Source: Clostridia bacterium (lineage in GTDB: Bacteria; Bacillota; Clostridia; UBA1212). From it: a DNA stretch of 64,000 nucleotides. The notes beneath the pieces are model-generated. The model was not told the DNA's origin. It saw only the letters and a list, made by a program, of their open reading frames with translations, and did not search any database. Location of the stretch: NCBI GenBank assembly GCA_017444825.1, contig JAFSVU010000056.1, forward strand, positions 1 to 64,000. The letters are read 5' to 3'. The position numbers and the translations under genes were made by a program. Of this stretch, positions 1-64,000 are shown in pieces; position 1 is the stretch's first letter; the number at the start of each line of letters is the position of its first letter.

Positions 1-471
1 ATCGGGCATTATGAAAAGTCCTGCGGGTTCATTTGCGGCAAATACGAAATCACACGGTGGAATCCTCTTGAAGTTTGCCAGTTACTGCACACTACCAAAG
101 ATGTTTTTGGTTATTTGAAAGATTTTCTGCCGTCTGCAACGCGGGAAGACGAGATCAACTACGTCAAACTGAGTTTGGGAAATTTGTATCACGAACTGTG
201 CCATCGCTATATTCATGCTGACAGGGAGAAGAACATAGCAGCGTTTCGCGGCATATGCAAAGGCGCGTTTTTTCTGATTCAGAATCTGCATTATCTGGAG
301 AGCGGATCATTTGCGGTGGCAAAGCGGGATTTCATAGAACAGGTGTCCGAACAGGATCGTTCCGTGCTTGAAATGGCGGAATTACCGGATGATTATGATT
401 TTAAGACGGCTTTTCGGCTTCTTTTTGACTGGTGTCAAAAAACATTCATTCGAACCGAAATGTTAAAATAG
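1..471 (+). CDS. Nucleotidyltransferase-like protein, C-terminal part
   Basis: Open from the first base of the window, so the 5' end lies outside. The visible 156 residues resemble the helical C-terminal half of stand-alone nucleotidyltransferase (antibiotic adenylyltransferase-like) proteins of Clostridia, with a LGNLYHELCHRYIH segment and a Trp/Cys-containing end. The catalytic GSxxxGD region would be upstream and is not visible, so substrate and activity cannot be judged. It is the first of a run of small + strand genes. Recognition rests on overall resemblance of the helical part; moderately sure. Confidence 0.55.
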   Translation: MGHYEKSCGFICGKYEITRWNPLEVCQLLHTTKDVFGYLKDFLPSATREDEINYVKLSLGNLYHELCHRYIHADREKNIAAFRGICKGAFFLIQNLHYLESGSFAVAKRDFIEQVSEQDRSVLEMAELPDDYDFKTAFRLLFDWCQKTFIRTEMLK

Positions 472-574
472 AGAGCGACAAATTCCGGCTTGACGAAAAA
501 TGACAATCTTTTAAACCGTGACTTGTCACAATGCGGGAGACGCCGAATTAAAGAGAGCATTCAGGGTGAGGAAC

Positions 575-1558
575 ATGAATCGAATTATAATAAAACCGAG
601 TATGGCGCTTGACACGATTTGTTTTCTTCAGCAGCGTTTGCTGAACAAGAAAGAGTGGATGAAAGCCGACCAAATAAAAGAAATAGAATATATTAATGGT
701 CTTTTGCCAACAGGCTTTGACAACGAGTTCCTTAGCATGTCGAGCTTGTGCCTGATCATCAGTTCATTTTATGATGACGATCTGGAAGCATTGACTCTCG
801 ATGATTTCATTCGCGATTTTCAGTCGCCCAAAGATATTAGTCGAATTGTAAAAGGGCGTATTAAAAATGAATTTACGGCATCTTATCTGTTTCCCATGTT
901 GGATTGGCTGAATCAGGGCTACGCCAATGTCTATGTTGATAAGCTGAAAACGCTGAAAAACATTGGTTTTGAAACGATATATAACGAACGTATTCTGCCG
1001 TTGGTTCAGAGAGAAGGTACGAGATTGAAAAAAGAAATTGAGGGCACAAACCCGGAAGAACTGTTCCGGAATATATCGATCTTCAAAAATGCGCCGATCG
1101 TTGACCACGCTGATATTTACGTTTCATTTTTCAGTTATCCAACTGCGTTTAAACTGTATAACGGATCGTTTTTGACCTGTTTTACCAATGGATCGGTAGA
1201 TTATTATCCGCTCATTGCCCACGAACTGATGCACGGTTTTGCGAGCGATGAAGCAATACGTTTGTACAAAGAACACGTCGAAAGTGACGAGCGCCTGAGG
1301 GAATGTCACCGTGCCTTAATTGAGTATCAGCGTGAGGGTGATGAGGAAGAATTCGTTATAGCTGCGGAGTGTTATTTGTGCTATCTTTCCGGATATTATC
1401 CGATCGATAAGTTGAGATCGACCGTCAAAGGATATTACGGCGGATACTGCCCTACCGCCGTAGCAATTTTCGAACAGTTGATAAAAGAACACGCAATTCC
1501 GGCAGATTACAACGGATGGTTGATTCAGAATTTCTTTGGCAAACAACCACATGGATAA
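575..1558 (+). CDS. HELMH zinc-metallopeptidase-like protein
   Basis: 327 residues from ATG 575, which has a GTGAGG Shine-Dalgarno 4-5 bases upstream; an in-frame start at 518 is possible but has no such site. Residues 216-221 read HELMHG, a gluzincin-type HExxH zinc site (H216, E217, H220). A run of acidic residues and AAECYLCYL about 40 residues downstream could supply the third ligand (gluzincin ExxxD/E pattern). No signal peptide is visible, so it is probably cytoplasmic. I do not recognise the family. Natural substrate unknown. Confidence 0.6.
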   Translation: MNRIIIKPSMALDTICFLQQRLLNKKEWMKADQIKEIEYINGLLPTGFDNEFLSMSSLCLIISSFYDDDLEALTLDDFIRDFQSPKDISRIVKGRIKNEFTASYLFPMLDWLNQGYANVYVDKLKTLKNIGFETIYNERILPLVQREGTRLKKEIEGTNPEELFRNISIFKNAPIVDHADIYVSFFSYPTAFKLYNGSFLTCFTNGSVDYYPLIAHELMHGFASDEAIRLYKEHVESDERLRECHRALIEYQREGDEEEFVIAAECYLCYLSGYYPIDKLRSTVKGYYGGYCPTAVAIFEQLIKEHAIPADYNGWLIQNFFGKQPHG

Positions 1559-1580
1559 ACCGGGCTTGATGGAGGAAGGA

Positions 1581-1922
1581 ATGGTTAACAATAAAAAACA
1601 ACCGGCAGCATTCCCGTGGATAGAATTAATACCGTTCGGACTGTACGCAATTGCTGCACTGTATGTGACGACACAAACCAATGTTTTTTACCAAAAAGGT
1701 TTACAATTTATTCAAAACATTGGGGTCTGCGCTGTTCCATTGGCGTTAATATCCGGGGTAGCCTTGTCTGTTATCGGGTTTGTTATGCTTCATAGATTGC
1801 ATGGATGGAGAAAAACAACGACTTTAGTATTGAGCATATTTCATATTGCGGTCTTTGCGGTTGCAGCATGCGGAATGGCGGTATTTGTCTTTTTGGCTTT
1901 AACCGGTAAAATTTCCAATTGA
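1581..1922 (+). CDS. Small three-helix membrane protein
   Basis: 113 residues. ATG 1581 is chosen over an upstream ATG that overlaps the preceding gene because GGAGGAAGGA lies immediately before it. Three hydrophobic segments (about residues 13-31, 45-70 and 80-108) separated by a short basic loop (LHRLHGWRK) indicate an integral membrane protein. No catalytic motif is visible and I do not recognise a family. It starts 22 bases after the stop of the zincin-like gene, so the two are probably cotranscribed. Confidence 0.5.
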   Translation: MVNNKKQPAAFPWIELIPFGLYAIAALYVTTQTNVFYQKGLQFIQNIGVCAVPLALISGVALSVIGFVMLHRLHGWRKTTTLVLSIFHIAVFAVAACGMAVFVFLALTGKISN

Positions 1923-1985
1923 AACAGGATGATTCCGGTATATCAAAAACGGTCTCTGAGAGCCGGGATTTGTGAGGGTGTAATA

Positions 1986-2312
1986 ATGAGTAACTTTGGA
2001 ATCGATGATATGTTGGATATGCAAAGGTCTTTGCAGGAAAAGTAGAAAGATATCTGGGAACCGGTCTGCCCGGACAGGGGGAAAGACCAGCTGCTGTGGA
2101 TGATAGGGGAAATAGGCGAGGTCATTGATATAGTGAAAAAGCACGGCGGGGAGAAGGCGTGCCGCGATGCGAAATTACGCAAGGATCTCGTCGAAGAGAT
2201 GGTCGACGTTCTGATGTATTACAATGATGTGCTTCTTTGTTACGGGATATCGGAAGCGGAGTTAAAACAGGCCTACGTCAACAAGTTTGAGAAAAATATG
2301 AAACGCTGGTAA
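1986..2312 (+). pseudogene. MazG-like nucleotide pyrophosphohydrolase, interrupted by TAG
   Basis: Translating from ATG 1986 gives a MazG-like protein of about 108 residues (MGEIGEV-type and EEMVDVLMYY helices, which in MazG/all-alpha NTPases carry the Mg-binding acidic residues). Codon 20 (2043-2045) is TAG. Homologues I recall have Tyr here (QEKYKD), so a single TAT/TAC to TAG change explains it. The remainder is intact to the stop at 2312. A downstream restart at ATG 2100 would give a 70-residue product that keeps the catalytic helices. Recent nonsense mutation, suppression or restart are all possible. Confidence 0.7.
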
Positions 2313-2333
2313 TCCCGGCTTGCGGAGGCGAAA

Positions 2334-3041
2334 ATGAGAATTGATTGCGTGTGGGAACATAACGGCAATGACACCCTTCTTTATGTGAACAATTTCCCGG
2401 GTGCCTTTACGCGAGGTGCGTCAATGGAAGAGGCAATGCTGAAAATGCCTGAAGAAATAAGGCGCTTCCGGCTCTGGATGGGTGAAACTTCGCCTGATGA
2501 TTACGAGATTGAGATCGTTCAGGAAAAGGAATCGGATCTGCAAATACAAGATGCCGACAGTGATGTTTTGTTTTCAACGGAGGAAGGCCCATTGACGGTT
2601 GAAGAATACAGGCGTCTTAAATCGTTGGCGCTTAGATCCGCAAATGATTTTTACACGCTTTACAGCTCGTTCCCGGATAAGCACAGGAGCGCGCTTCCAT
2701 ATCGCAAGACGTTTTACGGCCCTGTTCCACGTACTGCGGAAGAAATGTATCAACACACGAAAAATGTAAACGAATACTATTTTTCCGAAATCGGCGTAAG
2801 CTCGGATAACGAGGGAACAATTGTTTCCTGCAGAGCAAGGGGCTTCAAAACACTTGAAACCAATGCGGACTACCTGTCACTTGATACCGTAACCGGCAGC
2901 TACGGTGAGCAATGGTCGGTGCGAAAAGTTTTGAGACGTTTCATCTGGCATGACAGAATACACGCCAAAGCAATGTACAGGATGGGCATACAGACGTTCG
3001 GAGCGGACAGCATTCCCGATGTTTTCGGGTTTTGTCGATAA
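2334..3041 (+). CDS. HicB-like / DinB-like two-domain protein
   Basis: 235 residues, ATG 2334 preceded by CGGAGGCG. Residues 1-75 resemble the HicB-type small alpha/beta fold (short strands, FTRGASMEEAMLKMPEEI). Residues about 85-235 resemble the four-helix DinB/YfiT superfamily, ending with VLRRFIWHDRIHAKAMYR, where His residues normally bind a metal. DinB-like proteins are usually thiol-dependent transferases or stress proteins; the function of this combination is unknown. It lies 21 bases after the interrupted MazG-like gene on the same strand. Confidence 0.6.
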   Translation: MRIDCVWEHNGNDTLLYVNNFPGAFTRGASMEEAMLKMPEEIRRFRLWMGETSPDDYEIEIVQEKESDLQIQDADSDVLFSTEEGPLTVEEYRRLKSLALRSANDFYTLYSSFPDKHRSALPYRKTFYGPVPRTAEEMYQHTKNVNEYYFSEIGVSSDNEGTIVSCRARGFKTLETNADYLSLDTVTGSYGEQWSVRKVLRRFIWHDRIHAKAMYRMGIQTFGADSIPDVFGFCR

Positions 3042-3098
3042 AATCCGGTAAGGTGAAATATAAACGATCCCTCAAGACCGGGATCTGTGAGGTGAACC

Positions 3099-3650
3099 AT
3101 GAAGTTTGTTTTGATAATAGGCGATGCTGCTGTAGGAAAAATGACAGTTGGTCAGGAACTGATGAAGATAACAGATCTGCGTCTTTTTCATAATCACATG
3201 ACAATTGAGCCGGTGATAGAGATCTTTGGCAAGTATGACGGCAAGACGATCTCGGAGCTGCGTGAGGTCATATTCCGAAACTTTGCGGCTTCCGGCAATT
3301 ACGGAATGATTTTTACGTATATGTGGGCGTTTGACGTTGAGGCGGACTGGGATTATATCGAACACGTGAAAGAAATATTCAGCCCGTATGACACTGAGTT
3401 TTACTATGTGGAACTGACAGCGCCGCAGGAGATAAGACTTAAAAGGAACGCAACGGAAAACAGACTTCGTCATAAAGCATCCAAAAGGGATATACCGCTT
3501 TCAAATCAGCGGCTGATAAATGACGACAAGAAATACAGATGCGTCAGCTATGAAGGAGAGATCACGTTTGACAATTATCTCAGGATCGACAATTCGGATA
3601 AAAAACCCGAAGAGGTTGCCGAGATCATAAAAAAAGCGTTTGACCTGTAA
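3099..3650 (+). CDS. P-loop small-molecule kinase-like protein
   Basis: 183 residues. Walker A-like GDAAVGKM at residues 8-15 follows a hydrophobic first strand (KFVLIIG), as in shikimate-kinase/AAA_33-type kinases. A lid-like basic stretch (RLKRNATENRLRHKASKR) appears near residues 107-126 and a DD segment further on. The usual GKS/T ends in Met rather than Ser/Thr (GKM then T), which is slightly unusual. Substrate unknown. ATG 3099 is preceded by GTGAGGTG within a short leader that resembles the one at 1951-1985. Confidence 0.6.
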   Translation: MKFVLIIGDAAVGKMTVGQELMKITDLRLFHNHMTIEPVIEIFGKYDGKTISELREVIFRNFAASGNYGMIFTYMWAFDVEADWDYIEHVKEIFSPYDTEFYYVELTAPQEIRLKRNATENRLRHKASKRDIPLSNQRLINDDKKYRCVSYEGEITFDNYLRIDNSDKKPEEVAEIIKKAFDL

Positions 3651-3651
3651 C

Positions 3652-3768
3652 TGTCAGCTCGCTCAGAAAGAGATTTCCACATACGCCAATTTCAATCTGA
3701 CTCTGATCGACTGGGACGTGATCAACGCTCTTAACATGCTCTATAAGACGGGGGTATTCAAGGGATAG
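3652..3768 (+). pseudogene. Possible 3' remnant of an unrecognised gene
   Basis: Between the P-loop kinase and galM the frame ending in TAG at 3766-3768 reads as plausible protein (about 38 residues, with TYANFNLTLIDWDVINALNM), has no start codon or ribosome-binding site upstream, and stops one base before the galM ATG. This looks like the tail of a deleted gene that once preceded galM. The family is not recognised. It could equally be a chance open frame. Confidence 0.3.
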
Positions 3769-3769
3769 T

Positions 3770-4825
3770 ATGGCCGATATTTCTTCTTACAAATTCGGAA
3801 AGACAAAAGACGGCAGGATCGTTACTGCATTTGAAATGCGAAACGCCTGCGGTATGTTCGTGCGGATACTTGATTACGGTTGCACGATCCAAAGTGTTAC
3901 CGTCCCTGACCGTAACGGCGCCGCAACAGACGTGGCTCTCGGTTACGACGACATTCTGTCTTACGAGAACGGTACCTGCTACTACGGCGCTATAGTGGGA
4001 AGGTACGCAAACCGTATCGGTGATGCCCGCTTCATGCTTGACGGAAAAGAATATCTGCTGGAAAAGACCAGTGAGAATAAAATGCACCATCTTCACGGTG
4101 TGTATGCGAAAAGACATTTTGATGGACGCGAGGAAAACGGGTGCCTGATCCTAAGGTACACAAGTCCCGACGGCGAGGAAGGGTTCCCGGGGGATCTCAG
4201 CGTAGAGGTCAGGTATACACTTGGTGACGACAATGCCCTCACGATCGAGTATGCGGCAACGACGGACAAGCCGACAGTCGTGAACCTTACAAATCACAGC
4301 TATTTTAACCTGAACGGTCAGGACGGGTCGACGGTGCTTGATCACAGGGTGCGGCTTAATTGTAGCTTCTTTACCGAATATACCGAGACTTTTGCCCAGA
4401 CGGGAAGGATCATTCCTGTGGAAGGGACGCCTCTTGACTTCAGGAAAGAAGAAACCATTGGCGCCAGATGGAACGACAGTTACCCTCAGTTCAGAGCGTG
4501 TACGGGCTACGACCACAATATGGTTTTAGACGGAAAACCGGGAGAGCTTAAACTTATAGGAACTGCGAAGAGCGAAAAAACGGGTATAACTCTTGAAGCG
4601 TTTACGACGGAGCCTGCGATACAGTTCTATTCGGCCAATTTCATTCATTACGACGAGGTCAAACAGGGGAAGAACGGCGTAAAATACCCTAAAAACGGCG
4701 GGTTCTGTTTTGAGGCCCAGCATTATCCGGACTCTACGACCCATTCCCATTTTCCGAATGTAGTTTTAAGACCCGGAGAGACATACCGGCAGAAAACCGT
4801 GTACAGGTTTGGAACCGGGAAGTGA
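3770..4825 (+). CDS. galM: Aldose 1-epimerase (mutarotase)
   Basis: 351 residues, the usual GalM length. It interconverts alpha and beta anomers of aldoses in the cytoplasm. The family signature TNHSYFNLNG (catalytic His) lies near residues 171-180, a second conserved segment CTGYDHN near 244-250, and the general-base Glu in GGFCFEAQHYPDS near 312-324. The start is preceded only by a weak AAGGGA, and TAG of an upstream gene remnant sits directly before it. It converges on the CYTH gene with a 17-base gap. Confidence 0.9.
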   Translation: MADISSYKFGKTKDGRIVTAFEMRNACGMFVRILDYGCTIQSVTVPDRNGAATDVALGYDDILSYENGTCYYGAIVGRYANRIGDARFMLDGKEYLLEKTSENKMHHLHGVYAKRHFDGREENGCLILRYTSPDGEEGFPGDLSVEVRYTLGDDNALTIEYAATTDKPTVVNLTNHSYFNLNGQDGSTVLDHRVRLNCSFFTEYTETFAQTGRIIPVEGTPLDFRKEETIGARWNDSYPQFRACTGYDHNMVLDGKPGELKLIGTAKSEKTGITLEAFTTEPAIQFYSANFIHYDEVKQGKNGVKYPKNGGFCFEAQHYPDSTTHSHFPNVVLRPGETYRQKTVYRFGTGK

Positions 4826-4842
4826 CGGAAAACCGGGTGGAA

Positions 4843-5412
4843 TCATTTCAAAGCCAGCTTCATGGCAATCTTTTTGCAGGAAAAGTCATTGCCGAGCTTC
4901 AGGCCGAGGTCTTTCAGACGATCTGACATACGCACGATCTTCTCTGACGGGTCAAGGCCTGCCATTGTTTCATCCTCCTCATATTCGATAAAAATACCGA
5001 GGTCTGAGACGATCTGAAGCGCGAAACAGATATTGCCGTTTTCAAATATGAGCGAGTGATTTGTGAGATCGCAATATTCGTTAAGGCCTGCCAGCTTTAA
5101 TATTTCAGCAACTGCGCCGGGGTCTGAGATTTCGGCCTTTGTTTTTTCTTCGGAGATGACATTGGCGTGTTCGTCATATTCTTTTTTCTTAAATATGATC
5201 TGATCCACGGGATCACTGCCGTCTATCGACCTTACGAGTATGGAGGAATTGAGAAGGTTCCGGTAGGAGAGACCGGAAATGTCGCCGGATAATGTGAAAT
5301 AGCGGTCGTAAATGGTATATTCATCCGTCTTCCGAAAGCCGCGGCCATCAAGGATCGTCGTGATCTCATCCAAATCGTTAAAAACTTCCACTGTAACTTC
5401 TGTTTCTTTCAT
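4843..5412 (-). CDS. CYTH-domain protein
   Basis: 189 residues. The N-terminus KETEVTVEV fits the ExExK-like strand of CYTH (class IV adenylate cyclase / thiamine triphosphatase) tunnel-fold enzymes. Alternating charged strands follow (ILVRSIDG, IIFKKKEYDE, EEKTKAEI, IFIEYEED), as expected for binding a triphosphate with Mg. The final Lys of ExExK is replaced (EVTVEV), so activity is uncertain. RBS GGAGCC before ATG 5412. Convergent with galM; 96 bases downstream of the YwaF-like gene on the same strand. Confidence 0.6.
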   Translation of the reverse strand: MKETEVTVEVFNDLDEITTILDGRGFRKTDEYTIYDRYFTLSGDISGLSYRNLLNSSILVRSIDGSDPVDQIIFKKKEYDEHANVISEEKTKAEISDPGAVAEILKLAGLNEYCDLTNHSLIFENGNICFALQIVSDLGIFIEYEEDETMAGLDPSEKIVRMSDRLKDLGLKLGNDFSCKKIAMKLALK

Positions 5413-5507
5413 ATGGGCTCCTTAATAACGGTGTGTTTCCCGGTACTCGCCGGGGTTTATACCTTCACCGGGCAGTAAACGGTTCACTTAACGGGAAAAA
5501 GAATATT

Positions 5508-6329
5508 TCAGCCATTGGCTTTTCTTGCCCGGGCTTTTTCGATCATATAGTACACCAGGTAGAACACAGAAATGTAAAGAATGAAGAGGAGTACTACTGT
5601 GACCGGATAAAGTACCGGGTTTCCGTTTACGAGATTGTAGAAAATGGAGTAAGGCGTGCCGTCGTCCCTTATGAGGAACATATAGTTGTAGGGCAGTATG
5701 ATATCCACCACGTATGCCACTGCCGACACCGCTCCGATGATGGAAAAGGTGATCCACATGTTCTTTTTCTTCATGCTGGCAAGCCCCGACACCACAATGT
5801 AGATAGAGGCGAACCCGGAGATGGAATGAGTTATCGCGGAGAAAACGTTGTCGAATGAAAGCACGGGGTACGTGCCGTAGTTCTGCCCGGCGCCGATATT
5901 GCCCATGACCGCTGCTAAAATGCCGAATATGAACACAAAATCAAGGGACGCTTCCCTTATACGGCCCTTTGAGAAAGCCGCCAGCGGAATGGTGATAAAC
6001 TGAAGGCTGCAAAGAAAGAGAGGCAGATTGTAAAGCCAGTCCAGTGGGTTGTTGTTCCTGAAGCAGAGAATAACTATGCGCGCGAGCTCAACGGTGTCGA
6101 TCAGTATGGCGGTCACAACGAGTACTTTATTTTTGGCCTTATCGTCAAGGTGTCTGTTCCTAAGCCCGAAATACACGCCGAACCAGACCATCGCCAAAAG
6201 AAAAAAGGAAACAAAAAGCAGGTGCTGCCAGCTCATAAAACCTTCCGGAGAGCGTTCGTATCCGCCAAAGCCGAAAAACTCGCGGACGCGTTCGGGAAAG
6301 CTTATGATGGTATCTGAAATAAATGACAT
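5508..6329 (-). CDS. YwaF-like integral membrane protein
   Basis: 273 residues from ATG 6329, which has GAGG five bases upstream; an ATG four codons earlier lacks such a site. Seven or so hydrophobic segments are visible, a TMEM164/YwaF (TIGR02206)-like pattern with the conserved WLYNLPLFLCSLQF segment and a GTYPVLSFDN loop. The family is conserved in Firmicutes and of unknown function. It ends in a basic cytoplasmic tail (EKARARKANG). No clear operon partner, although the minus-strand neighbours on both sides are closely spaced. Confidence 0.7.
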   Translation of the reverse strand: MSFISDTIISFPERVREFFGFGGYERSPEGFMSWQHLLFVSFFLLAMVWFGVYFGLRNRHLDDKAKNKVLVVTAILIDTVELARIVILCFRNNNPLDWLYNLPLFLCSLQFITIPLAAFSKGRIREASLDFVFIFGILAAVMGNIGAGQNYGTYPVLSFDNVFSAITHSISGFASIYIVVSGLASMKKKNMWITFSIIGAVSAVAYVVDIILPYNYMFLIRDDGTPYSIFYNLVNGNPVLYPVTVVLLFILYISVFYLVYYMIEKARARKANG

Positions 6330-6400
6330 AAAAAGCCTCATTAATCAATTCCCCGGCGGTATAGCCGGGGATCGTCGTTTTATACTAAAAATAGTTGTTA

Positions 6401-6856
6401 TCAGCTGATCTTTCTCAGCTTCATCGTGCCGGAGCCGTAATTCATGAGGCCCTCGTCGTCAAACGTGAGCTCTTCCCAGGGGGACTGCTCCTCCTCACCG
6501 ATCTCGATCTCCTGCTTTGTGTCGTAGGAGTAGATGCCGTCCTCTTCCTTCCACTGGGACTTTTCAAGAGCCGCGTAGCCGTCCTTGTAATCGAGCACGT
6601 CACCGGATTCGATGAGCTCCTTGATCTCCTCCTCCGGAATATCGTCGGCGGTCATCCACGTGATAACCTGGCCGTCCTCGCAAAACTCGATCCTGAAATT
6701 GAATAGCTGCAGCGTATCTTCGATATCCGCCTCATCCATCAGGCCGTCCGCGACTCTCTTGTCAAGTATCTCTTTAACTTCATCACGGGTATAAAGTCCC
6801 GGATCATCGTCAATCATGGACATGATCTTTGCCACCTCATAAATTCCTGTAATCAT
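6401..6856 (-). CDS. Acidic hypothetical protein
   Basis: 151 residues, strongly acidic (runs such as DDIPEEEIKELIESGD and EIGEEEQSP), no signal peptide or membrane segment. The C-terminal half reads as short strands with the ending LTFDDEGLMNYGSGTMKLRKI, like the small lipocalin-like cytosolic proteins found in Clostridia. ATG 6856 has AGGAGAAAAGGAAA upstream. It follows the next gene on the same strand after 17 bases, so the two form a likely operon driven from about 7300. Function not recognised. Confidence 0.5.
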   Translation of the reverse strand: MITGIYEVAKIMSMIDDDPGLYTRDEVKEILDKRVADGLMDEADIEDTLQLFNFRIEFCEDGQVITWMTADDIPEEEIKELIESGDVLDYKDGYAALEKSQWKEEDGIYSYDTKQEIEIGEEEQSPWEELTFDDEGLMNYGSGTMKLRKIS

Positions 6857-6873
6857 TTTCCTTTTCTCCTTTA

Positions 6874-7263
6874 TTATTCTTTTTCTTTTTGCAAAGCGAT
6901 GGTCAGAAAACCAATGGAAAACGCAAGAACGCCTTCAACGACCATAAGCTTCTTTACGTTTTTCAAAAACTGCGACTCGGGCAGATCGTCAAATTCGGTA
7001 ACATTCCACTCGTATTCAAGGTAATCGGTCTGCTTCCAGTCACCTTCTATGACTGTTCCGGTGGAGGAATTGGTTACGGTGAGGGTGTTGTCGGCTCTGA
7101 ATTCAAAACCAAGGACGCCAAGGTCCGACCCGTCATCGCTCTTCCACTCGGAGACCGGAATGTGGGCAAGGTCATTCGAAAAGAAATTCACCACGTAAAC
7201 GGGATACCATTTACCGGTAATGAACTTCCTTCCCGAAATAAGATCGCTTTTACTGAGTTCCAT
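6874..7263 (-). CDS. Lipocalin-like hypothetical protein
   Basis: 129 residues. Residues 10-85 have a pattern seen in small lipocalin-like domains: GKWYPVYVVNFF at the start, FEFRADNTLTVTN and IEGDWKQTDYLEYEW strands. The C-terminal 35 residues are helical, ending LAFSIGFLTIALQKEKE, perhaps a single hydrophobic helix. ATG 7263 is preceded by CGGAGGTTGAC. First gene of a two-gene unit with the acidic protein downstream; an extended -10 promoter lies at 7297-7305. Function unknown. Confidence 0.5.
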   Translation of the reverse strand: MELSKSDLISGRKFITGKWYPVYVVNFFSNDLAHIPVSEWKSDDGSDLGVLGFEFRADNTLTVTNSSTGTVIEGDWKQTDYLEYEWNVTEFDDLPESQFLKNVKKLMVVEGVLAFSIGFLTIALQKEKE

Positions 7264-7296
7264 GTCAACCTCCGACGAGAATAGTCCGCTGACCTC

Positions 7297-7305
7297 ATTA
7301 TATCA
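7297..7305 (-). promoter_or_regulatory. Extended -10 promoter
   Basis: On the minus strand TGATATAAT (TGnTATAAT) lies about 35 bases before the ATG at 7263. There is no good -35 hexamer at 16-18 bases, which is typical of extended -10 promoters. Confidence 0.5.
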
Positions 7306-7321
7306 CAAGTATAAACAAAAT

Positions 7322-7343
7322 GCCTGCGCTTTTTTTCGCAGAC
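7322..7343 (-). terminator. Short hairpin terminator after the XRE gene
   Basis: CTGCG/CGCAG arms separated by an A/T loop, followed on the minus strand by ATTTTGTTT. It lies 30-50 bases past the stop of the 7373-7966 gene. Confidence 0.4.
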
Positions 7344-7372
7344 ACCCGTTTGAGAATTCTTGTTTTTCTTTT

Positions 7373-7966
7373 TCAGATCCTCCCCGTATCCACCGTGAAA
7401 AGGCCGTGGCGGTTGCAATAGGCCAGGATCTTTGTTACGCGGCTCATCATAAATCTTCCCTCTGCGTTTCCCTCGGGGTAGAGCTTCAAAAACTGGACGC
7501 CCTGATCCGAGATCGCGGCGAGAAATGAAATATAGTGGTCCTTCGTCATCGGATGATCCACTGTGACGTAGTACTCGTCCTCGATCACTTCAACGCTTAT
7601 CGTGTGCTCTCTGTCCGCGGGCTCCTGCTCGAGAGGAGGAAGGGTGATGCCGCAACAGCTAACCAAAGCTTCCCCTGTTGAACGGATCACATTGCCGCAG
7701 AGGGGGCAGACGTAAAACTTCGTCTTTGCGATGTTGGAGGATCTGTTGAGGTTTTTAATGTCTTCACCCGCCAACAGCTCGATGACGGATATGTCAAGGG
7801 CCTTGGCGAGGGGCTCGATGATACTGATGTCGGGAAAACCTTTGCCTGTCTCCCACTTGCTCACAGCCTTGCTGCTTACGAAGATCTTACCCGCCAGCTC
7901 CTCCTGAGTCATGCTTCTTTTTTCGCGCAGCTTCTTTATCAGCGCGCCTGTTACGTAATTGTCCAT
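7373..7966 (-). CDS. XRE regulator with zinc ribbon and desulfoferrodoxin-like tail
   Basis: 197 residues in three parts. Residues 5-60 are an XRE-type helix-turn-helix (LREKRSMTQEELAGKIFVS, SKAVSKWETGKGFPDI). Residues about 86-110 form a Cys-rich unit (CPLCG and a CC pair), like the small rubredoxin/zinc-ribbon module. Residues about 120-197 (VDHPMTKDHYISFL, VQFLKLYPEG) resemble the desulfoferrodoxin/superoxide-reductase fold, although most Fe-ligating His residues seem absent. This suggests a redox- or metal-responsive regulator of anaerobes. RBS AAGGAGG before ATG 7966. Confidence 0.75.
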   Translation of the reverse strand: MDNYVTGALIKKLREKRSMTQEELAGKIFVSSKAVSKWETGKGFPDISIIEPLAKALDISVIELLAGEDIKNLNRSSNIAKTKFYVCPLCGNVIRSTGEALVSCCGITLPPLEQEPADREHTISVEVIEDEYYVTVDHPMTKDHYISFLAAISDQGVQFLKLYPEGNAEGRFMMSRVTKILAYCNRHGLFTVDTGRI

Positions 7967-8051
7967 TGGTCAGCCTCCTTTATCGGTTTACGGGAATATG
8001 ATACTCCCAAAACCAATGCAAATCGACCTACGCATCGTGGAACTTATGCAG

Positions 8052-8957
8052 TTACTCAGCGGCAATGGAAAGGGAAATGCTTCCCGTGGACGTTTTGACT
8101 TCGCAGAGGCCGCCCTCGGTCGACGTGGGTACGTTGACCTTACCTGTGGAGGTGCTGCAGCTGAAGATCTTGCTTGTGAGTATGGTGCCCTTGACGCTGC
8201 CGGTGGACGTCTCGATCTTGAGGGACTTTGCGTCCATGGACTCTAAAATGACGTTGCCGGTGGAGGTGTGGACGTTAAGAACGCCCTCAGCCACAGTTTT
8301 TTTGACGGTCACTCTGCCTGTGGACGCCTTTGCGGTGATGTCGCCCGAGGCTTCCACGTCATTTAAAGTTATGTTTCCGGTGCTTGCCGTGAGCTTGATA
8401 TTGCCTGCTTTTAAGGAGAGAAGCTCGATTCTGCCGGTAGAGCTTTCCACCGTGACGGAACTCCGCGCGCCGCTCTTCATGCTAAGGTTTCCTGTCGAAA
8501 GATCGATGTTTGCCGACTCAAACGAGAGCCCCCCGGGAAGAGTGATATTTCCCGTTGAAGATTTTATTTTAAGCTCGCCGTAGACGCCTGCGGGTAGATA
8601 GACTGTCACTTTTGACTCGATGAAGGCAAAGGAAAGGATTTTTTCATACCATTTGCGCTCGTCATTCTTTCTAATCGTCAATGTTCCGTTTGAAAGCGTT
8701 ACGGTGTGGGGAACCCTCGCGTCCTCAACGCAATCGACTTTCAGGTCGCCGTCATTTGAGACCTCAAACACCAGATCCTCGGTGGATACGTCTATATCAA
8801 AGCCGGATACGGTCCCGTCATCAAAATTAAACGTATTGGTCACGAAATTGTTCTCCCGGTTCTTTGTATACCCGTAGACGAAGATCGCCGCGCCCACCGC
8901 CAGCAGAATGATGCCGATGATAAGCGGAATAAAGATAAGAAATATATATTTTTTCAT
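8052..8957 (-). CDS. DUF4097 repeat protein, membrane anchored
   Basis: 301 residues. An N-terminal helix at residues 4-28 anchors it in the membrane; the rest is outside or peripheral. From about residue 130 to the end a unit of roughly 18-20 residues centred on STGxV/I recurs nine times (KSSTGNITL, ESSTGRIEL, KTSTGSISL and so on), as in DUF4097 beta-helix 'putative adhesin' proteins. Its ATG overlaps the stop of the broken DUF1700 gene (ATGA), so it is translationally coupled to a padR-DUF1700-DUF4097 operon, a common envelope-stress-like arrangement in Firmicutes. Confidence 0.85.
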   Translation of the reverse strand: MKKYIFLIFIPLIIGIILLAVGAAIFVYGYTKNRENNFVTNTFNFDDGTVSGFDIDVSTEDLVFEVSNDGDLKVDCVEDARVPHTVTLSNGTLTIRKNDERKWYEKILSFAFIESKVTVYLPAGVYGELKIKSSTGNITLPGGLSFESANIDLSTGNLSMKSGARSSVTVESSTGRIELLSLKAGNIKLTASTGNITLNDVEASGDITAKASTGRVTVKKTVAEGVLNVHTSTGNVILESMDAKSLKIETSTGSVKGTILTSKIFSCSTSTGKVNVPTSTEGGLCEVKTSTGSISLSIAAE

Positions 8958-9285
8958 TTTTCTTCACCCTTTCTGATGAGTTTTTGTTTTGACACTCGAA
9001 TGCTGTTTCGCGTTAAGTTGAGTGAGCCCTTGCCGAGGCCGACGCAGACGTACTGGAAGACCATGGACGCGCCAATGAGTCCGATGAAAGCACCAAGGTA
9101 CATATAGTTGACCTGGCCATTGACGGCAGACATGATGAACACCACAAGGCTTCCCTTCTTCGGTTTTTCCCTCGGAGATCTCGTCTATCATTTCCCTGTA
9201 GAAATTGATCAGATTATCAAGGTCCTCACCGGGAAGTCCCCCCTGCTTTTAGCCTCAATTCAGCCAGAAATTCTTCTTTGCTCAT
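8954..9285 (-). pseudogene. DUF1700-family membrane protein, frameshifted
   Basis: ATG 9285 with GGAGG opens with the typical DUF1700 start SKEEFLAELRLK, then a run of six G (codons GCA GGG GGG) shifts the frame and a stop follows at codon 20. Removing one G restores LPGEDLDNLINFYREMIDE, the canonical continuation. A second shift near 9150 is needed to enter the C-terminal membrane segment and the end (VSKQKLIRKGEEK) at 8954. The middle is also short for the family (about 110 codons against 180 or more). Two frameshifts plus a deletion argue for a true pseudogene, not a read error. Confidence 0.75.
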
Positions 9286-9287
9286 AA

Positions 9288-9596
9288 TCAGTTTTCCTCC
9301 ATAATGAATGAGTAAACACCCATCAGTTCCTTCCATTCTTCTTTAAAATCGCCAATGCGCTTCACGCCTGACGGGGTAACGTGATAGTATTTTCGGAGTC
9401 TTCCGTCAAACTCAGTCGAACGGACCTCCAGCATTTTCGCCTCCTCCAGACGTTTCAAGATCGTATAGAGAGTGGACTCGGATAATTCCAGAACCGGCTT
9501 CAGGTCCTTGATGATCTTATAGCCGTAGGAGTCTTCGTTTTTTATAGCCGCCAGAACGCAGACGTCCAGCAACCCTCTTCTCAACTGAGCATCCAT
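9288..9596 (-). CDS. PadR-family transcriptional regulator
   Basis: 102 residues, a winged helix with the PadR pattern: LLDVCVLAAIKNEDSYGYKIIK, SESTLYTILKRLEEAKML, then the wing RKYYHVTPSGVKRI. It normally represses its own operon. First gene of padR - DUF1700 (broken) - DUF4097, with a two-base gap to the DUF1700 ATG. A strong promoter precedes it; the -10 region contains CGATGTATATCG, an imperfect palindrome that could be its operator. Confidence 0.88.
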   Translation of the reverse strand: MDAQLRRGLLDVCVLAAIKNEDSYGYKIIKDLKPVLELSESTLYTILKRLEEAKMLEVRSTEFDGRLRKYYHVTPSGVKRIGDFKEEWKELMGVYSFIMEEN

Positions 9597-9620
9597 AGAA
9601 TACCCCCTTTCGCGATATAC

Positions 9621-9649
9621 ATCGTATCACGAGGTATAACCGATGTCAA
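9621..9649 (-). promoter_or_regulatory. padR operon promoter and possible operator
   Basis: Minus strand TTGACA (9649-9644), 17-base spacer, TACGAT (9626-9621). The imperfect palindrome CGATGTATATCG overlaps the -10 and the start of transcription. Confidence 0.6.
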
Positions 9650-9660
9650 TACCCGAAAAC

Positions 9661-9689
9661 AAAAAAACGCCCCCGGGGAGGAGGCGTTT
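9661..9689 (-). terminator. Terminator of the nucleoside importer operon
   Basis: Minus strand AAACGCC ... GGCGTTTTTTT: a 7-bp stem with an 11-base loop followed by a T run, 24 bases after the stop of the last permease gene. Confidence 0.8.
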
Positions 9690-9712
9690 CGCATTGGTTA
9701 TTGTTACAAAAA

Positions 9713-10663
9713 TTATCTCATGCCCTTGTCGTAGGGGATACCCTCGGCCTTTGGCGCCTTCGAGTTTCTCGACGTGATCGCCAATATGATCAGACATACT
9801 ATGTATGGGAGCATGTTGTAAATGATCGGGTTGACCGGAAGATCCGAGAGGAAGCTGAATGCGTTGTATGTGTTTCCCAGCGCTCTGAAGAGTGAGAAGA
9901 GGAGGGCGCCGAGGAATATGTTGATGGGTTTCCATTTACCGAAGATCATAACCGCAAGGGCCAGGAATCCGAAGCCCACAACGCCCGAATCGAAGGGCCA
10001 GCTGGAGTTCGCGGAGTTGATGAACGCGATGCCTCCGAGACCCGCAAGGCCGCCGCTTATAAGCACGCCAACGTACCTCATGCCGATGACGTTGATGCCG
10101 TTGGATGCCGCCGCCTGGGGATGCTCGCCGCAGCTCATAAGCCTGAGGCCGAACCTTGTCTTGTAAAGAATGACAAACGCAAGAGCCACCACTACGAACA
10201 TCAGCAGGATGAACCAGTTGAGCTCGAAGGTGCCGATCCTTATGATGAAGAACTCGTGAGCGTCGACGTAGTAGAGATAAGGCGTCGCTTTTCTGTCACC
10301 CGTGTTGAGGGTGATGGCCTTGACGACTGATGTTGCAAGAGCCGGAGCGAGAATGTTCATTGCGGTTCCGGTGATCGTCTGGTCGGCCTTAAACTGAACG
10401 GCCGCCACGGCAAGCAGCATCGAATAGAGCATGCCCGCCAGGATACTGGTCAATAGCGTCAGAATGACCACGATCCAGCCCGGCACTGTGGAAGGAGTGA
10501 AAGCCATTACGAGAGCACCGGCAAGGGCACCCATGACCATACATCCTTCAAGTCCCAAGTTGATGACACCGCTGCGCTCGGAGAACATACCTCCGATAGC
10601 CACCACAGACAAAACTGATGCAAAGATCAACGTGTATTGTATGAGAAGAAGCAGACCTCCCAT
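9713..10663 (-). CDS. nupQ: Nucleoside ABC importer permease (NupQ-like)
   Basis: 316 residues with eight or more hydrophobic helices, the BPD_transp_2 fold of BMP-dependent nucleoside importers. Family landmarks are RSGVINLGLEGCMVMGA near residue 30 and GGLAGLGGIAFIN near 205. It forms the membrane channel with the neighbouring permease. Its ATG overlaps the TGA of that gene by one base (TGATG), so translation is coupled. Last gene of the operon, followed by a clear terminator. The substrate is inferred from the family; whether purine nucleosides or others cannot be told. Confidence 0.85.
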   Translation of the reverse strand: MGGLLLLIQYTLIFASVLSVVAIGGMFSERSGVINLGLEGCMVMGALAGALVMAFTPSTVPGWIVVILTLLTSILAGMLYSMLLAVAAVQFKADQTITGTAMNILAPALATSVVKAITLNTGDRKATPYLYYVDAHEFFIIRIGTFELNWFILLMFVVVALAFVILYKTRFGLRLMSCGEHPQAAASNGINVIGMRYVGVLISGGLAGLGGIAFINSANSSWPFDSGVVGFGFLALAVMIFGKWKPINIFLGALLFSLFRALGNTYNAFSFLSDLPVNPIIYNMLPYIVCLIILAITSRNSKAPKAEGIPYDKGMR

Positions 10664-11910
10664 CAGCTCTCACCTCCTTTTTCGTTATCCGAAACACCGG
10701 CTTTTGGCTTATCCTCTCTTGTGCCGGCAAATGAACTGTTTTTCGGAGGCGGCGTGTAGGATATGCCGTTCTCTGCCAATGTCTTACGCAGGAGCTTTTC
10801 TCTGTCGCTCTTGAGGATGCGCTTGTTGAGCTGCTCTTTGATGAAAAGCACGAATGCGCAGAGATAAATGATGACGCCCGTCACAACTTTTGCAATTTCA
10901 GGCGAATAGTAGGCCGTGTCAAGCCTGGAACCGCCAATGGTGATATGAGTGATGAAGAAGGACGAGAAGATGGTCCCTATGGGAGACAGACCGCCGAGGA
11001 ACGCTGCGCTGATACCGTCAAAGCCCATGGACGGAACGTTTGTGGGGCAGTACCAGGGCTCTATACCCGTAAGATATAGCAGGGCGCCGGACAGGCCCGC
11101 GAGAGCGCCGGACAGGGCAAGGATTATGACCGTGTTCATTTTCTCTTTCATACCGGCGTATTTGGCGGCGTGCTTGTTATAGCCGGTGGCCTTCATCTTG
11201 TAACCGAGGGTGGTCTTCTCGAGGATCACGAAGAATATGATTGCGACCGCTATGGCGATGAAGATCGAGATGGTTATGTATTCGTACCCCGCAAACAGGT
11301 TCTCAAGTCCCAGGGACGGTATGACCGAACCGGGGGAGACCCTCTTTACGGAAAGCGTCTCGAATTTGATGGAGTCCCACATATCCGGTGAGTCCTTGAT
11401 GAGCATTGACGTGAGGTAGAGGGCTATCCAGTTCAGCATGATGCCGGAGATGACCTCGTTAACGTTGAGGAAGGCTTTCAGAAGTCCCACTATGGCGCCG
11501 TACGCCGCGCCGAAAATGATGGCGCCCAGCATGCAAAGGTACCAGGGAGCGTGCCACACAAGAGCCATGTACAGCGCCGCGAAAACACCCATGGTGAATT
11601 GACCGCTCGCTCCAATATTGAAGAAGCCCGCTTTGTACGCGAGGAGGATCGCCACGCCGGATACCAGCAGCGGCGCCGTTCTTGTAAACGTCTTGGCCAA
11701 TGCCTCCGCCTGCATGCCGTATTTGTTCGGCACGTCCAGAAAGCCCAGCACAAGTGTCTTGAAGCCCTGACCCGCAGCGCCCGGATTGACGATGAGAAGC
11801 ACGATGTAGCCGGTAAGCAGACCCACCACAGCGCAGGCGACACTTGTCAGAAGTGTTTTAACTACGTCTTTGCGTATCAAATAAGAAAAGAATGATTTTA
11901 CTTTATTCAT
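10663..11910 (-). CDS. nupP: Nucleoside ABC importer permease (NupP-like)
   Basis: 415 residues. Multi-helix BPD_transp_2 permease with GFFNIGASGQFTMG near residue 95 and ALAGLSGALLYLTG near 270, as in YufP/NupP. It is somewhat long for the family because of a hydrophilic C-terminal tail of about 60 residues (PPPKNSSFAGTREDKPKAG). One base separates its start from the stop of the ATPase gene. It forms the heterodimeric membrane part with the 9713-10663 product. Confidence 0.85.
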   Translation of the reverse strand: MNKVKSFFSYLIRKDVVKTLLTSVACAVVGLLTGYIVLLIVNPGAAGQGFKTLVLGFLDVPNKYGMQAEALAKTFTRTAPLLVSGVAILLAYKAGFFNIGASGQFTMGVFAALYMALVWHAPWYLCMLGAIIFGAAYGAIVGLLKAFLNVNEVISGIMLNWIALYLTSMLIKDSPDMWDSIKFETLSVKRVSPGSVIPSLGLENLFAGYEYITISIFIAIAVAIIFFVILEKTTLGYKMKATGYNKHAAKYAGMKEKMNTVIILALSGALAGLSGALLYLTGIEPWYCPTNVPSMGFDGISAAFLGGLSPIGTIFSSFFITHITIGGSRLDTAYYSPEIAKVVTGVIIYLCAFVLFIKEQLNKRILKSDREKLLRKTLAENGISYTPPPKNSSFAGTREDKPKAGVSDNEKGGES

Positions 11911-11911
11911 A

Positions 11912-13474
11912 TCAAGCCTCCGTCGTTCCTTCCTTTATCGCATTTACCTGATCTCTCTTGGCGCCGGACATATAAAGACCGAGATCGTTGCGGGAGACCT
12001 TGTTGTAACCGAATTCACCTACGAATTCTCCTTCATACATGACCAGGATACGGTCCGCCAGATTCATAACTTCGTCCAGTTCGAAGGAGACGAGAAGGAC
12101 TGCCTTCCCCTTATCCCGCTGCTCTATAAGCCTGTTGTGGATGAACTCGATGGCGCCAACGTCGAGGCCTCTTGTGGGCTGAACGGCAATGAGAAGATCC
12201 GTGTCGCGGGAGATCTCTCTTCCGACGATGGCTTTCTGCTGGTTTCCGCCGCTCATGCTTCGGGATGTCGTATTTGAACCCTGGGTGGACCTTACGTCAA
12301 ACTCGTCAATGATCTTGTCCGAGTGGGCTGCCACGTCTTTGAACTTGATAAAGCCCGCCACACTGAATTCGGGCTTATCGTGGAGCTCCAGCACCGAGTT
12401 GTAGCCCATGGTGAAATCAAGCACCAGTCCGTGTTTGTGGCGGTCCTCAGGTATGTGGCTGAGGCCGGATTCGTTTCTCTTCTTGATGGATGCCTTTGTA
12501 ATATCGGCTCCATTAAGCTTGATGCTTCCGGAGACCACCTGCTCGAGGCCCGTCAGCCCGTATATCAGCTCGCTCTGGCCGTTTCCGTCAATGCCGGCAA
12601 TGACCACTATCTCTCCCTGCCTGACGTTGAAGCTGACCCCGTTTACAGAATTCTTTTTGTGTATCCTGTCGGCCATGACAAGGTTTTCGACTCTTAATAC
12701 CTCGTTTCCGATGACAGGGTCTTTCTTTACTATGTTAAGGTCCACCTTTCTGCCCACCATCATCTCGGAAAGCTGTTCCTTGGTGGTAGACTTGATATCG
12801 ATGGTGCCTATGCACTTTCCTTTTCTTAAAACGGTACATCTATCTGCCACCGCCATGATCTCGTTGAGCTTGTGGGTAATGAAAAGGATCGATTTGCCCT
12901 CACTCTTGAGATTGCGCATGATCTGCATCAGCTCATCTATCTCCTGCGGCGTCAGAACTGCCGTGGGCTCGTCGAATATCAGCACGTCATTGTCTCTGTA
13001 GAGCATTTTCAGTATTTCGGTACGCTGCTGCATTCCCACTGTGATATCCTGGATCTTTGCGTCCGGATTCACGGCCAGACCGTATTTTTGCGACAACTCA
13101 ACCACACGCTCCCGGGCCTTCTTCATGTCGATGAAATTGAAGACCGTGTTTGTGGGTTCGGCGCCGAGAATGATGTTCTGAAGGACAGTGTAGATCTCAA
13201 CGAGTTTAAAATGCTGGTGGACCATTCCGATATGGTATTTCGTAGCCACGCTGGGGTCGGATATATCGACCTTTTTTCCGTCGATCCTGATCTCTCCCGC
13301 GTCCGGCTGATACATACCGAACAGGATGCTCATCAATGTGGATTTTCCGGCTCCGTTTTCACCGAGGAGGGCGTGTATCTCTCCTTTTTTCAATTGAAGA
13401 GTAATATTGTCATTGGCCACCAATCCCGAGAATTCTTTACGTATTCCCAGCATCTCGATTTTATATTGTTCCAT
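11912..13474 (-). CDS. nupO: Nucleoside ABC importer ATPase, two ABC domains
   Basis: 520 residues, the tandem-ABC architecture of sugar/nucleoside importers. Domain 1: Walker A GENGAGKS at 38-45, Q-loop HQHF, signature VGMQQR, Walker B VLIFDEPT. Domain 2: degenerate Walker A (GIDGNGQS) and an intact SGGNQQK signature, with Walker B ending in QPTRG, typical of this family. It powers uptake by the two permeases encoded directly downstream. ATG 13474 follows GGAGTACAT. A stem-loop between it and the binding-protein gene probably lowers its expression. Confidence 0.9.
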
Positions 13475-13492
13475 ATGTACTCCTTATTTTAA

Positions 13493-13526
13493 GAAAAGGA
13501 AAGTAAAAAATATTACTTTCCTTTTT
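13493..13526 (-). terminator. Intra-operon stem-loop (attenuator)
   Basis: AAAAGGAAAGTAA and TTACTTTCCTTTT form a 13-bp stem with a short loop, followed on the minus strand by CTTAAAA. It lies between the lipoprotein gene and the ATPase gene. Such elements usually keep the binding protein more abundant than the transporter. Confidence 0.7.
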
Positions 13527-13553
13527 CTTGAGTAAGTTATATTACTGCATCAA

Positions 13554-14714
13554 TTACTTGATATCAGCCTGGTAGTCAACAGTTGTCTTCTCGCTTACTG
13601 TGGGATGATCGGCAATGCTAGCGGAAACTGTGATCTCTTTATCGAAGATCTTGGCAACCAGCTCTTTGTACTGCTCAACTGTGAATGTCTTCATAGCCCA
13701 GCCTTCTGTCGGAAGCTGTACGTAGTTGAGAGCGACATTGTCCTTGGAAACCAGTCCCAGAGTTTCGATCTTGGACTCGAACTTGCCGTTAAGGATGAGG
13801 TTGGAAAGTGAAGTCTGAACTGTTGCGTAGAGGCCTTTCATAGCGGACGTAACTGTCATGCCTTCGCCGTACTGTCCGTCGATACTGGGTCTCTGGTCAA
13901 CGTCAACACCGATGACTTTAGCGTTGACTTTCTTGGCAGCCTCTGCAGCGCTGGTGAAGATACCGCCGCCGCATGCAAATACGACCTCTGTTCCGGCGCT
14001 GTACCAGGTATCCATTTTAGCTGTGATATCGCTGTCGCCGAAGAACTGTCCGCCGTAAACGTAGTTGATCGAGATGGAAACGTCAGCTTCTTTAGCAGCC
14101 AGATCTGCGCCCTGAACGAATCCGTAGCCGTATCTTACAACTGCGGGAACAGACATACCGCCAAGGAATCCGAGCTTTGTATAGCCTTCTTTAACAGCTG
14201 CGTAACCTGCCAGGAATCCTGCGATCTCCTCCTGGTAAACAGCGCAGTAAACGTTTGAAGGAAGCTTGTAGCTGGACCATGCTTCGTTGTCGGGATTGTA
14301 ATCATAGTCCGGGAAGTGTGCGTCCAGCAGATCGCCGAGAGCTACGTCAAGTGCGATGAAGTAAACATCGGGATACTTGGAAGCTGTAGCCTCGATAGCG
14401 GGAGCAAAAGCGTAGCCCGGCATAACGATCACGTTATAACCTGCGGCAATAGCCTCTTTGATGGAAGCGACACGGTCGTCATCGGAGTTTGTAGCAGGTT
14501 TGTAGTATTTGAAATCTACTTTGTTAGCTTCGCACCAGTCTTTGCAGCCTTCATACGTTGCCTGGTTGAATGACTGGTCTGTGATGTCGCCGTAGTCGGT
14601 TACCATAGCGACCTTGTAACCTTCTTCTTTGTCCCCGGTGGGCTGTGTTGTGCACGCAGCGAGAGCAAAGAGGGTGACAAGTGCTAAAATGATTGCCAAA
14701 ATACGAGTTTTCAT
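13554..14714 (-). CDS. BMP-family nucleoside-binding lipoprotein
   Basis: 386 residues. Signal peptide with lipobox LAAC (Cys21), then a Thr/Gly linker and the BMP/PnrA fold: MVTDYGDITDQSFNQATYEG near residue 38, FIALD near 125, KLGFLGGMSVPAVVRYGYGF near 180, and VIGVDVDQRP near 265. It captures nucleosides outside the membrane for the ABC importer encoded by the three following genes. It has its own promoter (14777-14804), and the downstream hairpin suggests it is the most highly expressed gene of the set. Confidence 0.92.
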   Translation of the reverse strand: MKTRILAIILALVTLFALAACTTQPTGDKEEGYKVAMVTDYGDITDQSFNQATYEGCKDWCEANKVDFKYYKPATNSDDDRVASIKEAIAAGYNVIVMPGYAFAPAIEATASKYPDVYFIALDVALGDLLDAHFPDYDYNPDNEAWSSYKLPSNVYCAVYQEEIAGFLAGYAAVKEGYTKLGFLGGMSVPAVVRYGYGFVQGADLAAKEADVSISINYVYGGQFFGDSDITAKMDTWYSAGTEVVFACGGGIFTSAAEAAKKVNAKVIGVDVDQRPSIDGQYGEGMTVTSAMKGLYATVQTSLSNLILNGKFESKIETLGLVSKDNVALNYVQLPTEGWAMKTFTVEQYKELVAKIFDKEITVSASIADHPTVSEKTTVDYQADIK

Positions 14715-14776
14715 ATGGGTCCCCCTTTAAAAAATGTTCAAAAATGTGAGTCAGTAAATGAATCCTTATCGCATTC

Positions 14777-14804
14777 ATTATATCACATTAAACATTTTTA
14801 GCAA
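14777..14804 (-). promoter_or_regulatory. Promoter of the nucleoside importer operon
   Basis: Minus strand TTGCTA, 16-base spacer, TATAAT, about 60 bases upstream of the ATG at 14714. The intervening leader shows no riboswitch that I recognise. Confidence 0.6.
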
Positions 14805-15140
14805 TCATTTATTTTTGCTTTTACCCGCTTTAAAACCTCCTGCGGCGACCTTCTGCGGCGACCCGCCGCCCGGTGCTTCCCCGTGCCGTGCTTCGGCTGC
14901 TTTCCGGGCGGGAAAGCGCCGCTTGGCCTCGCAAAGCCGCTTTCGGGCAAAAAAATTTTCATTTTTTTAAAAAAGTGACAATTTGTCTCTTTTTTTTGGT
15001 TTACGGCCATGTTAAAATCATATTGGAGGAAAGAAAGGCGTCCGGCGTTGGTTATTAACCGGACTGAACGGCGGCGTCGCGTGAAGCGGTTTAAACACGC
15101 GGCCGCCGGCCGCCCGGCGGCATTGAGAAAGGTGACAAAA

Positions 15141-15641
15141 ATGAAGAAAGCATTCCTTATCTGCATGATAGCAGTGATGATCCTTTTTGGCAGCGCACAA
15201 AGTGCTTATGCATTTACACCCGATTGCCGTGAGATCGACTGCGAGCAGCTGAGCATCCCCGGTACGGATGGCTCAGTAAAGCTTCTCCGCGTCTACAACG
15301 GTTCGTTCATGGACGGTTTTCTGTCAAAAGATTCACTTGAGGAACTCGTAAGCGAAAAGTACGTGAGCAACGAGCTTTTTATCAGCTACGATCCCAAAAA
15401 GTCTGCACCTCTCTCCTGCTATATAATGAATAACGGGGAATTGAACCGTGTCTATGACCCCGGGATCAGCGACGCCCGGGAAAACGTGTCATTCAGCATC
15501 TCGGATATGGATGACATTGGCGATTACGAATTGTCGCTTCTCGAAACGGACGACGTAATCCTGGTCGCTTTTGCTACTGTGATCGCCATTTTTGTTGTGG
15601 TCATTATATTGTTGCTGGTCAGCGGGCGAAAAAAACGCTGA
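15141..15641 (+). CDS. Exported protein with C-terminal membrane anchor
   Basis: 166 residues from ATG 15141 (AGAAAGGTG upstream); the open frame extends further 5' but that part is arginine-rich, low-complexity and lacks a ribosome-binding site. Signal peptide residues 1-23 ending SAYA, an ectodomain of about 105 residues with an acidic C-terminal half, then a helix at about 137-160 and a basic end (SGRKKR). This is the layout of a TPM-like or small sensor ectodomain, but no family motif is certain. No close operon partner. Confidence 0.6.
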   Translation: MKKAFLICMIAVMILFGSAQSAYAFTPDCREIDCEQLSIPGTDGSVKLLRVYNGSFMDGFLSKDSLEELVSEKYVSNELFISYDPKKSAPLSCYIMNNGELNRVYDPGISDARENVSFSISDMDDIGDYELSLLETDDVILVAFATVIAIFVVVIILLLVSGRKKR

Positions 15642-15663
15642 AAATATCTCCTTCCTTAAAACA

Positions 15664-15710
15664 GAGAAGGCCTGCGGCGTTCCTTAAAGGACATCACAGG
15701 TCTTCTTTGT
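15664..15710 (+). terminator. Terminator between convergent genes
   Basis: GAAGGCCTG ... CAGGTCTTC stem with one mismatch, followed by TTTGTTTGCTTT. It lies between the exported protein (+) and the GGDEF/EAL gene (-). Confidence 0.6.
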
Positions 15711-15742
15711 TTGCTTTATGGTTTTGAGGGGAGGGCATACCC

Positions 15743-17917
15743 TCAGTTTTTGTTTCCTCTCAGTAACCATGCCTTTGACAATTCATCTCTTTCTTCGGGG
15801 GTCTCATGGGGGATCCTATTGCCGGTGCTGTTAATTTTCGCGATGGCTTCCTCTGCAGGCTCGGGCTTGAAGAAGTAGAAGCCCTGTACCAGCTCGCAGT
15901 CGATGGTACGGAGAAATTCGTACTGATCCTCGGTCTCAATGCCCTCTGCCAGGGTGTGAACGTTCATGCGCCGGCACATATCCACCATGGAACTCATGAT
16001 GATGCGGTTTGCGCCGTTATTGTCGTCAAGGTGCTTCACCAGGTTCATGTCGAACTTGATCCGGTCCACGTGGTACATGCTGAAAACGTTGATGGAAGAG
16101 TAGGCAGACCCGAAATCGTCAAGCCACAGCTTGTAACCGCTCTCATGCAGCTTCTGCAACTGGCTTTTGAAGTGGTCGGTTGCCTTGGCCAGATCCTGCT
16201 CTGTAATCTCGACGATGATCCTGTCCCTCGGAACTCCATATGACTCAAGAGTCCTGTTCAGCACTTCGGGCACGTCCACGTAGTCAAAATCCTGGGCGGA
16301 AAAGTTTATCGACACAGGTGCAAGCGGAAGTCCGGCCTCCTCCCTGACACGGAATTCGCGGCAAATGTTCTCCACCATGTAAAGATCCAGCTTGTGGAGC
16401 AGGTGATACTGGGAGAGGACCGGTATGAACTGTCCGGGAGATATTATGCCCTTGATGGGCTCCACCCAGCGTGCCAGAGCCTCCAGAACGGCTATTTTTT
16501 TAGTGTCTGTCCGGATAATGGGCTGATAGTACACCTTGATCCAGCCGTTTTTCAGCGCTTCGTTGAAGTGTTGGACGATATGCTGGGTCAGCCAGTAGTC
16601 ATTGTCGTCTTCGTATGAGTAGAAACGGTGGGTCACGTTGAGATCGTCCCCGATCTTCTTGAGTGTGTTTCTGGCGTATTGTATGCCGTCCACCGCTTTG
16701 AGGCCGGGTATCATTTTTACGATGGCGCACTGGATGCCGTTGGTGCTGCCGTATGCGCCGGATTTGACTGTATCGTTGATCCTGTCCGCCTTCAGTCCGA
16801 GATCGTCTGAATACTCGTCGATGGCTATGAAATGATCGCCTTCACCGCGGCAGGTGAGGCCATTCGGAAAAGCTCTGTGAATTGTATTGGCGGTAAGCTT
16901 TAAAAGCTCGTCTCCGCGGGAATAGCCGTATTCCGTGTTGTAGGAGACCATCGAACGCACATCGAAATAAATGACCGCAGGCGTTTTTTGGGAAGCCCAA
17001 AGGTTGTTTATTGCCTCATCCGAGAACTGTTTCATGTAGTTCAGGTTGGGGATCCCCGTCAGAGCATCTTTGTAGTACTGGTCCTCCCGGAGACGGCCGT
17101 AGATGACCATATTGTTTTGAAGTGAACGGATCTTCTCCGCAAGCTTTTCTATCTCGTCGACTGCCGAGCCTTTTTTTTCTGTCTCGATATCTTCCGATTC
17201 CGCGCCGGCTTCAACCATCATGCGGTCAACGTTTTGCGACAGCTTTGAAAGCTCCGAATCAACTTCCGCGAAACGTTTCTTAACGCTGTATGTGATCACA
17301 AAGACCACCACGCCGCTGATCAGAACTGTGGCGACAGTGATGATCACACCGAATACGGTCTGCTTCATTACCAAGGCTTCGTATTGGTCTGCGTCAAAAT
17401 CAATGCCGACTATGGCGGCAACGTTGCCTTTTGAGTCGAAGATGGGGCTGTAGGCACTGTAAAAATTCCCCCAGCGGTCTTCCTCCGGATGTGTATCGAC
17501 TGCAGGAATGCCGTCCCCGGCAGAGACCAATGCTTCCGTTATAACTATCTCCTCGCCGAAATCTGCGGGGTCCTCCGGATCGGGATCGACGACGAATACA
17601 TATTTTCCGTTTGAGACCTGTTTAACAGTGTAAATAAAAACTATATCATCATTGACTTGGAACGCAAGGAGTTTGTTCTCTATATCGGTGAACACCTCGC
17701 CGCCCACATCGTCTTCCGTGAGAGCGGCAAGAGCATCGCCGTCAAGGATCTCGGCCGCGGTGTTTACCACGTCCAGCATGTTCCTGTCAATAAGCGAGAC
17801 TATGTACAGAGTGGACTGATAAAGAAGAAATATTCCGAGCAGAGTATTGGCAAACAGCATCAAAAGACCGAAAGCAAGCACGTATCGGGTTGTAAAACTG
17901 ATCTTCTTTTTACGCAT
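15743..17917 (-). CDS. Membrane GGDEF/EAL cyclic-di-GMP protein
   Basis: 724 residues from ATG 17917 (GGAGGC upstream; an earlier ATG at 17956 lacks one). TM1 about 12-33, a periplasmic-type Cache-like sensor about 35-185 ending GNVAAIVGIDFD, TM2 about 193-215, a coiled linker, GGDEF-like 285-430 and EAL 445-695. The GGDEF signature reads GEGDHF, so cyclase activity is probably lost. The EAL half keeps LEALARW, the metal/substrate set (SINFSAQDF, EITEQDL, LDDFG, KFD, EGIE) and QGFYF, so it should hydrolyse c-di-GMP. Monocistronic by position. Confidence 0.88.
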   Translation of the reverse strand: MRKKKISFTTRYVLAFGLLMLFANTLLGIFLLYQSTLYIVSLIDRNMLDVVNTAAEILDGDALAALTEDDVGGEVFTDIENKLLAFQVNDDIVFIYTVKQVSNGKYVFVVDPDPEDPADFGEEIVITEALVSAGDGIPAVDTHPEEDRWGNFYSAYSPIFDSKGNVAAIVGIDFDADQYEALVMKQTVFGVIITVATVLISGVVVFVITYSVKKRFAEVDSELSKLSQNVDRMMVEAGAESEDIETEKKGSAVDEIEKLAEKIRSLQNNMVIYGRLREDQYYKDALTGIPNLNYMKQFSDEAINNLWASQKTPAVIYFDVRSMVSYNTEYGYSRGDELLKLTANTIHRAFPNGLTCRGEGDHFIAIDEYSDDLGLKADRINDTVKSGAYGSTNGIQCAIVKMIPGLKAVDGIQYARNTLKKIGDDLNVTHRFYSYEDDNDYWLTQHIVQHFNEALKNGWIKVYYQPIIRTDTKKIAVLEALARWVEPIKGIISPGQFIPVLSQYHLLHKLDLYMVENICREFRVREEAGLPLAPVSINFSAQDFDYVDVPEVLNRTLESYGVPRDRIIVEITEQDLAKATDHFKSQLQKLHESGYKLWLDDFGSAYSSINVFSMYHVDRIKFDMNLVKHLDDNNGANRIIMSSMVDMCRRMNVHTLAEGIETEDQYEFLRTIDCELVQGFYFFKPEPAEEAIAKINSTGNRIPHETPEERDELSKAWLLRGNKN

Positions 17918-18142
17918 AGTGCCTCCGCGGGTCTCGCCGGTGCGAAATTCGTTCAAAAATGAAATGTTTTCTGCTCATTCGCCATTTTACACGATTTATA
18001 CACTGTTATTCAACATTTTTTATCGGGCGGCAGACTATTGGTTATTCTTGTAAGCTGATTTGTTCGCATACATATTGCGGTCGGCACGCTGCGGGGTGGT
18101 CCCTGGTCGGGACGGCTTGAGGCAGGGGACGCATTGGCGTGT

Positions 18143-18171
18143 TGACAAAACACAAAATGTGTGGTATGTTT
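18143..18171 (+). promoter_or_regulatory. Promoter of the acyltransferase gene
   Basis: TTGACA, 17-base spacer, TATGTT. The spacer holds ACACAAAATGTGTG, an inverted repeat (CACA/TGTG) that could be an operator. Confidence 0.6.
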
Positions 18172-18234
18172 CCTGAAAATCCGGGCTGAGCTGCCACGTG
18201 AAAGCGTGTGAATATGAGAGAGGCTGTGAACAAA

Positions 18235-19404
18235 ATGACAGATACAAACGCCAATACCGTCGACACTGTTAACAGTGCGGCAACGGCAAAGCCTGTAAAG
18301 CAGAGAATGCTTGAGCAGGACATCGCCAAGGGCATTGCGATCATACTTGTTATGGCGCTCCACACTTTGACCATAACCAAAGGCGCATACAACGTGCTCG
18401 GGGGCCTCTTCGGGTTTATAATGCCGTTCTATTTTTTCATGGCGGGCTACAACCACCGGCCCTACAGATACACTTACAAAGAGATCATCCTGAAGCGGAT
18501 AAAACAGATAGGCATTCCGTTTTTGACTTATTCGATATCCATCACCGTCATTTCCGGTGCGTATTACATGATAGCGGAGGGCTATACTCTCAAAAACGTG
18601 GCCGACTCGTATCTGACCATGATCCTTACCAGATCATTTGCGTCCAAGGTGGGCGTCTCGTTCACGAAGGGCCCCTACAACTGCATAATGGTGGGCTGGT
18701 TCATTATAATGCTGTTCATGGCGAGCCTGATATTTTACGCCGTGGTCGATTTTGCTCTCTCAAGACCCGGAAGGTTTATTTCCGTATTCGCGGGCCTCAT
18801 AATCGTGACGATGATCTTCGCCCATTTCAATATAGTACTTCCGCTCCACGTTTGCGAAGCGCCTGCGGTCGCAGCAATAATGCTGCTGGGGGCTCTGTTC
18901 GGTCAGAAGGAGCTGCTGGCGCCTAAGCTGAAGTGGTGGATAATTGCAATAAACAGTGTCGTGGCCTACGGCATCTTCATCGTTCTCGCCCTGATGTTCC
19001 GGGGCTCCGGATTTATTTCGGGCGGAAGTATGTGGGACAGCTCCATGAAGGAATGGGCGGTCCTCCTCAGCGTCGTTTTTGCCGTTGTCGGAACTTATCC
19101 CTTCGTCCATTTCTGCCGCTGCCTGACCAAAACGGGCATCGTCTGCAAGGCCCTGGTGTGGTGTGGAAACTACTCTCTGAAACTGCTGTTCATCCACGGC
19201 GTCGTTCAGCTTTTTATATGCGCGATCCTCGGACTCAAACCCTTTAGAATGGCCTTTTTTTACGATGAAAACGACTTCCGGACATTTTACGTACTGGCGC
19301 TTGAGATCGCCGTGTCGGTGGTCGTTGTCATTGCTATCGGGTTCTTCAAAAATCGGATAATGAAGAAAATGAAGACATCCTCCAAACCTACTAAACGTTC
19401 TTGA
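18235..19404 (+). CDS. Acyltransferase-3 family membrane protein
   Basis: 389 residues from ATG 18235; GTG 18208 and ATG 18214 are alternatives in frame, but AGAGAGG lies 11 bases before 18235. About ten hydrophobic helices. The family's first-helix pattern is present: DIAKGIAIILVMALHT (the His in the first helix is the expected catalytic residue), followed by MPFYFFMAGYN. Such proteins O-acetylate surface polysaccharides or peptidoglycan using acetyl-CoA from inside. The 3' end overlaps that of the convergent O-acetyltransferase gene by 14 bases. Confidence 0.8.
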   Translation: MTDTNANTVDTVNSAATAKPVKQRMLEQDIAKGIAIILVMALHTLTITKGAYNVLGGLFGFIMPFYFFMAGYNHRPYRYTYKEIILKRIKQIGIPFLTYSISITVISGAYYMIAEGYTLKNVADSYLTMILTRSFASKVGVSFTKGPYNCIMVGWFIIMLFMASLIFYAVVDFALSRPGRFISVFAGLIIVTMIFAHFNIVLPLHVCEAPAVAAIMLLGALFGQKELLAPKLKWWIIAINSVVAYGIFIVLALMFRGSGFISGGSMWDSSMKEWAVLLSVVFAVVGTYPFVHFCRCLTKTGIVCKALVWCGNYSLKLLFIHGVVQLFICAILGLKPFRMAFFYDENDFRTFYVLALEIAVSVVVVIAIGFFKNRIMKKMKTSSKPTKRS

Positions 19405-19945
19405 TAAACCTTGCGGGATTGCCGCCGACCAGCGTATCCCTTTCCACGTCTTTTGTTACGACAGCGCCTGCGGCGACGACACTGTTTTCGCCAATGGTAA
19501 CGCCCGGGCAGATTATGGCTCCCGCGCCGATCCATGCGTTTTTCTTTACTGTGACTTTTTTAAAAATGATCTTGTTGTGCCTGTCTGCCGGGTCGTGATT
19601 GACGCTTATGATCTTCACGTCGGGTCCTATCAAAACGTCATCCCCGATCTCCACAGTCCCGGCGGAAAACACGGTCGCACCTTTGTTGATTATGATGTTT
19701 TTCCCCAGTTTAAGCTGTGATCCGAAATCACAGTAGAAGGGCGAAACTACGGACACGGAAGCATCGATCTTATCCTGCAGCAGCTCCTCCAGCAGTTCCC
19801 TGTAGCCCGGATCCGTCGGCCTCGACGCGCTGATCTTAAGTGACAGATCGTGAGACCTTATCATCTCTTTTTCCGCATATACGTGAGCGGGATCGTCCCT
19901 GTAAATAAAACCGTCTTTTTGTATTTTTTCGATAAATTCGTTCAT
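19391..19945 (-). CDS. Maltose/galactoside O-acetyltransferase-like protein
   Basis: 184 residues, left-handed beta-helix (LbH) acetyltransferase. An N-terminal helical cap (residues 1-55), then hexapeptide repeats (LGKNIIINKGATV, VEIGDDVLIGPDV, IGAGAIICPGVTIGENSVVAAGAVVTKDV) and the ending NPARFIK. NHDP near residue 116 contains the catalytic His. It acetylates sugars or sugar-containing small molecules with acetyl-CoA. RBS GGAGGC before ATG 19945. It converges on and slightly overlaps the acyltransferase-3 gene; the two may act on related polysaccharides, but that is inference. Confidence 0.85.
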   Translation of the reverse strand: MNEFIEKIQKDGFIYRDDPAHVYAEKEMIRSHDLSLKISASRPTDPGYRELLEELLQDKIDASVSVVSPFYCDFGSQLKLGKNIIINKGATVFSAGTVEIGDDVLIGPDVKIISVNHDPADRHNKIIFKKVTVKKNAWIGAGAIICPGVTIGENSVVAAGAVVTKDVERDTLVGGNPARFIKNV

Positions 19946-20018
19946 GCATGCCTCCGGGAGATCACGGTTGGATTTTTACGGATTATAGCATCTTTGCAAT
20001 TTGCATGAAAGGTTGTTT

Positions 20019-20096
20019 TCAAGGCGATTTCTTGTAAAACTCGCTCAACGCCAACGCCAATGAAACTGTTACCGTAATAACGATCTTTTTTTTCAC
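20019..20096 (-). CDS. Possible 25-residue peptide
   Basis: GTG 20096 with GAGGCAGG upstream opens a short frame: KKKIVITVTVSLALALSEFYKK, that is, a basic start and a hydrophobic core like a signal or small membrane peptide. A TATAAT box on the same strand lies about 30 bases upstream. No homologue recognised; could be chance. Confidence 0.25.
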   Translation of the reverse strand: MKKKIVITVTVSLALALSEFYKKSP

Positions 20097-20127
20097 GATC
20101 CTGCCTCTTTTTTCTCCCATTATATCA

Positions 20128-20165
20128 CAAAACCGCAATCCCTTTGTACCGGAACTGCGGTTTTT
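20128..20165. terminator. Bidirectional hairpin
   Basis: AAACCGCA and TGCGGTTT arms with a 20-base interior, T-rich on the + strand side. It separates the NUDIX gene unit from the acetyltransferase region. Confidence 0.5.
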
Positions 20166-20207
20166 GTCAAAGGTATACAATTTTGATACAAAACGTTCTG
20201 TATAAAT

Positions 20208-20720
20208 CTATTTTTTAAGCAATCTGGATTTCGACTCTTCTCTTTCATCGCTTACAAAATGTTTTACACCAATTTGAGGATTATTTAATTCTTCCTTAAA
20301 GAATTTTGGATAATAATTTATATCATTATTAGGATCAATCCAGCAAAGAAATTCTTTATGATTGTCTTCTGTAAAACTATTGCTTATAGGAGTAAAATCA
20401 TTAGGCACTTTCATATAGAAGAAAAATGATATCTCATATATTAATTTTCCAAAATTAGATTTCGAGTCGCCGTAAAAATAATTTTCATGAATAAAGCCAA
20501 GTCTTTCAACATCCATCTTTATTCCAGTTTCTTCAAACACTTCTCTTTTAACTGCATCTTCTGCAGTTTCACCAAACTTAATTCTCCCACCTACAGAATA
20601 AAGATATTCTGGTCTTATCTTATTCCCAACCATTAAGATTTTGCCGTCTTTTTGAATTATTGCGCCAACACGAAGATTTACAATCCCATCTTCACAAGGT
20701 AATGTTATATCTCTATTCAT
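20208..20720 (-). CDS. NUDIX hydrolase
   Basis: 170 residues with a complete NUDIX box at residues 45-67 (GRIKFGETAEDAVKREVFEE then TGI; consensus Gx5Ex7REUxEExGU). It hydrolyses nucleoside-diphosphate-linked compounds using Mg. Substrate not predictable. It begins one base after the preceding gene fragment ends (shared base 20720). The gene is AT-rich with T/A-ending codons, unlike the flanking acyltransferase genes, and marks the left side of the accessory stretch. Confidence 0.88.
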   Translation of the reverse strand: MNRDITLPCEDGIVNLRVGAIIQKDGKILMVGNKIRPEYLYSVGGRIKFGETAEDAVKREVFEETGIKMDVERLGFIHENYFYGDSKSNFGKLIYEISFFFYMKVPNDFTPISNSFTEDNHKEFLCWIDPNNDINYYPKFFKEELNNPQIGVKHFVSDEREESKSRLLKK

Positions 20721-21060
20721 TATTTATTCACCTTCCAAATGCCACCTTTTTTACCGCCAACACGTTCAATAATTCCCTTTGAAGTTAATTCACGAATATA
20801 ATTTTGTATTGAGGTCTTTTTTAACCCAGTGATATTCATCAATTGCATAGTGGTAATTGATGGATTATTCTCCATTTCAGAAAATATGATTTGTTTAATT
20901 CTTTCTGGTTGCGTTAGATTTTTTTGCTCAGTTTTTTGCTCAACAACTTGTGTTCCAAAAAATCTTTCGTATGCAAACGGAATAGTTACCCTTACAAAAT
21001 CATCTGTAATTTCAAACACATTTTTCCCATATACATCGACGATTCTGCTCTTGGAATTTG
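20720..21060 (-). pseudogene. AlbA_2/ATP-binding regulator, C-terminal fragment
   Basis: The open frame runs leftwards from 21060, where it abuts the stop of the GNAT gene, to a stop at 20720. It encodes the end of an AlbA_2-domain ATP-binding transcriptional regulator (GKNVFEITDDFVRVTIPF) followed by a winged helix at the C-terminus (RIKQIIFSEMENNPSI, LKKTSIQNYIRELTSKGIIERVG). About 300 N-terminal residues are missing. A GTG at 21019 could still start a 100-residue HTH protein, but there is no good ribosome-binding site. It looks truncated by the event that placed the GNAT gene. Confidence 0.6.
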
Positions 21061-21061
21061 A

Positions 21062-21601
21062 TTATTTGCAAAAATATTTTGGCTCAAATCCTTCCACTCG
21101 AATTTCTTTCATCATCTCCTTGAATTCCTTCGGATCAAAATCCTCGCTCATACAGAACACCTCGTAATCAACGCCGAGATATGAAAGGAACAAGCCCGTT
21201 TCCTTGTATCCGTTTTTGAAATAGAATTTCCGTCTTTTTATTCGTTGGATATTGTTAGGTGCGGCTTCTTCAAGCATTTCAAAATCCACAACTTGTTTTT
21301 TATCGGGATACAATGTAAGTAAGGTTTTTATGGCTCGGCTACCGTAGCTCCTTGCGCGGCAAGCGGAATCTATCGCCAAAAAGAAAAGATATGCAAGATT
21401 TTTATATGTCTGCACAACCATAGATCCTACGAAGTCCCCTCCGTCCGTCAAAGCCAAAAAGTCGAAGTTTTCTACCTCTGACATTTCAACGAGCTTATCG
21501 GGTGCAAGATATTCCTCCGGCGGAAAGGCTTCCTTTGCCAAGGAATTTATTTGTTGCCAATATCGGCTTTCTTTTGTTATTTTCTCTGTATTCAGTTTCA
21601 T
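21062..21601 (-). CDS. GNAT-family N-acetyltransferase
   Basis: 179 residues from ATG 21601 (GGAGGACAGT upstream; a TTG four codons earlier would place the ribosome-binding site inside the gene). GNAT fold: FLALTDGGDFVGSMVV, LAYLFFLAIDSACRARSYGSRAI (acetyl-CoA pyrophosphate loop R/A-R-S-Y-G-S), FYFKNGYKETGL near the C-terminal third. Substrate unknown. No partner genes; it abuts the truncated AlbA-type gene. Confidence 0.8.
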   Translation of the reverse strand: MKLNTEKITKESRYWQQINSLAKEAFPPEEYLAPDKLVEMSEVENFDFLALTDGGDFVGSMVVQTYKNLAYLFFLAIDSACRARSYGSRAIKTLLTLYPDKKQVVDFEMLEEAAPNNIQRIKRRKFYFKNGYKETGLFLSYLGVDYEVFCMSEDFDPKEFKEMMKEIRVEGFEPKYFCK

Positions 21602-21882
21602 ACTGTCCTCCAAATCTATTTTATTATGATTTGAAAGACAATACTACCATTCTTCACTTCGTCCTAAAAACATCGACACACCTACAAATTCTAATTTATC
21701 AGTCAATTTTTGCGTATAAATTATATCAAAAAATAATTAAGATGTCCATTAATGCGAGACAACAGAAAAGACTCCACTTTCGATGGGTAGGAGCCTCAAA
21801 AATGCAACCCCCTCTAAATTTTGCTCTTTGAAAATGCAATCCTAAACGGCGAGCATCCTTCGGAGTCCGACTCTCCCTTAAA

Positions 21883-21926
21883 CATAGAACCAGGGGGCGA
21901 TCTTGCAACCGCCCCCTGGTTCTATG
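21883..21926 (-). terminator. Perfect 17-bp inverted repeat at the end of the recombinase gene
   Basis: CATAGAACCAGGGGGCG and its exact complement enclose a 10-base loop; the right arm contains the recombinase stop codon. On the minus strand it is followed only by TTTAA. Could be a terminator or a structural mark of the element end. Confidence 0.6.
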
Positions 21927-23424
21927 GTGGAGCATCCGCAACCATAAACGAAACCGGTGTAGGATTTCCGTCTACGCCTTCCAGAGCGCTTTCAATATCA
22001 TCCAGCGGGATGTCATCAATGGTAATTACCCGGTTGCCTGCGTTCAAGATCAGCGTATAGTGGTCGTCATAAATGAAAATGGCGTTGACAAAAATGTTTA
22101 TCAAAGCCCTGCGCTTGTTGACGTCATCCTTTGGCAGTTTTCTGATATAGTCAAGAAAAGCGTATATCTCCGGCTCCGTCAGGACAAATTGCTTATTTTC
22201 CGCGAGAGCAAGTTTTTCTTCCAACTCCGCTCGCTCCGCCTTTCGCTTATTGATTCGCTCCGTAAGCATCTCGACGGACTGACCTTTTTCAATGCCTAGC
22301 CACAGGTTTTCAATCGCGTTATCGCTATCCTTGATAGCGGTTTTAAGTTTTTTAATTGCCGTCGTATCCGAATTGCTTTCAAACTCTGCGGCTACGTTCT
22401 TCGCTATAAAACGAATATTGTCCTCGGTAAGAAGCGAAAGACACTCAGCAATAACGTGATCCTCAATATAGGTCTTCTTTACGATCCGCTTGCCGCACTG
22501 CTTCTTCTTTGCCTTTTTACAAGCGTAATAATGATAAGCGACGCCCATTTTACCGGTACCGCCGTATCCGATCATCATTTCTTTGCAATACCCGCAAAAC
22601 AACTTTGTAGTCAAGAGGTATTCTTCTTTGCCTCTGGTACGAGCAGGTGCGGCTTTGTTCTTATCTAATATAGCTTGCACTCTGTTAAAAAGATCGTCAT
22701 CTATGATTCTCGGCATTCCGCCCGGCGTTTCGATGTCCTTGTAAAGGTATGTACCGATATATCGTTTGTTTCGGAGCATACGGTGAATACTGTTCTTGTT
22801 GAACTCCCGACCAAGCGAAGTCTTTATGCCGCGTCGGTTCATTTCACGAATAATATCCGCTGTTGTTTCGCCGGATGCGTAACGCTCGAATACTTCACGA
22901 ACAATGGCGGCTTCCTCGGGATCAACGCGAAATGTGCGATCGGGATTAACCTTAAAACCGAGTCCTGGATTACTGCCGTTGGAAAGACATTTCTCGGCGT
23001 TCAGATTCATGCCGCGATTGATTTTTTGGGAGAGTTCAACGGAATAGTATTCCGCCATACTCTCCAAAACGCCCTCGATCAGAATCCCCGAGGCGTCGTC
23101 GGTGATGTTTTCCTTTGCGGAGAGCACGCGGACGCCGTTCTTTTTCAGCTTTGCTTTGTTGATAGCGCTGTCATAGCGGTTTCGGGCAAAACGGTCAAGC
23201 TGATATACCAAAACGCCGTCAAACGTCTTTTTGTCGCTGTCGGAAATCATACGCTGGAAATCGGATCGGTTGTCGGTTGTTCCGGACTGCGCCCTGTCAA
23301 TATACTCACCCACAACAACGTGATTGTTTGCGGCTGCGTATTCGTAACATACTTTCAATTGTCCCTCGATAGATTGCTCCGTTTGACTGTGGCTTGAAAA
23401 TCTTGCGTATATGACAAGTCTCAT
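21922..23424 (-). CDS. Large serine recombinase
   Basis: 500 residues. Resolvase domain at residues 1-150 with the nucleophile in YARFSS (Ser10 or 11), Arg residues in QLDRFARN, and ESMAEYYS. The recombinase domain follows (GLGFKVNPDRTFRVDPEEA, FNKNSIHRMLRNKRYIGTY), then a zinc ribbon (LFCGYCKEMM ... YYACKKAKKKQCGK) and a coiled coil near 350-420. This is the integrase type of Tn4451/phage-like elements, which recombines short attachment sites. Its ATG follows the stop of the RHH gene by one base. Probably mobilised this stretch; att sites not identified. Confidence 0.93.
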   Translation of the reverse strand: MRLVIYARFSSHSQTEQSIEGQLKVCYEYAAANNHVVVGEYIDRAQSGTTDNRSDFQRMISDSDKKTFDGVLVYQLDRFARNRYDSAINKAKLKKNGVRVLSAKENITDDASGILIEGVLESMAEYYSVELSQKINRGMNLNAEKCLSNGSNPGLGFKVNPDRTFRVDPEEAAIVREVFERYASGETTADIIREMNRRGIKTSLGREFNKNSIHRMLRNKRYIGTYLYKDIETPGGMPRIIDDDLFNRVQAILDKNKAAPARTRGKEEYLLTTKLFCGYCKEMMIGYGGTGKMGVAYHYYACKKAKKKQCGKRIVKKTYIEDHVIAECLSLLTEDNIRFIAKNVAAEFESNSDTTAIKKLKTAIKDSDNAIENLWLGIEKGQSVEMLTERINKRKAERAELEEKLALAENKQFVLTEPEIYAFLDYIRKLPKDDVNKRRALINIFVNAIFIYDDHYTLILNAGNRVITIDDIPLDDIESALEGVDGNPTPVSFMVADAPP

Positions 23425-23425
23425 T

Positions 23426-23680
23426 TCAACCCTCCGAGTTGTTCTCCGAAGGGGCCGGCTGTCGTGCGATCATTTCGAGAATCTGACCTGACCTGCGGTG
23501 TATTTCCTCGGCATATACCTTTAATTTATCCACCGGTATCGGTCGTTTCTGGAGATACAAATCGCTTTTGATCAATCCAATCACATAGTCCTTCAACGTG
23601 ATCCCTTCCGCCGCGAGTTTGACTTTCAAGGTTCTGTGCAGTTCCTCGTCGACACGAAACGCCATCGTTCTTTCTTCCAT
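23426..23680 (-). CDS. Ribbon-helix-helix protein
   Basis: 84 residues from ATG 23680 (GGAGG eight bases upstream). N-terminal beta strand and two helices (MAFRVDEELHRTLKVKLAAEGITLKDYVIGLI) match the Arc/MetJ ribbon-helix-helix fold; the C-terminal part is helical. It is probably a DNA-binding accessory protein or repressor for the recombinase, with which it forms a two-gene operon (one-base gap). Strong promoter just upstream. Confidence 0.75.
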   Translation of the reverse strand: MEERTMAFRVDEELHRTLKVKLAAEGITLKDYVIGLIKSDLYLQKRPIPVDKLKVYAEEIHRRSGQILEMIARQPAPSENNSEG

Positions 23681-23711
23681 AAAATCAACCTCCATACAAA
23701 CTTACAAATAC

Positions 23712-23740
23712 ATTATAATAACATACTTGCATTTTGTCAA
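23712..23740 (-). promoter_or_regulatory. Promoter of the RHH-recombinase operon
   Basis: Minus strand TTGACA, 17-base spacer, TATAAT: consensus in both hexamers. Confidence 0.8.
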
Positions 23741-23944
23741 GGGGGGTGTAAATTCTTTATTTATCAACACGACCCAGTTTCGTCTCATAGTCTTCGATAC
23801 CTTTATCACGCATTTTTCAACATGTTTGAGAGTATACTAATACAAACTAATATTCTGCTCTTCGAGGCTGTATATGCGAGGGATGCAATTGAAAAAACGT
23901 TTCGGCATTCACATTTGTTTGATGATAAAAGATTCAAAAAACTA
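23741..23944 (+). other. Intergenic stretch with a possible gene remnant
   Basis: No supported gene. A 44-codon frame from ATG 23823 to TAG 23956 (FESILIQTNILLFEAVYARDA) reads like protein but has no ribosome-binding site; it may be the tail of a lost element gene. Confidence 0.25.
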
Positions 23945-23972
23945 TTGCTTTTCTAGAAAAAAGGAGTATAAT
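23945..23972 (+). promoter_or_regulatory. Promoter of the HD-phosphoribosyltransferase operon
   Basis: TTGCTT, 16-base spacer, TATAAT, about 126 bases before the ATG at 24098, leaving a long 5' leader. Confidence 0.65.
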
Positions 23973-24044
23973 GATACTTGTATTTTGTCGTGCTATTATT
24001 GTACTGTGTGCAATATGGAGTGTAGAATGTTCGGTAATATAGTA

Positions 24045-24085
24045 CCTTAGACAGTAGGTGGCTTTAAACACAAATCCTACCGAGG
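24045..24085 (+). ncRNA. L10-leader-like RNA element
   Basis: In the 5' leader, TTAGACAGTAGGTGG and ATCCTACCGAGGG flank a 15-base interior; GTAGG pairs with CCTAC. The conserved words AGACAGTAGGTG and CCTACCGAGG match my memory of the Firmicutes ribosomal protein L10 leader, which normally precedes rplJ-rplL. Here the genes downstream are not ribosomal. Recognition is from memory only. Confidence 0.5.
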
Positions 24086-24097
24086 GAAGGAGATATT

Positions 24098-24505
24098 ATG
24101 TTATTCAATTCGGAAATTTGCTTTATAGATGAGTTCATTGCAAATTTAAAACTTAAGGGAATAGAAGAAATACCTTTTGATAATGCGGAATTCTACAATG
24201 GCGTTGGTAAGATGAGCAGATATTTTCAGGCAAATAGAAATCTTTTGGGCGAGGTTTCAAATGAGATTTCTTTGTTGTTTATAAAAAATCCTTTCGAGGA
24301 TATATACAAGCGCTTTAGAGATGCAATATCATTATCGAATGGCGGTTACTTGTCCTTCGTCAATCCTGATTATATTACCGGAGTTTTGGAGCTTTCCATT
24401 GATGATGCTAATTACATTATATTGAAAAATAGGTCGGGTGTACCTGCTGATTTTATTAAAAATTGTGCAGAACGTTTTTGCTCTGGCGCCAATATTGAAG
24501 CGTGA
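24098..24505 (+). CDS. Small unknown partner protein
   Basis: 135 residues; GAAGGAG before ATG 24098. Mixed alpha/beta, no signal peptide, no cysteines in a metal pattern, no membrane helix. It begins with a helical part (DEFIANLKLKGIEEI) and contains FIKNPFEDIYKRFRDAISLS and a C-terminal segment with strands (ILKNRSGVPADFIKN). I do not recognise a family. The next gene starts 16 bases downstream, so the pair is cotranscribed and probably works together: a small regulator, inhibitor or sensor beside a large effector is a reasonable guess only. Confidence 0.6.
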   Translation: MLFNSEICFIDEFIANLKLKGIEEIPFDNAEFYNGVGKMSRYFQANRNLLGEVSNEISLLFIKNPFEDIYKRFRDAISLSNGGYLSFVNPDYITGVLELSIDDANYIILKNRSGVPADFIKNCAERFCSGANIEA

Positions 24506-24521
24506 TTATGGAGGGAAGGGA

Positions 24522-27269
24522 ATGAAGATCTCTTCGATATTGCAGTCAGATGAATGCAAGCCCTTATTCGATGAAGTTCAATCCTTCGTAAATGATTCCT
24601 TGTCCGAGTACAATAGAACTCTAGAAAATGAAGAGTTCCGTGTTTTGGGCAAGGATATTTTTGATTTCGTATGGGGAACTGTGAACTTTAGTGCAGCGGA
24701 AATGTGTGTGTTAGATTCACCACTTCTTCAAAGGCTTCGGCATATAAGACAGTTAGGATTGGCTAGCACTGTATATTGTAATGCAGATAGCTCTAGATTT
24801 AGCCATACAATTGGTGTTACAGAAGTTGCGGGAAGAATGGCTCATATAATTTCTTCAAAAGTTTCTGATGTCTTAAATAACGATGAATTTGCAGAATTAA
24901 AAGAGCACTTTGATCCGGAAGAAATTGTCCGTTTAGCCGCAATATTTCATGATACAGGTCATATGTTCTACAGTCATGTCAGTGAAGTGTTTTTTTCTTA
25001 TGATCAAGCTTTTCCGCGATATAGTGAAATCACGAAAGCAAGGTCATTCTTTTGCGAAAAAACATCAGCTGAGGTTTCTTTGCATGAGATGATCAGCGTA
25101 ATGATTGTAAACTCAGATTCGACTTTAAAACTACTTAAGATCATGTCGCGTCATATGAATCGTTCTCGCTTAACAGATGAGAATCACTACAAGCAGTTAG
25201 CAGAGTATATATCATGCCTAATAATCGGCGTACCGACCGACAAATACATACTACCCTACTCAACTATTATAAACAGTGCAATTGATGCCGATAAATTGGA
25301 TTATTTGTCGAGAGATTCACAGTGTACAAAAGTGCCTATTGCGGTTGATATCGCACGAATAATCCAAAAACTCGATGTTGTGAATATCGAGGACATTGTT
25401 ATTACAGATATTTGGGATGATGCAACTTCGAAAACTGTTCCTTACAAAATAATGGCGATAAAAAACTCTGCAAAAAGTGTTTTCTTTCAGCTTTCTAATG
25501 CTCGTACAAGTATGTTTGAAAGTGTTTACTATCACCACAAAGTTCTGACATCGGAAACAATGTTCAGAGAAGCGCTTAGGAAGATTTATTCTCTTAAGAA
25601 AGACAAGCATATATCTTTTTCTGATATTCTAAAATTGACTGATGATTCATTTAACAAGAATTGGGACTATGCTCTTCTTGACGAGGATGAAAGACATCAA
25701 AAAAGTGTGGTATCTGAAATATCTAGAATCCTTAATTCCTTAAGAAATAGGGATCTGCTTAAACGGGTTGCTGCTTTTTCTCAAAGTATTATTATTGCAT
25801 CCAAGGCGAAAAAAGAAGATTTTCTTAACACAGTGATCCAGAATCCTTTTTCTGTCGATAGTATTTCTTTCCGCACACGACTTGTAGAAGAATACAAAAA
25901 GGTGTGTAAGTTGCTATCCTTGACTCCTAAAGTTGAACCGACTTTTATGTTTATTTATTCAAAATACACACCTATGGATTCAGTTGCCGTTGAAAATGGC
26001 GATGGCTATTGTGTATGGTCATCTAAATTGATGAAACAAGATACTATTGAGGCCGGCAAACGCTCGAGGCAAGAACAGTTCTATTTAGTTACTGATTGTA
26101 AAGATAGATTGCCAGTGTACCTTGCGCTAGAAAAGGTACTGCCTGAATTTGGTATTGAGCGACTATCTCCTGATTCTGCTATTTGTTCAAAACAATCGCA
26201 AACATATTTAAACAAAAAGCGTTTTGAATTGTTGGAACTTGATTATTATAAAGACAATCTTTATATAATTCAGGATGATATTCTTTTTAATAAGGTTTAC
26301 GACAAGGTGCTTTTTGAAGAAGTTTTGCAAAAGTATCAAAGTTTTATGGGGGTTAATAATTGTAGAATTACTAAAGATAGTTTGCTTAGTTATTTACGAC
26401 AGTTCTTACAATGCGAATTAACATTTAGCGATTTAAAAACATTAATGAATGGTGTTTTAAAAGTGCTAAACAGCGCGTATTACCTTGATAGAGATTCATT
26501 TTCAATGCATTTTTCAAATCTCATCAATGAGAAAATAAGTAAAATCACTTGTAAGAGTGTTCATATGATTTTGTTAGGGGGGGTGTTTGATAGTGCACAA
26601 CACTTGGCATATTTTATTAATGACATTCCCAAGAACGAAATAATCTCATTTGATGCCTCTCTTGACGTAGCACTAAAGACAGTAAAAGAAGATGATTGCA
26701 TTTGTTTTTTCGATGACGGCGCCTATTCTGGTAAACAAGTTATTTCAATTTTTCAAGAATTGATGGGAATTTCTGTCGAAAGTCGTACCACAAATGAACA
26801 TCATGTTGATGAGTTGCCACCGGAACAGAAAGAACGCATAAAACAAATCAAAATTGTACTTGGATATTTGTGCTTTAATAAGAATAGTGAAAACTACATA
26901 AAAACAGAGTTATCTAAGCTGGGTATTTCGAATGTGGAAATATACTTCGAAAAGGATTTATCAAAAAAGATTTTTGATAGCAGTGATATATTTTCAAATA
27001 ATACTCAGCAAAAAGAGCTTGTAATGAATGTGTTTCAACAAATCGGGAAAACCATTCTTGGGACTTCAAAAAGGAATAAGGACGGAAGTTATAAAGAAAG
27101 GTGGAACGAAGAACGAGTTAATAATTCTGCCCTTGGATACAATGACGCTCAACAGGCTATTGTATTTTACAATAACATTCCTACATATTCGTTAACAGCA
27201 TTGTGGGCCAATGGATCCATTAACGGAATTGATTGGCGTGGTCTTTTTCAACGAACTATTAAGGATTAA
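24522..27269 (+). CDS. HD (SAMHD1/dGTPase-like) plus phosphoribosyltransferase-like fusion
   Basis: 915 residues from ATG 24522 (GGAGGGAAGGGA upstream). Residues about 60-270 match the HD phosphohydrolase pattern of dGTPase/SAMHD1: SPLLQRLRHIRQLG, H95 in RFSHTIG, H143-D144 in FHDTGHMFYSH, and D257 in IDADKLDYLSRD, so all four metal ligands are present. A long helical middle region follows. Residues about 725-745 read CICFFDDGAYSGKQVI, like the PRPP-binding loop (DDxxxSG/TGxT) of phosphoribosyltransferases, within an alpha/beta C-terminal domain. Likely acts on nucleotides. AT-rich, next to a serine recombinase; candidate antiphage protein. Confidence 0.8.
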   Translation: MKISSILQSDECKPLFDEVQSFVNDSLSEYNRTLENEEFRVLGKDIFDFVWGTVNFSAAEMCVLDSPLLQRLRHIRQLGLASTVYCNADSSRFSHTIGVTEVAGRMAHIISSKVSDVLNNDEFAELKEHFDPEEIVRLAAIFHDTGHMFYSHVSEVFFSYDQAFPRYSEITKARSFFCEKTSAEVSLHEMISVMIVNSDSTLKLLKIMSRHMNRSRLTDENHYKQLAEYISCLIIGVPTDKYILPYSTIINSAIDADKLDYLSRDSQCTKVPIAVDIARIIQKLDVVNIEDIVITDIWDDATSKTVPYKIMAIKNSAKSVFFQLSNARTSMFESVYYHHKVLTSETMFREALRKIYSLKKDKHISFSDILKLTDDSFNKNWDYALLDEDERHQKSVVSEISRILNSLRNRDLLKRVAAFSQSIIIASKAKKEDFLNTVIQNPFSVDSISFRTRLVEEYKKVCKLLSLTPKVEPTFMFIYSKYTPMDSVAVENGDGYCVWSSKLMKQDTIEAGKRSRQEQFYLVTDCKDRLPVYLALEKVLPEFGIERLSPDSAICSKQSQTYLNKKRFELLELDYYKDNLYIIQDDILFNKVYDKVLFEEVLQKYQSFMGVNNCRITKDSLLSYLRQFLQCELTFSDLKTLMNGVLKVLNSAYYLDRDSFSMHFSNLINEKISKITCKSVHMILLGGVFDSAQHLAYFINDIPKNEIISFDASLDVALKTVKEDDCICFFDDGAYSGKQVISIFQELMGISVESRTTNEHHVDELPPEQKERIKQIKIVLGYLCFNKNSENYIKTELSKLGISNVEIYFEKDLSKKIFDSSDIFSNNTQQKELVMNVFQQIGKTILGTSKRNKDGSYKERWNEERVNNSALGYNDAQQAIVFYNNIPTYSLTALWANGSINGIDWRGLFQRTIKD

Positions 27270-27314
27270 TACTTGATTAGTTAACTCTTGTTATAATCGT
27301 CCACCTTTACTATT

Positions 27315-27351
27315 GGCAGACATTTTGGATAATAAAACCAAAGTGTCTGTC
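27315..27351. terminator. Hairpin 1 of 3 after the HD operon
   Basis: GGCAGACATTTTGG pairs with CCAAAGTGTCTGTC (one G-U pair), 9-base loop. Confidence 0.6.
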
Positions 27352-27355
27352 ATTT

Positions 27356-27377
27356 GGTGTGCCGTGCCCGGCACACC
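27356..27377. repeat. Hairpin 2 of 3
   Basis: GGTGTGCCG and CGGCACACC form a perfect 9-bp stem with a TGCC loop. Confidence 0.6.
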
Positions 27378-27379
27378 AG

Positions 27380-27420
27380 CAAAACACCGTTTTGACTATT
27401 ACGATCAAAACGGTGTTTTG
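27380..27420. terminator. Hairpin 3 of 3, bidirectional terminator
   Basis: CAAAACACCGTTTTGA and its perfect complement enclose 9 bases; T-rich on both strands. It can end the HD operon (+) and ssrA transcripts (-). Confidence 0.8.
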
Positions 27421-27492
27421 TAATTGACACTACAGGATCACTTTCACGGCAAAGCCGCCTTTGAAAAAGTAGGTGTTCGTGTAATGTCCGTT

Positions 27493-27876
27493 TGGTGGAG
27501 ATGAGGAGAGTCGAACTCCTGTCCGAAACCGACTCAAGCCTGACTTCTACGAGTGTAGCCGTAAGTTTGGATTTCCCCGAACTCTGCGCCAAACGGCGGG
27601 CTCAGTGCCCGGGTAGCTTCATATTATCCGCCTGCGTTCAAAGCTTTGCGCAGGCAGTTGGCGGCGTTGACCCTTAAACCCGCAGGGCTCAAATTGCTGA
27701 CACCGCTTGCCGGAGGCTTGAGGAACCTACGGGGCGGCGCAAGCTGCGATCAGGCAGCCTGAAGTGCAAAATTATCGTTTGCGTTTAATTTTAGATCCCC
27801 GTTTTTTAAAGAGGCCAACGGGACCCTCTACCCGCTATCCGACCATTGACGACCCCGTCGAAACCGGAACATCCCC
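27493..27876 (-). ncRNA. ssrA: Transfer-messenger RNA (tmRNA)
   Basis: One-piece tmRNA on the minus strand, about 384 bases. The 5' end GGGGATGTTCCGGTTTCGACGG and the 3' end GTTCGACTCTCCTCATCTCC followed by genome-encoded ACCA form the tRNA-like domain, with the T-arm GTTCGAC visible. The tag reading frame runs from GCA 27782 to TGA 27750 and encodes ANDNFALQAA, so with the charged alanine the tag is AANDNFALQAA. It rescues stalled ribosomes together with SmpB. The ending ALQAA differs from the usual ALAA. Promoter at 27890-27918. Confidence 0.95.
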
Positions 27877-27889
27877 ACGGTGGAAGCAT

Positions 27890-27918
27890 AGTATAACATT
27901 TTTCGAAAAGAAAGTAAA
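27890..27918 (-). promoter_or_regulatory. ssrA: ssrA promoter
   Basis: Minus strand TTTACT, 17-base spacer, TATACT, placing the start of transcription close to the GGGGATG 5' end of tmRNA. Confidence 0.6.
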
Positions 27919-27973
27919 GAATGTTCATGGCAGGGCCGCCCTGCAACCGCCGGAATGACAGTTGCGGTTCGTG

Positions 27974-28003
27974 TTGACATGCCTCGAAACGGGGTGATAA
28001 AAT
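27974..28003 (+). promoter_or_regulatory. Promoter of the aldolase gene
   Basis: TTGACA, 18-base spacer, TAAAAT, about 50 bases before ATG 28053. Confidence 0.65.
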
Positions 28004-28052
28004 TGGTCAGGCGGATATTGATTACGCAATTTGCTTCGTTATGGAGGATCTG

Positions 28053-29069
28053 ATGGGGAAACTATTTACCAATGATTACAGTGAGACCGCAAGGCGCGAG
28101 ATACTTGATGCGATAGCTGCGGCAGGTTCGGATCAAAACAGGGGATACGGGCTCGACGTTCACTCCGAAAATGCGGAGAGACTGATACTGAAGCGTTTCG
28201 GTGCGGAGGGCGGGCGCGTGTTTTTTGTGTCGGGCGGCACACAAACCAATATGTCCGTCCTTTCATATTTGCTGAAGCCCTATGAGGCCGTGATCGCCTG
28301 TACAACGGGCCACATAAACGTCCACGAAACGGGGGCGGTGGAAGCTTCCGGACATAAGATAATAACGGTGCCGGGAGAGGACGGAAAACTGCTGCCTGAA
28401 AGGATCGAAGAGGCGGTCAGAAGACACTGCGACGAGCATATGGTAAAGATCCGGGCGGTCTACATTTCAGATTCCACAGAGACGGGGTCGATATACACCC
28501 GGGCGGAGCTGCTTTCGATAAGAGAGGTCTGCGACAGACTTGGCCTCCTGCTTTTCCTTGACGGGGCAAGACTTGGCGTCGCGCTGACTTGCATTGCCAA
28601 TGACGTCAGCCCTGAGCTCCTGGGCACGGTCTGCGACGTGTTTTACGTCGGCGGCACCAAAAACGGCCTCCTTTTCGGTGAGGCGGTAGTCTTCAAAGAT
28701 CCGGCCCTTGCGGAGGAATTCAGATACCATATCAAAAACCGGGGAGCGATGCTTGCAAAGGGATTTGTGGCGGGCATCATGTTCGAAAGAGCCTTCACGG
28801 ACGACCTTTATTTTGAAACCGCCGCGGATGCGAACAGAGCAGCTTCGTACATTGCCGGAAAACTTCGGGGAAAGGTGAAATTTGCCTCGGAACCCGTCAC
28901 GAACCAGATATTCGTAGTGCTTGACAGGGAGAAGGGCGGTGCGCTGATCCGGGATTTCGGCTGCGAGCTCTGGGAGGACAGAGGCGACGAACTGGTGGTC
29001 AGGATCGTGACCTCCTTTGCCACCACGGAAGAGGACTGCGACGGATTGATCAGTTTCTTCGAAAAATAG
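28053..29069 (+). CDS. ltaE: Low-specificity L-threonine aldolase
   Basis: 338 residues from ATG 28053 (GGAGGATCTG upstream; ATG 28041 contains that site). PLP-dependent aspartate-aminotransferase fold: FVSGGTQTNMSVLSYL near residue 62 (cofactor phosphate), CTTGHINVHETGAVE near 90, LFLDGARLG near 168, and GGTKNGLLFGE near 204 with the Schiff-base Lys. It cleaves L-threonine or allo-threonine to glycine and acetaldehyde. The ligA gene follows after 27 bases, so they may share a transcript. Confidence 0.9.
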   Translation: MGKLFTNDYSETARREILDAIAAAGSDQNRGYGLDVHSENAERLILKRFGAEGGRVFFVSGGTQTNMSVLSYLLKPYEAVIACTTGHINVHETGAVEASGHKIITVPGEDGKLLPERIEEAVRRHCDEHMVKIRAVYISDSTETGSIYTRAELLSIREVCDRLGLLLFLDGARLGVALTCIANDVSPELLGTVCDVFYVGGTKNGLLFGEAVVFKDPALAEEFRYHIKNRGAMLAKGFVAGIMFERAFTDDLYFETAADANRAASYIAGKLRGKVKFASEPVTNQIFVVLDREKGGALIRDFGCELWEDRGDELVVRIVTSFATTEEDCDGLISFFEK

Positions 29070-31103
<2,034 letters not shown>

Positions 31104-31208
31104 GACCCCGGGAAAAGTACTTCCAAACGCATTGGTTATCTGGGTATTTGGCTCTGCAAACTGTGCATCATAACCAAAAAGAAACTTAAAAACAGAAAAA
31201 AATTCTAC

Positions 31209-31237
31209 TTTTCATTTTCGGAAAATGTTGTTATAAT
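31209..31237 (+). promoter_or_regulatory. Promoter of the sugar ABC ATPase gene
   Basis: TTTTCA, 17-base spacer, TATAAT. The spacer contains CATTTTCGGAAAATG, an inverted repeat. Confidence 0.55.
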
Positions 31238-31287
31238 GACTGAAGCGCATTTCGTGTGTGTCGCAGTTTATTTGGAGGAATGAACAA

Positions 31288-32400
31288 ATGGCTAGCTTGA
31301 AGCTGAAAAACATTTATAAGAAGTATCCCGGCGGCGTAACGGCCGTTAATGACTTTAATCTTGACATTCAGGATAAAGAGTTTGTTGTTCTCGTAGGCCC
31401 TTCCGGATGCGGAAAGTCGACGACATTGAGAATGATCGCGGGTCTTGAGGAAATCACTTCCGGTGAACTCCTTATTGACGGAAAGCTCGTAAATGATATC
31501 GCTCCTAAGGACAGAGATATCGCCATGGTTTTCCAGAACTACGCTCTCTACCCTCACATGACGGTTTTCGAGAATATGGCTTTCGGTCTTAAACTCAGAA
31601 AGACGCCGAAGGGTGAAATTAAAAAGAGAGTTCAGGAAGCAGCGAGGATCCTTGAGATCGAGCATCTGCTTGACCGTTCCATCAAGGCTTTGTCCGGAGG
31701 TCAAAGACAGAGAGTCGCTCTCGGCCGTGCCATCGTGCGTGAACCTAAGGTATTCCTTATGGACGAGCCGCTGTCAAACCTCGACGCTAAGCTCCGTGCC
31801 ACGATGAGAACGGAGATCATTAAGCTCCATCAGAGACTCCAGACAACAGTTATCTACGTTACCCACGACCAGACCGAGGCTATGACCATGGGTTCAAGGA
31901 TCGTCGTTATGAAGGATGGCTACATCCAGCAGGTCGAATCACCTCAGGTCCTCTATGAGAAACCGGTCAACAAGTTCGTTGCAGAGTTCATCGGAACACC
32001 TCAGATGAACGTTGCCGAGGTTAGAGTTGAGAAATCCGGCGAGGATGTTCTTCTCAGGCTCGGAAGATGGACAGTCAAGCTTCCGAAGAGAAAGGCAGAG
32101 GTCCTTGAGCGCTACGGCTACATTGATAAGATAGTTCTTATGGGTATCAGACCGGAGCACATCCACGATGAGCCTGTCTACCTCGAGCAGTTCAGCGACT
32201 GCATCATCGAAGCGCCGATAGACGTTATCGAGCTTCTGGGTTCGGAGTCACTGGTCTACTTCACACTCGAGAACACATCCTTCGTTTCCAGGATCAAACC
32301 GAGAAACAACCTCTATGTGGGCGACACCCAGAGATTTGCCATCAACGCCGAGCGCGTTCACATTTTTGATAAAGAGACAGAGACGATCATCACGAACTGA
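31288..32400 (+). CDS. Sugar ABC importer ATPase (MsmX/UgpC type)
   Basis: 370 residues from ATG 31288 (TTTGGAGGAA upstream). Walker A GPSGCGKST near residue 38, signature LSGGQRQR near 134, Walker B FLMDEPLSNLD near 155, switch His in YVTHDQTEAM, then the C-terminal OB-like regulatory domain (MGIRPEHIHDE). In Firmicutes such a lone ATPase often serves several carbohydrate importers whose permease genes lie elsewhere; no permease or binding protein is next to it here. Followed by a terminator. Confidence 0.9.
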   Translation: MASLKLKNIYKKYPGGVTAVNDFNLDIQDKEFVVLVGPSGCGKSTTLRMIAGLEEITSGELLIDGKLVNDIAPKDRDIAMVFQNYALYPHMTVFENMAFGLKLRKTPKGEIKKRVQEAARILEIEHLLDRSIKALSGGQRQRVALGRAIVREPKVFLMDEPLSNLDAKLRATMRTEIIKLHQRLQTTVIYVTHDQTEAMTMGSRIVVMKDGYIQQVESPQVLYEKPVNKFVAEFIGTPQMNVAEVRVEKSGEDVLLRLGRWTVKLPKRKAEVLERYGYIDKIVLMGIRPEHIHDEPVYLEQFSDCIIEAPIDVIELLGSESLVYFTLENTSFVSRIKPRNNLYVGDTQRFAINAERVHIFDKETETIITN

Positions 32401-32423
32401 TGAAACAGTCATTCGGACAAAGA

Positions 32424-32455
32424 AAAGCCGGACCCGTTTGAGGCCCGGTTTTTTT
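32424..32455 (+). terminator. Terminator of the ABC ATPase gene
   Basis: AAGCCGGACC ... GGCCCGGTTTTTTT with one mismatch in the stem and a 7-T run. Its right half is the start of the 102-bp direct repeat. Confidence 0.75.
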
Positions 32456-32538
32456 ATGGCTTCCGCAGGCCGGGATTTCTTTCAGGCGTGACGGACCGCT
32501 TTTCTAACCAATGCGCTCCGCGATCTCAAATCCGTCGT
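32437..32538 (+). repeat. 102-bp direct repeat, left copy
   Basis: Base-for-base identical to 37262-37363 by my reading. It covers the right half of the terminator and the last 35 bases of the GH43-like gene (antisense to +), and is directly followed by a copy of that gene's promoter region. Confidence 0.85.
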
Positions 32539-32592
32539 TTTACTATTTGGCGTGTCTTCTGTCAAAAAAACCAATGCCCCGACAGATTGACA
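32539..32592 (+). repeat. Orphan copy of the GH43-like promoter region
   Basis: Nearly identical to 38265-38317 (one substitution, one extra A). It carries the minus-strand -35 and -10 of the GH43-like gene but no gene, and on the + strand ends with the TTGACA now used upstream of the protease gene. Confidence 0.8.
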
Positions 32593-32615
32593 AACGCTTA
32601 CGAATGCGATAATCT
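32587..32615 (+). promoter_or_regulatory. Promoter of the surface protease islet
   Basis: TTGACA from the duplicated region, then 17 bases to TAATCT (or 15 to GATAAT). The downstream sequence CTACATACGTAG is an inverted repeat. Confidence 0.5.
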
Positions 32616-32652
32616 ACATACGTAGAATTAATAGAAGGAAAGGCGATTCATT

Positions 32653-32748
32653 ATGTTCGTAAGCCGTATGTTTAAACACATCGTTTTAGGCGCTTTTGAC
32701 CTGCCGCATTTTATTTATGGAGGTCATCGGCTGAAGTTCGTTTTCTAA
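32653..32748 (+). CDS. Possible 31-residue leader peptide
   Basis: AAGGAAAGG lies seven or more bases before ATG 32653; the frame encodes FVSRMFKHIVLGAFDLPHF and ends at 32748, in the leader of the surface protease gene. No homologue recognised. Could be a leader peptide or chance. Confidence 0.35.
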   Translation: MFVSRMFKHIVLGAFDLPHFIYGGHRLKFVF

Positions 32749-32826
32749 TGTGCATTACCGCTGTGTATATCACATTCGGGATGCGCATTTTTTTGTTTAA
32801 TGCTTCTAATAGTGAAAGGGGTCATG

Positions 32827-35800
32827 ATGAAAAGGTTAAAGCCATCAATTATTTCATTCATTCTTACAATCTTGATCATAGTCAGCTCTATTCCCGTATC
32901 GGCAGTAGCAGATGGGAAAAGCTGTTTGGATGATCCATCAACATGTCCGGCATATACGGTTTCGCAGAAAAGTGATTATTCCTATACCAACGACATAGTC
33001 TCGGAAGAAATTGCGGAAGAATCTGTAGACACGCTTGCCTGTCGCATAACAGATTACGTCGATAAAGCGCAATTCGAATCTCAGAATTACGCATTTCGTG
33101 TTGAGCAGGATGAATCTCTTAACACCTATGTTTTCCAAAAAGAAAACGGGAAACGGGTTGTTTATTATCTGGACGAAAACGTCAAATTCATCGACGATAA
33201 CGGTGAAATAAAGGAAAAGAATCTTTCTCTGACATTAACTGAAAAGGGTTATTCGCCGACTTGCAATGATATTGACATTCTTCTTCCGACAACTATAGAG
33301 AAATCCATACAGTTCAATTACGGCAAATTCTCAATTGCCATTACTCCGTCTGGGGATTATTCTGCCGAAGGAAAATCGGACGGAAAATCGGTCTCGTATA
33401 CAGGAGTGTTCGGAGAAAACACAATTCTCAGATATACTCCTATGTTATCCGGCCTTAAGGAGGATATAATCGTAACTGACAAGATTGCTCCTACCGAGTA
33501 CGCATTTATTCTGAAAACGAATGGAGCCTTTATCTATTCAGGCAAAGACGGATTCTATATAGCAACAAATGAGCAATCGGAGGAAAAAATAAGGCTTGGA
33601 ACTGTCGTAGCCTATGATTCAAAAGGAAATGAATCCATTGGGAATTTATTTGTCAGTACAGTATCTGAAGGTGACGAGTATGTTATTACAATCTCCGTCG
33701 ATTCAAATTTCTTGGTAAACGAAAACACAGTTTACCCGGTTACAATTGATCCGACATTTATTGTTTCAGATAACACTCATGGGGCAAACGCTATTCAGGA
33801 CGCTCCGATATTTCAGGGTTATCCCAATAGCAATTTTGGAACCTATCTCTATGACCGTGTTGGGACTCCTGACAGCAGTTATGGCATTGGGCGTACAGTG
33901 GTAAAATTAAGCGGCTTCATCTTGGCTACAGAATATACGACCATCACGGCTTCACAGATAGATAATGTTCTGTTCTATGCAAAGGAATCATCAGGAGGTA
34001 ATACCCAGACAATTAACGTCCATCCGGTAACCAATGTATCCACTTGGACAGAAAGCACAGTAACCTGGAATACTATCGGAAGCAACTTTAATACGTCTGT
34101 TGATTTCGGCTCAACCATGTATAATGGCCAATGGTCTGCTTTTGATATTACCAACCTTGTAAAAGGATGGAAAACCGGGACGTATAACGCTAACTGCGGT
34201 TTTATACTGAAGAATTCAAACGAATCAAATAATAAGAGTTTTGACTCCTGTGAGTGCCCGACTACAGGAAACAGGCCGTATGTTGTTATGACATATTCGC
34301 CGACAATTTCACTGAATTATTCGACTTTAAATATTGAAGAAGGCTCCAACAGTTTAATTGTAGCATCAACTCAACCATCCGGTATTTCTGTTTCATGGAC
34401 ATCAAGTAATAACTCTATAGCATCTGTTTCTTCGTCTGGAACAGTGACGGGGATAAAGGCTGGTATCACTCAAATAACTGCTTCTATTACAGTAGATGGA
34501 TATCCTTATCACGCTTCCTGCACCGTTTATGTGTATTTGCCGAACGGAGTCTATTATTTTGATAACCATTATAAAAACAATCGAATTGAATTTTACGGAA
34601 ATAACAGTTACAACGAAAACGACGAATTAACAGGTTACGAAACGGACTTCACTGCTCCTAGTCTGCCCGATGGACGTTATCAGCTTTTTAAGGTTTATTA
34701 TCATGGAAGTGGTCTTTACAGCATACGATCGATGATTGACAATAGCATGGGATGGTATCGCCTTAATTCGTCATTGGTAAGCAGAAATATTGGAACATCC
34801 AATTCTTCAGTACCTAATGCGGCAAAGTGGTATATTGGCAGTAACACAAACGGTTATTACATCTATAGTCAGTATGGTACAATTAGGACTGTTACTTGCC
34901 CTGAGAACTTTGAAGAAGATAGGAACATTGTATTGTCTACTTACTCGTCGACCAACACATTACAAGCATGGTCCGCCAATAAGATCACGTCCAATTATAG
35001 GGGAATCACTATAAAAAATAAGAAAACCAGCATGAGCATTGGCGAATCTTTCACATTTACTGCAATAACATATTCGACGTATCAAAGTGAATACTCTTTT
35101 ACAGTCAAATGGAGATCAGGAAATGGACGAATCGCTTATGCGGGACCCAATTCTGGATCTGTAACGGCGTTGAATCACGGGAAAATTGATATAACCGCTT
35201 ATTTGTATTCATATCCTTCGGTCACAAGTGTTTGTACGCTGACCGTAGGTGCCCCGTCAAGTGCGACAACAGGTATTAACAGTGGATCGGTGTATATGAT
35301 AAAAAACACTTCAAAAGGATTATATTTAAAAGCATCATCTGCTAATAGTTTCACACTGGCCTCCAAAGATGTTATGGACGGAAAACAGTTGTGGTATGTT
35401 GAATGGACAGGGAGTGGATATAAACTCTATTCAATGGGAGTCAAAATTTCCAACGGGACTAATGAAGCAATGTTGCGAGGGAATACGCCTGGCAATTCTC
35501 CAATTCTTCAAACATCACTTTCAGACAAGAATTGGTCAATCAGCTATAGTTCTGGCTATTATTATTTGGTGAGCACATCCACATCATATAATGGGGCATC
35601 TTTGTCCGCAGAATCATCTGGTTCTTATGTTAAATGTATTGATCTCGATTCAGAAACGGACTTTGCAAGATGGGAATTTGAAGAAATAAGCACTTCAACT
35701 TTTAACAATTATTGGACAGGGAGTTATTCAGGTCAAGGAAGTACTGTTTATGTAAAGATTGTTATCGATAGTTCTGGAACTGACTCTGTATATTTTAATT

Positions 35801-36342
35801 CGATTATTTCTTCGACCGATTTTGATGTCATCAATCAGTGGAAAAACAAATCAAGTCATTTGGTTGTTTATGGACCCAGCGATACGGTACCATCTGGCAT
35901 AACTCCCTTCGAAATACACTTTAAAGGCTATTCTCCCTCTGGCACCGTTACAATAGATGGTGTCTCCTATCCTGCTGTTGAATGTTTGTGCGGAGAGACA
36001 AATGGGTATAAGAAAACATTATTTGGTGAATCCATAACAACTCCTGGCAATGATTGGAATAGCGTTAGAATATCGTTAAATACAAATACCAGCGGACCTT
36101 TAAACGGTGATACTGAATTAATTCGTATGACAATAATTCATGAGATGGGCCATGCGCTTAAGTTGGCTCACCCTAGACATTCGAATTATATAGCCACAGT
36201 ATTAAATGGTAGGGGGGCTTACTCAAATGATAATTGCGTTTGTGCTGTCATGAATCAAGGTTCACCCTCTAATGGATTATTGACATGCGCAACGCCTAAA
36301 TGGCATGATATTATTAATTTGAAGAACAAATGGGGGGGTTGA
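32827..36342 (+). CDS. Secreted modular metalloprotease
   Basis: 1171 residues from ATG 32827 (GAAAGGGG upstream; ATG 32824 adjoining). Signal peptide 1-28 ending VSAVA. Order: N-terminal beta region; DNRLRE-type domain about 310-490 (TWTESTVTWNTIG, FDITNLVKGW); Ig-like BIG2 domain about 495-565 (SWTSSNNSIASVSSSGTVTG); a ricin-like stretch about 570-730; a second Ig-like domain about 730-805; a ricin-type lectin about 815-960; C-terminal metzincin-like protease with HEMGHALKLAH near 1108 and the Met-turn CAVMNQG near 1140. The metzincin Gly is Lys here. Probably a secreted or surface enzyme acting on glycoproteins. Confidence 0.85.
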   Translation: MKRLKPSIISFILTILIIVSSIPVSAVADGKSCLDDPSTCPAYTVSQKSDYSYTNDIVSEEIAEESVDTLACRITDYVDKAQFESQNYAFRVEQDESLNTYVFQKENGKRVVYYLDENVKFIDDNGEIKEKNLSLTLTEKGYSPTCNDIDILLPTTIEKSIQFNYGKFSIAITPSGDYSAEGKSDGKSVSYTGVFGENTILRYTPMLSGLKEDIIVTDKIAPTEYAFILKTNGAFIYSGKDGFYIATNEQSEEKIRLGTVVAYDSKGNESIGNLFVSTVSEGDEYVITISVDSNFLVNENTVYPVTIDPTFIVSDNTHGANAIQDAPIFQGYPNSNFGTYLYDRVGTPDSSYGIGRTVVKLSGFILATEYTTITASQIDNVLFYAKESSGGNTQTINVHPVTNVSTWTESTVTWNTIGSNFNTSVDFGSTMYNGQWSAFDITNLVKGWKTGTYNANCGFILKNSNESNNKSFDSCECPTTGNRPYVVMTYSPTISLNYSTLNIEEGSNSLIVASTQPSGISVSWTSSNNSIASVSSSGTVTGIKAGITQITASITVDGYPYHASCTVYVYLPNGVYYFDNHYKNNRIEFYGNNSYNENDELTGYETDFTAPSLPDGRYQLFKVYYHGSGLYSIRSMIDNSMGWYRLNSSLVSRNIGTSNSSVPNAAKWYIGSNTNGYYIYSQYGTIRTVTCPENFEEDRNIVLSTYSSTNTLQAWSANKITSNYRGITIKNKKTSMSIGESFTFTAITYSTYQSEYSFTVKWRSGNGRIAYAGPNSGSVTALNHGKIDITAYLYSYPSVTSVCTLTVGAPSSATTGINSGSVYMIKNTSKGLYLKASSANSFTLASKDVMDGKQLWYVEWTGSGYKLYSMGVKISNGTNEAMLRGNTPGNSPILQTSLSDKNWSISYSSGYYYLVSTSTSYNGASLSAESSGSYVKCIDLDSETDFARWEFEEISTSTFNNYWTGSYSGQGSTVYVKIVIDSSGTDSVYFNSIISSTDFDVINQWKNKSSHLVVYGPSDTVPSGITPFEIHFKGYSPSGTVTIDGVSYPAVECLCGETNGYKKTLFGESITTPGNDWNSVRISLNTNTSGPLNGDTELIRMTIIHEMGHALKLAHPRHSNYIATVLNGRGAYSNDNCVCAVMNQGSPSNGLLTCATPKWHDIINLKNKWGG

Positions 36343-36344
36343 AA

Positions 36345-37058
36345 ATGAAAAGGATAGGATTTATAAATTTTGTATTAATTATTATGGTCTCTGCAATGTG
36401 TTGTTTATCTGGATGCTCCAATAGTATAGTTGAGCTTTCCTCTTTATCGCTTGAATATGTAGAAGTTGATAATTATATCGATAAAGAAGAAACTGTTTAT
36501 GAAAGTATAGATTGTTATTTCTCTGAACCAACAAAAAAAGGATTAATTGCTAAGATTATTCCTTCTAAATACACGTTTATTTATAATGTATATCGTGACG
36601 AGGACACGGGAAGTATCTTCATTGATGGATACGCGGAATGCACGTGTTCAATAGTCCGTATTAGTCAAAGATACAATAATACCGAGTATAATGAAGGTGA
36701 CAGTATTACAATTCGACAAAGCATATACCTTGAACCTCTTAATGATGAAGCTATGTCTAAGATGTTCAAAAGTATCGGAGCATATAAAAACAATGAAGTT
36801 GTGCTTGGTCAATTCAATGCAAATAACGCATATATAAATGAAAACGACTATAGATTGATTGTTTCAGAAGCAACTATAATTCTTTCAGATAAACAAACTT
36901 ATTTTGCCTTTATCACCATTGAAAAAGGTATTCCATATTTATCGATGATATGCCCTCAAAAAGATGAAGCACTACAGAGGCTCCCTGATGAAATATTGTT
37001 GGGCATATCAAACTTTAAAGCTTTCTTGCTGACAAATGATAATAATCTTTTTAATTAG
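36345..37058 (+). CDS. Lipoprotein of unknown function
   Basis: 237 residues from ATG 36345; GGGGGGG lies seven bases upstream and the stop of the protease gene two bases upstream. Lipobox LSGC with Cys at about residue 24. The mature part is rich in beta strands, with a FIYNVYRDEDTGSIFIDGYAECTCSIV stretch, and no catalytic motif. Tightly coupled to the protease gene, so it is perhaps its membrane-attached partner, chaperone or inhibitor. The gene is AT-rich like the protease gene. Confidence 0.65.
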   Translation: MKRIGFINFVLIIMVSAMCCLSGCSNSIVELSSLSLEYVEVDNYIDKEETVYESIDCYFSEPTKKGLIAKIIPSKYTFIYNVYRDEDTGSIFIDGYAECTCSIVRISQRYNNTEYNEGDSITIRQSIYLEPLNDEAMSKMFKSIGAYKNNEVVLGQFNANNAYINENDYRLIVSEATIILSDKQTYFAFITIEKGIPYLSMICPQKDEALQRLPDEILLGISNFKAFLLTNDNNLFN

Positions 37059-37136
37059 GAAACTACTGATTTAGTTTTTAATTTTTAACCTTAGCCGATA
37101 TGCTTTAAAACTACGTTTTTGCTATTACTCCCGATT

Positions 37137-37171
37137 GGCTGGTTCTCTGATCATCTTTATGAGAACCAGCC
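37137..37171 (+). terminator. Hairpin, first of a tandem pair
   Basis: GGCTGGTTCTC and GAGAACCAGCC form a perfect 11-bp stem, 13-base loop, followed by TTTAG. Confidence 0.7.
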
Positions 37172-37225
37172 TTTAGCGCGGTTCTCATAACATCATTCAA
37201 AATCTTACTCTTTGATACTCCCATC

Positions 37226-37260
37226 GGCCGGTTCTCTGATTATCCTTATGAGAGCCTGCC
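37226..37260 (+). terminator. Hairpin, second of a tandem pair
   Basis: GGCCGGTTCTC and GAGAGCCTGCC: a degenerate repeat of the hairpin at 37137-37171, 89 bases further on, followed by TTTTG. Both repeats include the preceding ACTCCC. Confidence 0.6.
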
Positions 37261-37261
37261 T

Positions 37262-37363
37262 TTTGAGGCCCGGTTTTTTTATGGCTTCCGCAGGCCGGGA
37301 TTTCTTTCAGGCGTGACGGACCGCTTTTCTAACCAATGCGCTCCGCGATCTCAAATCCGTCGT
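37262..37363 (+). repeat. 102-bp direct repeat, right copy
   Basis: Identical to 32437-32538, offset 4825 bases. It includes the terminator-like sequence and runs 35 bases into the 3' end of the GH43-like gene. Confidence 0.85.
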
Positions 37364-38219
37364 CTGTCTCATCTATCCTGAAAAGCCTCGGCCTCTCATT
37401 AGGGTTCACGTTGGTGCTGTGGAGTATCAGGTAAGTGCTGCCGTCAAACCCGTCGAAGATCATGCCGTGGCCCCCGTCCTCGTCATATATGAACCTGTCT
37501 GCGTGGCGCCAGGGTCCCTCTATACTTCCCGAATCGCTTATTGCCAATGCCTGGACGTACCAATACTGTGGCCCCGCGTGGAAGCTTGACCAGAGTAGAT
37601 ACAGTTTACCGTTTCTGCCCCGCCGGAAAAACGGGCCGTCGGTGACATAATTGCTGCCATCCGGATCCGTGAGGGAATATGCCCAGGGGACGTCTCCGGC
37701 CCGGATTATGATGCGGGGCTCTCCCTCAGCCCGTGCAAGATCCGCCGAGAGGGGCATTATATCTATAGTGCCGTCTCCGATCTGGGTCCACTCGTGGCAG
37801 AAGGCGGTCCAGGGCCTTCCCTCATCGTCAACGAAAAACGTGGCGTCAAGGCATGCCCACCCTTCGGGGGTCAGCGGGCCGTCCGTGAAGGGCATAAAAG
37901 GCCCGAGAGGGCTGTCGCTCTTTAATATCTGCGAGCAGCGCAGGCGCTTTTCGCTCCTAAAGCTGGCAAACATGAAGTACTCACCGTTATATTTATGGAC
38001 CTCGGGCGCGAAAAAGTCCCTGTCGGCCCAAAAGTCATCGGGTCTTGTGAAGCATTCTTTGGGCTCGCTCCAGTTTACAAGGTCCTTTGACGTGTAAACG
38101 TCAAGTCCTTTCCAGGGAATGACCCTGGTTTCCGGTCCGCGCCTGGTGCCGTAGAGGTAATATGTGCCGTCTTCCGCAAGAATAAACGGGTCCCTCAGGT
38201 GGATATCTGACAGTTTCAT
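37329..38219 (-). CDS. GH43-like glycosidase (beta-xylosidase/arabinanase type)
   Basis: 296 residues from ATG 38219 (GGAGGACGT upstream; ATG 38318 lies before the promoter). Five-bladed beta-propeller features: LRDPFILAEDGTYYLYGT (catalytic Asp in RDPF), FFAPEVHKYNGEYFMFASF, DGPFFRRGRNGKLYLLWSS, and GPWRHA near 240. No signal peptide, so cytoplasmic and likely acting on short arabino- or xylo-oligosaccharides. The gene is intact here, whereas a 3' scrap of it sits at 32504-32538 beside a copy of its promoter. Confidence 0.85.
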   Translation of the reverse strand: MKLSDIHLRDPFILAEDGTYYLYGTRRGPETRVIPWKGLDVYTSKDLVNWSEPKECFTRPDDFWADRDFFAPEVHKYNGEYFMFASFRSEKRLRCSQILKSDSPLGPFMPFTDGPLTPEGWACLDATFFVDDEGRPWTAFCHEWTQIGDGTIDIMPLSADLARAEGEPRIIIRAGDVPWAYSLTDPDGSNYVTDGPFFRRGRNGKLYLLWSSFHAGPQYWYVQALAISDSGSIEGPWRHADRFIYDEDGGHGMIFDGFDGSTYLILHSTNVNPNERPRLFRIDETDDGFEIAERIG

Positions 38220-38262
38220 ATCGGTTACGTCCTCCAAAATGTGATGGTGATCTGTTTCCGTC

Positions 38263-38291
38263 ATTTTACTACTTGGCGTGTCTTCTGTCAA
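38263..38291 (-). promoter_or_regulatory. Promoter of the GH43-like gene
   Basis: Minus strand TTGACA, 17-base spacer, TAAAAT. Divergent from the + promoter at 38312. A near-copy without its gene is at 32537-32565. Confidence 0.75.
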
Positions 38292-38311
38292 AAAACCAAT
38301 GCCCCGACAGA

Positions 38312-38340
38312 TTGACAAAACCCCTTCCGAATGCTATCAT
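38312..38340 (+). promoter_or_regulatory. Promoter of the P-loop gene and priA
   Basis: TTGACA, 17-base spacer, TATCAT, about 47 bases before ATG 38387. Confidence 0.7.
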
Positions 38341-38386
38341 TTGTGTGAGGTCAAAGGCCATTACACCCCTATGGAGGTTCTAAATA

Positions 38387-38788
38387 ATGATTAAAGTTTT
38401 TTATGGGAAAAAAGGCACCGGAAAGACAAAGCACATGCTTGAGAACGCTAACGAGATCGTCGTTGAAGCGAAGGGAAACGTTGTTTACATCGATGACAGT
38501 AACGAGCAGCTGATGAAGCTGGCGAGGCAGATCAGATTCGTTAACGTTAAGGATTATCCGGTTGAGGGCACAGATGCTTTCATTGGTTTCATTTGCGGAA
38601 TCGCCTCCCAGAATTATGACATAGAGACCATTTTCATAGACGGCCTTAACTACATCGTGGGAGAGGCGGGACTTGAAGCCTTCTTCAGAAGCCTCGAAAA
38701 ATTCGAGAAGCAGAACAATCTCAACTTCTACATCAGCATAAACGGCGACGAGACCAAAACTCCCGAGTTTATAAAGAAGTTCATCTGA
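38387..38788 (+). CDS. Small P-loop protein
   Basis: 133 residues. Walker A GKKGTGKT at residues 7-14 and a Walker B-like strand IETIFIDGLNYI near 81, ending with YISINGDETKTPEF. The size and order suggest a minimal P-loop NTPase of unknown role, perhaps RecA-like and truncated. GGAGG before ATG 38387. The priA gene starts 34 bases downstream, so cotranscription is likely. Confidence 0.65.
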   Translation: MIKVFYGKKGTGKTKHMLENANEIVVEAKGNVVYIDDSNEQLMKLARQIRFVNVKDYPVEGTDAFIGFICGIASQNYDIETIFIDGLNYIVGEAGLEAFFRSLEKFEKQNNLNFYISINGDETKTPEFIKKFI

Positions 38789-38822
38789 AATTGCGCCTTG
38801 CAAAAGGCTGCGGGGAAGAAAA

Positions 38823-41165
38823 GTGAACGCAAGAGTTAGGATCATACGTTCCAATATGAGCTTTGACACAGAATACACCTACAGAGTTCCCGAAGAAATT
38901 TCGAAGAACATCCATGTGGGTGTATTTGTTGATGTGCCCTTCGGAGGCGGGAATAAAAAAGAGCTGGGCGTCGTAGTGGGCCTTGACCCCGATGGAGAGG
39001 ACTCCGTGACCGTGGGGAAGAGAAAACTGAAGCTGAAAGAGGTGCTTTCCGTAAACGGCGGCTACAGGCCTCTTGACACTAACCAATTGGCTCTTGGCGA
39101 TATGATGGCCCGGAGGTATATCTGCGGAGCGGCGGAGGTGTACGGGCTCATGACGGCAAAGCTCCCCAAAGAAAAGGAAGCGCAGATAAAGGTCATAAGG
39201 CTCAGGGTCACGCCGGAGGAGGCGGAGGCATACATAAGAGGACGCAGGGCCGTAAAAGAGGGCGGATTTGCCGCCATAAGGATGCTCTGCGGGAATCCCT
39301 CGGGAGTGCCCGAAAAAACTGTCCTCGGCATATGCGAGATAGGGCCTGCAGTTTTGAAAAGGTTTGTGGACGACGGCATTGCGGAGAGAACTCTTGAGCC
39401 GGCATCCCGGTATGAAAACGAAGATGAGAAGATCTTCACGCCTGAACGGGAAAAGGATCGGGATGATGCCGGAACCGCTCCAGCCTCAAAAAAGCGTGAG
39501 GTGGTACTGAACGCCGGCCAGGAGGAGGCTCTCAAAGCGCTCTCAGAACTCCTTTTTTCAGGTAAATTTTCGGAATTTTTACTTCGGGGCGTCACGGGCA
39601 GCGGAAAGACCGAGGTCTATTTCAGGCTGATAAGGCAGGCCCTTGACTTTGGTTACGGTGCGATACTTCTTGTCCCTGAGATCGTCCTCACCGAGCAGAT
39701 GATAAAGAGGGTCAGGAATGCCTTTGGCGACGGCATTGCGGTGCTCCACAGCAGAATTACCGAGAAGAAAAAAGCCGAGGAATATGCAAGGATCGACAGC
39801 GGAGAGGTGAAGCTGGTCCTTGGCGTCAGATCCGCGGTGTTTGCGCCGGTGAGAGATCTCAAGCTGATAATACTCGACGAGGAGCAGGAGCCCTCGTTCA
39901 AGTCCTTCGACGCAAGGCCTTATTATCACGCCGGTGAAGTGGCGGCAATGAGGCTGAAACAGACGGAAGGACTGCTGGTATACGGCTCTGCAACGCCCAG
40001 AGTGACCACTTACTACAAGGCGGTCACGGGAAAGATCGGTTATGCGTTTTTGAAGGAGAGGGCCTTTGCCCAGAGTCTCCCGGAAGTTAAGATAGTTGAC
40101 ATGAAGGAGGAGCGGGCGTCCGGGAACACCTCGGCGGTCTCCGTTGCTCTTTCGGGCGAGATCAGGGAAAATCTGAAGCGGGGCGAACAGTCGATCATAT
40201 TCCTGCCGAGGCGGGGCTACAGCTCAAAGATAGTGTGCGGCGGCTGCGGAAAAATGATAGTCTGCAGAAACTGCGGCATACCGATGACTTACCACAAAGA
40301 AAACAACAGGCTGGTGTGCCACTACTGCGGCGTTTCAAAACCAATGCCTGAAGCCTGCCCGGGCTGCGGCTCCCGTGAGCTCTCCGGAAATTCCTTCGGG
40401 ACGGAAAGGGCGGAGGAGACGATCTCAAAGCTGTTTCCCGACGTGCCTGTGGTAAGGATGGACTCTGACACCACAAAGGCGGTGGACGGCCACAAAAAGC
40501 TCCTTGAAAAATTCGAGCAGGAGAACGTTCCGATATTGATAGGCACCCAGATGGTGGCAAAGGGCCTTGATTTTCCCAACGTGACCCTGGTCGGAATAGT
40601 CAATGCGGACTCCCTTATGGCCATAAACGAGTACAACGCCAATGAGCGCGCCTTCCAGCTTCTCACCCAGGTGACCGGCAGGGCGGGGAGAGACCCAAGC
40701 AAACCCGGAAGGTGCGTGCTTCAGACCATGAATCCTTCATCCTTTGTGGTCAGGACCGCCGCCACCCAGGATTATGACAAATACTCCGGGATAGAACTTG
40801 ACTACAGGAAAATACTCGAGTTTCCGCCGTATTCTTCGTTTGCCACCGTGACAGTGAGCGGAGGGGACGACAGGGAGATTTTTAAAAACACTCTCTTCGT
40901 AAGATCCGAGATCGAAATAATCGCCAATGAGAAGGGCCCCGGGGACGTAAAGATCCTCTCCGTGACCAGATCGGCCTTAAAGAGGGTCGAGGATAACTAT
41001 TTCTGGTGTTTTGCGGTAAAATCCGCGGATCCTGAGCTTCTTCTGGATATAATGAACAGGCTGAAGGAGACATTGGTCATAGAGGCGTACAAAAAAGGCT
41101 GCGCGTTGCCGGACGGCAGACCCGTAAAGAACTTCAGAATATCGATAGACGCGGAAACAGGCTGA
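38823..41165 (+). CDS. priA: Primosomal replication helicase PriA
   Basis: 780 residues from GTG 38823. N-terminal 3'-DNA-binding domain, Walker A VTGSGKTEV near residue 258, Walker B LDEEQ near 349, zinc-binding Cys cluster (CGGCGKM, CRNCG, CHYCG, CPGCG) near 470-520, and helicase motifs V-VI (GTQMVAKGLDFP, TGRAGRD). It restarts stalled replication forks. Standard length. Linked to the P-loop gene upstream; followed at 87 bases by the HAD gene. Confidence 0.96.
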   Translation: MNARVRIIRSNMSFDTEYTYRVPEEISKNIHVGVFVDVPFGGGNKKELGVVVGLDPDGEDSVTVGKRKLKLKEVLSVNGGYRPLDTNQLALGDMMARRYICGAAEVYGLMTAKLPKEKEAQIKVIRLRVTPEEAEAYIRGRRAVKEGGFAAIRMLCGNPSGVPEKTVLGICEIGPAVLKRFVDDGIAERTLEPASRYENEDEKIFTPEREKDRDDAGTAPASKKREVVLNAGQEEALKALSELLFSGKFSEFLLRGVTGSGKTEVYFRLIRQALDFGYGAILLVPEIVLTEQMIKRVRNAFGDGIAVLHSRITEKKKAEEYARIDSGEVKLVLGVRSAVFAPVRDLKLIILDEEQEPSFKSFDARPYYHAGEVAAMRLKQTEGLLVYGSATPRVTTYYKAVTGKIGYAFLKERAFAQSLPEVKIVDMKEERASGNTSAVSVALSGEIRENLKRGEQSIIFLPRRGYSSKIVCGGCGKMIVCRNCGIPMTYHKENNRLVCHYCGVSKPMPEACPGCGSRELSGNSFGTERAEETISKLFPDVPVVRMDSDTTKAVDGHKKLLEKFEQENVPILIGTQMVAKGLDFPNVTLVGIVNADSLMAINEYNANERAFQLLTQVTGRAGRDPSKPGRCVLQTMNPSSFVVRTAATQDYDKYSGIELDYRKILEFPPYSSFATVTVSGGDDREIFKNTLFVRSEIEIIANEKGPGDVKILSVTRSALKRVEDNYFWCFAVKSADPELLLDIMNRLKETLVIEAYKKGCALPDGRPVKNFRISIDAETG

Positions 41166-41251
41166 CCGTTTGTTGACAAATCTGTTTTTTAATGTAAAAT
41201 TTAACCGGCCGGAGCTTGAATATTGATCCGGTGCAGAAAACGGAGCGCGAC

Positions 41252-42016
41252 ATGATAAAGCTTTTATGTTCTGACATAGATAATACGTTGCTGAAGAAGG
41301 ACGGCGGGGCGGGAGATTCTGTCCTGAAAAGGCTGAAGACAAAGGGCATACTTCCCATGCTTGCCACCGGGAGATCCATTGCGGACGTCTTTGCCATTTT
41401 CAGGGAGTCGAGAGAGAATACCGTTGTGGCGTCCCTTGACGGCGGACTTGTCCTGATTGGCGATTCGGTGCTGGTGGACAGACCTGTTGACGGAAATATC
41501 GTTAGGGCTTTCTTTGACGGTTTCGTGAGAACGGGACCAATGGGCTGCGCCGCCATATTCTACACCGCCGCGGACTGCTATGTTACGGATGAAAGCGCCG
41601 AAAAGATGATGCGTGCCCAGAATTCCATGCAGGGAAGGGTAAAAAGGATCAGCGACCCCCGCGACATACCTTCTCCCGTTTATAAGATTTCGGTCTATTC
41701 GGAGACGGAAAAGGATTTTGACTATCTCTTTGCGGACTGGGAAAACTACATGAACTGCGTCTACAGAAAGGACCACTGGTGCGAGTTTGTGTCCGCGGGT
41801 ACGGACAAGGGCACAGCTCTTTCACTCGTTATGGAAAAGTTTATGATCAACCGGGACGAGGTGATCGCATTCGGCGACGGCGAGAACGATTTCACCATGC
41901 TTGAGACCGCCGGCTGCTCTTACGCAGTGGAGGGAAGCCCCGCCCACAGAGAGGAAAAGGCCGATTTCGTAACAAAGGATGCCGTCCGGACCATCGAGGA
42001 ACTGCTACTCAAATAA
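41252..42016 (+). CDS. Cof-type HAD phosphatase
   Basis: 254 residues from ATG 41252 (CGGAGCG upstream). HAD motif I CSDIDNTLL at residues 5-13 (nucleophile Asp8), motif II LATGRSIAD near 44, a C2 cap, Lys in DKGTAL near 183, and motif IV GDGENDFTML near 206-215. It dephosphorylates sugar phosphates or similar small molecules. The 3' end is directly followed by an AT-rich TAAGTAA/TAACAGG repeat array. Confidence 0.88.
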   Translation: MIKLLCSDIDNTLLKKDGGAGDSVLKRLKTKGILPMLATGRSIADVFAIFRESRENTVVASLDGGLVLIGDSVLVDRPVDGNIVRAFFDGFVRTGPMGCAAIFYTAADCYVTDESAEKMMRAQNSMQGRVKRISDPRDIPSPVYKISVYSETEKDFDYLFADWENYMNCVYRKDHWCEFVSAGTDKGTALSLVMEKFMINRDEVIAFGDGENDFTMLETAGCSYAVEGSPAHREEKADFVTKDAVRTIEELLLK

Positions 42017-42300
42017 ACTTATTACCTGCTTCTCAAATAAACTTATTATCTATTACCTGTTACCTATTACTTATTACTTTAAGCGGCACTCCCTCAAACC
42101 ATTACTTATTACTTTGTCCGGCACTCGCTCGCGTCTCGCACGTTGCATCTCGTCACTTGGCTTCACTTCGTGAAGAATCGCTCCTCGATGAAACGTGGTC
42201 GACGTGGGCCCGCAGAGCACCTTTTACCTGTTACTTCTTACTTATTACCTAAAGCGGCACTCCCTCAAACCATTACTTATTACTTTGTCCGGCACCGCTC
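42017..42300 (+). repeat. TAACAGG/TAAGTAA array with 106-bp core, left copy
   Basis: Flanks are runs of 7-base-like units (TTACCTG, TTACTTA on the + strand). The core at 42116-42221 is about 95% identical, inverted, to 53542-53646. The core contains the hairpin CTTCACTTCGTGAAG (42161-42175). The unit AAGCGGCACTCCCTCAAACCATTACTTATTACTTTGTCCGGCAC occurs twice here. The right end enters the 3' end of the araC-type gene. Confidence 0.85.
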
Positions 42301-43172
42301 TTACTTGATCTATACTCCCCCGGCGTCATCCCGAATTCCTTTCTGAATATCTCGTAAAAATACTTCAGATCCGAATAACCCACCGACCCGGCCGCTGCCC
42401 CCACCGAAAGAGACGTTTCTCTAAGGAGGCGGGCCGCTTCGCTTAATCTCACGCTCTGTATATATCCGACGGGCGTCTGGCCGGTGACTTCCCTGAAGAC
42501 CTTGTGAAAATATCCCGTGCTGACGAAGGCCCTGGCGGCCAGCATCCCACAGGAAATATTGCTTGCGTAATACTCGTTGATGTACCTGACTGCGCTCTCG
42601 GCAATGGCGGCCTTATAAGCAGGGTCCACGCTGCTCTCCGCTGAATCTCTTTTAAGCCTGAATATGGTGACAAGAAGACGTGTAAGGTTTGCGGTGTTGA
42701 TCTTTGAAAAACCGTTCCTCCTGCCTGTGTACTCCCGGAACATCTCCTTGATTATTTCGGACACAGCGTCTGCGTTGCGAAGAAGGATATAAGGCTTCTG
42801 CTCGGCACCCTGTCCCGGCGAGGTCTCAAAAAGATAACTGTAGACGATCTGTATAAAATCGTCGCTTCTGCTCACGGAATCGCCAAGGACCGCCGGATCG
42901 AAATTGCAGTTGTAAATAACCAATGACGAAGGCGGCGTGACCCTGTACCCGTGGGCAACGCCGGAGTTGAACAGCATCAGATCCCCTTTTACGATCTTTG
43001 ACACGTACCCGTCGGCGATCTCATGAACTCCCTCCCCGGAATCCACGTAGGCGATCTCGATAAAACTGTGCCTGTGAAGGTCCACGCTCTCATTGACGAG
43101 ACATTTTTCAACTATTATTTCGCTTCGTTCCGAGAGAAGGATGGTGTCCCCCTCCGAATAGTACTTGCTCAT
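42273..43172 (-). CDS. AraC-family regulator of the BMC locus
   Basis: 299 residues from ATG 43172 (GGAGGG upstream; ATG 43199 is less well placed). N-terminal cupin sensor (LHRHSFIEIAYVDSGEG near 33-49, a likely sugar-binding part) and two C-terminal helix-turn-helix motifs (CGMLAARAFVSTGYFHKVFREVTGQTP, VGAAAGSVGYSDLKYFYEIFRKEFGMTPGEYR). The last eight codons and the stop lie within the repeat element. It diverges from the fucose-isomerase-like gene and may activate the operon in response to fucose or rhamnose; that is inference from position. Confidence 0.9.
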   Translation of the reverse strand: MSKYYSEGDTILLSERSEIIVEKCLVNESVDLHRHSFIEIAYVDSGEGVHEIADGYVSKIVKGDLMLFNSGVAHGYRVTPPSSLVIYNCNFDPAVLGDSVSRSDDFIQIVYSYLFETSPGQGAEQKPYILLRNADAVSEIIKEMFREYTGRRNGFSKINTANLTRLLVTIFRLKRDSAESSVDPAYKAAIAESAVRYINEYYASNISCGMLAARAFVSTGYFHKVFREVTGQTPVGYIQSVRLSEAARLLRETSLSVGAAAGSVGYSDLKYFYEIFRKEFGMTPGEYRSSKSGAGQSNK

Positions 43173-43260
43173 GACGAAAGCCCTCCGGCGCCGTGCCAAT
43201 CATTTGGGGTTTTGAAACATTAGCCCTGCGGCACACGGCCGATACCCCTTGTTTTTTGCA

Positions 43261-43290
43261 ATTATATTCCAAAATAATGCTCAAAAGCAA
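43261..43290 (-). promoter_or_regulatory. Promoter of the araC-type gene
   Basis: Minus strand TTGCTT, 18-base spacer, TATAAT. Confidence 0.5.
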
Positions 43291-43363
43291 TAAAATCGTT
43301 GGGACAGGCACACGCCAATGAACTCATGATCAGAATACCCCAAAAGAAAGCCACTTTCGCCCA

Positions 43364-43392
43364 TTGCTTCCGGAACGGAGAAAACCGATAAT
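43364..43392 (+). promoter_or_regulatory. Promoter of the isomerase-like gene
   Basis: TTGCTT, 17-base spacer, GATAAT, about 46 bases before ATG 43438. A weak -35 fits an activator-dependent promoter. Confidence 0.45.
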
Positions 43393-43437
43393 GAAAACGG
43401 CCGCGGGCAGCGGACAATTCTTTAGGGGGATAATTCT

Positions 43438-44799
43438 ATGAAAAAAATGAAGATCGGTATTGTTTTTGTCGGCAGGATATATACGCCGTCTGCCGAGGAG
43501 CGCAAAGTCAAAGATTGTGACCTCAGCGACCCTGAAAAGCTTAATTATTTAACTGATGAAAAATTCAGGGAAAAGTATTCATCTCTCATCCGCGGCCTGC
43601 TTCCCAAGGACGTTGACACCTTCTCCTGCGAGGTCGAGTCGGAGACCGACGCGATAGATCTGGAGGAGGCGGACGCATACGTTCTGATGCCCTTCAACGC
43701 CATCGACAAGGTCTTTGCCGTCATCCACTCAAAGAACAGGCCGATCGTGATCTACACTGCGCCTTTCGATGAGATCTGGTCCTACGGAAACGTATTCTAC
43801 CCCTACTTTATGAGGGACGTTCGCAAGATCGACGGATACATGGGTATCGATCCCGACGTGTACCTGGCGGAGAGCGAGAAGGACTTCTCCGACTACATGG
43901 CGGCGCTGCTCGTCCGTTACAAAGTAACCAATACGAGAGTGCTGTGCATTGGCGAGGCAATGTACGAGCCTTACCACAGCTTCAACTGGGGCTACGAGAT
44001 CATAAGGCTCATCCAGGCAAAGTTCGGCATCAAGTGGTTCCACATGGGCAAGGACAGGTTCATTGGCGAGTATGAGAGCTGCGAGGGGGAGGGCGACCCC
44101 GACCTCATCAGAAAGCTTGCCAAGAACGACAGGATACCGAAGGAATATTCGGCGGCTGCCTGCGAAAAGACCGAAAGAGTGTACGAAAAGCTGATAAAGG
44201 ACTATGACGTCAATGCGTTCACGGTAAACTGCCTGGAATCAACGGTCCACACCTCCTGCCACACCACCTCCTGCTATGCGCTTTCGAAGCTCAATGACCT
44301 TGGCGTGGTTGCTGCCTGTGAAGCGGATGCCACGACTCTTATGGATATGCTTATCACGTCCTATGCCTCCGGCGAGCCGGCCTTCATGCTCAATCCCTAC
44401 CTTTTCCCGATGGACAATAAACTCTTCGTCTCCCACTGCACCTCGCCCACGAAACGCAGCTTCAGCAATGACGAGAAGGACGAGTTCAACGCATACGCCT
44501 ATTTCGAAATGAGGACGCTTCCCTGCGGACTTCAGATCCTCAAACAGCCTGGCCCTGTAACGGTGACGGGTATTTCACACGACAAACTCGACAAGATGGT
44601 CATCGTGAGAGGAAATCTGATCAGAAATACCGCCTTCCCCAGCTGCAGAACTCAGGTGGTCATAGATCTGACCGAGGGCAGCATAAAGGATCTGGCGGAA
44701 CATTATGAGGGACGCCACTGGGCGCTTGTTTACGGCGATCAGAGTGAGAAAATAGCCCGTGCAAACGATATGCTGGGCATAGAAAGTATTATTATCTAA
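43438..44799 (+). CDS. L-fucose-isomerase-like protein
   Basis: 453 residues; AGGGGG upstream of ATG 43438. It belongs to the FucI/AraA-like superfamily: an N-terminal Rossmann-type half (IGIVFVGRIYTPSA, ADAYVLMPFNA) and a C-terminal half with NCLEST, CEADATTLMDMLITSYASG and a His-containing FVSHCTSPT, where Glu, Asp and His coordinate the metal in true isomerases. It is shorter than classical FucI (about 590). It may isomerise fucose or rhamnose to the ketose that feeds the aldolase of the operon. A kinase is not in this window. Confidence 0.75.
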   Translation: MKKMKIGIVFVGRIYTPSAEERKVKDCDLSDPEKLNYLTDEKFREKYSSLIRGLLPKDVDTFSCEVESETDAIDLEEADAYVLMPFNAIDKVFAVIHSKNRPIVIYTAPFDEIWSYGNVFYPYFMRDVRKIDGYMGIDPDVYLAESEKDFSDYMAALLVRYKVTNTRVLCIGEAMYEPYHSFNWGYEIIRLIQAKFGIKWFHMGKDRFIGEYESCEGEGDPDLIRKLAKNDRIPKEYSAAACEKTERVYEKLIKDYDVNAFTVNCLESTVHTSCHTTSCYALSKLNDLGVVAACEADATTLMDMLITSYASGEPAFMLNPYLFPMDNKLFVSHCTSPTKRSFSNDEKDEFNAYAYFEMRTLPCGLQILKQPGPVTVTGISHDKLDKMVIVRGNLIRNTAFPSCRTQVVIDLTEGSIKDLAEHYEGRHWALVYGDQSEKIARANDMLGIESIII

Positions 44800-44832
44800 G
44801 AGCATTTTAGACAATTTTCATTAATTTTGTTG

Positions 44833-44870
44833 AGCGGCGGCGGACACAACAGGTTGTGCCTGCCGCCGCT
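44833..44870 (+). terminator. Terminator of the isomerase-like gene
   Basis: AGCGGCGGC ... GCCGCCGCT with an inner ACAAC/GTTGT stem, followed by GCTTTGTGTTTTG. Confidence 0.75.
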
Positions 44871-45017
44871 GCTTTGTGTTTTGTGTGAAAAAACACATTG
44901 GTGTGTAAATGTGGGTTTGTGTTGTGGTTTTTGGTCGTTCCAAATGTGAATTCAACATAAAACAACATAAAAACGTCTTTAAAAAACCCAAATTCAACAA
45001 AAAACGTCAAAATCCGG

Positions 45018-45080
45018 TTGAACGGTCTGAAGGATTGTGTTATACTACATGTAGTCTCTGTAATGGGCGAAGTTTCGCCC
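45018..45080 (+). promoter_or_regulatory. BMC operon promoter, palindrome and leader hairpin
   Basis: TTGAAC, 17-base spacer, TATACT. The perfect 12-bp palindrome ACTACATGTAGT (45044-45055) overlaps the -10 and probable start, as an operator would; a half copy CTACATG recurs at 45092. GGGCGAAGTTTCGCCC at 45065-45080 forms a leader hairpin. The DeoR-type protein at 58395 is the obvious candidate to bind the palindrome. Confidence 0.65.
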
Positions 45081-45138
45081 GGAGATAAAGCTACATGACC
45101 AGTGCATAACAGTTGTTTTACAGACCGGAGGTATGGAT

Positions 45139-47667
45139 ATGAATTTTGACACTAGCCCGATCGCAAGGACAAAGAGAATTGAGCGACTCCTTGATGCTTT
45201 TTACAGTGCCAAGCCCGAAATCGAGGCTGCGAGAGCCGAACTTCTCACAGAGTCGTACAAGACCACCGAAAGCATGCCTGAGGTTGAAAGAAAATCCAGG
45301 GCTTTCGAACACATACTCGCCGGCATTCCTATTATTATCAGAGATGACGAACTCATCGTGGGCTCCACTACGCTCCAGATGAGAGGCTGCCAGACCTATC
45401 CCGAGTTTTCATATGAGTGGCTCGAGGCGGAGTTCGATACCGTTGCCACAAGGCTTGCGGATCCGTTCAATATCAAAGACGACACAAAAAAGAGGCTGAA
45501 GGAAGCCAACAAATACTGGAAGAACAAGACCACCAGCGAGCTTGCCACGGCCTACATGGATCCCAGAGCTCTCCGCGCCATCAACCATAATTTATTCACC
45601 CCCGGAAACTATTTTTATAACGGCATCGGCCATTTGACCGTAAAGTATTGGGAAGTTCTCTGCACCGGCCTTGAAGGGATCATTAAGAGAGCCGAGGACG
45701 GAATTGCTTCCCTCTGCGTTGGAAAAGAAGATGCATGCAAGCGGAGGATATTCTACGAGGCGGTCATAAGAAGCTGTAAGGCCGTTATTAATTACGCCCA
45801 CAGGTATGCCGACCTTGCCGAGAAGATGGCGGGAAGCGCATCGGGCGAGAGACGCTCGGAGCTTCTTAAGATCGCGGAAGTTTGCCGCAACGTTCCGGAG
45901 AAACCGGCAAAGTCCTTCTACGAGGCCTGCCAGTCCTTCTGGTTCGTACAGCAGCTCCTTCAGATCGAGTCCAGCGGACATTCGATATCTCCCGGAAGAT
46001 TCGATCAATATATGTATCCTTATTATAAAAAGGATCTCGACGCCGGCATCGTCACAAGAGAAAGCGCCCAGGAACTTCTGGACTGCATCTGGATCAAGCT
46101 GAACGACCTCAACAAGTGCCGCGACGCCGCTTCGGCAGAGGGTTTTGCGGGCTACAGCCTTTTCCAGAACCTTATCGTCAGCGGTCAGGATAAGAACGGC
46201 AGGGACGTGACAAACGATCTGTCTTCGATGTGCATTGAAGCTTCCATGCACACAGGTCTTCCCATGCCATCACTCTCCATCAGAGTCTGGAACGGAACTC
46301 CCCACGAGATCATGGTCAAGGCCGTCGAACTCACCAGGACAGGTATCGGACTTCCCGCTTATTATAACGACGAGGTCATCATCCCTGCTCTTATGAACAG
46401 AGGCATTCCTCTCGAAGAGGCCCGCGAATATAACATTATCGGCTGCGTTGAGCCTCAGGTCCCCGGAAAGACCGACGGATGGCACGATGCCGCATTCTTT
46501 AACATGCTGAGACCTCTTGAACTCACTTTCACAAACGGCTACGAGGACGGTGAACTGGTGACTCTCGAGACAGGTGACGTAACTAAGATGACCTCTTTCG
46601 AGGAAGTCTACGAAGCGTATAAGAAACAGATGACCACGTCCATCGCTCTGATGGTGAATGCGATCAACGCTATCGACTACGCTCACGCTCAAAGAAGCCC
46701 GTTGCCTTTCGAATCATGTCTCATTGACGGATGCTTCGAAAAAGGCCTCTGCGTCGAGGAGGGCGGAGCGATCTACAACTTCTCCGGTCCCCAGGGATTC
46801 GGCATTGCGAACGTGGCGGACGCTCTATTCGCGGTGAAGAAGCTGGTCTTCGAACAGAAAAAGTATACGATGGCCGATTTCAAGCAGGCTATGGCCGATA
46901 ACTTCGGAAAAGGTCTGACGGCTCTTGATGCGGAGCACATGGTGAAAGCGGTCTGCGCAAATCTCAAGGTGGACGGAAAGCCCATCACTCCGGAAGTGGT
47001 GAGAACGGTCTACGAGAGCGTGGTGGCATCCAAGAAGCTCTCCCCCGACAGAATCAAATTCTACGAGCAGATGCTTGAAGACATCGAAGCTCTGCCGAAA
47101 TACGGAAACGACATCGACGAGGTGGATTATTTCGCAAGAGACGTGGCTTACACATACACGAAACCTCTCGAAACCTTCAAAAACCCGAGAGGCGGCATAT
47201 TCCAGGCCGGCCTCTACCCGGTATCTGCGAACGTTCCCCTTGGAAAACAGGCAGGAGCTACACCTGACGGAAGACTCTCCGGACAGCCTATCGCAGACGG
47301 CATTGGCCCTGCTCAGGGAAGAGACAAGCTCGGACCTACGGCTGCCGCTAACTCCACAGCTAAGATCGATCACATGATCGCTTCCAACGGAACCCTTTAC
47401 AACCAGAAATTCCATCCTTCTGCACTTGTCGGCGCGAAGGGAATCGATAATTTCATAACGTATTTACGTACGTATTTCTCCCGCAAGGGCATGCACGTCC
47501 AGTTCAACGTGGTGAGCCGCGAGACTCTCCTTGACGCCCAGAAGAACCCGGACAAATACAAAACTCTTGTGGTGAGGGTCGCAGGTTACAGCGCACTTTT
47601 CACAACACTTTCAAGATCGCTCCAGGATGACATCATCTCAAGAACGACACAGGCGAACACATTCTGA
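45139..47667 (+). CDS. Glycyl-radical diol dehydratase (B12-independent)
   Basis: 842 residues from ATG 45139, seven bases after GGAGG (ATG 45133 is too close). Thiyl radical site and general base in IIGCVEPQVPGKTDGWHD (Cys and Glu of GCVEP, typical of propanediol/glycerol dehydratases), and the glycyl radical in VVRVAGYSALFTTLS near the C-terminus. It dehydrates 1,2-propanediol to propionaldehyde (glycerol is the alternative) inside the compartment. Main enzyme of the operon, with its activase following after 14 bases. Oxygen-sensitive when active. Confidence 0.93.
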   Translation: MNFDTSPIARTKRIERLLDAFYSAKPEIEAARAELLTESYKTTESMPEVERKSRAFEHILAGIPIIIRDDELIVGSTTLQMRGCQTYPEFSYEWLEAEFDTVATRLADPFNIKDDTKKRLKEANKYWKNKTTSELATAYMDPRALRAINHNLFTPGNYFYNGIGHLTVKYWEVLCTGLEGIIKRAEDGIASLCVGKEDACKRRIFYEAVIRSCKAVINYAHRYADLAEKMAGSASGERRSELLKIAEVCRNVPEKPAKSFYEACQSFWFVQQLLQIESSGHSISPGRFDQYMYPYYKKDLDAGIVTRESAQELLDCIWIKLNDLNKCRDAASAEGFAGYSLFQNLIVSGQDKNGRDVTNDLSSMCIEASMHTGLPMPSLSIRVWNGTPHEIMVKAVELTRTGIGLPAYYNDEVIIPALMNRGIPLEEAREYNIIGCVEPQVPGKTDGWHDAAFFNMLRPLELTFTNGYEDGELVTLETGDVTKMTSFEEVYEAYKKQMTTSIALMVNAINAIDYAHAQRSPLPFESCLIDGCFEKGLCVEEGGAIYNFSGPQGFGIANVADALFAVKKLVFEQKKYTMADFKQAMADNFGKGLTALDAEHMVKAVCANLKVDGKPITPEVVRTVYESVVASKKLSPDRIKFYEQMLEDIEALPKYGNDIDEVDYFARDVAYTYTKPLETFKNPRGGIFQAGLYPVSANVPLGKQAGATPDGRLSGQPIADGIGPAQGRDKLGPTAAANSTAKIDHMIASNGTLYNQKFHPSALVGAKGIDNFITYLRTYFSRKGMHVQFNVVSRETLLDAQKNPDKYKTLVVRVAGYSALFTTLSRSLQDDIISRTTQANTF

Positions 47668-47681
47668 TTTAAGTATTGACT

Positions 47682-48473
47682 ATGGAAAAAGATTACATGC
47701 GACAGACCGGAAGGATATTCGATATCCAGAGGTACTCGATACATGACGGCCCCGGAATAAGAACGATAGTTTTTCTGAAGGGATGCGTCTTAAGGTGCAG
47801 ATGGTGCTGCAACCCCGAGTCCCAGGAGTACGATATCCAGGAGATGGTGGTCGCGGGCAAGAAAAAAATAATCGGCAGGGATGTGACCGTCGCTGAAGTC
47901 ATGGAAGAAGTCATGAAGGACGGTGATTACTACCGGAATTCAGGAGGAGGTCTGACTCTCTCGGGAGGTGAATGCCTCTGCCAGCCGGATTTCGCTGCGG
48001 CACTACTAAGAGCCGCCAAGGAAAACGGGATCTCAACGGCCATAGAATCGGCTGCCACTCTTCCTTACGAGAACATTGAAAAACTGCTCCCTTACCTTGA
48101 TACCTACCTGATGGATATCAAGCACATGGACCCGGTAAAACACGAGCAGTTCACCGGAAAGAGAAACGACAGGATACTCGAGAACGCGATGAAGGTCGCA
48201 AAGAGCGGCACGCATCTCATCATCAGAGTTCCGGTGATACCAACCTTCAACAACACTCCGGAGGACATCGATAAGATCGCAAGGTTTGCGGCTTCGCTTC
48301 CGGGAGTCGAGGAGATTCATCTTCTCCCTTACCACAGACTCGGCCAGGACAAATACACCGGGCTGGGCAGGGACTACGCTCTGGACGGGATAGAGCCGAT
48401 GTCCCGGGAATACATGTTATCGCTCCTTGAGGTCGCAAAGAGAAGCGGGCTCAGGTGCCAGATCGGAGGCTGA
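47682..48473 (+). CDS. Glycyl-radical enzyme activase (radical SAM)
   Basis: 263 residues from ATG 47682; ATG 47697 is an alternative and the ribosome-binding site is weak for both. Radical SAM cluster motif CVLRCRWC near residues 33-40, then GGECLCQPDF (SAM-binding region) and a TIM-barrel half. The usual ferredoxin-like insert with two extra 4Fe-4S clusters, found in most diol dehydratase and choline lyase activases, is absent: only about 35 residues lie between the cluster motif and the next barrel helix. It installs the glycyl radical in the dehydratase. Confidence 0.92.
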   Translation: MEKDYMRQTGRIFDIQRYSIHDGPGIRTIVFLKGCVLRCRWCCNPESQEYDIQEMVVAGKKKIIGRDVTVAEVMEEVMKDGDYYRNSGGGLTLSGGECLCQPDFAAALLRAAKENGISTAIESAATLPYENIEKLLPYLDTYLMDIKHMDPVKHEQFTGKRNDRILENAMKVAKSGTHLIIRVPVIPTFNNTPEDIDKIARFAASLPGVEEIHLLPYHRLGQDKYTGLGRDYALDGIEPMSREYMLSLLEVAKRSGLRCQIGG

Positions 48474-48474
48474 T

Positions 48475-48858
48475 ATGGATCTGCAGGGACTGATTCAGCA
48501 GGAAGACGATAAAAAGATGCGCATTGTCCAGGAACTTGTTCCCGGAAAACAGGTGACACTGGCACACATCATAGCAAATCCCGAACCTGTGCTCTACAGG
48601 AAGATGGGACTTAACCCTGCGATAGATTATTCAAAATCGTCCATCGGAATAATGACGATGACGCCGGCGGAGACTTCAATCATAGCCGGGGACATCGCGA
48701 TGAAGGCTTCAGGGGCCGAGATCGGTTTCGTGGACAGGTTCAGCGGAACACTGATACTCACAGGCACCGTTTCGGAGGTGGAAGCCTCGGTCCATGCGGT
48801 GGTGGATTACCTCAGGGATACGCTGAAATTTACAATAGTACCTATCACCAAAACTTAA
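48475..48858 (+). CDS. BMC shell protein, PduU/EutS type
   Basis: 127 residues; CGGAGG before ATG 48475, which lies one base after the stop of the activase gene. Circularly permuted BMC-H domain: an N-terminal arm of about 20 residues (DLQGLIQQEDDKKM) that may form the beta-barrel cap, then RIVQELVPGKQVTLAHIIANP, IGIMTMTPAETSIIAGDIAMKASGAEIGFVDRFSGTL. Hexameric facet tile. The arm is longer than in typical EutS. Confidence 0.9.
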   Translation: MDLQGLIQQEDDKKMRIVQELVPGKQVTLAHIIANPEPVLYRKMGLNPAIDYSKSSIGIMTMTPAETSIIAGDIAMKASGAEIGFVDRFSGTLILTGTVSEVEASVHAVVDYLRDTLKFTIVPITKT

Positions 48859-48899
48859 GAGAGCGGTGAGCCGGAAGGCCCCGGAGGAGCTTAAAGAGG

Positions 48900-49334
48900 A
48901 TGAAAAAGATCATTCTGATAGGCCGCAGCGAGGCCGGAAAAACAACTCTCACACAGGCTCTCAGGGGAGAGGCGATCAGGTACCACAAGACCCAGTACGT
49001 GAACTACGATGACGACGTTATCGACACTCCGGGTGAATACATCCAGAGCAGGGAGTTCGCAAGGGCGATAGGACTTTACACATATGAGGCAGACGTCGTT
49101 GGCTTTCTCATTGCCGCCAATGAAACCTACTGCCTCTTCGATCCGGGAAGCACCGCTTTCTGCAACAGGGACGTCATAGGGATAATAACAAAGATCAACG
49201 ATCCCGACGCGAACCTGCCCATGGTGATGAACTGGATGGACATAATGGGCGTCGAGCCCGGGAAGATCTTCCTCGTGGATTCCGTTGCGGGCGAGGGAGT
49301 CGAGAAAATAAGAGAATATCTTGAGCGGGCTTGA
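48900..49334 (+). CDS. PduV/EutP-type small GTPase
   Basis: 144 residues. P-loop GRSEAGKTT at residues 8-16, DTPGEY (G3) near 47, TKIND (G4-like) near 100, SVAGEG (G5) near 130. In Pdu/Eut operons these Ras-like proteins are linked with compartment positioning or assembly. ATG 48900; the ribosome-binding site GAGGAGC is 8-10 bases upstream. In the same run of genes as the shell protein before it. Confidence 0.85.
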   Translation: MKKIILIGRSEAGKTTLTQALRGEAIRYHKTQYVNYDDDVIDTPGEYIQSREFARAIGLYTYEADVVGFLIAANETYCLFDPGSTAFCNRDVIGIITKINDPDANLPMVMNWMDIMGVEPGKIFLVDSVAGEGVEKIREYLERA

Positions 49335-49389
49335 CCCGAGCAGGTATCGGATAAATAACAATTACAGTTTATACAGGGAGGCAACGTTA

Positions 49390-50199
49390 ATGAAATCTGA
49401 GTATGAGATTAAAAAAGAGATATGCGACATCGGCCGCAGGATCTACGACAGAGGCATGGTTGCGGCAAACGACGGAAACATCTCCGTTAAGCTTAACGAC
49501 AATGAATTCCTTTGCACACCTACAGGCGTAAGCAAAGGCTTCATGACCCCCGACTTCATCTGCAAAGTTGACGCCACGGGAAAAGTCATTCAGGCTAATC
49601 CGGGATTCAAACCCTCGTCCGAGATCAAGATGCACATGAGAGTTTACAAGGAGAGACCCGACGTAAACGCAGTGGTACACGCTCATCCTTTGTACGCTAC
49701 ATCATTTGCAATTGCCGGCATTCCGCTGACCCAGCCCATCATGCCCGAGGCTGTTATCGCTCTCGGCTGCGTTCCGATCGCAAAGTACGGCAGACCTTCG
49801 ACCGAAGAGATCCCGGATGCGGTTTCCGAGCACGTTCAGTATTTTGACGCAGTTCTCCTTGAGAACCACGGCGCTCTCACATATTCGAACACACTTCTCA
49901 ACGCTTACTACAAGATGGAATCCACAGAGTTCTACGCTCAGCTCCTATACCAGAGCAAGATGCTCGGCGGACCGAAGGAGTTCACACCCCAGCAGGTCGA
50001 GGATCTTTACGAGATCAGAAGAAAGTTCGGTATGCCCGGACGCCATCCCGCAAACCTCTGCCCCAACACTCTCGCAGGCAAACCCAGCTGCCACAACTGC
50101 GGCGGACACTGCGGCGGACACAAGGGCGAAGCTTCCGGTTCGGACGATGCTCTCATAGCTGAGATCACAAAGAAGGTTATGGAGCAGCTGAACAAGTAA
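49390..50199 (+). CDS. Class II aldolase, L-fuculose-phosphate type, encapsulated
   Basis: 269 residues from ATG 49390 (GGGAGG upstream). Class II (zinc) aldolase: NDGNISVKL near 31, HAHPLYATSFA near 98 (two zinc His), catalytic Glu in PSSEIKMH, ENHGALTYS near 160. It splits fuculose- or rhamnulose-1-phosphate to dihydroxyacetone phosphate and lactaldehyde. After residue about 225 comes a Cys/Gly/His-rich linker (CHNCGGHCGGH) and then an amphipathic helix (DDALIAEITKKVMEQLNK) that looks like an encapsulation peptide for loading into the shell. Its presence defines the fucose/rhamnose type of glycyl-radical compartment. Confidence 0.9.
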   Translation: MKSEYEIKKEICDIGRRIYDRGMVAANDGNISVKLNDNEFLCTPTGVSKGFMTPDFICKVDATGKVIQANPGFKPSSEIKMHMRVYKERPDVNAVVHAHPLYATSFAIAGIPLTQPIMPEAVIALGCVPIAKYGRPSTEEIPDAVSEHVQYFDAVLLENHGALTYSNTLLNAYYKMESTEFYAQLLYQSKMLGGPKEFTPQQVEDLYEIRRKFGMPGRHPANLCPNTLAGKPSCHNCGGHCGGHKGEASGSDDALIAEITKKVMEQLNK

Positions 50200-50290
50200 T
50201 TAGTTCAGCGTAGAACGCATAAAAAGTTCAAAAGATAAGTATTTAGGTAATTGCGGACAATATCCGCGGCAGAGGAAAGGTACACTGAGA

Positions 50291-50836
50291 ATGCAGTACA
50301 CAGCCGATCAAATCGAAAAGGTCGTCGCAGAAGTGGTGGCGTCCCTCTCCCAAAACGGCGCGTCCTCCGGTGATCCCGGAAGGGTAAGGAAGGGCGGAAA
50401 GCCGTACTCGGAGCTTAAGAACATGAACCTGGCACTTGCCAAGGAACTGATCGCCGGCGTCGAGAAGAAAGCAGGGGAGATCGGTGTGAACGCGGTCATC
50501 GCGGTATCAGACAGAGGTGCAAACCCTGTTGCGGTACACTGCATGGACAACTCCTACATAGCCAGCTACGACATAGCTTTCCAGAAGGCGTTCACGGTGG
50601 CGGCACTTAAAATGTCGACGTCGGAACTGAAAAAACTGGCCCAGCCGGGACAGCCCCTTTACGGGATACAGTTCACCAACAACAGCCGGATAGTGATATT
50701 CGGCGGAGGAGAACCCTTAAGCATTGACGGAACGGTGATCGGCGGCATTGGCGTCAGCGGAGGCAGTGAAGAACAGGATACGTTCCTCGCAGAATACGGA
50801 TTAAAACTTTTTAAGGAGGCAATCGCTAAAAAATGA
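50291..50836 (+). CDS. GlcG/HbpS-like protein with encapsulation peptide
   Basis: 181 residues. Residues 1-20 form an amphipathic helix (YTADQIEKVVAEVVASLSQ) of the encapsulation-peptide type, then a Gly/Ser linker and the GlcG/HbpS/PduO-C domain (VNAVIAVSDRGANPVAVHCMDN, FTVAALKMSTSELKKLAQPG, IGGIGVSGGSEEQD). Domain members bind heme or cobalamin-like ligands, or have no known function. Its lumenal role here is unknown. AGAGGAAAGG lies upstream of ATG 50291. It overlaps the aldehyde dehydrogenase gene by four bases (ATGA). Confidence 0.85.
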   Translation: MQYTADQIEKVVAEVVASLSQNGASSGDPGRVRKGGKPYSELKNMNLALAKELIAGVEKKAGEIGVNAVIAVSDRGANPVAVHCMDNSYIASYDIAFQKAFTVAALKMSTSELKKLAQPGQPLYGIQFTNNSRIVIFGGGEPLSIDGTVIGGIGVSGGSEEQDTFLAEYGLKLFKEAIAKK

Positions 50837-52218
50837 ACGAAAATGAGATTCAGGCCATAGTCGCTCAAGTGATCGCAAATATGGAGCTTCAGGACAAGCC
50901 GTCGGAGAAGAGAATCGGCATATTCGAAGATATGAACGATGCCATCGCGGCTGCCATTGAGGCCCAGAAGGTCATGCAGAAAATGCCTATGGACTTCAGA
51001 GAGAGGATCATCTCGAACATCAGAAGACTCACCATCGAGAACGCTGAGCTTCTGGCGAGAATGGGTGTCGAAGAGACGGGCATGGGCAATGTCGGCGATA
51101 AGATACTCAAGCACAAGCTACTCGCAGAGAAGACCCCCGGCACGGAAGACATCACAACGAGAGTCTGGTCCGGCGACAGAGGACTCACCCTGATTGAAAT
51201 GGGACCCTTTGGCGTCATCGGAGCAATCACTCCCACCACAAACCCCAGCGAGACCATCCTTTGCAACAGCATCGGCATGATCGCAGGCGGAAACACGGTC
51301 GTATTCAACCCCCACCCGGCGGCTATAAAGACCTCCCAATTCGCCATTGAGCTCGTTAACAGAGCATCGATGGAAGCCGGCGGACCCTGCAATGTGGCTA
51401 CATCGGTCGTGAAACCCACCATGGAGACTTCCAAGATAATGATGTCGCACAAAGCGATCCAGCTCATCGCCGCAACAGGCGGCCCCGGAGTCGTTACGAC
51501 TGTTCTTTCTTCCGGAAGAAGAGGAATCGGAGCCGGCGCAGGCAACCCGCCCGCACTTGTTGACGACACTGCCGATATCGAGAAAGCCGCAAGGGACATC
51601 GTAAACGGCTGCACATTCGATAACAACCTGCCCTGCATCGCGGAGAAGGAAATCGTTGCCGTGGAGAGCATTGCGGACGAGCTCAAGTATCATCTGCTGG
51701 AAAACGGATGCTACGAGGCTACTCCCGACCAGATCGCAAAGCTGGCTGAGACAGTCATCACACCGAAGGGCGCTCTCAACCGCAAGTGCGTGGGAAGAGA
51801 TGCGAAGACCCTTATGAAGATGATCGGCGTGGATGTTCCCTCGAACGTTCGCTGCATTATCTTTGAAGGCGAGAAGGAGCACCCGCTCATCGCTACAGAG
51901 CTCATGATGCCGATCCTCGGTATCGTAAGAGCTAAAGATATTGACGACGCCATCGAGAAAGCTGTATGGCTCGAGCACGGCAACCGCCACTCCGCCCACA
52001 TCCACTCGAAGAACATTGACAATATAACCAAGTACGGAAAGGCGATCGACACCGCTATCCTGGTCAAGAATGCACCGTCATATGCGGCTCTTGGCTTCGG
52101 CGGCGAAGGCTACTGCACGTTCACGATCGCAAGCAGAACCGGTGAGGGACTGACTTCCGCTCAGACGTTTACAAAGCGCAGACACTGCATCATGTCAGAC
52201 AGCCTGTGCATCAGATAA
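50833..52218 (+). CDS. pduP: CoA-acylating aldehyde dehydrogenase (PduP type)
   Basis: 461 residues. N-terminal encapsulation helix (NENEIQAIVAQVIANMEL) and a linker, then the dehydrogenase: GAITPTTNPSETI near 125, GGPGVV near 215, and the catalytic Cys in NLPCIAEKE near 260. It oxidises propionaldehyde (and CoA plus NAD) to propionyl-CoA in the lumen, which PduL then converts to propionyl phosphate. ATGA overlap with the preceding gene. Confidence 0.93.
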   Translation: MNENEIQAIVAQVIANMELQDKPSEKRIGIFEDMNDAIAAAIEAQKVMQKMPMDFRERIISNIRRLTIENAELLARMGVEETGMGNVGDKILKHKLLAEKTPGTEDITTRVWSGDRGLTLIEMGPFGVIGAITPTTNPSETILCNSIGMIAGGNTVVFNPHPAAIKTSQFAIELVNRASMEAGGPCNVATSVVKPTMETSKIMMSHKAIQLIAATGGPGVVTTVLSSGRRGIGAGAGNPPALVDDTADIEKAARDIVNGCTFDNNLPCIAEKEIVAVESIADELKYHLLENGCYEATPDQIAKLAETVITPKGALNRKCVGRDAKTLMKMIGVDVPSNVRCIIFEGEKEHPLIATELMMPILGIVRAKDIDDAIEKAVWLEHGNRHSAHIHSKNIDNITKYGKAIDTAILVKNAPSYAALGFGGEGYCTFTIASRTGEGLTSAQTFTKRRHCIMSDSLCIR

Positions 52219-52235
52219 TAGACGGAGGAAGCATT

Positions 52236-53459
52236 ATGGACAACCAACGCGACATTCAGGAAATTGTCAGAAAAGTGCTTGAGGCCATGAACGGCGCTCC
52301 GGTCCCCGCTTCGGGCAGTTCGTATTCTGTTCCCGCAGCGTCAGGATCGATCCCGAAGGTGGCTCACGTAGCATTCCTGACAGCTCTTGAAAAATTTGAG
52401 ATCAGAGAATACCCCATTCCGGAAGTTGGGGATGACGATATTCTCGTAAAAGTCGAAGGCTGCGGTATATGCGGCACCGACGCACACGAATTCCGCAAGG
52501 ATCCCTTCAGCCTCATCCCGGTAGCTCTGGGACATGAAGGAACAGGCGAAATCGTAAAAATAGGTAAAAATGTAAAGGTTGACAGCGCGGGTAAGCCCGT
52601 TGGCGTCGGCGACAAGATCGTCACCTGCATGATCTTCAAAGACAACCCGGCCATCACCATGTTCGACCTTAACAAGCAGAACGTGGGCGACGCTGACGTT
52701 TACGGACTTCTCCCGGACGACGACGTTCACCTCAACGGCTGGTTCTCGGATTACATCCTCATCCGCGGAAAGCTCGGCTCGACTTTCTTCAACGTAAGCG
52801 ACCTTGACCTCGACTCAAGGATCCTCATCGAACCCTGCGCAGTTCTGGTTCACGCAGTTGAAAGAGCCAAGAGCACAAACATTCTGAGATTCAACTCCAA
52901 GGTTGTTGTGCAGGGCTGCGGTCCTATCGGACTCATCTGCATTGCCGTCCTGAGAACACTGGGAATCGAGAACATCGTAGCCGTGGACGGAAACCCGAAG
53001 AGACTTGAATTCGCAAAGCGCATGGGCGCCTGCGGAACCGCCAATTACAGAGAGATCAAAGGACTTGACAATCTCGTTGAGGCTGTTAAGGACGCTTTCG
53101 GCGGACAGCTTGCCGACTTCGGATTCCAGTGCACCGGCGCTCCCGGAGGACACTCGAACATCTACAAGTTCATCCGCAACGGCGGCGGACTTTGCGAGCT
53201 CGGATTCTTCATCAACGGCGGCGACGCTACGATCAACCCCCACTTCGACATCTGCTCGAAGGAGATCACCATCGTGGGTTCCTGGGTATACACACTCAGA
53301 GATTACGCCACCACATTCGATTTCCTCAAGAGGGCGCAGGGCATCGGTCTCCCGATCAAGGAGCTCATCACCCACAAGTTCCCGCTTGACCAGATCAACG
53401 AGGCAATGGGCGTCAACCTGAGACAGGAAGGCCTTAAGATAGCGATCGTTAACAAGTAA
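52236..53459 (+). CDS. Zinc-dependent alcohol dehydrogenase with encapsulation peptide
   Basis: 407 residues from ATG 52236 (GGAGGAAGC upstream). N-terminal amphipathic helix (NQRDIQEIVRKVLEAMNG) and a Ser/Pro/Ala linker, then an MDR-type dehydrogenase: CGICGTDAHEF (catalytic zinc), GHEGTG, and the NAD-binding QGCGPIGL. The four-Cys structural zinc lobe seems missing. Likely reduces lactaldehyde to 1,2-propanediol, or propionaldehyde to propanol, so recycling NADH inside the shell. It is separate from the iron-type dehydrogenase at 59240. Confidence 0.88.
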   Translation: MDNQRDIQEIVRKVLEAMNGAPVPASGSSYSVPAASGSIPKVAHVAFLTALEKFEIREYPIPEVGDDDILVKVEGCGICGTDAHEFRKDPFSLIPVALGHEGTGEIVKIGKNVKVDSAGKPVGVGDKIVTCMIFKDNPAITMFDLNKQNVGDADVYGLLPDDDVHLNGWFSDYILIRGKLGSTFFNVSDLDLDSRILIEPCAVLVHAVERAKSTNILRFNSKVVVQGCGPIGLICIAVLRTLGIENIVAVDGNPKRLEFAKRMGACGTANYREIKGLDNLVEAVKDAFGGQLADFGFQCTGAPGGHSNIYKFIRNGGGLCELGFFINGGDATINPHFDICSKEITIVGSWVYTLRDYATTFDFLKRAQGIGLPIKELITHKFPLDQINEAMGVNLRQEGLKIAIVNK

Positions 53460-53790
53460 CTTCGAGGGGTGCCACTCCAGGTAATAAGTAATAGTTTGAG
53501 GGGTGCCGCTTTAGGTAATAAGTAAGAAGTAACAGGTAAAAGGTGCTCTGCAGGCCCACGTCGACCACGTTTCATCGAGGAGCGATTCTGCACGAAGTGC
53601 AGCCAAGTGACGAGATGCAAGGTGCGAGACGCGAGTGGTGCCGGACAAAGTAATAAGTAACAGGTAAGAAGTAAGAGGTGGCTGGCGCAAGCGAGTGCCG
53701 GACAAAGTAATAAGTAAAAGGTAACAGGTAATAAGTAACAGGTAAAAAGTTACAGATTACAGGTTACGGGCCCGAAACGGCAGACAGCAT
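53460..53790 (-). repeat. TAACAGG/TAAGTAA array with 105-bp core, right copy
   Basis: Inverted relative to 42017-42300. The core 53542-53646 carries CTGCACGAAGTGCAG (53588-53602), matching the left-copy hairpin but with T-A changed to G-C. It is flanked on both sides by GTAATAAGTAAC, AGGTAA and AGTAAG units. It lies within the BMC operon, between the alcohol dehydrogenase and the next shell gene. No gene is supported here. Confidence 0.85.
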
Positions 53791-53816
53791 TAATTTTGCA
53801 GGAGAGTTTCACGAAA

Positions 53817-54131
53817 ATGGCAGAAGCAGTTGGATTTGTAGAGGTATACGGACTTGTGGCGGCTTTCGTTGCCGGCGATGCCGGATGTAAAGCTGCGGAC
53901 GTCCACATGGAAGTGTTCGACAGGAACAAGCCCGCACATCCCGAAAAGCTTTCGGTTCCTCTGATCGTTCTTGTGAAATTCAGAGGCAGTGTGGCCGCGG
54001 TCGAGGCTGCGGTGGAAGCGGCAAAGGAAGCAGGTAATCAGGTGTCGGTGGTAATATCCACATACATTATCGCAAACCCTGAGCCGGGCACTGAAAAGAT
54101 GCTGAAGCTGAGCGGTCTTGACAAGTTCTGA
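53817..54131 (+). CDS. BMC-H shell protein
   Basis: 104 residues from ATG 53817 (GGAGAG upstream). BMC domain: AVGFVEVYGLVAAFVAGDAGCKAADVHME, VAAVEAAVEAAKEA, with an insertion before the second strand (NKPAHPEKLSVPLIVL) that is absent from PduA-like proteins. It forms hexamers whose pore differs from its paralogues. First shell gene after the repeat element. Confidence 0.88.
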   Translation: MAEAVGFVEVYGLVAAFVAGDAGCKAADVHMEVFDRNKPAHPEKLSVPLIVLVKFRGSVAAVEAAVEAAKEAGNQVSVVISTYIIANPEPGTEKMLKLSGLDKF

Positions 54132-54229
54132 ATCCGGAACAGGAAAGACCCGGCGGAAGCAAAACGGTAATTTACAGATTTATGTCCGAAAGGACCTAAC
54201 AGGAAAAAGATTTATACGGAGGTAAAAAA

Positions 54230-54508
54230 ATGGTACAGGAAGCATTGGGAATGGTTGAGACCAGAGGACTCACAGCTGCTATCGAGGCAGCAGATGCTAT
54301 GGTTAAGGCGGCAGAGGTCGTTCTTATCGGAACAGAGAAGATCGGATCCGGACTCGTTACGGTCATGGTCAGAGGCGACGTTGCGGCAGTTAAGGCAGCT
54401 ACCGAAGTTGGCGGCGCAAACGCAGCTAAACTCGGTGAACTTATAGCTGTTCACGTTATCCCGAGACCCCACAACGACGTAGAGAAAATTCTTCCCCAGA
54501 TCAAGTAA
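54230..54508 (+). CDS. pduA: BMC-H shell protein, PduA-like
   Basis: 92 residues; GGAGGTAAAAAA before ATG 54230. Canonical [43 protein letters not shown] (pore-loop KIGSG), [15 protein letters not shown]. It forms the flat hexamers that make the facets; the pore passes 1,2-propanediol. About 84% identical by eye to the protein at 55042-55320, so these are recent duplicates. Confidence 0.93.
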
Positions 54509-54595
54509 TTGCTAAAAACAGGAAGGTTTTAATTCGGGTTGGATCGTATTGGTCATATTCCGGTGCGGTCGGGCCGGTTCTCAGGAGGACAGGGC

Positions 54596-54886
54596 ATGGA
54601 ATCATTGGGCTTAATTGAAGTGTCAAGCGTGACAGGCGCACTTGATGCACTTGACGTGATGTGTAAAACGGCTAACGTCAGTTTCGTTACTTGGGAACGG
54701 AAGCTTGGCGGAAGGCTTGTCACAATCATCGTAAAAGGATCGGTGTCAGCTGTTACCGAGGCAGTCGATGCGGCGATGGCACGTGGCCTTGTCAGACCTT
54801 GCGCTCATGCTGTAATAGCCAATCCCCACGAGGAAACTGCCAGGATCGTGGCGATCAGCGCAAGCAGATTAACTAAGAAAGGGTGA
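54596..54886 (+). CDS. BMC-H shell protein
   Basis: 96 residues from ATG 54596 (CAGGAGGACAGGGC upstream). BMC-H domain [44 protein letters not shown] with a different pore loop (KLGGR), C-terminus [16 protein letters not shown]. It is the more diverged hexamer of this set and lies between the two PduA-like genes. Its TGA overlaps a GTG of the next frame. Confidence 0.9.
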
Positions 54887-54891
54887 TTGCT

Positions 54892-55320
54892 GTGGCAGAA
54901 GAAAAGAAACCCGCAACAAGGAAATCAGCCGGCGCAGCAGGCGCGGCAAAACCCGCAGCGGAGAAGAAAGCTCCCGCGGAAGAAAAAAAGATAGTTTCCG
55001 GCCCCGCCGGAGAAGCTGAAAAAACCAAGGAGGATAAGAAAATGGTACAACAGGCTTTAGGAATGGTTGAAACAAGAGGACTTACCGCTGCTATCGAGGC
55101 GGCAGATGCAATGCTCAAAGCAGCTAACGTTGAGCTCGTAGGAACCGAGAAGATCGGATCCGGACTCGTTACCGTTATGGTAAGAGGCGATGTCGGCGCA
55201 GTAAAATCAGCTGTTGAAGCAGGCGGAAACAACGCTGCCAAACTCGGCGAGCTCGTAGCTACTCACGTCATCCCCAGACCCCACAACGATGTTGAAAGAA
55301 TTCTTCCTGTACTGAAATAA
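54892..55320 (+). CDS. Extended BMC-H shell protein, long form
   Basis: 142 residues from GTG 54892, eight bases after AAAGGG (GTG 54883, overlapping the previous stop, is less well placed). Residues 1-50 are Ala/Lys/Glu/Pro-rich and probably unfolded ([27 protein letters not shown]), followed by a full PduA-like BMC-H domain. An internal start at 55042 gives the domain alone. The extension resembles no known shell tail; it may face the lumen or cytosol and bind cargo, DNA or membranes. The last two are guesses. Confidence 0.75.
55027..55320 (+). CDS. pduA: BMC-H shell protein, short form by internal start
   Basis: AAGGAGG at 55027-55033 sits eight bases before the in-frame ATG 55042, a stronger site than that of the long form. 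The product is 92 residues, the same length as its duplicate at 54230, with KIGSG in the pore loop. Both forms probably co-assemble, as PduB/PduB' do. The coding part is 55042-55320. Confidence 0.8.
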
Positions 55321-55462
55321 TTTATCCCGTAAATATATACCCGGAGGGCGGAAAAGCCGGACGGGAACCAAAAATTTATCAGCCGGTGCGCCGCGCTAAG
55401 CGGAAGTGAAAAGCTTTCCCCGCGGCGCCCGGAAGAGAATTTTAACAAAAAGGCGGAATACT

Positions 55463-56098
55463 ATGAATCAGTCAATAGAAGAAATCACAAGAGCGGTGCT
55501 TGAGGTGATAGGAAAGCAGTCCGACAACGGATTCAAGGTGCCTGTGGGCGTATCCGCAAGGCACATCCATCTCACCCAGGAGCATGTTGAGCAGCTCTTC
55601 GGCGAAGGATATCAGCTGACCAAAAAGAAAGATCTTATGGGCGGACAGTTCGCGTCGAATGAGCTGGTGACCATCGTTGGCGTGAAGCTGAGGGCTATTG
55701 AGAACGTAAGAGTGCTCGGACCCTGCAGAAGCAGATCGCAGGTGGAAATCTCGCAGACGGACGCCATTAAGCTCGGAATCAAGGCCCCTATAAGGCTGTC
55801 CGGAAAACTTGACGGAAGCGCGTCCATTGCCGTGGTCGGACCCAAGGGCGTTATTTACCTCGACGAGGGATGCATCATTGCGGAGCGTCACATTCACATG
55901 ACGCCAAGGGATGCGGAGCTTGCGGGCGTAAAACAGGGCGATGTGGTATCGGTCAAGTTCAACAATGAAAGAGGCACGATATTTAACAACGTGTCGATCC
56001 GCGTGGATCCCTCTTTCTCACTTGAGATGCACATCGACACCGACGAAGCCAATGCGTCCAAAATCAGGACCGGCGACGTAGGCATGATAGTAAAATAA
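55463..56098 (+). CDS. pduL: Phosphate propanoyltransferase PduL
   Basis: 211 residues from ATG 55463 (AAGGCGGAA upstream). N-terminal encapsulation helix (NQSIEEITRAVLEVIGKQ), then two PduL beta-barrel domains with the metal-binding His: SARHIHLTQEH near 31 and ERHIHMTPRDAE near 142. It turns propionyl-CoA plus phosphate into propionyl phosphate and frees CoA inside the shell. No acetate/propionate kinase gene is in this window. Confidence 0.95.
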   Translation: MNQSIEEITRAVLEVIGKQSDNGFKVPVGVSARHIHLTQEHVEQLFGEGYQLTKKKDLMGGQFASNELVTIVGVKLRAIENVRVLGPCRSRSQVEISQTDAIKLGIKAPIRLSGKLDGSASIAVVGPKGVIYLDEGCIIAERHIHMTPRDAELAGVKQGDVVSVKFNNERGTIFNNVSIRVDPSFSLEMHIDTDEANASKIRTGDVGMIVK

Positions 56099-56151
56099 GT
56101 GTTCCCGGGGCCTGAAAACGGCCCGGGGGAGCGCTTGAAAGCAGGTGGGTT

Positions 56152-56415
56152 ATGCTTGTAGGAAAAGTGGTTGGCAGCGTGGTTGCCACAAGAAAAAACG
56201 AAAATCTGGTTGGTAACAAATTCATGATCATCGAGCCTATGGAAAGCATGGCCGATAAGAAAAGAATCGTTGCCATCGACAACGTCGGAGCCGGTATCGG
56301 TGAGATAGTTCTTGTCGCCGAGGGCAGCGCTGCCAGAATAGGCTGCGGAATGGTAAATTGTCCGATCGACGCTGCTATAGTGGGCATCGTTGACGACAGT
56401 ATTGGTCTTGAGTGA
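56152..56415 (+). CDS. eutN: BMC-P vertex protein (EutN/CcmL type)
   Basis: 87 residues, canonical length. LVGKVVGSVVATRKNENLVGNKF, DNVGAGIGEIVLVAEGSAAR and AAIVGIVDD match the pentameric vertex family that caps the twelve corners of the shell. It is the only pentamer gene seen in this locus. CAGGTGGG precedes ATG 56152. Confidence 0.95.
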   Translation: MLVGKVVGSVVATRKNENLVGNKFMIIEPMESMADKKRIVAIDNVGAGIGEIVLVAEGSAARIGCGMVNCPIDAAIVGIVDDSIGLE

Positions 56416-56434
56416 TATATCAGGGCCGCGAAGA

Positions 56435-57808
56435 ATGAAAAAGTGCGGAGACCCCAGGGTTTCTGCGAAAGCTATTGTTATGGAACTTGCGAGGCTTAAT
56501 GAAATTTTACGCGATAACGGTATCGTCGGATGCGGCGGTGCGGGCTTTCCCAGCTACGCAAAGCTGAACAAAGCCGCTGATACGGTTATTCTTAACTGCG
56601 CTGAGTGCGAGCCCCTGCTGAAGCTGCACAGACAGGTCATGGAGAAATACGCCTACGAGATCATGACGGCGCTTGAAGAAGTCGCCGAGGCTCTTGAGGC
56701 TGACAACGTGATCATTGCGATCAAACAGTCCTACTCCGGCGCTGTCGAAGCGATCAAGGCAAACCTGTCATCCTTCAAAAGGATAAAGATCGGTTTTCTG
56801 CCTGAGGTCTATCCTGCGGGCGACGAGGTCGTTACAATTTACGAGACGACCGGCAGAGTCGTTCCTCCGGGAAGCATTCCGATCGCAGTGGGGTGCGTGG
56901 TCTACAACGTTGAAACCATGCTGAACGTTTACAGGGCGATCCGTGAGGATAAACCTGTGATCGAGAAGTACGTCACGGTATGCGGCGAGGTCAAAAACCC
57001 GGTCACTCTCAAAGTGCCTGTGGGTGTCACTTTCAAGGAGCTTGTGGACATTGCCGGCGGAGCTACGATTCCCGATCCGGTATATCTCTGCGGCGGTCCT
57101 ATGATGGGCAGACTTGCTCATCCCACCGACGTGGTGACAAAGACCACCAGCGGTGTAATACTGCTGAAACCCGACTCCCATGTGGCCAATGCGCTTCAGC
57201 CCCACGTCAAGCTGCAGTTTGCGAGAGCAAAAGCGGTCTGCTGTGACTGTATGATGTGCTCCGATCTCTGTCCGAGACATCTGCTGGGCCATCCCATATC
57301 GCCTGCGGACTTTATGAATGCGGGCGTGAGTCTTAAGACCGACAACGTAAAACCCTTCATTGACACCCTTTACTGCTGCAGCTGCGGCGTTTGCGAGATG
57401 TATGCGTGCAACCAGGGCCTTACGCCAAGGACTCTCATTGCGGAATACAAATCCGGCCTCAGAAAGAACGGCGTCGCAATGGCGGGCCAGGTCGAGGTCA
57501 AGCCTGTTTCCGCTCAGAGGACACACAGGCTCGTAAACAAGGAGAGGCTCACCGCAAGACTGGGACTCAGTCAGTATGACGGTCCCGCACCTCTTGACGA
57601 GAGCGACCGCAAGTTCGGTAAATTGAAGATCATGCTTTCACAACACATTGGCGTGCCCTGTGCACCCGAGGTGGCTGTCGGCGATAAGGTTTCAAAATAC
57701 CAGATCATCGCCGCTACGCCCAAGACCAGCCTTGGCGTCACCCTGCACTCGCCGGTGGACGGAACTGTTGAGGAAGTAGCTGATAAGTATATTGTGATAA
57801 GAACGTGA
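56435..57808 (+). CDS. pduS: PduS-like flavin/iron-sulfur electron-transfer protein
   Basis: 457 residues from ATG 56435; ATG 56480 is an alternative that opens close to the conserved start, and neither has a strong ribosome-binding site. RnfC-like N-terminal part with GCGGAGFPSYAKL (flavin/NAD site), an SLBB domain near 190-235, then two 4Fe-4S motifs (CCDCMMCSDLCPRHL and CCSCGVCEMYACNQ) and a barrel-sandwich end. In cobalamin-type loci PduS reduces B12; no B12 enzyme is present here, so it more likely moves electrons or NAD(H) between lumen and cytosol through PduT. Confidence 0.9.
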   Translation: MKKCGDPRVSAKAIVMELARLNEILRDNGIVGCGGAGFPSYAKLNKAADTVILNCAECEPLLKLHRQVMEKYAYEIMTALEEVAEALEADNVIIAIKQSYSGAVEAIKANLSSFKRIKIGFLPEVYPAGDEVVTIYETTGRVVPPGSIPIAVGCVVYNVETMLNVYRAIREDKPVIEKYVTVCGEVKNPVTLKVPVGVTFKELVDIAGGATIPDPVYLCGGPMMGRLAHPTDVVTKTTSGVILLKPDSHVANALQPHVKLQFARAKAVCCDCMMCSDLCPRHLLGHPISPADFMNAGVSLKTDNVKPFIDTLYCCSCGVCEMYACNQGLTPRTLIAEYKSGLRKNGVAMAGQVEVKPVSAQRTHRLVNKERLTARLGLSQYDGPAPLDESDRKFGKLKIMLSQHIGVPCAPEVAVGDKVSKYQIIAATPKTSLGVTLHSPVDGTVEEVADKYIVIRT

Positions 57809-57824
57809 AAACGGAGAAGCTGAA

Positions 57825-58373
57825 ATGAGCAAAGCGATTGGTTTAATCGAATACAGGACGATCTCAACGGGACTTAAGGCAGCTGATGTTCTGATTAAGG
57901 CCGCGGAAGTCGAAGTACTTGAAGCACATCCCGTGTGTCCCGGAAAATATATTATACTTTGTGCCGGAAGGTTGGGCGCTGTGAAGGCCGCAGTTGAGGC
58001 TGCAACGACCGCTTACCCGGAGATGCTTGTAGACAGCTTCGTGCTTGGAAATCCCCATGAGTCGATTTTTACGGCAATATACGGAGCTTCGGAAGTCGGA
58101 GAGCCTGAGGCCCTGGGAATGGTCGAGACATTCTCTGTGGCAGGGGCTGTTGTGGCGGCTGATGTCGCGGCAAAAACTGCCGACGTTAAACTTATAGAGC
58201 TGAGACTTGCAAGAGGTCTCTCGGGAAAAGCGTTCGTGCTTCTCACCGGAGACGTGGCGGCAGTCACGGCGGCTGTTGAGAAGGCTCTTGCGGCCATTGG
58301 TCCCACGGGTATGGGTCTTGACAGCGCGATAATCCCGAGACCTGACAGAAAGCTCTGGGATACTCTGCTTTAA
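57825..58373 (+). CDS. pduT: BMC-T shell protein, PduT-like
   Basis: 182 residues with two BMC domains in tandem (first AIGLIEYRTISTGLKAADVL; second ALGMVETFSVAGAVVAADVA). Cys38 in HPVCPGK is at the same position as the Cys of PduT that, in the trimer, holds a central 4Fe-4S cluster in the pore. It would pair with the neighbouring PduS for electron transfer across the shell. 16 bases separate the two genes. Confidence 0.92.
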   Translation: MSKAIGLIEYRTISTGLKAADVLIKAAEVEVLEAHPVCPGKYIILCAGRLGAVKAAVEAATTAYPEMLVDSFVLGNPHESIFTAIYGASEVGEPEALGMVETFSVAGAVVAADVAAKTADVKLIELRLARGLSGKAFVLLTGDVAAVTAAVEKALAAIGPTGMGLDSAIIPRPDRKLWDTLL

Positions 58374-58394
58374 TAAAACAGAGATGCATTGGTT

Positions 58395-59168
58395 ATGCTT
58401 GCTATTGAGAGAATTCAGTACATAAGAGACACCCTTCAGAAGGAAAAGAAGGTCATCGTAGCGGATCTCGCCCCGTTGTTTGACGTGACGGAGGAGACGG
58501 TGCGCCGGGACCTGATGAAGCTTGAGAACGAAGGCGTGGCCCAGAGGATCTACGGCGGTGCCGTCCTGGCTGAAAGTACGAACGTGGATCTTCCCTATTC
58601 CGTAAGAAAGCTCTCAAACGTTGAAGAAAAGCAGGCCATTGCGGGCGTTATGGAGAAACTGATCCCCGATAACGCAAACATTATGATGGACGGCAGTTCA
58701 ACGGCTCTTTTCGTGGTGAAATCCCTGAAGGTCAAAAAGAACCTGACGGTCATAACCAATTCTGCGGAGATCGTATGCGAAATCAGCGACAAGCCATCCT
58801 GGAGAGTGTTTGCCACAGGCGGCATTCTTAAAGAGGGCGGGTACGCTTTTGTGGGAGCGAGGACGGTGGAGGCCATAAAGTCATTCCACGTTGATTACGC
58901 GATATTCTCCTGCAAAGGCATCGACAAGACCACGGGCCTCATCACCGACATAAACGACGCCGACGCGGAGGTCAAAAGAGCGATACTGGGATCAGCCAAA
59001 CGGAAGATACTGGCGGCTGACAGCACAAAATTCGACCGGGTCTCACTGGTCGAGATCTGCGGAGTAGCGGGTGTTGACATGATCGTAACGGACAGCAACC
59101 CGGGCCCCGAATGGATCGATTATTTAAACGAAAGAGGGATCGGACTCTATTTTCCGTCAGATTCCTGA
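58395..59168 (+). CDS. DeoR-family regulator
   Basis: 257 residues from ATG 58395. N-terminal DeoR helix-turn-helix (RIQYIRDTLQKEKKVIVADL, DVTEETVRRDLMKLENEGVAQRIYGGAV) and the sugar-phosphate-binding DeoRC domain (MMDGSSTALFVV near 95, NSAEIVCEI, LAADSTKFDR near 208). It probably represses the BMC operon until fuculose- or rhamnulose-phosphate, or DHAP, is present. Its gene lies inside the operon, 21 bases after pduT, and autoregulation is likely. It may bind the palindrome at 45044. Confidence 0.9.
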   Translation: MLAIERIQYIRDTLQKEKKVIVADLAPLFDVTEETVRRDLMKLENEGVAQRIYGGAVLAESTNVDLPYSVRKLSNVEEKQAIAGVMEKLIPDNANIMMDGSSTALFVVKSLKVKKNLTVITNSAEIVCEISDKPSWRVFATGGILKEGGYAFVGARTVEAIKSFHVDYAIFSCKGIDKTTGLITDINDADAEVKRAILGSAKRKILAADSTKFDRVSLVEICGVAGVDMIVTDSNPGPEWIDYLNERGIGLYFPSDS

Positions 59169-59239
59169 CACGGATGCTTGAAACCGTGAACGACTGAAGA
59201 TGATTCCGGCGATAATTACGCCGGATTGGGAGAAAACCT

Positions 59240-60367
59240 ATGGAAAAACTTTCAATGAACTCCAATGTGGTATTCGGCGCAGGCTCAATCGACGCGCTGT
59301 CCGCTTTTAACGGCAGACACGTTGCGATAGTCACCGATCCTGTGATCAGCAAAAACGGTATTGCCGATTCCGCTGCGGGTCTTATGGGCTGCGGCAGAAG
59401 CGCCATATTCGACAATATCGCCCCCGACCCGACGCTGGAACAGGTGGCGGAGTGCTGCAGGTTTATTGAATCAATTAAAGCCGACGTGGTGGTGGCTATC
59501 GGCGGCGGAAGCGCCATCGACACCGTAAAGGCGGCTGTGCTGGTGCTCTGCGGAAAAGGCGAGAAGATATATTTCGCGGCTGTTCCGACTACAGCGGGCA
59601 CGGGCTCTGAGGTTACGAACTACACTGTGGTGAAGGACGTTGCCGCCGGAAGAAAGATCCCCATCTCAGACGACAGGATCGTCCCCGACATGGCGATACT
59701 GGACTATACTTTGACAAAAACCGTTCCGAAGGCCGTTACGGCTTTCACCGGAATGGACGTTATAACACATGCCCTTGAGGCTTACGTGGCAAACGGTAAG
59801 AACGCCGTCACGGATGCATATGCCGAGAAGGCTCTCCGCCTCGCTTTTGGCAATCTCCATGAGGCCTATCTCCACGGAGACGAGGATGCCCCGAGAGAGA
59901 ACATGATGATGGCTTCATACCTTGCGGGTCTCGCTTTCACAAAAGCGGGTCTCGGCATCTGCCACAGCATTGCCCATGCCCTTGGCGCGGCCTTTAAGAT
60001 GCCCCACGGCGAAGCCAATGCCATCGTGCTTCCTCACGTAATAGCTTTCAACGGGGGCCTGGACGTTCCTTTTGGCGCTGACAAATCGCCTTCCGCTTTG
60101 AGATACGCAGAGGTTGCGAGGATCATAGGACTTCCCTCCGCAGGCACAAGACTTTCGGTACAGTATCTTGTAAGAGAGATCGAAAATCTCAACAATAAGC
60201 TTTCCATACCGAAGACCCTCATGCAGCTTGGCGTAAATGCCGCGGATATGAAGGAAAGAAGAGCCGGCATAATCCAGTCTGTGCTGAACGACGGGTGCAC
60301 TCCCGCAAATCCCGTGGAGCCCGATGCGGGGCAGATCGGAAGGATCCTGGACAGGGTCCTCGGCTGA
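59240..60367 (+). CDS. pduQ: Iron-containing alcohol dehydrogenase (PduQ/FucO type)
   Basis: 375 residues. NAD site GGGSAIDTVKA near 92 and TTAGTGSE near 121; iron ligands in GMDVITHALEA and ICHSIAHALG (His residues near 185, 245 and 260). It reduces propionaldehyde to propanol or lactaldehyde to 1,2-propanediol. It has no encapsulation helix, unlike the zinc enzyme at 52236, so it may act outside the shell or ride on another protein. Last gene before the glycosidase unit; a weak terminator follows. Confidence 0.93.
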   Translation: MEKLSMNSNVVFGAGSIDALSAFNGRHVAIVTDPVISKNGIADSAAGLMGCGRSAIFDNIAPDPTLEQVAECCRFIESIKADVVVAIGGGSAIDTVKAAVLVLCGKGEKIYFAAVPTTAGTGSEVTNYTVVKDVAAGRKIPISDDRIVPDMAILDYTLTKTVPKAVTAFTGMDVITHALEAYVANGKNAVTDAYAEKALRLAFGNLHEAYLHGDEDAPRENMMMASYLAGLAFTKAGLGICHSIAHALGAAFKMPHGEANAIVLPHVIAFNGGLDVPFGADKSPSALRYAEVARIIGLPSAGTRLSVQYLVREIENLNNKLSIPKTLMQLGVNAADMKERRAGIIQSVLNDGCTPANPVEPDAGQIGRILDRVLG

Positions 60368-60398
60368 GAACAGGGCCAAAATCGAAACACAAAAATAT

Positions 60399-60444
60399 CA
60401 GACTGTTTTTCAGATCTTTTCATGAAGGACGGTCTGTTTTTTTT
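60399..60444 (+). terminator. Weak terminator after the BMC operon
   Basis: CAGAC ... GTCTG arms with a 25-base interior, then eight T. The stem is only about 5 bp. Confidence 0.4.
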
Positions 60445-60485
60445 GCAAAGACGGCCTTTTTTTGTTTTAAAATATAAAGGGATTT

Positions 60486-60493
60486 GGTATAAT
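60486..60493 (+). promoter_or_regulatory. Extended -10 promoter of the GH106-like gene
   Basis: TGGTATAAT with a poor -35 (AT-rich). It lies about 60 bases before ATG 60554. Confidence 0.5.
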
Positions 60494-60553
60494 CAAGGGC
60501 GGCAGGATGTGTTGCCGGAGACGGGAGATTAAATCCTGGCCGGAGGTCTAAAA

Positions 60554-63500
60554 ATGAACAACAGTAAACTTAACAGAGGATATGACGCGCTCGTAAAAGA
60601 GTTTAAAAAACCGGGCTGTGAGTACCGCGGAAAACCATTCTGGTCCTGGAACGGTGAGCTTACCGAAAAGGAACTGAAGAGACAGGTAGACGTTCTCAAG
60701 GAGATGGGATTCGGCGGCTATTTTATGCACAGCAGAGCCGGCCTTATAACCGAATATCTTGGAGACGAATGGTTCGATCTCTGCAACAAGGTGGCGGAGT
60801 ACGGAAAAGAGACCGGCATGGAGCCCTGGCTGTACGACGAGGACAGGTGGCCCAGCGGAAGCGCCGGAGGCATAGTCACAAGAGATCCGAAGTACAGAAT
60901 GAAGGCATTGGAGCTGGTGGAGACGGTTCCGGAGGACGGACGCCAGCCGGGGGAGATGAGGGCGATATTTGAGGCTCTGATCGCCGGTGACGGTATCACG
61001 CTCATTGATTACAGACCCTTTGACGGAAAACTGAAATACAAACCAAAGGACTGCGAGACACACAGACTGCTCAAATTCTGCGTTGTGTATGACAAGCCCT
61101 CCAGCGGTTATAACGGCACCACCTACATCGACACCATGATGAAGGCGGCCACGGAAAGATTTATTGAGTTAACTCACCAACAGTACAGAGACAGGGCGGG
61201 GGACGAGCTCTGGAAGGCTATAAAAGGCATATTCACCGACGAGCCCCACAGAGGACACCTTCTCGACAATGCCCGCAGGGAAGACGGATTCCTTCGCTGC
61301 TCGACCTGCTGGACCGACGACATTTTCGAAGAATTCCAAAAGAGATACGGATACGACGTAAGAATGCGTCTCCCGGAGCTTTTCTACAAGGCGCCGTCCT
61401 TTGAGACCTCCTTTGCCGTTAAGCACGACTACGTGGACCTGGCGAACAACCTGTTCATAGAGCGCTTTGCCGACCCGATCAACGACTGGTGCATCAAAAA
61501 CGGTATTGATTTTACGGGACACGTGCTTCACGAGGACAGCCTCACAAACCAAACGGTGCCAAACGGCTCTCTCATGCGTTTTTACGGACATATGGGTGTT
61601 CCCGGTATCGACAATCTCACGGAATGGGCCACTGTATTCTGGGCCGGAAAGCAGATCCAGTCCGCCGCGAGACAGCTTGGCAAGAAATGGCTGCTTTCGG
61701 AGCTTTACGGCTGCTCGGGCTGGCAGTTTAACTTCAGAAGCCACAAGGCGGTGGGCGACTGGCAGGCTCTTTACGGCATCAACGTCAGATGCCCCCACCT
61801 CTCCTGGTACACCATGGAGGGCGAAGCTAAGCGCGACTACCCGGCAAGCATCCTCCACCAGTCTCCCTATTACAAGGACTATTCCTACGTTGAGGATTAT
61901 TTCGCAAGATTCGGCGTTGTAATGACCGAGGGCAGGGATATATGCGAAGTACTGGTGCTGAATCCCATCGAAAGCGTATGGACCGGTGTCTATTCCGGCT
62001 GGGCCAGCTGGATAATGCCCGCAAATCCCGAAACCAATGCCCTCGAGGAAAACTACCGCAGACTCTTCGGAGTGATGCTTGACGCCAATGTGGACTTCGA
62101 CTACGGCGAGGAGCAGATGCTGGCTGAGCTTGCGAAGGTAGAGACCGATGAAAAAGGGCCAAAGATCAAGGTGGGGCTTTCCGAATACAGGACCGTGGTG
62201 ATGAGCGGCATGACCACCATAAGAGGCACCACGCTTAAGCTCCTCAAGGAGTTTGAGGAAAAGGGCGGAAAGATCGTTCTCCTCGGCGAAGGCCCGAAGA
62301 TGGTGGATGCAAGGCCCAGCGAAGAATTTGAAACACTTCACTGCGAAAAGGCGCCTCTTGAAGCCGAAAGCATCAGAAAGCTCGTCAAGAGCCGCATGAA
62401 CGTAAAGGTGGACTTTGAGAACGGCGGCGACTGCCAGTTCCACGCAAGGATCGCCGACGCAAGAGAAAAGGACGGCATCGTCGCATTGGCGATCATAAAC
62501 GCGAACCGGGGCATTGGCGCTGAGAACGTAAAGGTGACTCTCGAGGGCATTGAGGGCATCACGGGCTGCGCAGAATGGTGCCTTGAGGACGGCGGAATAT
62601 ACAAGGTCAAAAGCTTCGAGAATAAAGGCAAGACCGTTTCCGTGACCACCGATTTCTTCCCTGCGGGCGAAAGACTTTTTGTGTTCTACTTCGGAAAGGA
62701 TGTACCCGAGGCCTCGGAGGACGATCTTACGGGGAGAAGGACGCGGACCACATTGGTCAGTGAAAAAGAGCTTAAGGGCGATTTCTCATACGTGCTTGAC
62801 GAGAAGAACGCCATGGCCCTCGATTTTGCCGACGCGGATATGGTGACCACGGACGGCCGGAAGAAGCATTTTGACACCTGCGAGATACTCAGGCTCGACA
62901 TGCAGGTGCGAGATTTCGTCGGGATCGAGCACAGGGGCGGAGAAATGCTGCAGCCCTGGTACGCAAAAAAATATGCCAATGACGCCTACGGCGACATCAC
63001 GGTGAACTTTGATTTTGAGGTCGAGACGGTTCCCGAGAGCGACATACTGATCTGCGGAGAGAGGCCGGAGTTTATAGACTACTACCTCAACGGTCACAAG
63101 CTTGAGGCTGACGGCGGCTTCTGGGTCGACAATGCGTTTAAGACCATGCCCGCAAAGAAGGAATGGCTGGTAAAGGGTAAAAACACTGTTAAGCAGGTGA
63201 CCAATTTCAAACGCACCACGAACCTCGAATGCGTATACCTGGTGGGTGATTTCGGCGTGAAGTCGGTCCTTAACGAAAAGAACCCGGCCAGGAGCCTCGA
63301 CGATAAAGGCAATCTCTACAGCAGGGACAAAGTGATGACCACGTTGCCGAAGACCCTGACCTTCGAAAATATCACGGACCAGAACCTTCTCATGTACACC
63401 GGCCGGGTGAGTTACGTCGTGACTCCGGAGATGCTGGCGGATATAAAACCGAAAGCCGGCGAGCGCGCGGTGATAAAAGCGGCGGATTACACGGGAAGCC

Positions 63501-63772
63501 TTGTCAGGATCGAAACCAATGACGGTAAAAAGATCGGCATACTGGGCTGGGAGCCCTACACTGCTGATATCACCGATTACCTGAAGGATGGCTTCAGGAT
63601 CACTCTGGTATGCTCCAGAAAGAACATTTACGGACCGCTTCACTTCCTTCCGGCTGTGCCGGGAGCGGTGGGCCCCGGAAATTTTGTGGTCGGCGGCGGA
63701 AACTATACCGACGATTACGCTATGATGGACAGCAATCCCGGAAGAGTGTTTATAGATATAGTTAAACGGTGA
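60554..63772 (+). CDS. GH106-like alpha-L-rhamnosidase
   Basis: 1072 residues; CCGGAGG precedes ATG 60554. GH106-type landmarks: GKPFWSWNGELT near 22, GGYFMHSRAGL, EPWLYDEDRWPSG, GIFTDEP near 226 (candidate catalytic acid), LLSELYGCSGWQ near 388 (second Glu), followed by beta domains with a C-terminal carbohydrate-binding-like stretch. No signal peptide, so it acts in the cytoplasm on imported rhamnosides. Rhamnose released would feed the BMC pathway whose operon ends just upstream, supporting rhamnose as one of its substrates. Long but typical for the family. Confidence 0.85.
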   Translation: MNNSKLNRGYDALVKEFKKPGCEYRGKPFWSWNGELTEKELKRQVDVLKEMGFGGYFMHSRAGLITEYLGDEWFDLCNKVAEYGKETGMEPWLYDEDRWPSGSAGGIVTRDPKYRMKALELVETVPEDGRQPGEMRAIFEALIAGDGITLIDYRPFDGKLKYKPKDCETHRLLKFCVVYDKPSSGYNGTTYIDTMMKAATERFIELTHQQYRDRAGDELWKAIKGIFTDEPHRGHLLDNARREDGFLRCSTCWTDDIFEEFQKRYGYDVRMRLPELFYKAPSFETSFAVKHDYVDLANNLFIERFADPINDWCIKNGIDFTGHVLHEDSLTNQTVPNGSLMRFYGHMGVPGIDNLTEWATVFWAGKQIQSAARQLGKKWLLSELYGCSGWQFNFRSHKAVGDWQALYGINVRCPHLSWYTMEGEAKRDYPASILHQSPYYKDYSYVEDYFARFGVVMTEGRDICEVLVLNPIESVWTGVYSGWASWIMPANPETNALEENYRRLFGVMLDANVDFDYGEEQMLAELAKVETDEKGPKIKVGLSEYRTVVMSGMTTIRGTTLKLLKEFEEKGGKIVLLGEGPKMVDARPSEEFETLHCEKAPLEAESIRKLVKSRMNVKVDFENGGDCQFHARIADAREKDGIVALAIINANRGIGAENVKVTLEGIEGITGCAEWCLEDGGIYKVKSFENKGKTVSVTTDFFPAGERLFVFYFGKDVPEASEDDLTGRRTRTTLVSEKELKGDFSYVLDEKNAMALDFADADMVTTDGRKKHFDTCEILRLDMQVRDFVGIEHRGGEMLQPWYAKKYANDAYGDITVNFDFEVETVPESDILICGERPEFIDYYLNGHKLEADGGFWVDNAFKTMPAKKEWLVKGKNTVKQVTNFKRTTNLECVYLVGDFGVKSVLNEKNPARSLDDKGNLYSRDKVMTTLPKTLTFENITDQNLLMYTGRVSYVVTPEMLADIKPKAGERAVIKAADYTGSLVRIETNDGKKIGILGWEPYTADITDYLKDGFRITLVCSRKNIYGPLHFLPAVPGAVGPGNFVVGGGNYTDDYAMMDSNPGRVFIDIVKR

Positions 63773-63797
63773 CGGTTTTTTAGGAAAAGGGGAAATT

Positions 63798-64000
63798 ATG
63801 AAAAAATACGACGTTGCGGCATATATCTGGCCGTCCTACACGGGCACGGGGCCCAGGACCAGAATATTTTGGGATGAAGGCATTGGCGAGTGGCAGACTG
63901 TGAGAAAGGCTGCGGAGGACGACCCCTCGAGGGCGCTCCCGGTGTGGGGCTTTGAGGACGAGGCCGACCCTCTGGTCATGGAGAAGCAGATAGATGCTGC
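63798..64000 (+). CDS. GH99-like/WbsX protein, N-terminal fragment
   Basis: ATG 63798 with AAAGGGGAAA upstream; 67 codons are visible and the frame runs off the window. KYDVAAYIWPSYTG, EGIGEWQTVRKA matches the start of glycoside hydrolase family 99-like (WbsX) proteins, which often accompany GH106-type enzymes in polysaccharide loci. 25 bases after the stop of the rhamnosidase gene, so the same transcript is likely. Activity cannot be judged from this part. Confidence 0.7.
   Translation, partial: MKKYDVAAYIWPSYTGTGPRTRIFWDEGIGEWQTVRKAAEDDPSRALPVWGFEDEADPLVMEKQIDA

What the first reader, a model, noticed from the sequence alone, without database searches (positions are those of the whole stretch)
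23945..27420. HD-nucleotidase/phosphoribosyltransferase fusion with a small partner on a recombinase-linked island
Seen: a two-gene operon, 135 aa plus 915 aa, next to a serine recombinase and its RHH partner, AT-rich unlike its surroundings, closed by three hairpins. The 915-aa protein has all HD-domain metal ligands (H95, H143/D144, D257) in the SAMHD1/dGTPase arrangement and, at about residue 725, a DDGAYSGKQ segment like a PRPP loop. Known: dGTPases starve phages of dNTPs, and stand-alone PRTase-like domains have been predicted in conflict systems. Inference: a nucleotide-depleting or nucleotide-sensing defence system in which the PRTase-like half senses or modifies a nucleotide and the small protein regulates it.
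Basis: partly seen in the sequence, partly recalled or inferred. Interest (0 to 1): 0.8.

Follow-up and report, generated by a model that had tools for sequence, protein, structure and literature searches.

The report
SAMHD1-like nucleotide-cutting enzyme fused to PRTase
A bacterium carries a small mobile-looking gene pair whose large enzyme joins a relative of the human antiviral protein SAMHD1 to a second nucleotide-handling domain; the pair recurs in other bacteria with swapped tail domains, which suggests an undescribed, still untested, modular anti-virus system.

Summary
Window 24098-27269 (+) encodes a 135-aa and a 915-aa protein. Residues 41-583 of the large one match the SAMHD1 catalytic core in the predicted model (Z 24.8); the metal and catalytic residues checked are invariant in 16 of 16 sequences. 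Residues 645-911 are PRTase-CE (Pfam 1.8e-25), related to the retron III-A effector model.

The small protein is a predicted winged-helix-like protein with an NPx[YW] signature, unknown to Pfam, PADLOC and NCBIfam. Diverged versions sit upstream of HD proteins with other tails: PD-(D/E)xK-like nuclease (proteobacterial plasmids, two viral contigs) or none. On a tree these HDs form one clade (100/99); 28 of its 29 rows have the partner, 0 of 22 outside (screen imperfect). In 4 of 19 loci, window included, the 5' leader carries a ribosomal-L10-leader core.

Best reading: an undescribed modular defence candidate using a SAMHD1-like hydrolase with exchangeable tails. Defence, dNTPase and PRTase activity are untested; independent profile support for a PRTase fold failed.

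The parts
24027..24136 (+). 5' leader with a ribosomal protein L10 leader-like RNA (core 24049-24085), overlapping the start of the small gene
   Evidence: Rfam RF00557 41.0 bits, E 4.4e-4 (gathering score 44, so just below); alignment. Same family above the cut-off in the leaders of L012 (59.7) and L013 (51.7); core pattern also in L014. The host's own rplJ leader scores 28.6. The unpaired UAA of known L10 targets reads CAA in the window (by eye).
24098..24505 (+). small partner, 135 aa, predicted winged-helix-like, NPDY at residues 89-92 between the two predicted wing strands
   Evidence: AlphaFold2 pLDDT 93.8, pTM 0.89; best structural matches mostly WH domains at Z 5-6, weak; no significant Pfam, NCBIfam or PADLOC family
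24522..27269 (+). 915-aa HD-PRTase protein
   Evidence: AlphaFold2 pLDDT 77.9, pTM 0.64
24642..26270 (+). SAMHD1-like HD core (residues 41-583)
   Evidence: VIA-align Z 24.8, rmsd 5.0 over 430 residues to 4bzc_B; Foldseek best E 3.9e-11; Pfam HD 1.6e-6 and HD_assoc_2 5.8e-6
26454..27254 (+). PRTase-CE domain (residues 645-911), PRPP-loop-like DDGAYSG at 731-737
   Evidence: Pfam PF24390 1.8e-25 and 16 of 16 sequences; PADLOC PRTase_III-A 5.6e-9
27314..27421 (+). three tandem hairpins behind the operon, the last with perfect 16-bp arms (27380-27395 / 27405-27420)
   Evidence: (I7)
27493..27876 (-). tmRNA (ssrA); its 3' end borders the variable segment
   Evidence: alignment to each of the five genus relatives starts at 27493 or 27491
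21922..23424 (-). large serine recombinase (Resolvase + Recombinase + Zn ribbon), neighbour, probable mobility gene
23426..23695 (-). RHH-like 89-aa neighbour of the recombinase
   Evidence: HicB 0.0016, below cut-off

Best explanation
A two-gene nucleotide-pool defence module. The large protein is a SAMHD1-type HD phosphohydrolase that, when triggered (most likely by infection), cleaves deoxynucleotides (inferred), joined to a PRTase-CE tail that acts on or binds PRPP or a nucleotide as a second arm (inferred). The small winged-helix-like protein is its dedicated regulator or sensor (conserved pairing shown; role inferred). HD core plus partner form the constant part of a wider family whose tail is exchangeable: PRTase-CE in Clostridia, PD-(D/E)xK-like nuclease in Proteobacteria, or none (shown by sequence; the nuclease label rests on motifs). 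In the window's sub-lineage the operon leader imitates the ribosomal L10 leader and the ribosome-binding site follows directly, so free L10(L12)4 could hold translation down (motif shown; regulation inferred).
For: SAMHD1 core fold Z 24.8 and catalytic residues invariant 16/16. PRTase-CE 16/16 and similarity to the retron III-A effector model. Small gene upstream in 19/19 HD-PRTase loci although the aligned proteins fall to 29% (large) and 22% (small) identity with the window's. Diverged partner upstream of HDs with other tails: profile probabilities 82.6 (L032), 74.3 (L007), 40.1 (L006), best of 70 decoys 1.4; NPx[YW] in 19/19 of the family and 7/7 further partners (L006, L007, L032, L079, L080, L083, L085) against 2/70 decoys. 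One HD clade 100/99 holds all partnered rows. Nuclease-tail motifs E..GGxxD..ENK..QxRRY invariant in the 4 aligned. Patchy presence: 4 of 391 genomes of the class, the own one included, have HD-PRTase; 1 of 31 of the order, the own. HD-only and nuclease-tailed relatives match PADLOC's dGTPase model at 2.1e-8 to 0.0015. L10 leader.
Against: No activity or protection has been measured. Few adjacent known defence genes. L029 is a clade member with neither partner nor PRTase tail. Profile comparison of the tail with eight PRTases of the same genome was no better than 142 decoys, and the tail found no PRTase in the PDB by sequence. Proteobacterial partners other than L032 score 0.9-8.6 one by one, little above decoys. 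The large protein itself reaches PADLOC's dGTPase only at 0.0086. The L10 core is in only 4 of 27 leaders tested (4 of 19 HD-PRTase loci), and the window's copy is below Rfam's cut-off and lacks the UAA.
Confidence: 0.5

Rival explanations
1. A toxin-antitoxin-like pair: the small protein neutralises the large nucleotide-degrading enzyme, and the pair mainly stabilises the mobile element or islet, with phage defence at most a side effect.
For: Small gene first and adjacent in 19/19 HD-PRTase loci; some mobile context; proteobacterial forms on plasmids.
Against: The large protein is much bigger than usual toxins (general knowledge), keeps two enzyme-like domains, and its tail is exchanged between relatives.
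Confidence: 0.2
2. A retron III-A-derived effector pair (PRTase plus winged helix) in which the HD core has replaced the reverse transcriptase-msDNA gate.
For: PADLOC PRTase_III-A 5.6e-9; PRTase and WH/DNA-binding genes characterise retron type III in PMC12548924 (passages); the small protein looks WH-like.
Against: No reverse transcriptase among the seven operon and neighbour proteins scanned; no retron RNA in the Rfam scan of 19900-28100; partner-HD pairs also exist without PRTase (L006, L007), so the partner goes with the HD, not with the PRTase.
Confidence: 0.1
3. A metabolic module: nucleotide clean-up or salvage by a bifunctional HD-PRTase enzyme, unrelated to conflict.
For: Both domains belong to nucleotide-enzyme superfamilies; several loci lie between what look like housekeeping genes (by eye); the L10 leader would tie expression to growth state.
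Against: Patchy presence, AT-rich composition, recombinases near some copies, and nuclease-like tails in sister forms.
Confidence: 0.12

Closest known systems
SAMHD1 / bacterial anti-phage dGTPases
   Same: HD core fold and catalytic residues; likely nucleotide triphosphohydrolase
   Different: extra PRTase-CE tail and dedicated small partner; 15.9 bits against NCBIfam's dGTPase cut-off of 152 and only 0.0086 to PADLOC dGTPase
Clover (CloA dGTPase + CloB nucleotidyltransferase; PMC12265719: abstract, passages and data statement read)
   Same: two-gene operon of an HD dNTPase and a partner
   Different: partner here is a WH-like NPx[YW] protein, no nucleotidyltransferase family found; large protein has a second domain
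Retron type III-A effectors (PMC12548924: passages read)
   Same: PRTase-like effector related to PRTase-CE; a winged-helix partner
   Different: no reverse transcriptase found among the proteins scanned, no msr-msd RNA found; HD core present
DprA-PRTase defence (PMC9122126: one passage read)
   Same: PRTase in an anti-phage system
   Different: no DprA among the seven proteins scanned; HD fusion instead
PRTase-CE in other fusions, e.g. Burkholderia plasmid protein in L078
   Same: PRTase-CE 3.5e-18, near an annotated integrase
   Different: other N-terminal half, no HD match

Membership tests
SAMHD1-like HD phosphohydrolases | H..HD..D metal ligands and catalytic His/Arg/Tyr | tested here: met
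   R92, H95, H143, D144, H147, H152, D257, K258, Y261, R264 invariant 16/16, motifs aligned to SAMHD1; residue roles in SAMHD1 are recalled
SAMHD1-like HD phosphohydrolases | catalytic-core fold | tested here: met
   Z 24.8, rmsd 5.0, 430 residues; model pLDDT falls under 50 in parts such as 77-91 and 265-275
SAMHD1-like HD phosphohydrolases | dNTP triphosphohydrolase activity and allosteric activation | not testable with these tools
   needs enzymology
PRTase-CE (PF24390) | profile match above the curated cut-off | tested here: met
   90.7 bits against 27; 16/16 sequences match at E <= 0.01
PRTase superfamily (canonical) | PRPP loop with acidic pair, PRTase fold | tested here: inconclusive
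   acidic pair D/E731-D732 kept 16/16, but hhalign to eight PRTases is no better than decoys; the tail could not be folded or searched alone
Retron type III-A | reverse transcriptase and msr-msd RNA | tested here: not met
   no RT among the seven proteins scanned; no such RNA at E <= 0.1 in 19900-28100
Clover | CloB-type nucleotidyltransferase partner | tested here: not met
   no NTase family for any of 19 partner proteins in Pfam at E <= 1; WH-like model
Anti-phage defence system | protection against phages | not tested
   needs a plaque assay
Anti-phage defence system | residence in defence islands or mobile elements | tested here: inconclusive
   recombinase beside the window pair; mobility genes near L012, L014 and L027, TIR-SLOG beside L015; others between housekeeping-like genes. 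Only ten neighbour proteins from seven loci, picked by eye, were scanned with Pfam
L10 leader RNA (RF00557) | score above gathering | tested here: not met
   window 41.0 against 44; the homologous leaders of L012 (59.7) and L013 (51.7) do reach it; the host's true rplJ leader, 28.6, does not either

The most novel reading that the evidence does not exclude
An undescribed modular immune family: a SAMHD1-like HD switch with an obligate NPx[YW] winged-helix partner, onto which different killing tails (PRTase-CE, PD-(D/E)xK-like nuclease, or none) are mounted, as CBASS or Avs systems exchange effectors; in one Clostridial lineage its synthesis is placed under ribosomal protein L10 by a leader that mimics the rplJL leader, so that translation of the module follows the cell's free L10.
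Probability: 0.3. Interest if true: 0.82.

Novelty: new variant of a known kind. Interest (0 to 1): 0.62.

Why it matters
SAMHD1-like nucleotide hydrolases are shared by animal and bacterial immunity, and how they are held in check is an open question that Clover has begun to answer. A clade of HD enzymes with one conserved partner and exchangeable tails would give a second, independent control principle and a simple comparative design: same switch, different effector. A ribosomal-protein leader in front of such an operon would be an unusual regulatory capture. Each step can be tested with short operons in standard hosts.

Tried and rejected
Attachment-site duplication: the repeat search over 19000-28000 showed no copy of the ssrA 3' end on the other side, so an ssrA-specific insertion is not shown; only the variability of that flank is. 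Retron or other ncRNA: Rfam at E <= 0.1 gave only tmRNA, a permuted-tmRNA shadow of it and the L10 leader in 19900-28100. Single-sequence folding of the four L10-like leaders gave no special stability (z -0.5 to 1.1; host -0.85), so that case rests on the covariance model and core motif. Rfam was run on the loci L012-L015 (E-value threshold) and L016-L023 (gathering threshold only: no L10 leader); L024-L030 were tested by the core pattern alone (L029 not at all). In the own-genome search for RF00557 the tool's 14 control genomes rang in 10 at E <= 1, 3 over the cut-off. PRTase fold by profile comparison did not beat decoys; the eight-PRTase profile put the two PRPP loops on each other, but at P 0.31. 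The 50 rows shown by Foldseek and by VIA for the 915-aa model are SAMHD1-like chains, so the tail was not tested by structure. A TAG between HD and PRTase in G283 (L005/L030) first looked like two genes; the two ORFs are in different frames, so it is read as a frameshift. L029: tblastn found no PRTase remnant (best E 0.41). The small-protein search in the class also gave weak hits L038, L039 and L040; L038 and L039 showed no HD neighbour in the loci held and were taken as chance, L040 was not looked at. PHROGs, E. coli genomes and window genes outside 19-33 kb were not examined.

Dropped rows: L003, L004, L005, L093 and L082 as copies or near-copies of L016, L021, L030, L032 and L081, and L022, L096, L100, L107 as fragments, before the tree. 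The partner screen asked for an ORF of 95-190 aa with NPx[YW] and missed two real partners (L079, annotated 135 aa; L031) through its start rule, so '0 of 22 outside the clade' may hide misses. Several rows outside the clade, and L094 inside it, have long branches.
Full report
What is there. The window carries two adjacent genes on the + strand, 24098-24505 (135 aa) and 24522-27269 (915 aa), in an AT-rich stretch (GC 0.32-0.37 at 24-27 kb, 0.54 at 28-31 kb). Upstream on the other strand are an RHH-like gene and a large serine recombinase. Behind the pair come three hairpins (27314-27421; 27270-27440 folds at z -10.7) and then the tmRNA gene on the - strand, whose 3' end at 27493 is where similarity to each of five genus relatives begins, to within 2 nt.

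The large protein. Pfam finds HD (1.6e-6), HD_assoc_2 (5.8e-6) and PRTase-CE (1.8e-25, residues 645-911). PADLOC's retron effector model PRTase_III-A matches at 5.6e-9, its dGTPase model only at 0.0086. The AlphaFold2 model (pLDDT 77.9, pTM 0.64) aligns at 41-583 to the SAMHD1 catalytic core with Z 24.8 (4bzc_B, rmsd 5.0, 430 residues). R92, H95, H143, D144, H147, H152, D257, K258, Y261 and R264 are invariant in 16 of 16 aligned sequences and lie in motifs that align with SAMHD1. In the tail D732, S736 and Q739 are invariant and position 731 is D (12) or E (4). The tail's relation to classical PRTases could not be confirmed independently: comparison with eight PRTases of the same genome was within the range of 142 decoys, and no PDB PRTase was found by sequence.

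The small protein. AlphaFold2 gives a confident model (pLDDT 93.8). Its best structural matches are mostly winged-helix domains of ORC/Cdc6 and MukE proteins, with a DarTG chain tied for first, at Z 5-6, which is weak. Pfam, PADLOC and NCBIfam have no significant family for it. All 19 aligned members share NPx[YW], which in the model lies between the two strands of the putative wing.

The pair is conserved. One scan of the genome collection gave 20 loci: 18 HD-PRTase loci (15 intact; L022 and L030 frameshifted; L023 with an internal deletion), L029 with the HD part only, and L031, a rhodobacterial HD form. With the window, 19 of 19 HD-PRTase loci have the small gene directly upstream, from a 39-nt overlap to a 112-nt gap by first-start ORFs. 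Of the 18 record titles 17 name Clostridia taxa; L022 is titled only 'Bacterium 1XD21-13'. In the 31 genomes of the order held only the own one has a match. A 398-genome sample of the phylum gave no second full-length match.

The pair is a case of something wider. HD proteins without PRTase (L006, L007) and with another tail (Sphingobium L079, Desulfosarcina L080, Methylocystis L083, Rhizobium L085, IMG/VR contigs L032 and L092, rhodobacterial L031) also have a gene for about 130-150 aa just upstream. The Clostridial small-protein profile meets three of seven tested one by one with probability 82.6 (L032), 74.3 (L007) and 40.1 (L006), the other four with 0.9-8.6, and 70 decoys with at most 1.4; the proteobacterial set as a group scores 35.7. 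The proteobacterial tail carries E..GGxxD..ENK..QxRRY, invariant in the 4 sequences aligned; the frameshifted L031 reads VELK at the ENK place. I read it as PD-(D/E)xK-like from recalled motif knowledge; no Pfam family matched it in L032, L079 or L080. In L083 the gene is interrupted by an IS6 transposase and the tail is known from a second piece on the plasmid. On a tree of 51 HD cores these proteins form one group with support 100/99: 18 PRTase-tailed, 6 nuclease-tailed, 3 without known tail (L006, L007, L094), L031 and L029. After L031's partner and broken tail were found by eye, 28 of 29 have the partner; of 22 rows outside none was detected, by a screen known to miss some. Five of the proteobacterial or viral-contig forms have a further, divergently transcribed gene resembling a MerR-type regulator by eye.

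Setting. A recombinase lies beside the window pair; mobility genes lie near L012 (integrase), L014 (resolvase, IS200-type transposase) and L027 (large serine recombinase), and L015 has a TIR-SLOG gene 48 bp downstream. These came from ten neighbour proteins of seven loci picked by eye. Others lie between what look like housekeeping genes. Of five genus relatives (completeness 77-97) none has either gene. On the ssrA side G009 holds a SEFIR/TIR gene and an AlbA_2 gene, G010 and G011 hold other genes, and the contigs of G012 and G013 end there. This makes the ssrA flank a variable site; no duplicated attachment site was found.

A ribosomal leader. Rfam's L10 leader matches the operon's 5' leader: 59.7 bits in L012 and 51.7 in L013 (cut-off 44), 41.0 in the window. 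The core AGACAGuAGG...CCUaCCGAGG occurs with 0 or 1 substitution in the window, L012, L013 and L014, ending 13-20 nt before the start codon; the other 23 of 27 leaders examined lack it even with 4 substitutions. Over 869,576 bases of both strands the pattern with up to 3 substitutions hit 12 places: these four and eight others, all eight with 3 substitutions. The same model finds the host's rplJ leader at 28.6 bits, directly before genes that I read as rplJ and rplL. Known L10(L12)4 targets hold a kink-turn and an unpaired UAA (PMC4538822, passages read); by eye UAA is present in L012, L013, L014 and the host, but reads CAA in the window. The terminator half of the rplJL attenuator is not evident; the ribosome-binding site follows the core directly, which would suit translational control. 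This part is inference.

How it may work. Shown: gene pair, domains, conserved catalytic residues, different tails, leader motif. Inferred: that the HD core hydrolyses dNTPs on a phage cue, that the partner holds or triggers it, that the tail is a second effector, and that L10 tunes translation. [quoted passage not shown] I put 0.5 on the defence reading.

Known or new. The searches for PRTase-CE, for phosphoribosyltransferase with HD domain, anti-phage and retron, for dNTPase with PRTase, and for SAMHD1-like with related terms returned no paper; two wider searches listed papers of which none, by title and the start of the abstract, describes this fusion, and 'L10 leader' with 'phage defense' gave none. 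The library lacks most subscription journals. DefensePredictor (PMC13092281) names a PRTase among its validated systems in the one figure legend I saw, so overlap with that work is not excluded. Bacterial anti-phage dGTPases, Clover, retron III PRTases and DprA-PRTase are the nearest systems I know; the module lacks the defining partner of the last three in what was scanned.

Noticed in passing
window 24027-24136; L012 4272-4387; L013 608-718: Ribosomal protein L10 leader-like RNA in front of a non-ribosomal operon.
   Followed up: partly
window 27493-27876; L065 6442-9456: The flank of ssrA is variable in the genus; relative G009 has a SEFIR/TIR gene and an AlbA_2 gene there.
   Followed up: partly
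L079 3020-3460, L083 2983-3444, L085 2945-3412, L032 2056-2469, L092 595-1035 (- strand): Divergent small gene, MerR-like by eye, beside five of the nuclease-tailed HD modules.
   Followed up: no
L086, L087, L088: Another recurrent set on rhizobial and Roseibium plasmids: radical SAM, 3'-5' exonuclease, AAA ATPase and an HD protein.
   Followed up: no
L033 5479-8079: IMG/VR contig encodes a protein kinase domain fused to an HD_assoc region and a sub-cut-off HD match.
   Followed up: no
L078 3128-4975: Burkholderia plasmid PRTase-CE protein with a different N-terminal half, near an integrase and an SSB gene.
   Followed up: no
L083 4004-5952: Methylocystis HD-nuclease gene is interrupted by an IS6 transposase; a piece matching the rest lies elsewhere on the plasmid.
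   Followed up: no
window 20208-21613: AT-rich left part with NUDIX, winged-helix and GNAT genes on the - strand, possibly part of the same foreign stretch.
   Followed up: no
window 21883-21926: Perfect 17-bp inverted repeat with a 10-nt loop at the 3' end of the recombinase gene.
   Followed up: no
L012 999-1100, L014 6357-6457, L014 9055-9103: pemK RNA and DUF3800-XI RNA (Rfam) in two homologous loci.
   Followed up: no

Follow-up and report, generated by a model that had tools for sequence, protein, structure and literature searches.

A conserved, relocated L10-type leader upstream of a mobile and probably defensive operon in Clostridia

An RNA element of the L10 leader type is found upstream of a non-ribosomal operon in a 64-kb stretch of DNA from a Clostridia bacterium (hereafter the window). 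The element is a conserved, relocated L10 kink-turn that occurs in a new arrangement adjacent to a Shine-Dalgarno sequence, and the mobile operon that it precedes is probably defensive. Ribosomal-protein leaders are seen as serving the autogenous control of ribosomal operons, and if the operon leader binds its presumed ligand, it would place a very different set of genes under the control of L10.

The leader element and its resemblance to rplJ leaders

An earlier note, based on the letters of the window, had claimed an L10-leader-like element before a non-ribosomal operon and proposed a covariance-model search as a check. The match is confirmed: the L10_leader family of Rfam (RF00557) scores 41.0 bits at this location, with a small ORF and an HD-PRTase gene downstream. 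When 501 nucleotides were compared with all 4227 families by cmscan, the match extended over 24027-24136 of the forward strand with an E-value of 2.7e-5. Over the whole 64-kb window its E-value is 0.0035, which is significant, and only tmRNA scores higher. The score is just below the curated gathering cut-off of 44 bits, and a gathering-level Rfam scan of the window alone missed the leader. The RF00557 model has 138 positions, including a downstream terminator part that the window leader does not possess. In the host genome, the window site outscores the genuine leader of the host rplJ gene (28.6 bits), which precedes that gene on another contig.

The features of the locus are as follows.

21922..23424, reverse strand: large serine recombinase of the presumed mobile element (Pfam Resolvase, Recombinase, Zn_ribbon_recom)
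23971..23999, forward strand: promoter-like sequence with an extended -10 (TG-N-TATTAT), ~45 nucleotides upstream of the kink-turn; from a consensus scan only, and by itself no evidence of function
24042..24093, forward strand: conserved leader core, comprising an L10-type kink-turn hairpin and, fused with it, the Shine-Dalgarno sequence (identity with relatives, alignment A4)
24044..24087, forward strand: L10 kink-turn module, ACC-UUA-GACAGUAGG ... CCUACCGAGG (32.5 bits with model R1, described below; 41.0 bits with RF00557)
24087..24092, forward strand: Shine-Dalgarno sequence AAGGAG, one base past the GAGG of the kink-turn and 5 nucleotides before the ATG (read directly)
24098..24505, forward strand: small first gene, 135 amino acids, without a Pfam, NCBIfam or PADLOC match; AlphaFold model winged-helix-like (pLDDT 90)
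24522..27269, forward strand: fusion of a SAMHD1-like HD domain with a PRTase-CE domain, 915 amino acids (Pfam)
27493..27876, reverse strand: tmRNA gene (Rfam tmRNA, 174.5 bits), whose 3' end at 27493 is the presumed insertion edge

The two half-sites of the element, AGACAGTAGGTGG and CCTACCGAGGG, can be read directly at 24049-24086, and the kink-turn core GACAG-YAGG / CCURCC-GAGG is evident both by eye and with model R1. The UAA of the window copy is shifted off the usual linker position by an insertion (UUUAAACACAAAU), and the apical stems are weakest in the window leader and in one of its relatives (L005). Thermodynamic folding alone indicates ordinary stability (z -1.2 to 0.7), as expected because the L10 site is flexible without protein in B. 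subtilis (PMC4538822).

L10 leaders are otherwise associated with rplJ. Matches with E-values of at most 0.001 occur in 339 of 398 genomes of the phylum, and the best 30 of these are all upstream of rplJ. Only two of the 398 genomes carry a second match; one precedes another rplJ gene, and the other is weak and sits among unrelated coding genes. In this sample, all L10 leaders whose context was checked lie before rplJ, except for the operon leaders and this one weak match. In a survey of RNA regulons, ribosomal leaders were grouped with genes of protein synthesis (PMC3766115). The fused kink-turn and Shine-Dalgarno (GAAGG) pattern was found in one of the 397 genomes of the family to which the relative L004 belongs, which is L004 itself. 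Viral contigs yielded no relative of the encoded protein and no match to three exact motif patterns, and phage and plasmid records contained only distant HD proteins. We found no paper in the open-access full-text literature that places an L10 leader before a defence or mobile gene, a result that falls short of proving novelty.

Conservation of the leader with a mobile operon

Three further operons with the same two genes (L003, L004 and L005) were found in contigs titled uncultured Eubacterium and Lachnospiraceae. Their HD-PRTase proteins are 56-59% identical and their small proteins 47-54% identical to those of the window. Conservation of the leader among homologous operons had been set beforehand as a test, and in all three close relatives RF00557 detects an L10 leader immediately before the small gene, with scores of 59.7 (L003) and 51.7 bits (L004), both above the cut-off of 44, and 32.8 bits (L005), below it. 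Each of the three host genomes carries a normal rplJ leader as well, and the operon copy is therefore an extra one.

To avoid circularity, we built a core covariance model (R1) from 31 rplJ leaders only (alignment A3), drawn from phylum genomes as well as two of the hosts of L003-L005. A search with R1 of 40 loci, ~221 kb in all, including the window and the loci of HD homologues, returned exactly the four operon leaders, with scores of 40.4, 33.6, 32.5 and 28.5 bits and E-values of 2e-10 to 2e-6. The next match was noise, at 9.8 bits. The window leader accounts for the score of 32.5 bits, with an E-value of about 8e-8 in 221 kb, although the calibration is rough.

In the leader core (49-54 nucleotides), the window shares 83% identity with L003, 85% with L004 and 65% with L005, whereas the 100 nucleotides upstream of the leader are 36-39% identical and fourfold-degenerate codon positions 25-39% identical between the window and these relatives. 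From this difference, with neutral sites saturated, we conclude that selection maintains the element and that it moves together with the operon. The GAAGG behind the kink-turn is conserved in all four operons. UAA occupies its canonical linker position in L003, L004 and L005. One G-A position of the kink-turn is changed in each of L004 and L005.

The neighbours of the operon differ among the four loci, and consist of a serine recombinase in the window and in L005, a tyrosine integrase in L003 and a group II intron in L004. Collinearity of the window with five congeneric genomes is limited at the tmRNA 3' end, where blastn alignments of relatives stop at 27491-27493. The search for an empty site thus defined the right edge only; on the left, relatives show no collinear flank. 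In one of the relatives (L093), the same slot beside tmRNA holds a SEFIR/TIR gene (13535-14956), and a Schlafen AlbA_2 gene lies close by. These genes suggest that the position is a tmRNA-adjacent hotspot for conflict genes.

Several other elements were observed around these operons. Between the recombinase and the operon of the window lies an 89-amino acid gene (23426-23695, reverse strand) that by eye resembles a ribbon-helix-helix regulator and has no Pfam match; a promoter that matches the sigma-70 consensus perfectly (12/12) is positioned for this gene at 23740-23712 (reverse strand). Examples of the pemK RNA motif occur upstream of PemK-like toxin genes in L003 (999-1100) and L005 (1357-1457), a few kb from the homologous operons. 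In L005, a DUF3800-XI RNA (4055-4103) and an apparently truncated gene lie directly upstream of the promoter region of the operon.

More-diverged relatives of the operon are also present. L080 contains a two-gene operon (640-3860, reverse strand) with 37% identity, and still more distant pairs of a small ORF and an HD gene occur in L066 and L081. The two-gene module therefore looks like a wider uncharacterised family. No L10 leader was found at the L080 operon or at distant HD loci. Since L080 retains both genes without the leader, gain, or loss, of the leader took place within the operon family.

Proteins of the operon

The 915-amino acid protein contains Pfam domains HD (residues 92-264), HD_assoc_2 (327-419) and PRTase-CE (645-911), the last of these above the Pfam cut-off. 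Its profile matches SAMHD1 and other HD hydrolases, and the H...HD...D metal-binding motif (H95, H143-D144 and D257) is invariant in the four homologues. The only PADLOC match is partial and weak (PRTase_III-A, E 5.6e-9). An AlphaFold model of this protein was set aside as too poor (pLDDT 44.8). For the small protein, a PDB search with the predicted model retrieved winged helices, MukE/JetB-like subunits among them. With Z no higher than 5.7, these matches are weak and do no more than hint at such a fold.

Anti-phage effectors are known both among PRTases and among HD dNTPases (PMC9122126, PMC12265719). From the types of its domains and its mobile context only, the operon probably encodes a system of anti-phage defence or conflict that targets nucleotides. 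With HD dNTPase defence (dGTPase defence, the CloA protein of Clover) and with SAMHD1 it shares the HD hydrolase motif and profile similarity to SAMHD1, a likeness known here from sequence, but its HD domain is fused to PRTase-CE and its partner protein is small and winged-helix-like. CloA is toxic if unrestrained (PMC12265719). The CloB partner in Clover is a nucleotidyltransferase, whereas the partner here has a winged-helix-like model and no family match; no nucleotidyltransferase was seen, although the absent match does not exclude one. The PRTase-CE domain and the weak PRTase_III-A match are reminiscent of PRTase effectors such as PRTase-CE, the retron III-A PRTase and DprA-PRTase, the last of which confers phage resistance (PMC9122126). 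Unlike these, the operon encodes neither a reverse transcriptase nor DprA, and its PRTase is fused to an HD domain.

Leader architecture and proposed control

The operon leaders resemble the Firmicutes rplJL leader (RF00557) in the kink-turn core sequence, the apical hairpin and, in most copies, the UAA linker, and they score with models built from rplJ leaders. They differ in preceding a mobile operon of a small ORF and an HD-PRTase gene instead of rplJ-rplL and in not being autogenous. Their architecture is also distinct. The distance from the kink-turn to the start codon is 12, 19, 14 and 12 nucleotides in the four operons, compared with 74-203 nucleotides (mean 117) in 32 rplJ leaders, and the Shine-Dalgarno sequence is fused to the motif, with no antiterminator or terminator. 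A run of at least five T residues occurs between kink-turn and start codon in 24 of the 32 rplJ leaders and in none of the four operon leaders. UAA is in its usual linker position in all 32 rplJ leaders. When formation of the kink-turn stem is forced in silico, the predicted accessibility of the Shine-Dalgarno sequence falls in the window, L003 and L004, partly through CCUU:AAGG pairing; no reduction was predicted for L005.

In rplJ leaders, binding of L10(L12)4 requires the kink-turn and UAA, and rplJL of B. subtilis is controlled by transcription attenuation (PMC4538822). In E. coli, repression of rplJL resembles the present case in that control is expected at translation initiation. There, a long distance separates the L10 site from the ribosome-binding site, and L10 is thought unlikely to compete directly (PMC10931766). 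The operon site, in contrast, abuts the Shine-Dalgarno sequence, and this geometry points to a third mode, in which L10 would compete directly with the initiating ribosome.

We regard control of the operon by L10 as the best explanation, with a probability of roughly 0.6. The operon leader would contain a captured kink-turn, of the type found in rplJ leaders, that binds L10(L12)4. Because the presumed binding site is immediately upstream of the Shine-Dalgarno sequence, free L10(L12)4 most likely blocks access of the ribosome, so that repression would be translational, by direct competition and aided by CCUU:AAGG pairing, and would not involve transcription termination. The binding of L10, the level and direction of control and the role in defence are inferred. 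During fast growth, nascent 23S rRNA might take up L10 and the operon would be translated, and an excess of L10 would hold the operon down. Since L10 is made by every bacterium, such a control site could be portable and function in any new host, and it might tie a costly effector to ribosome supply. More speculatively, free L10(L12)4 could be the sensor input of a mobile defence system, acting as a host-independent trans-repressor of a toxic nucleotide-depleting effector. A drop in free L10, caused by phage takeover or altered ribosome assembly, would then release the effector. We consider this extension possible and put it forward tentatively.

Proteins of several families recognise kink-turns, and the operon leaders might instead bind another factor, either a generic kink-turn protein of the L7Ae/YbxF family or the small protein of the operon, in which case the leader would be autoregulatory and merely resemble an L10 site. 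The gene order, with the small protein ahead of the effector, is one often seen for autoregulators, the small protein possibly has a winged-helix fold, and the shifted UAA of the window copy is also compatible with a different ligand. However, the resemblance to rplJ leaders exceeds the kink-turn, as AGACAG, AGGUG, UAA and CCUACCGAGG are all found by the rplJ-only model R1, and the diverged L080 operon has the small protein without such a leader. No L10 or L7Ae structure is among the best PDB matches listed for the small-protein model, which is weak evidence. We judge binding of another factor to be rather improbable.

The earlier note had raised the alternative that the element was inserted beside a fragment of a ribosomal leader. 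This idea is ruled out by the R1 matches and core identity, because the leader is kept with the operon in four genomic contexts. A related proposal is that the element is a relic, namely an rplJ-leader fragment that by chance became promoter-proximal to the operon and has no regulatory role now. The sub-threshold score and shifted UAA of the window copy, and the weak apical stems there and in L005, are what a relic might exhibit, but the core is 65-85% identical while fourfold sites are 25-39% identical, and the element occupies the same position against the Shine-Dalgarno sequence in four of four operons despite differing genomic contexts, making this origin unlikely. Transcription attenuation would be the natural expectation from the closest characterised Firmicutes relative, the B. 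subtilis rplJL leader (PMC4538822). Nevertheless, no terminator-like site was found between promoter and start codon in the window, and the interval of 12-19 nucleotides between kink-turn and ATG lacks the U-run that is common in rplJ leaders, so attenuation is very improbable.

If control of the operon by L10 is correct, a universal ribosomal protein has been co-opted as a portable trans-regulator of a probable anti-phage weapon. Ribosome biogenesis would then be linked to immunity, and the supply of ribosomes may control the deployment of a defence weapon.
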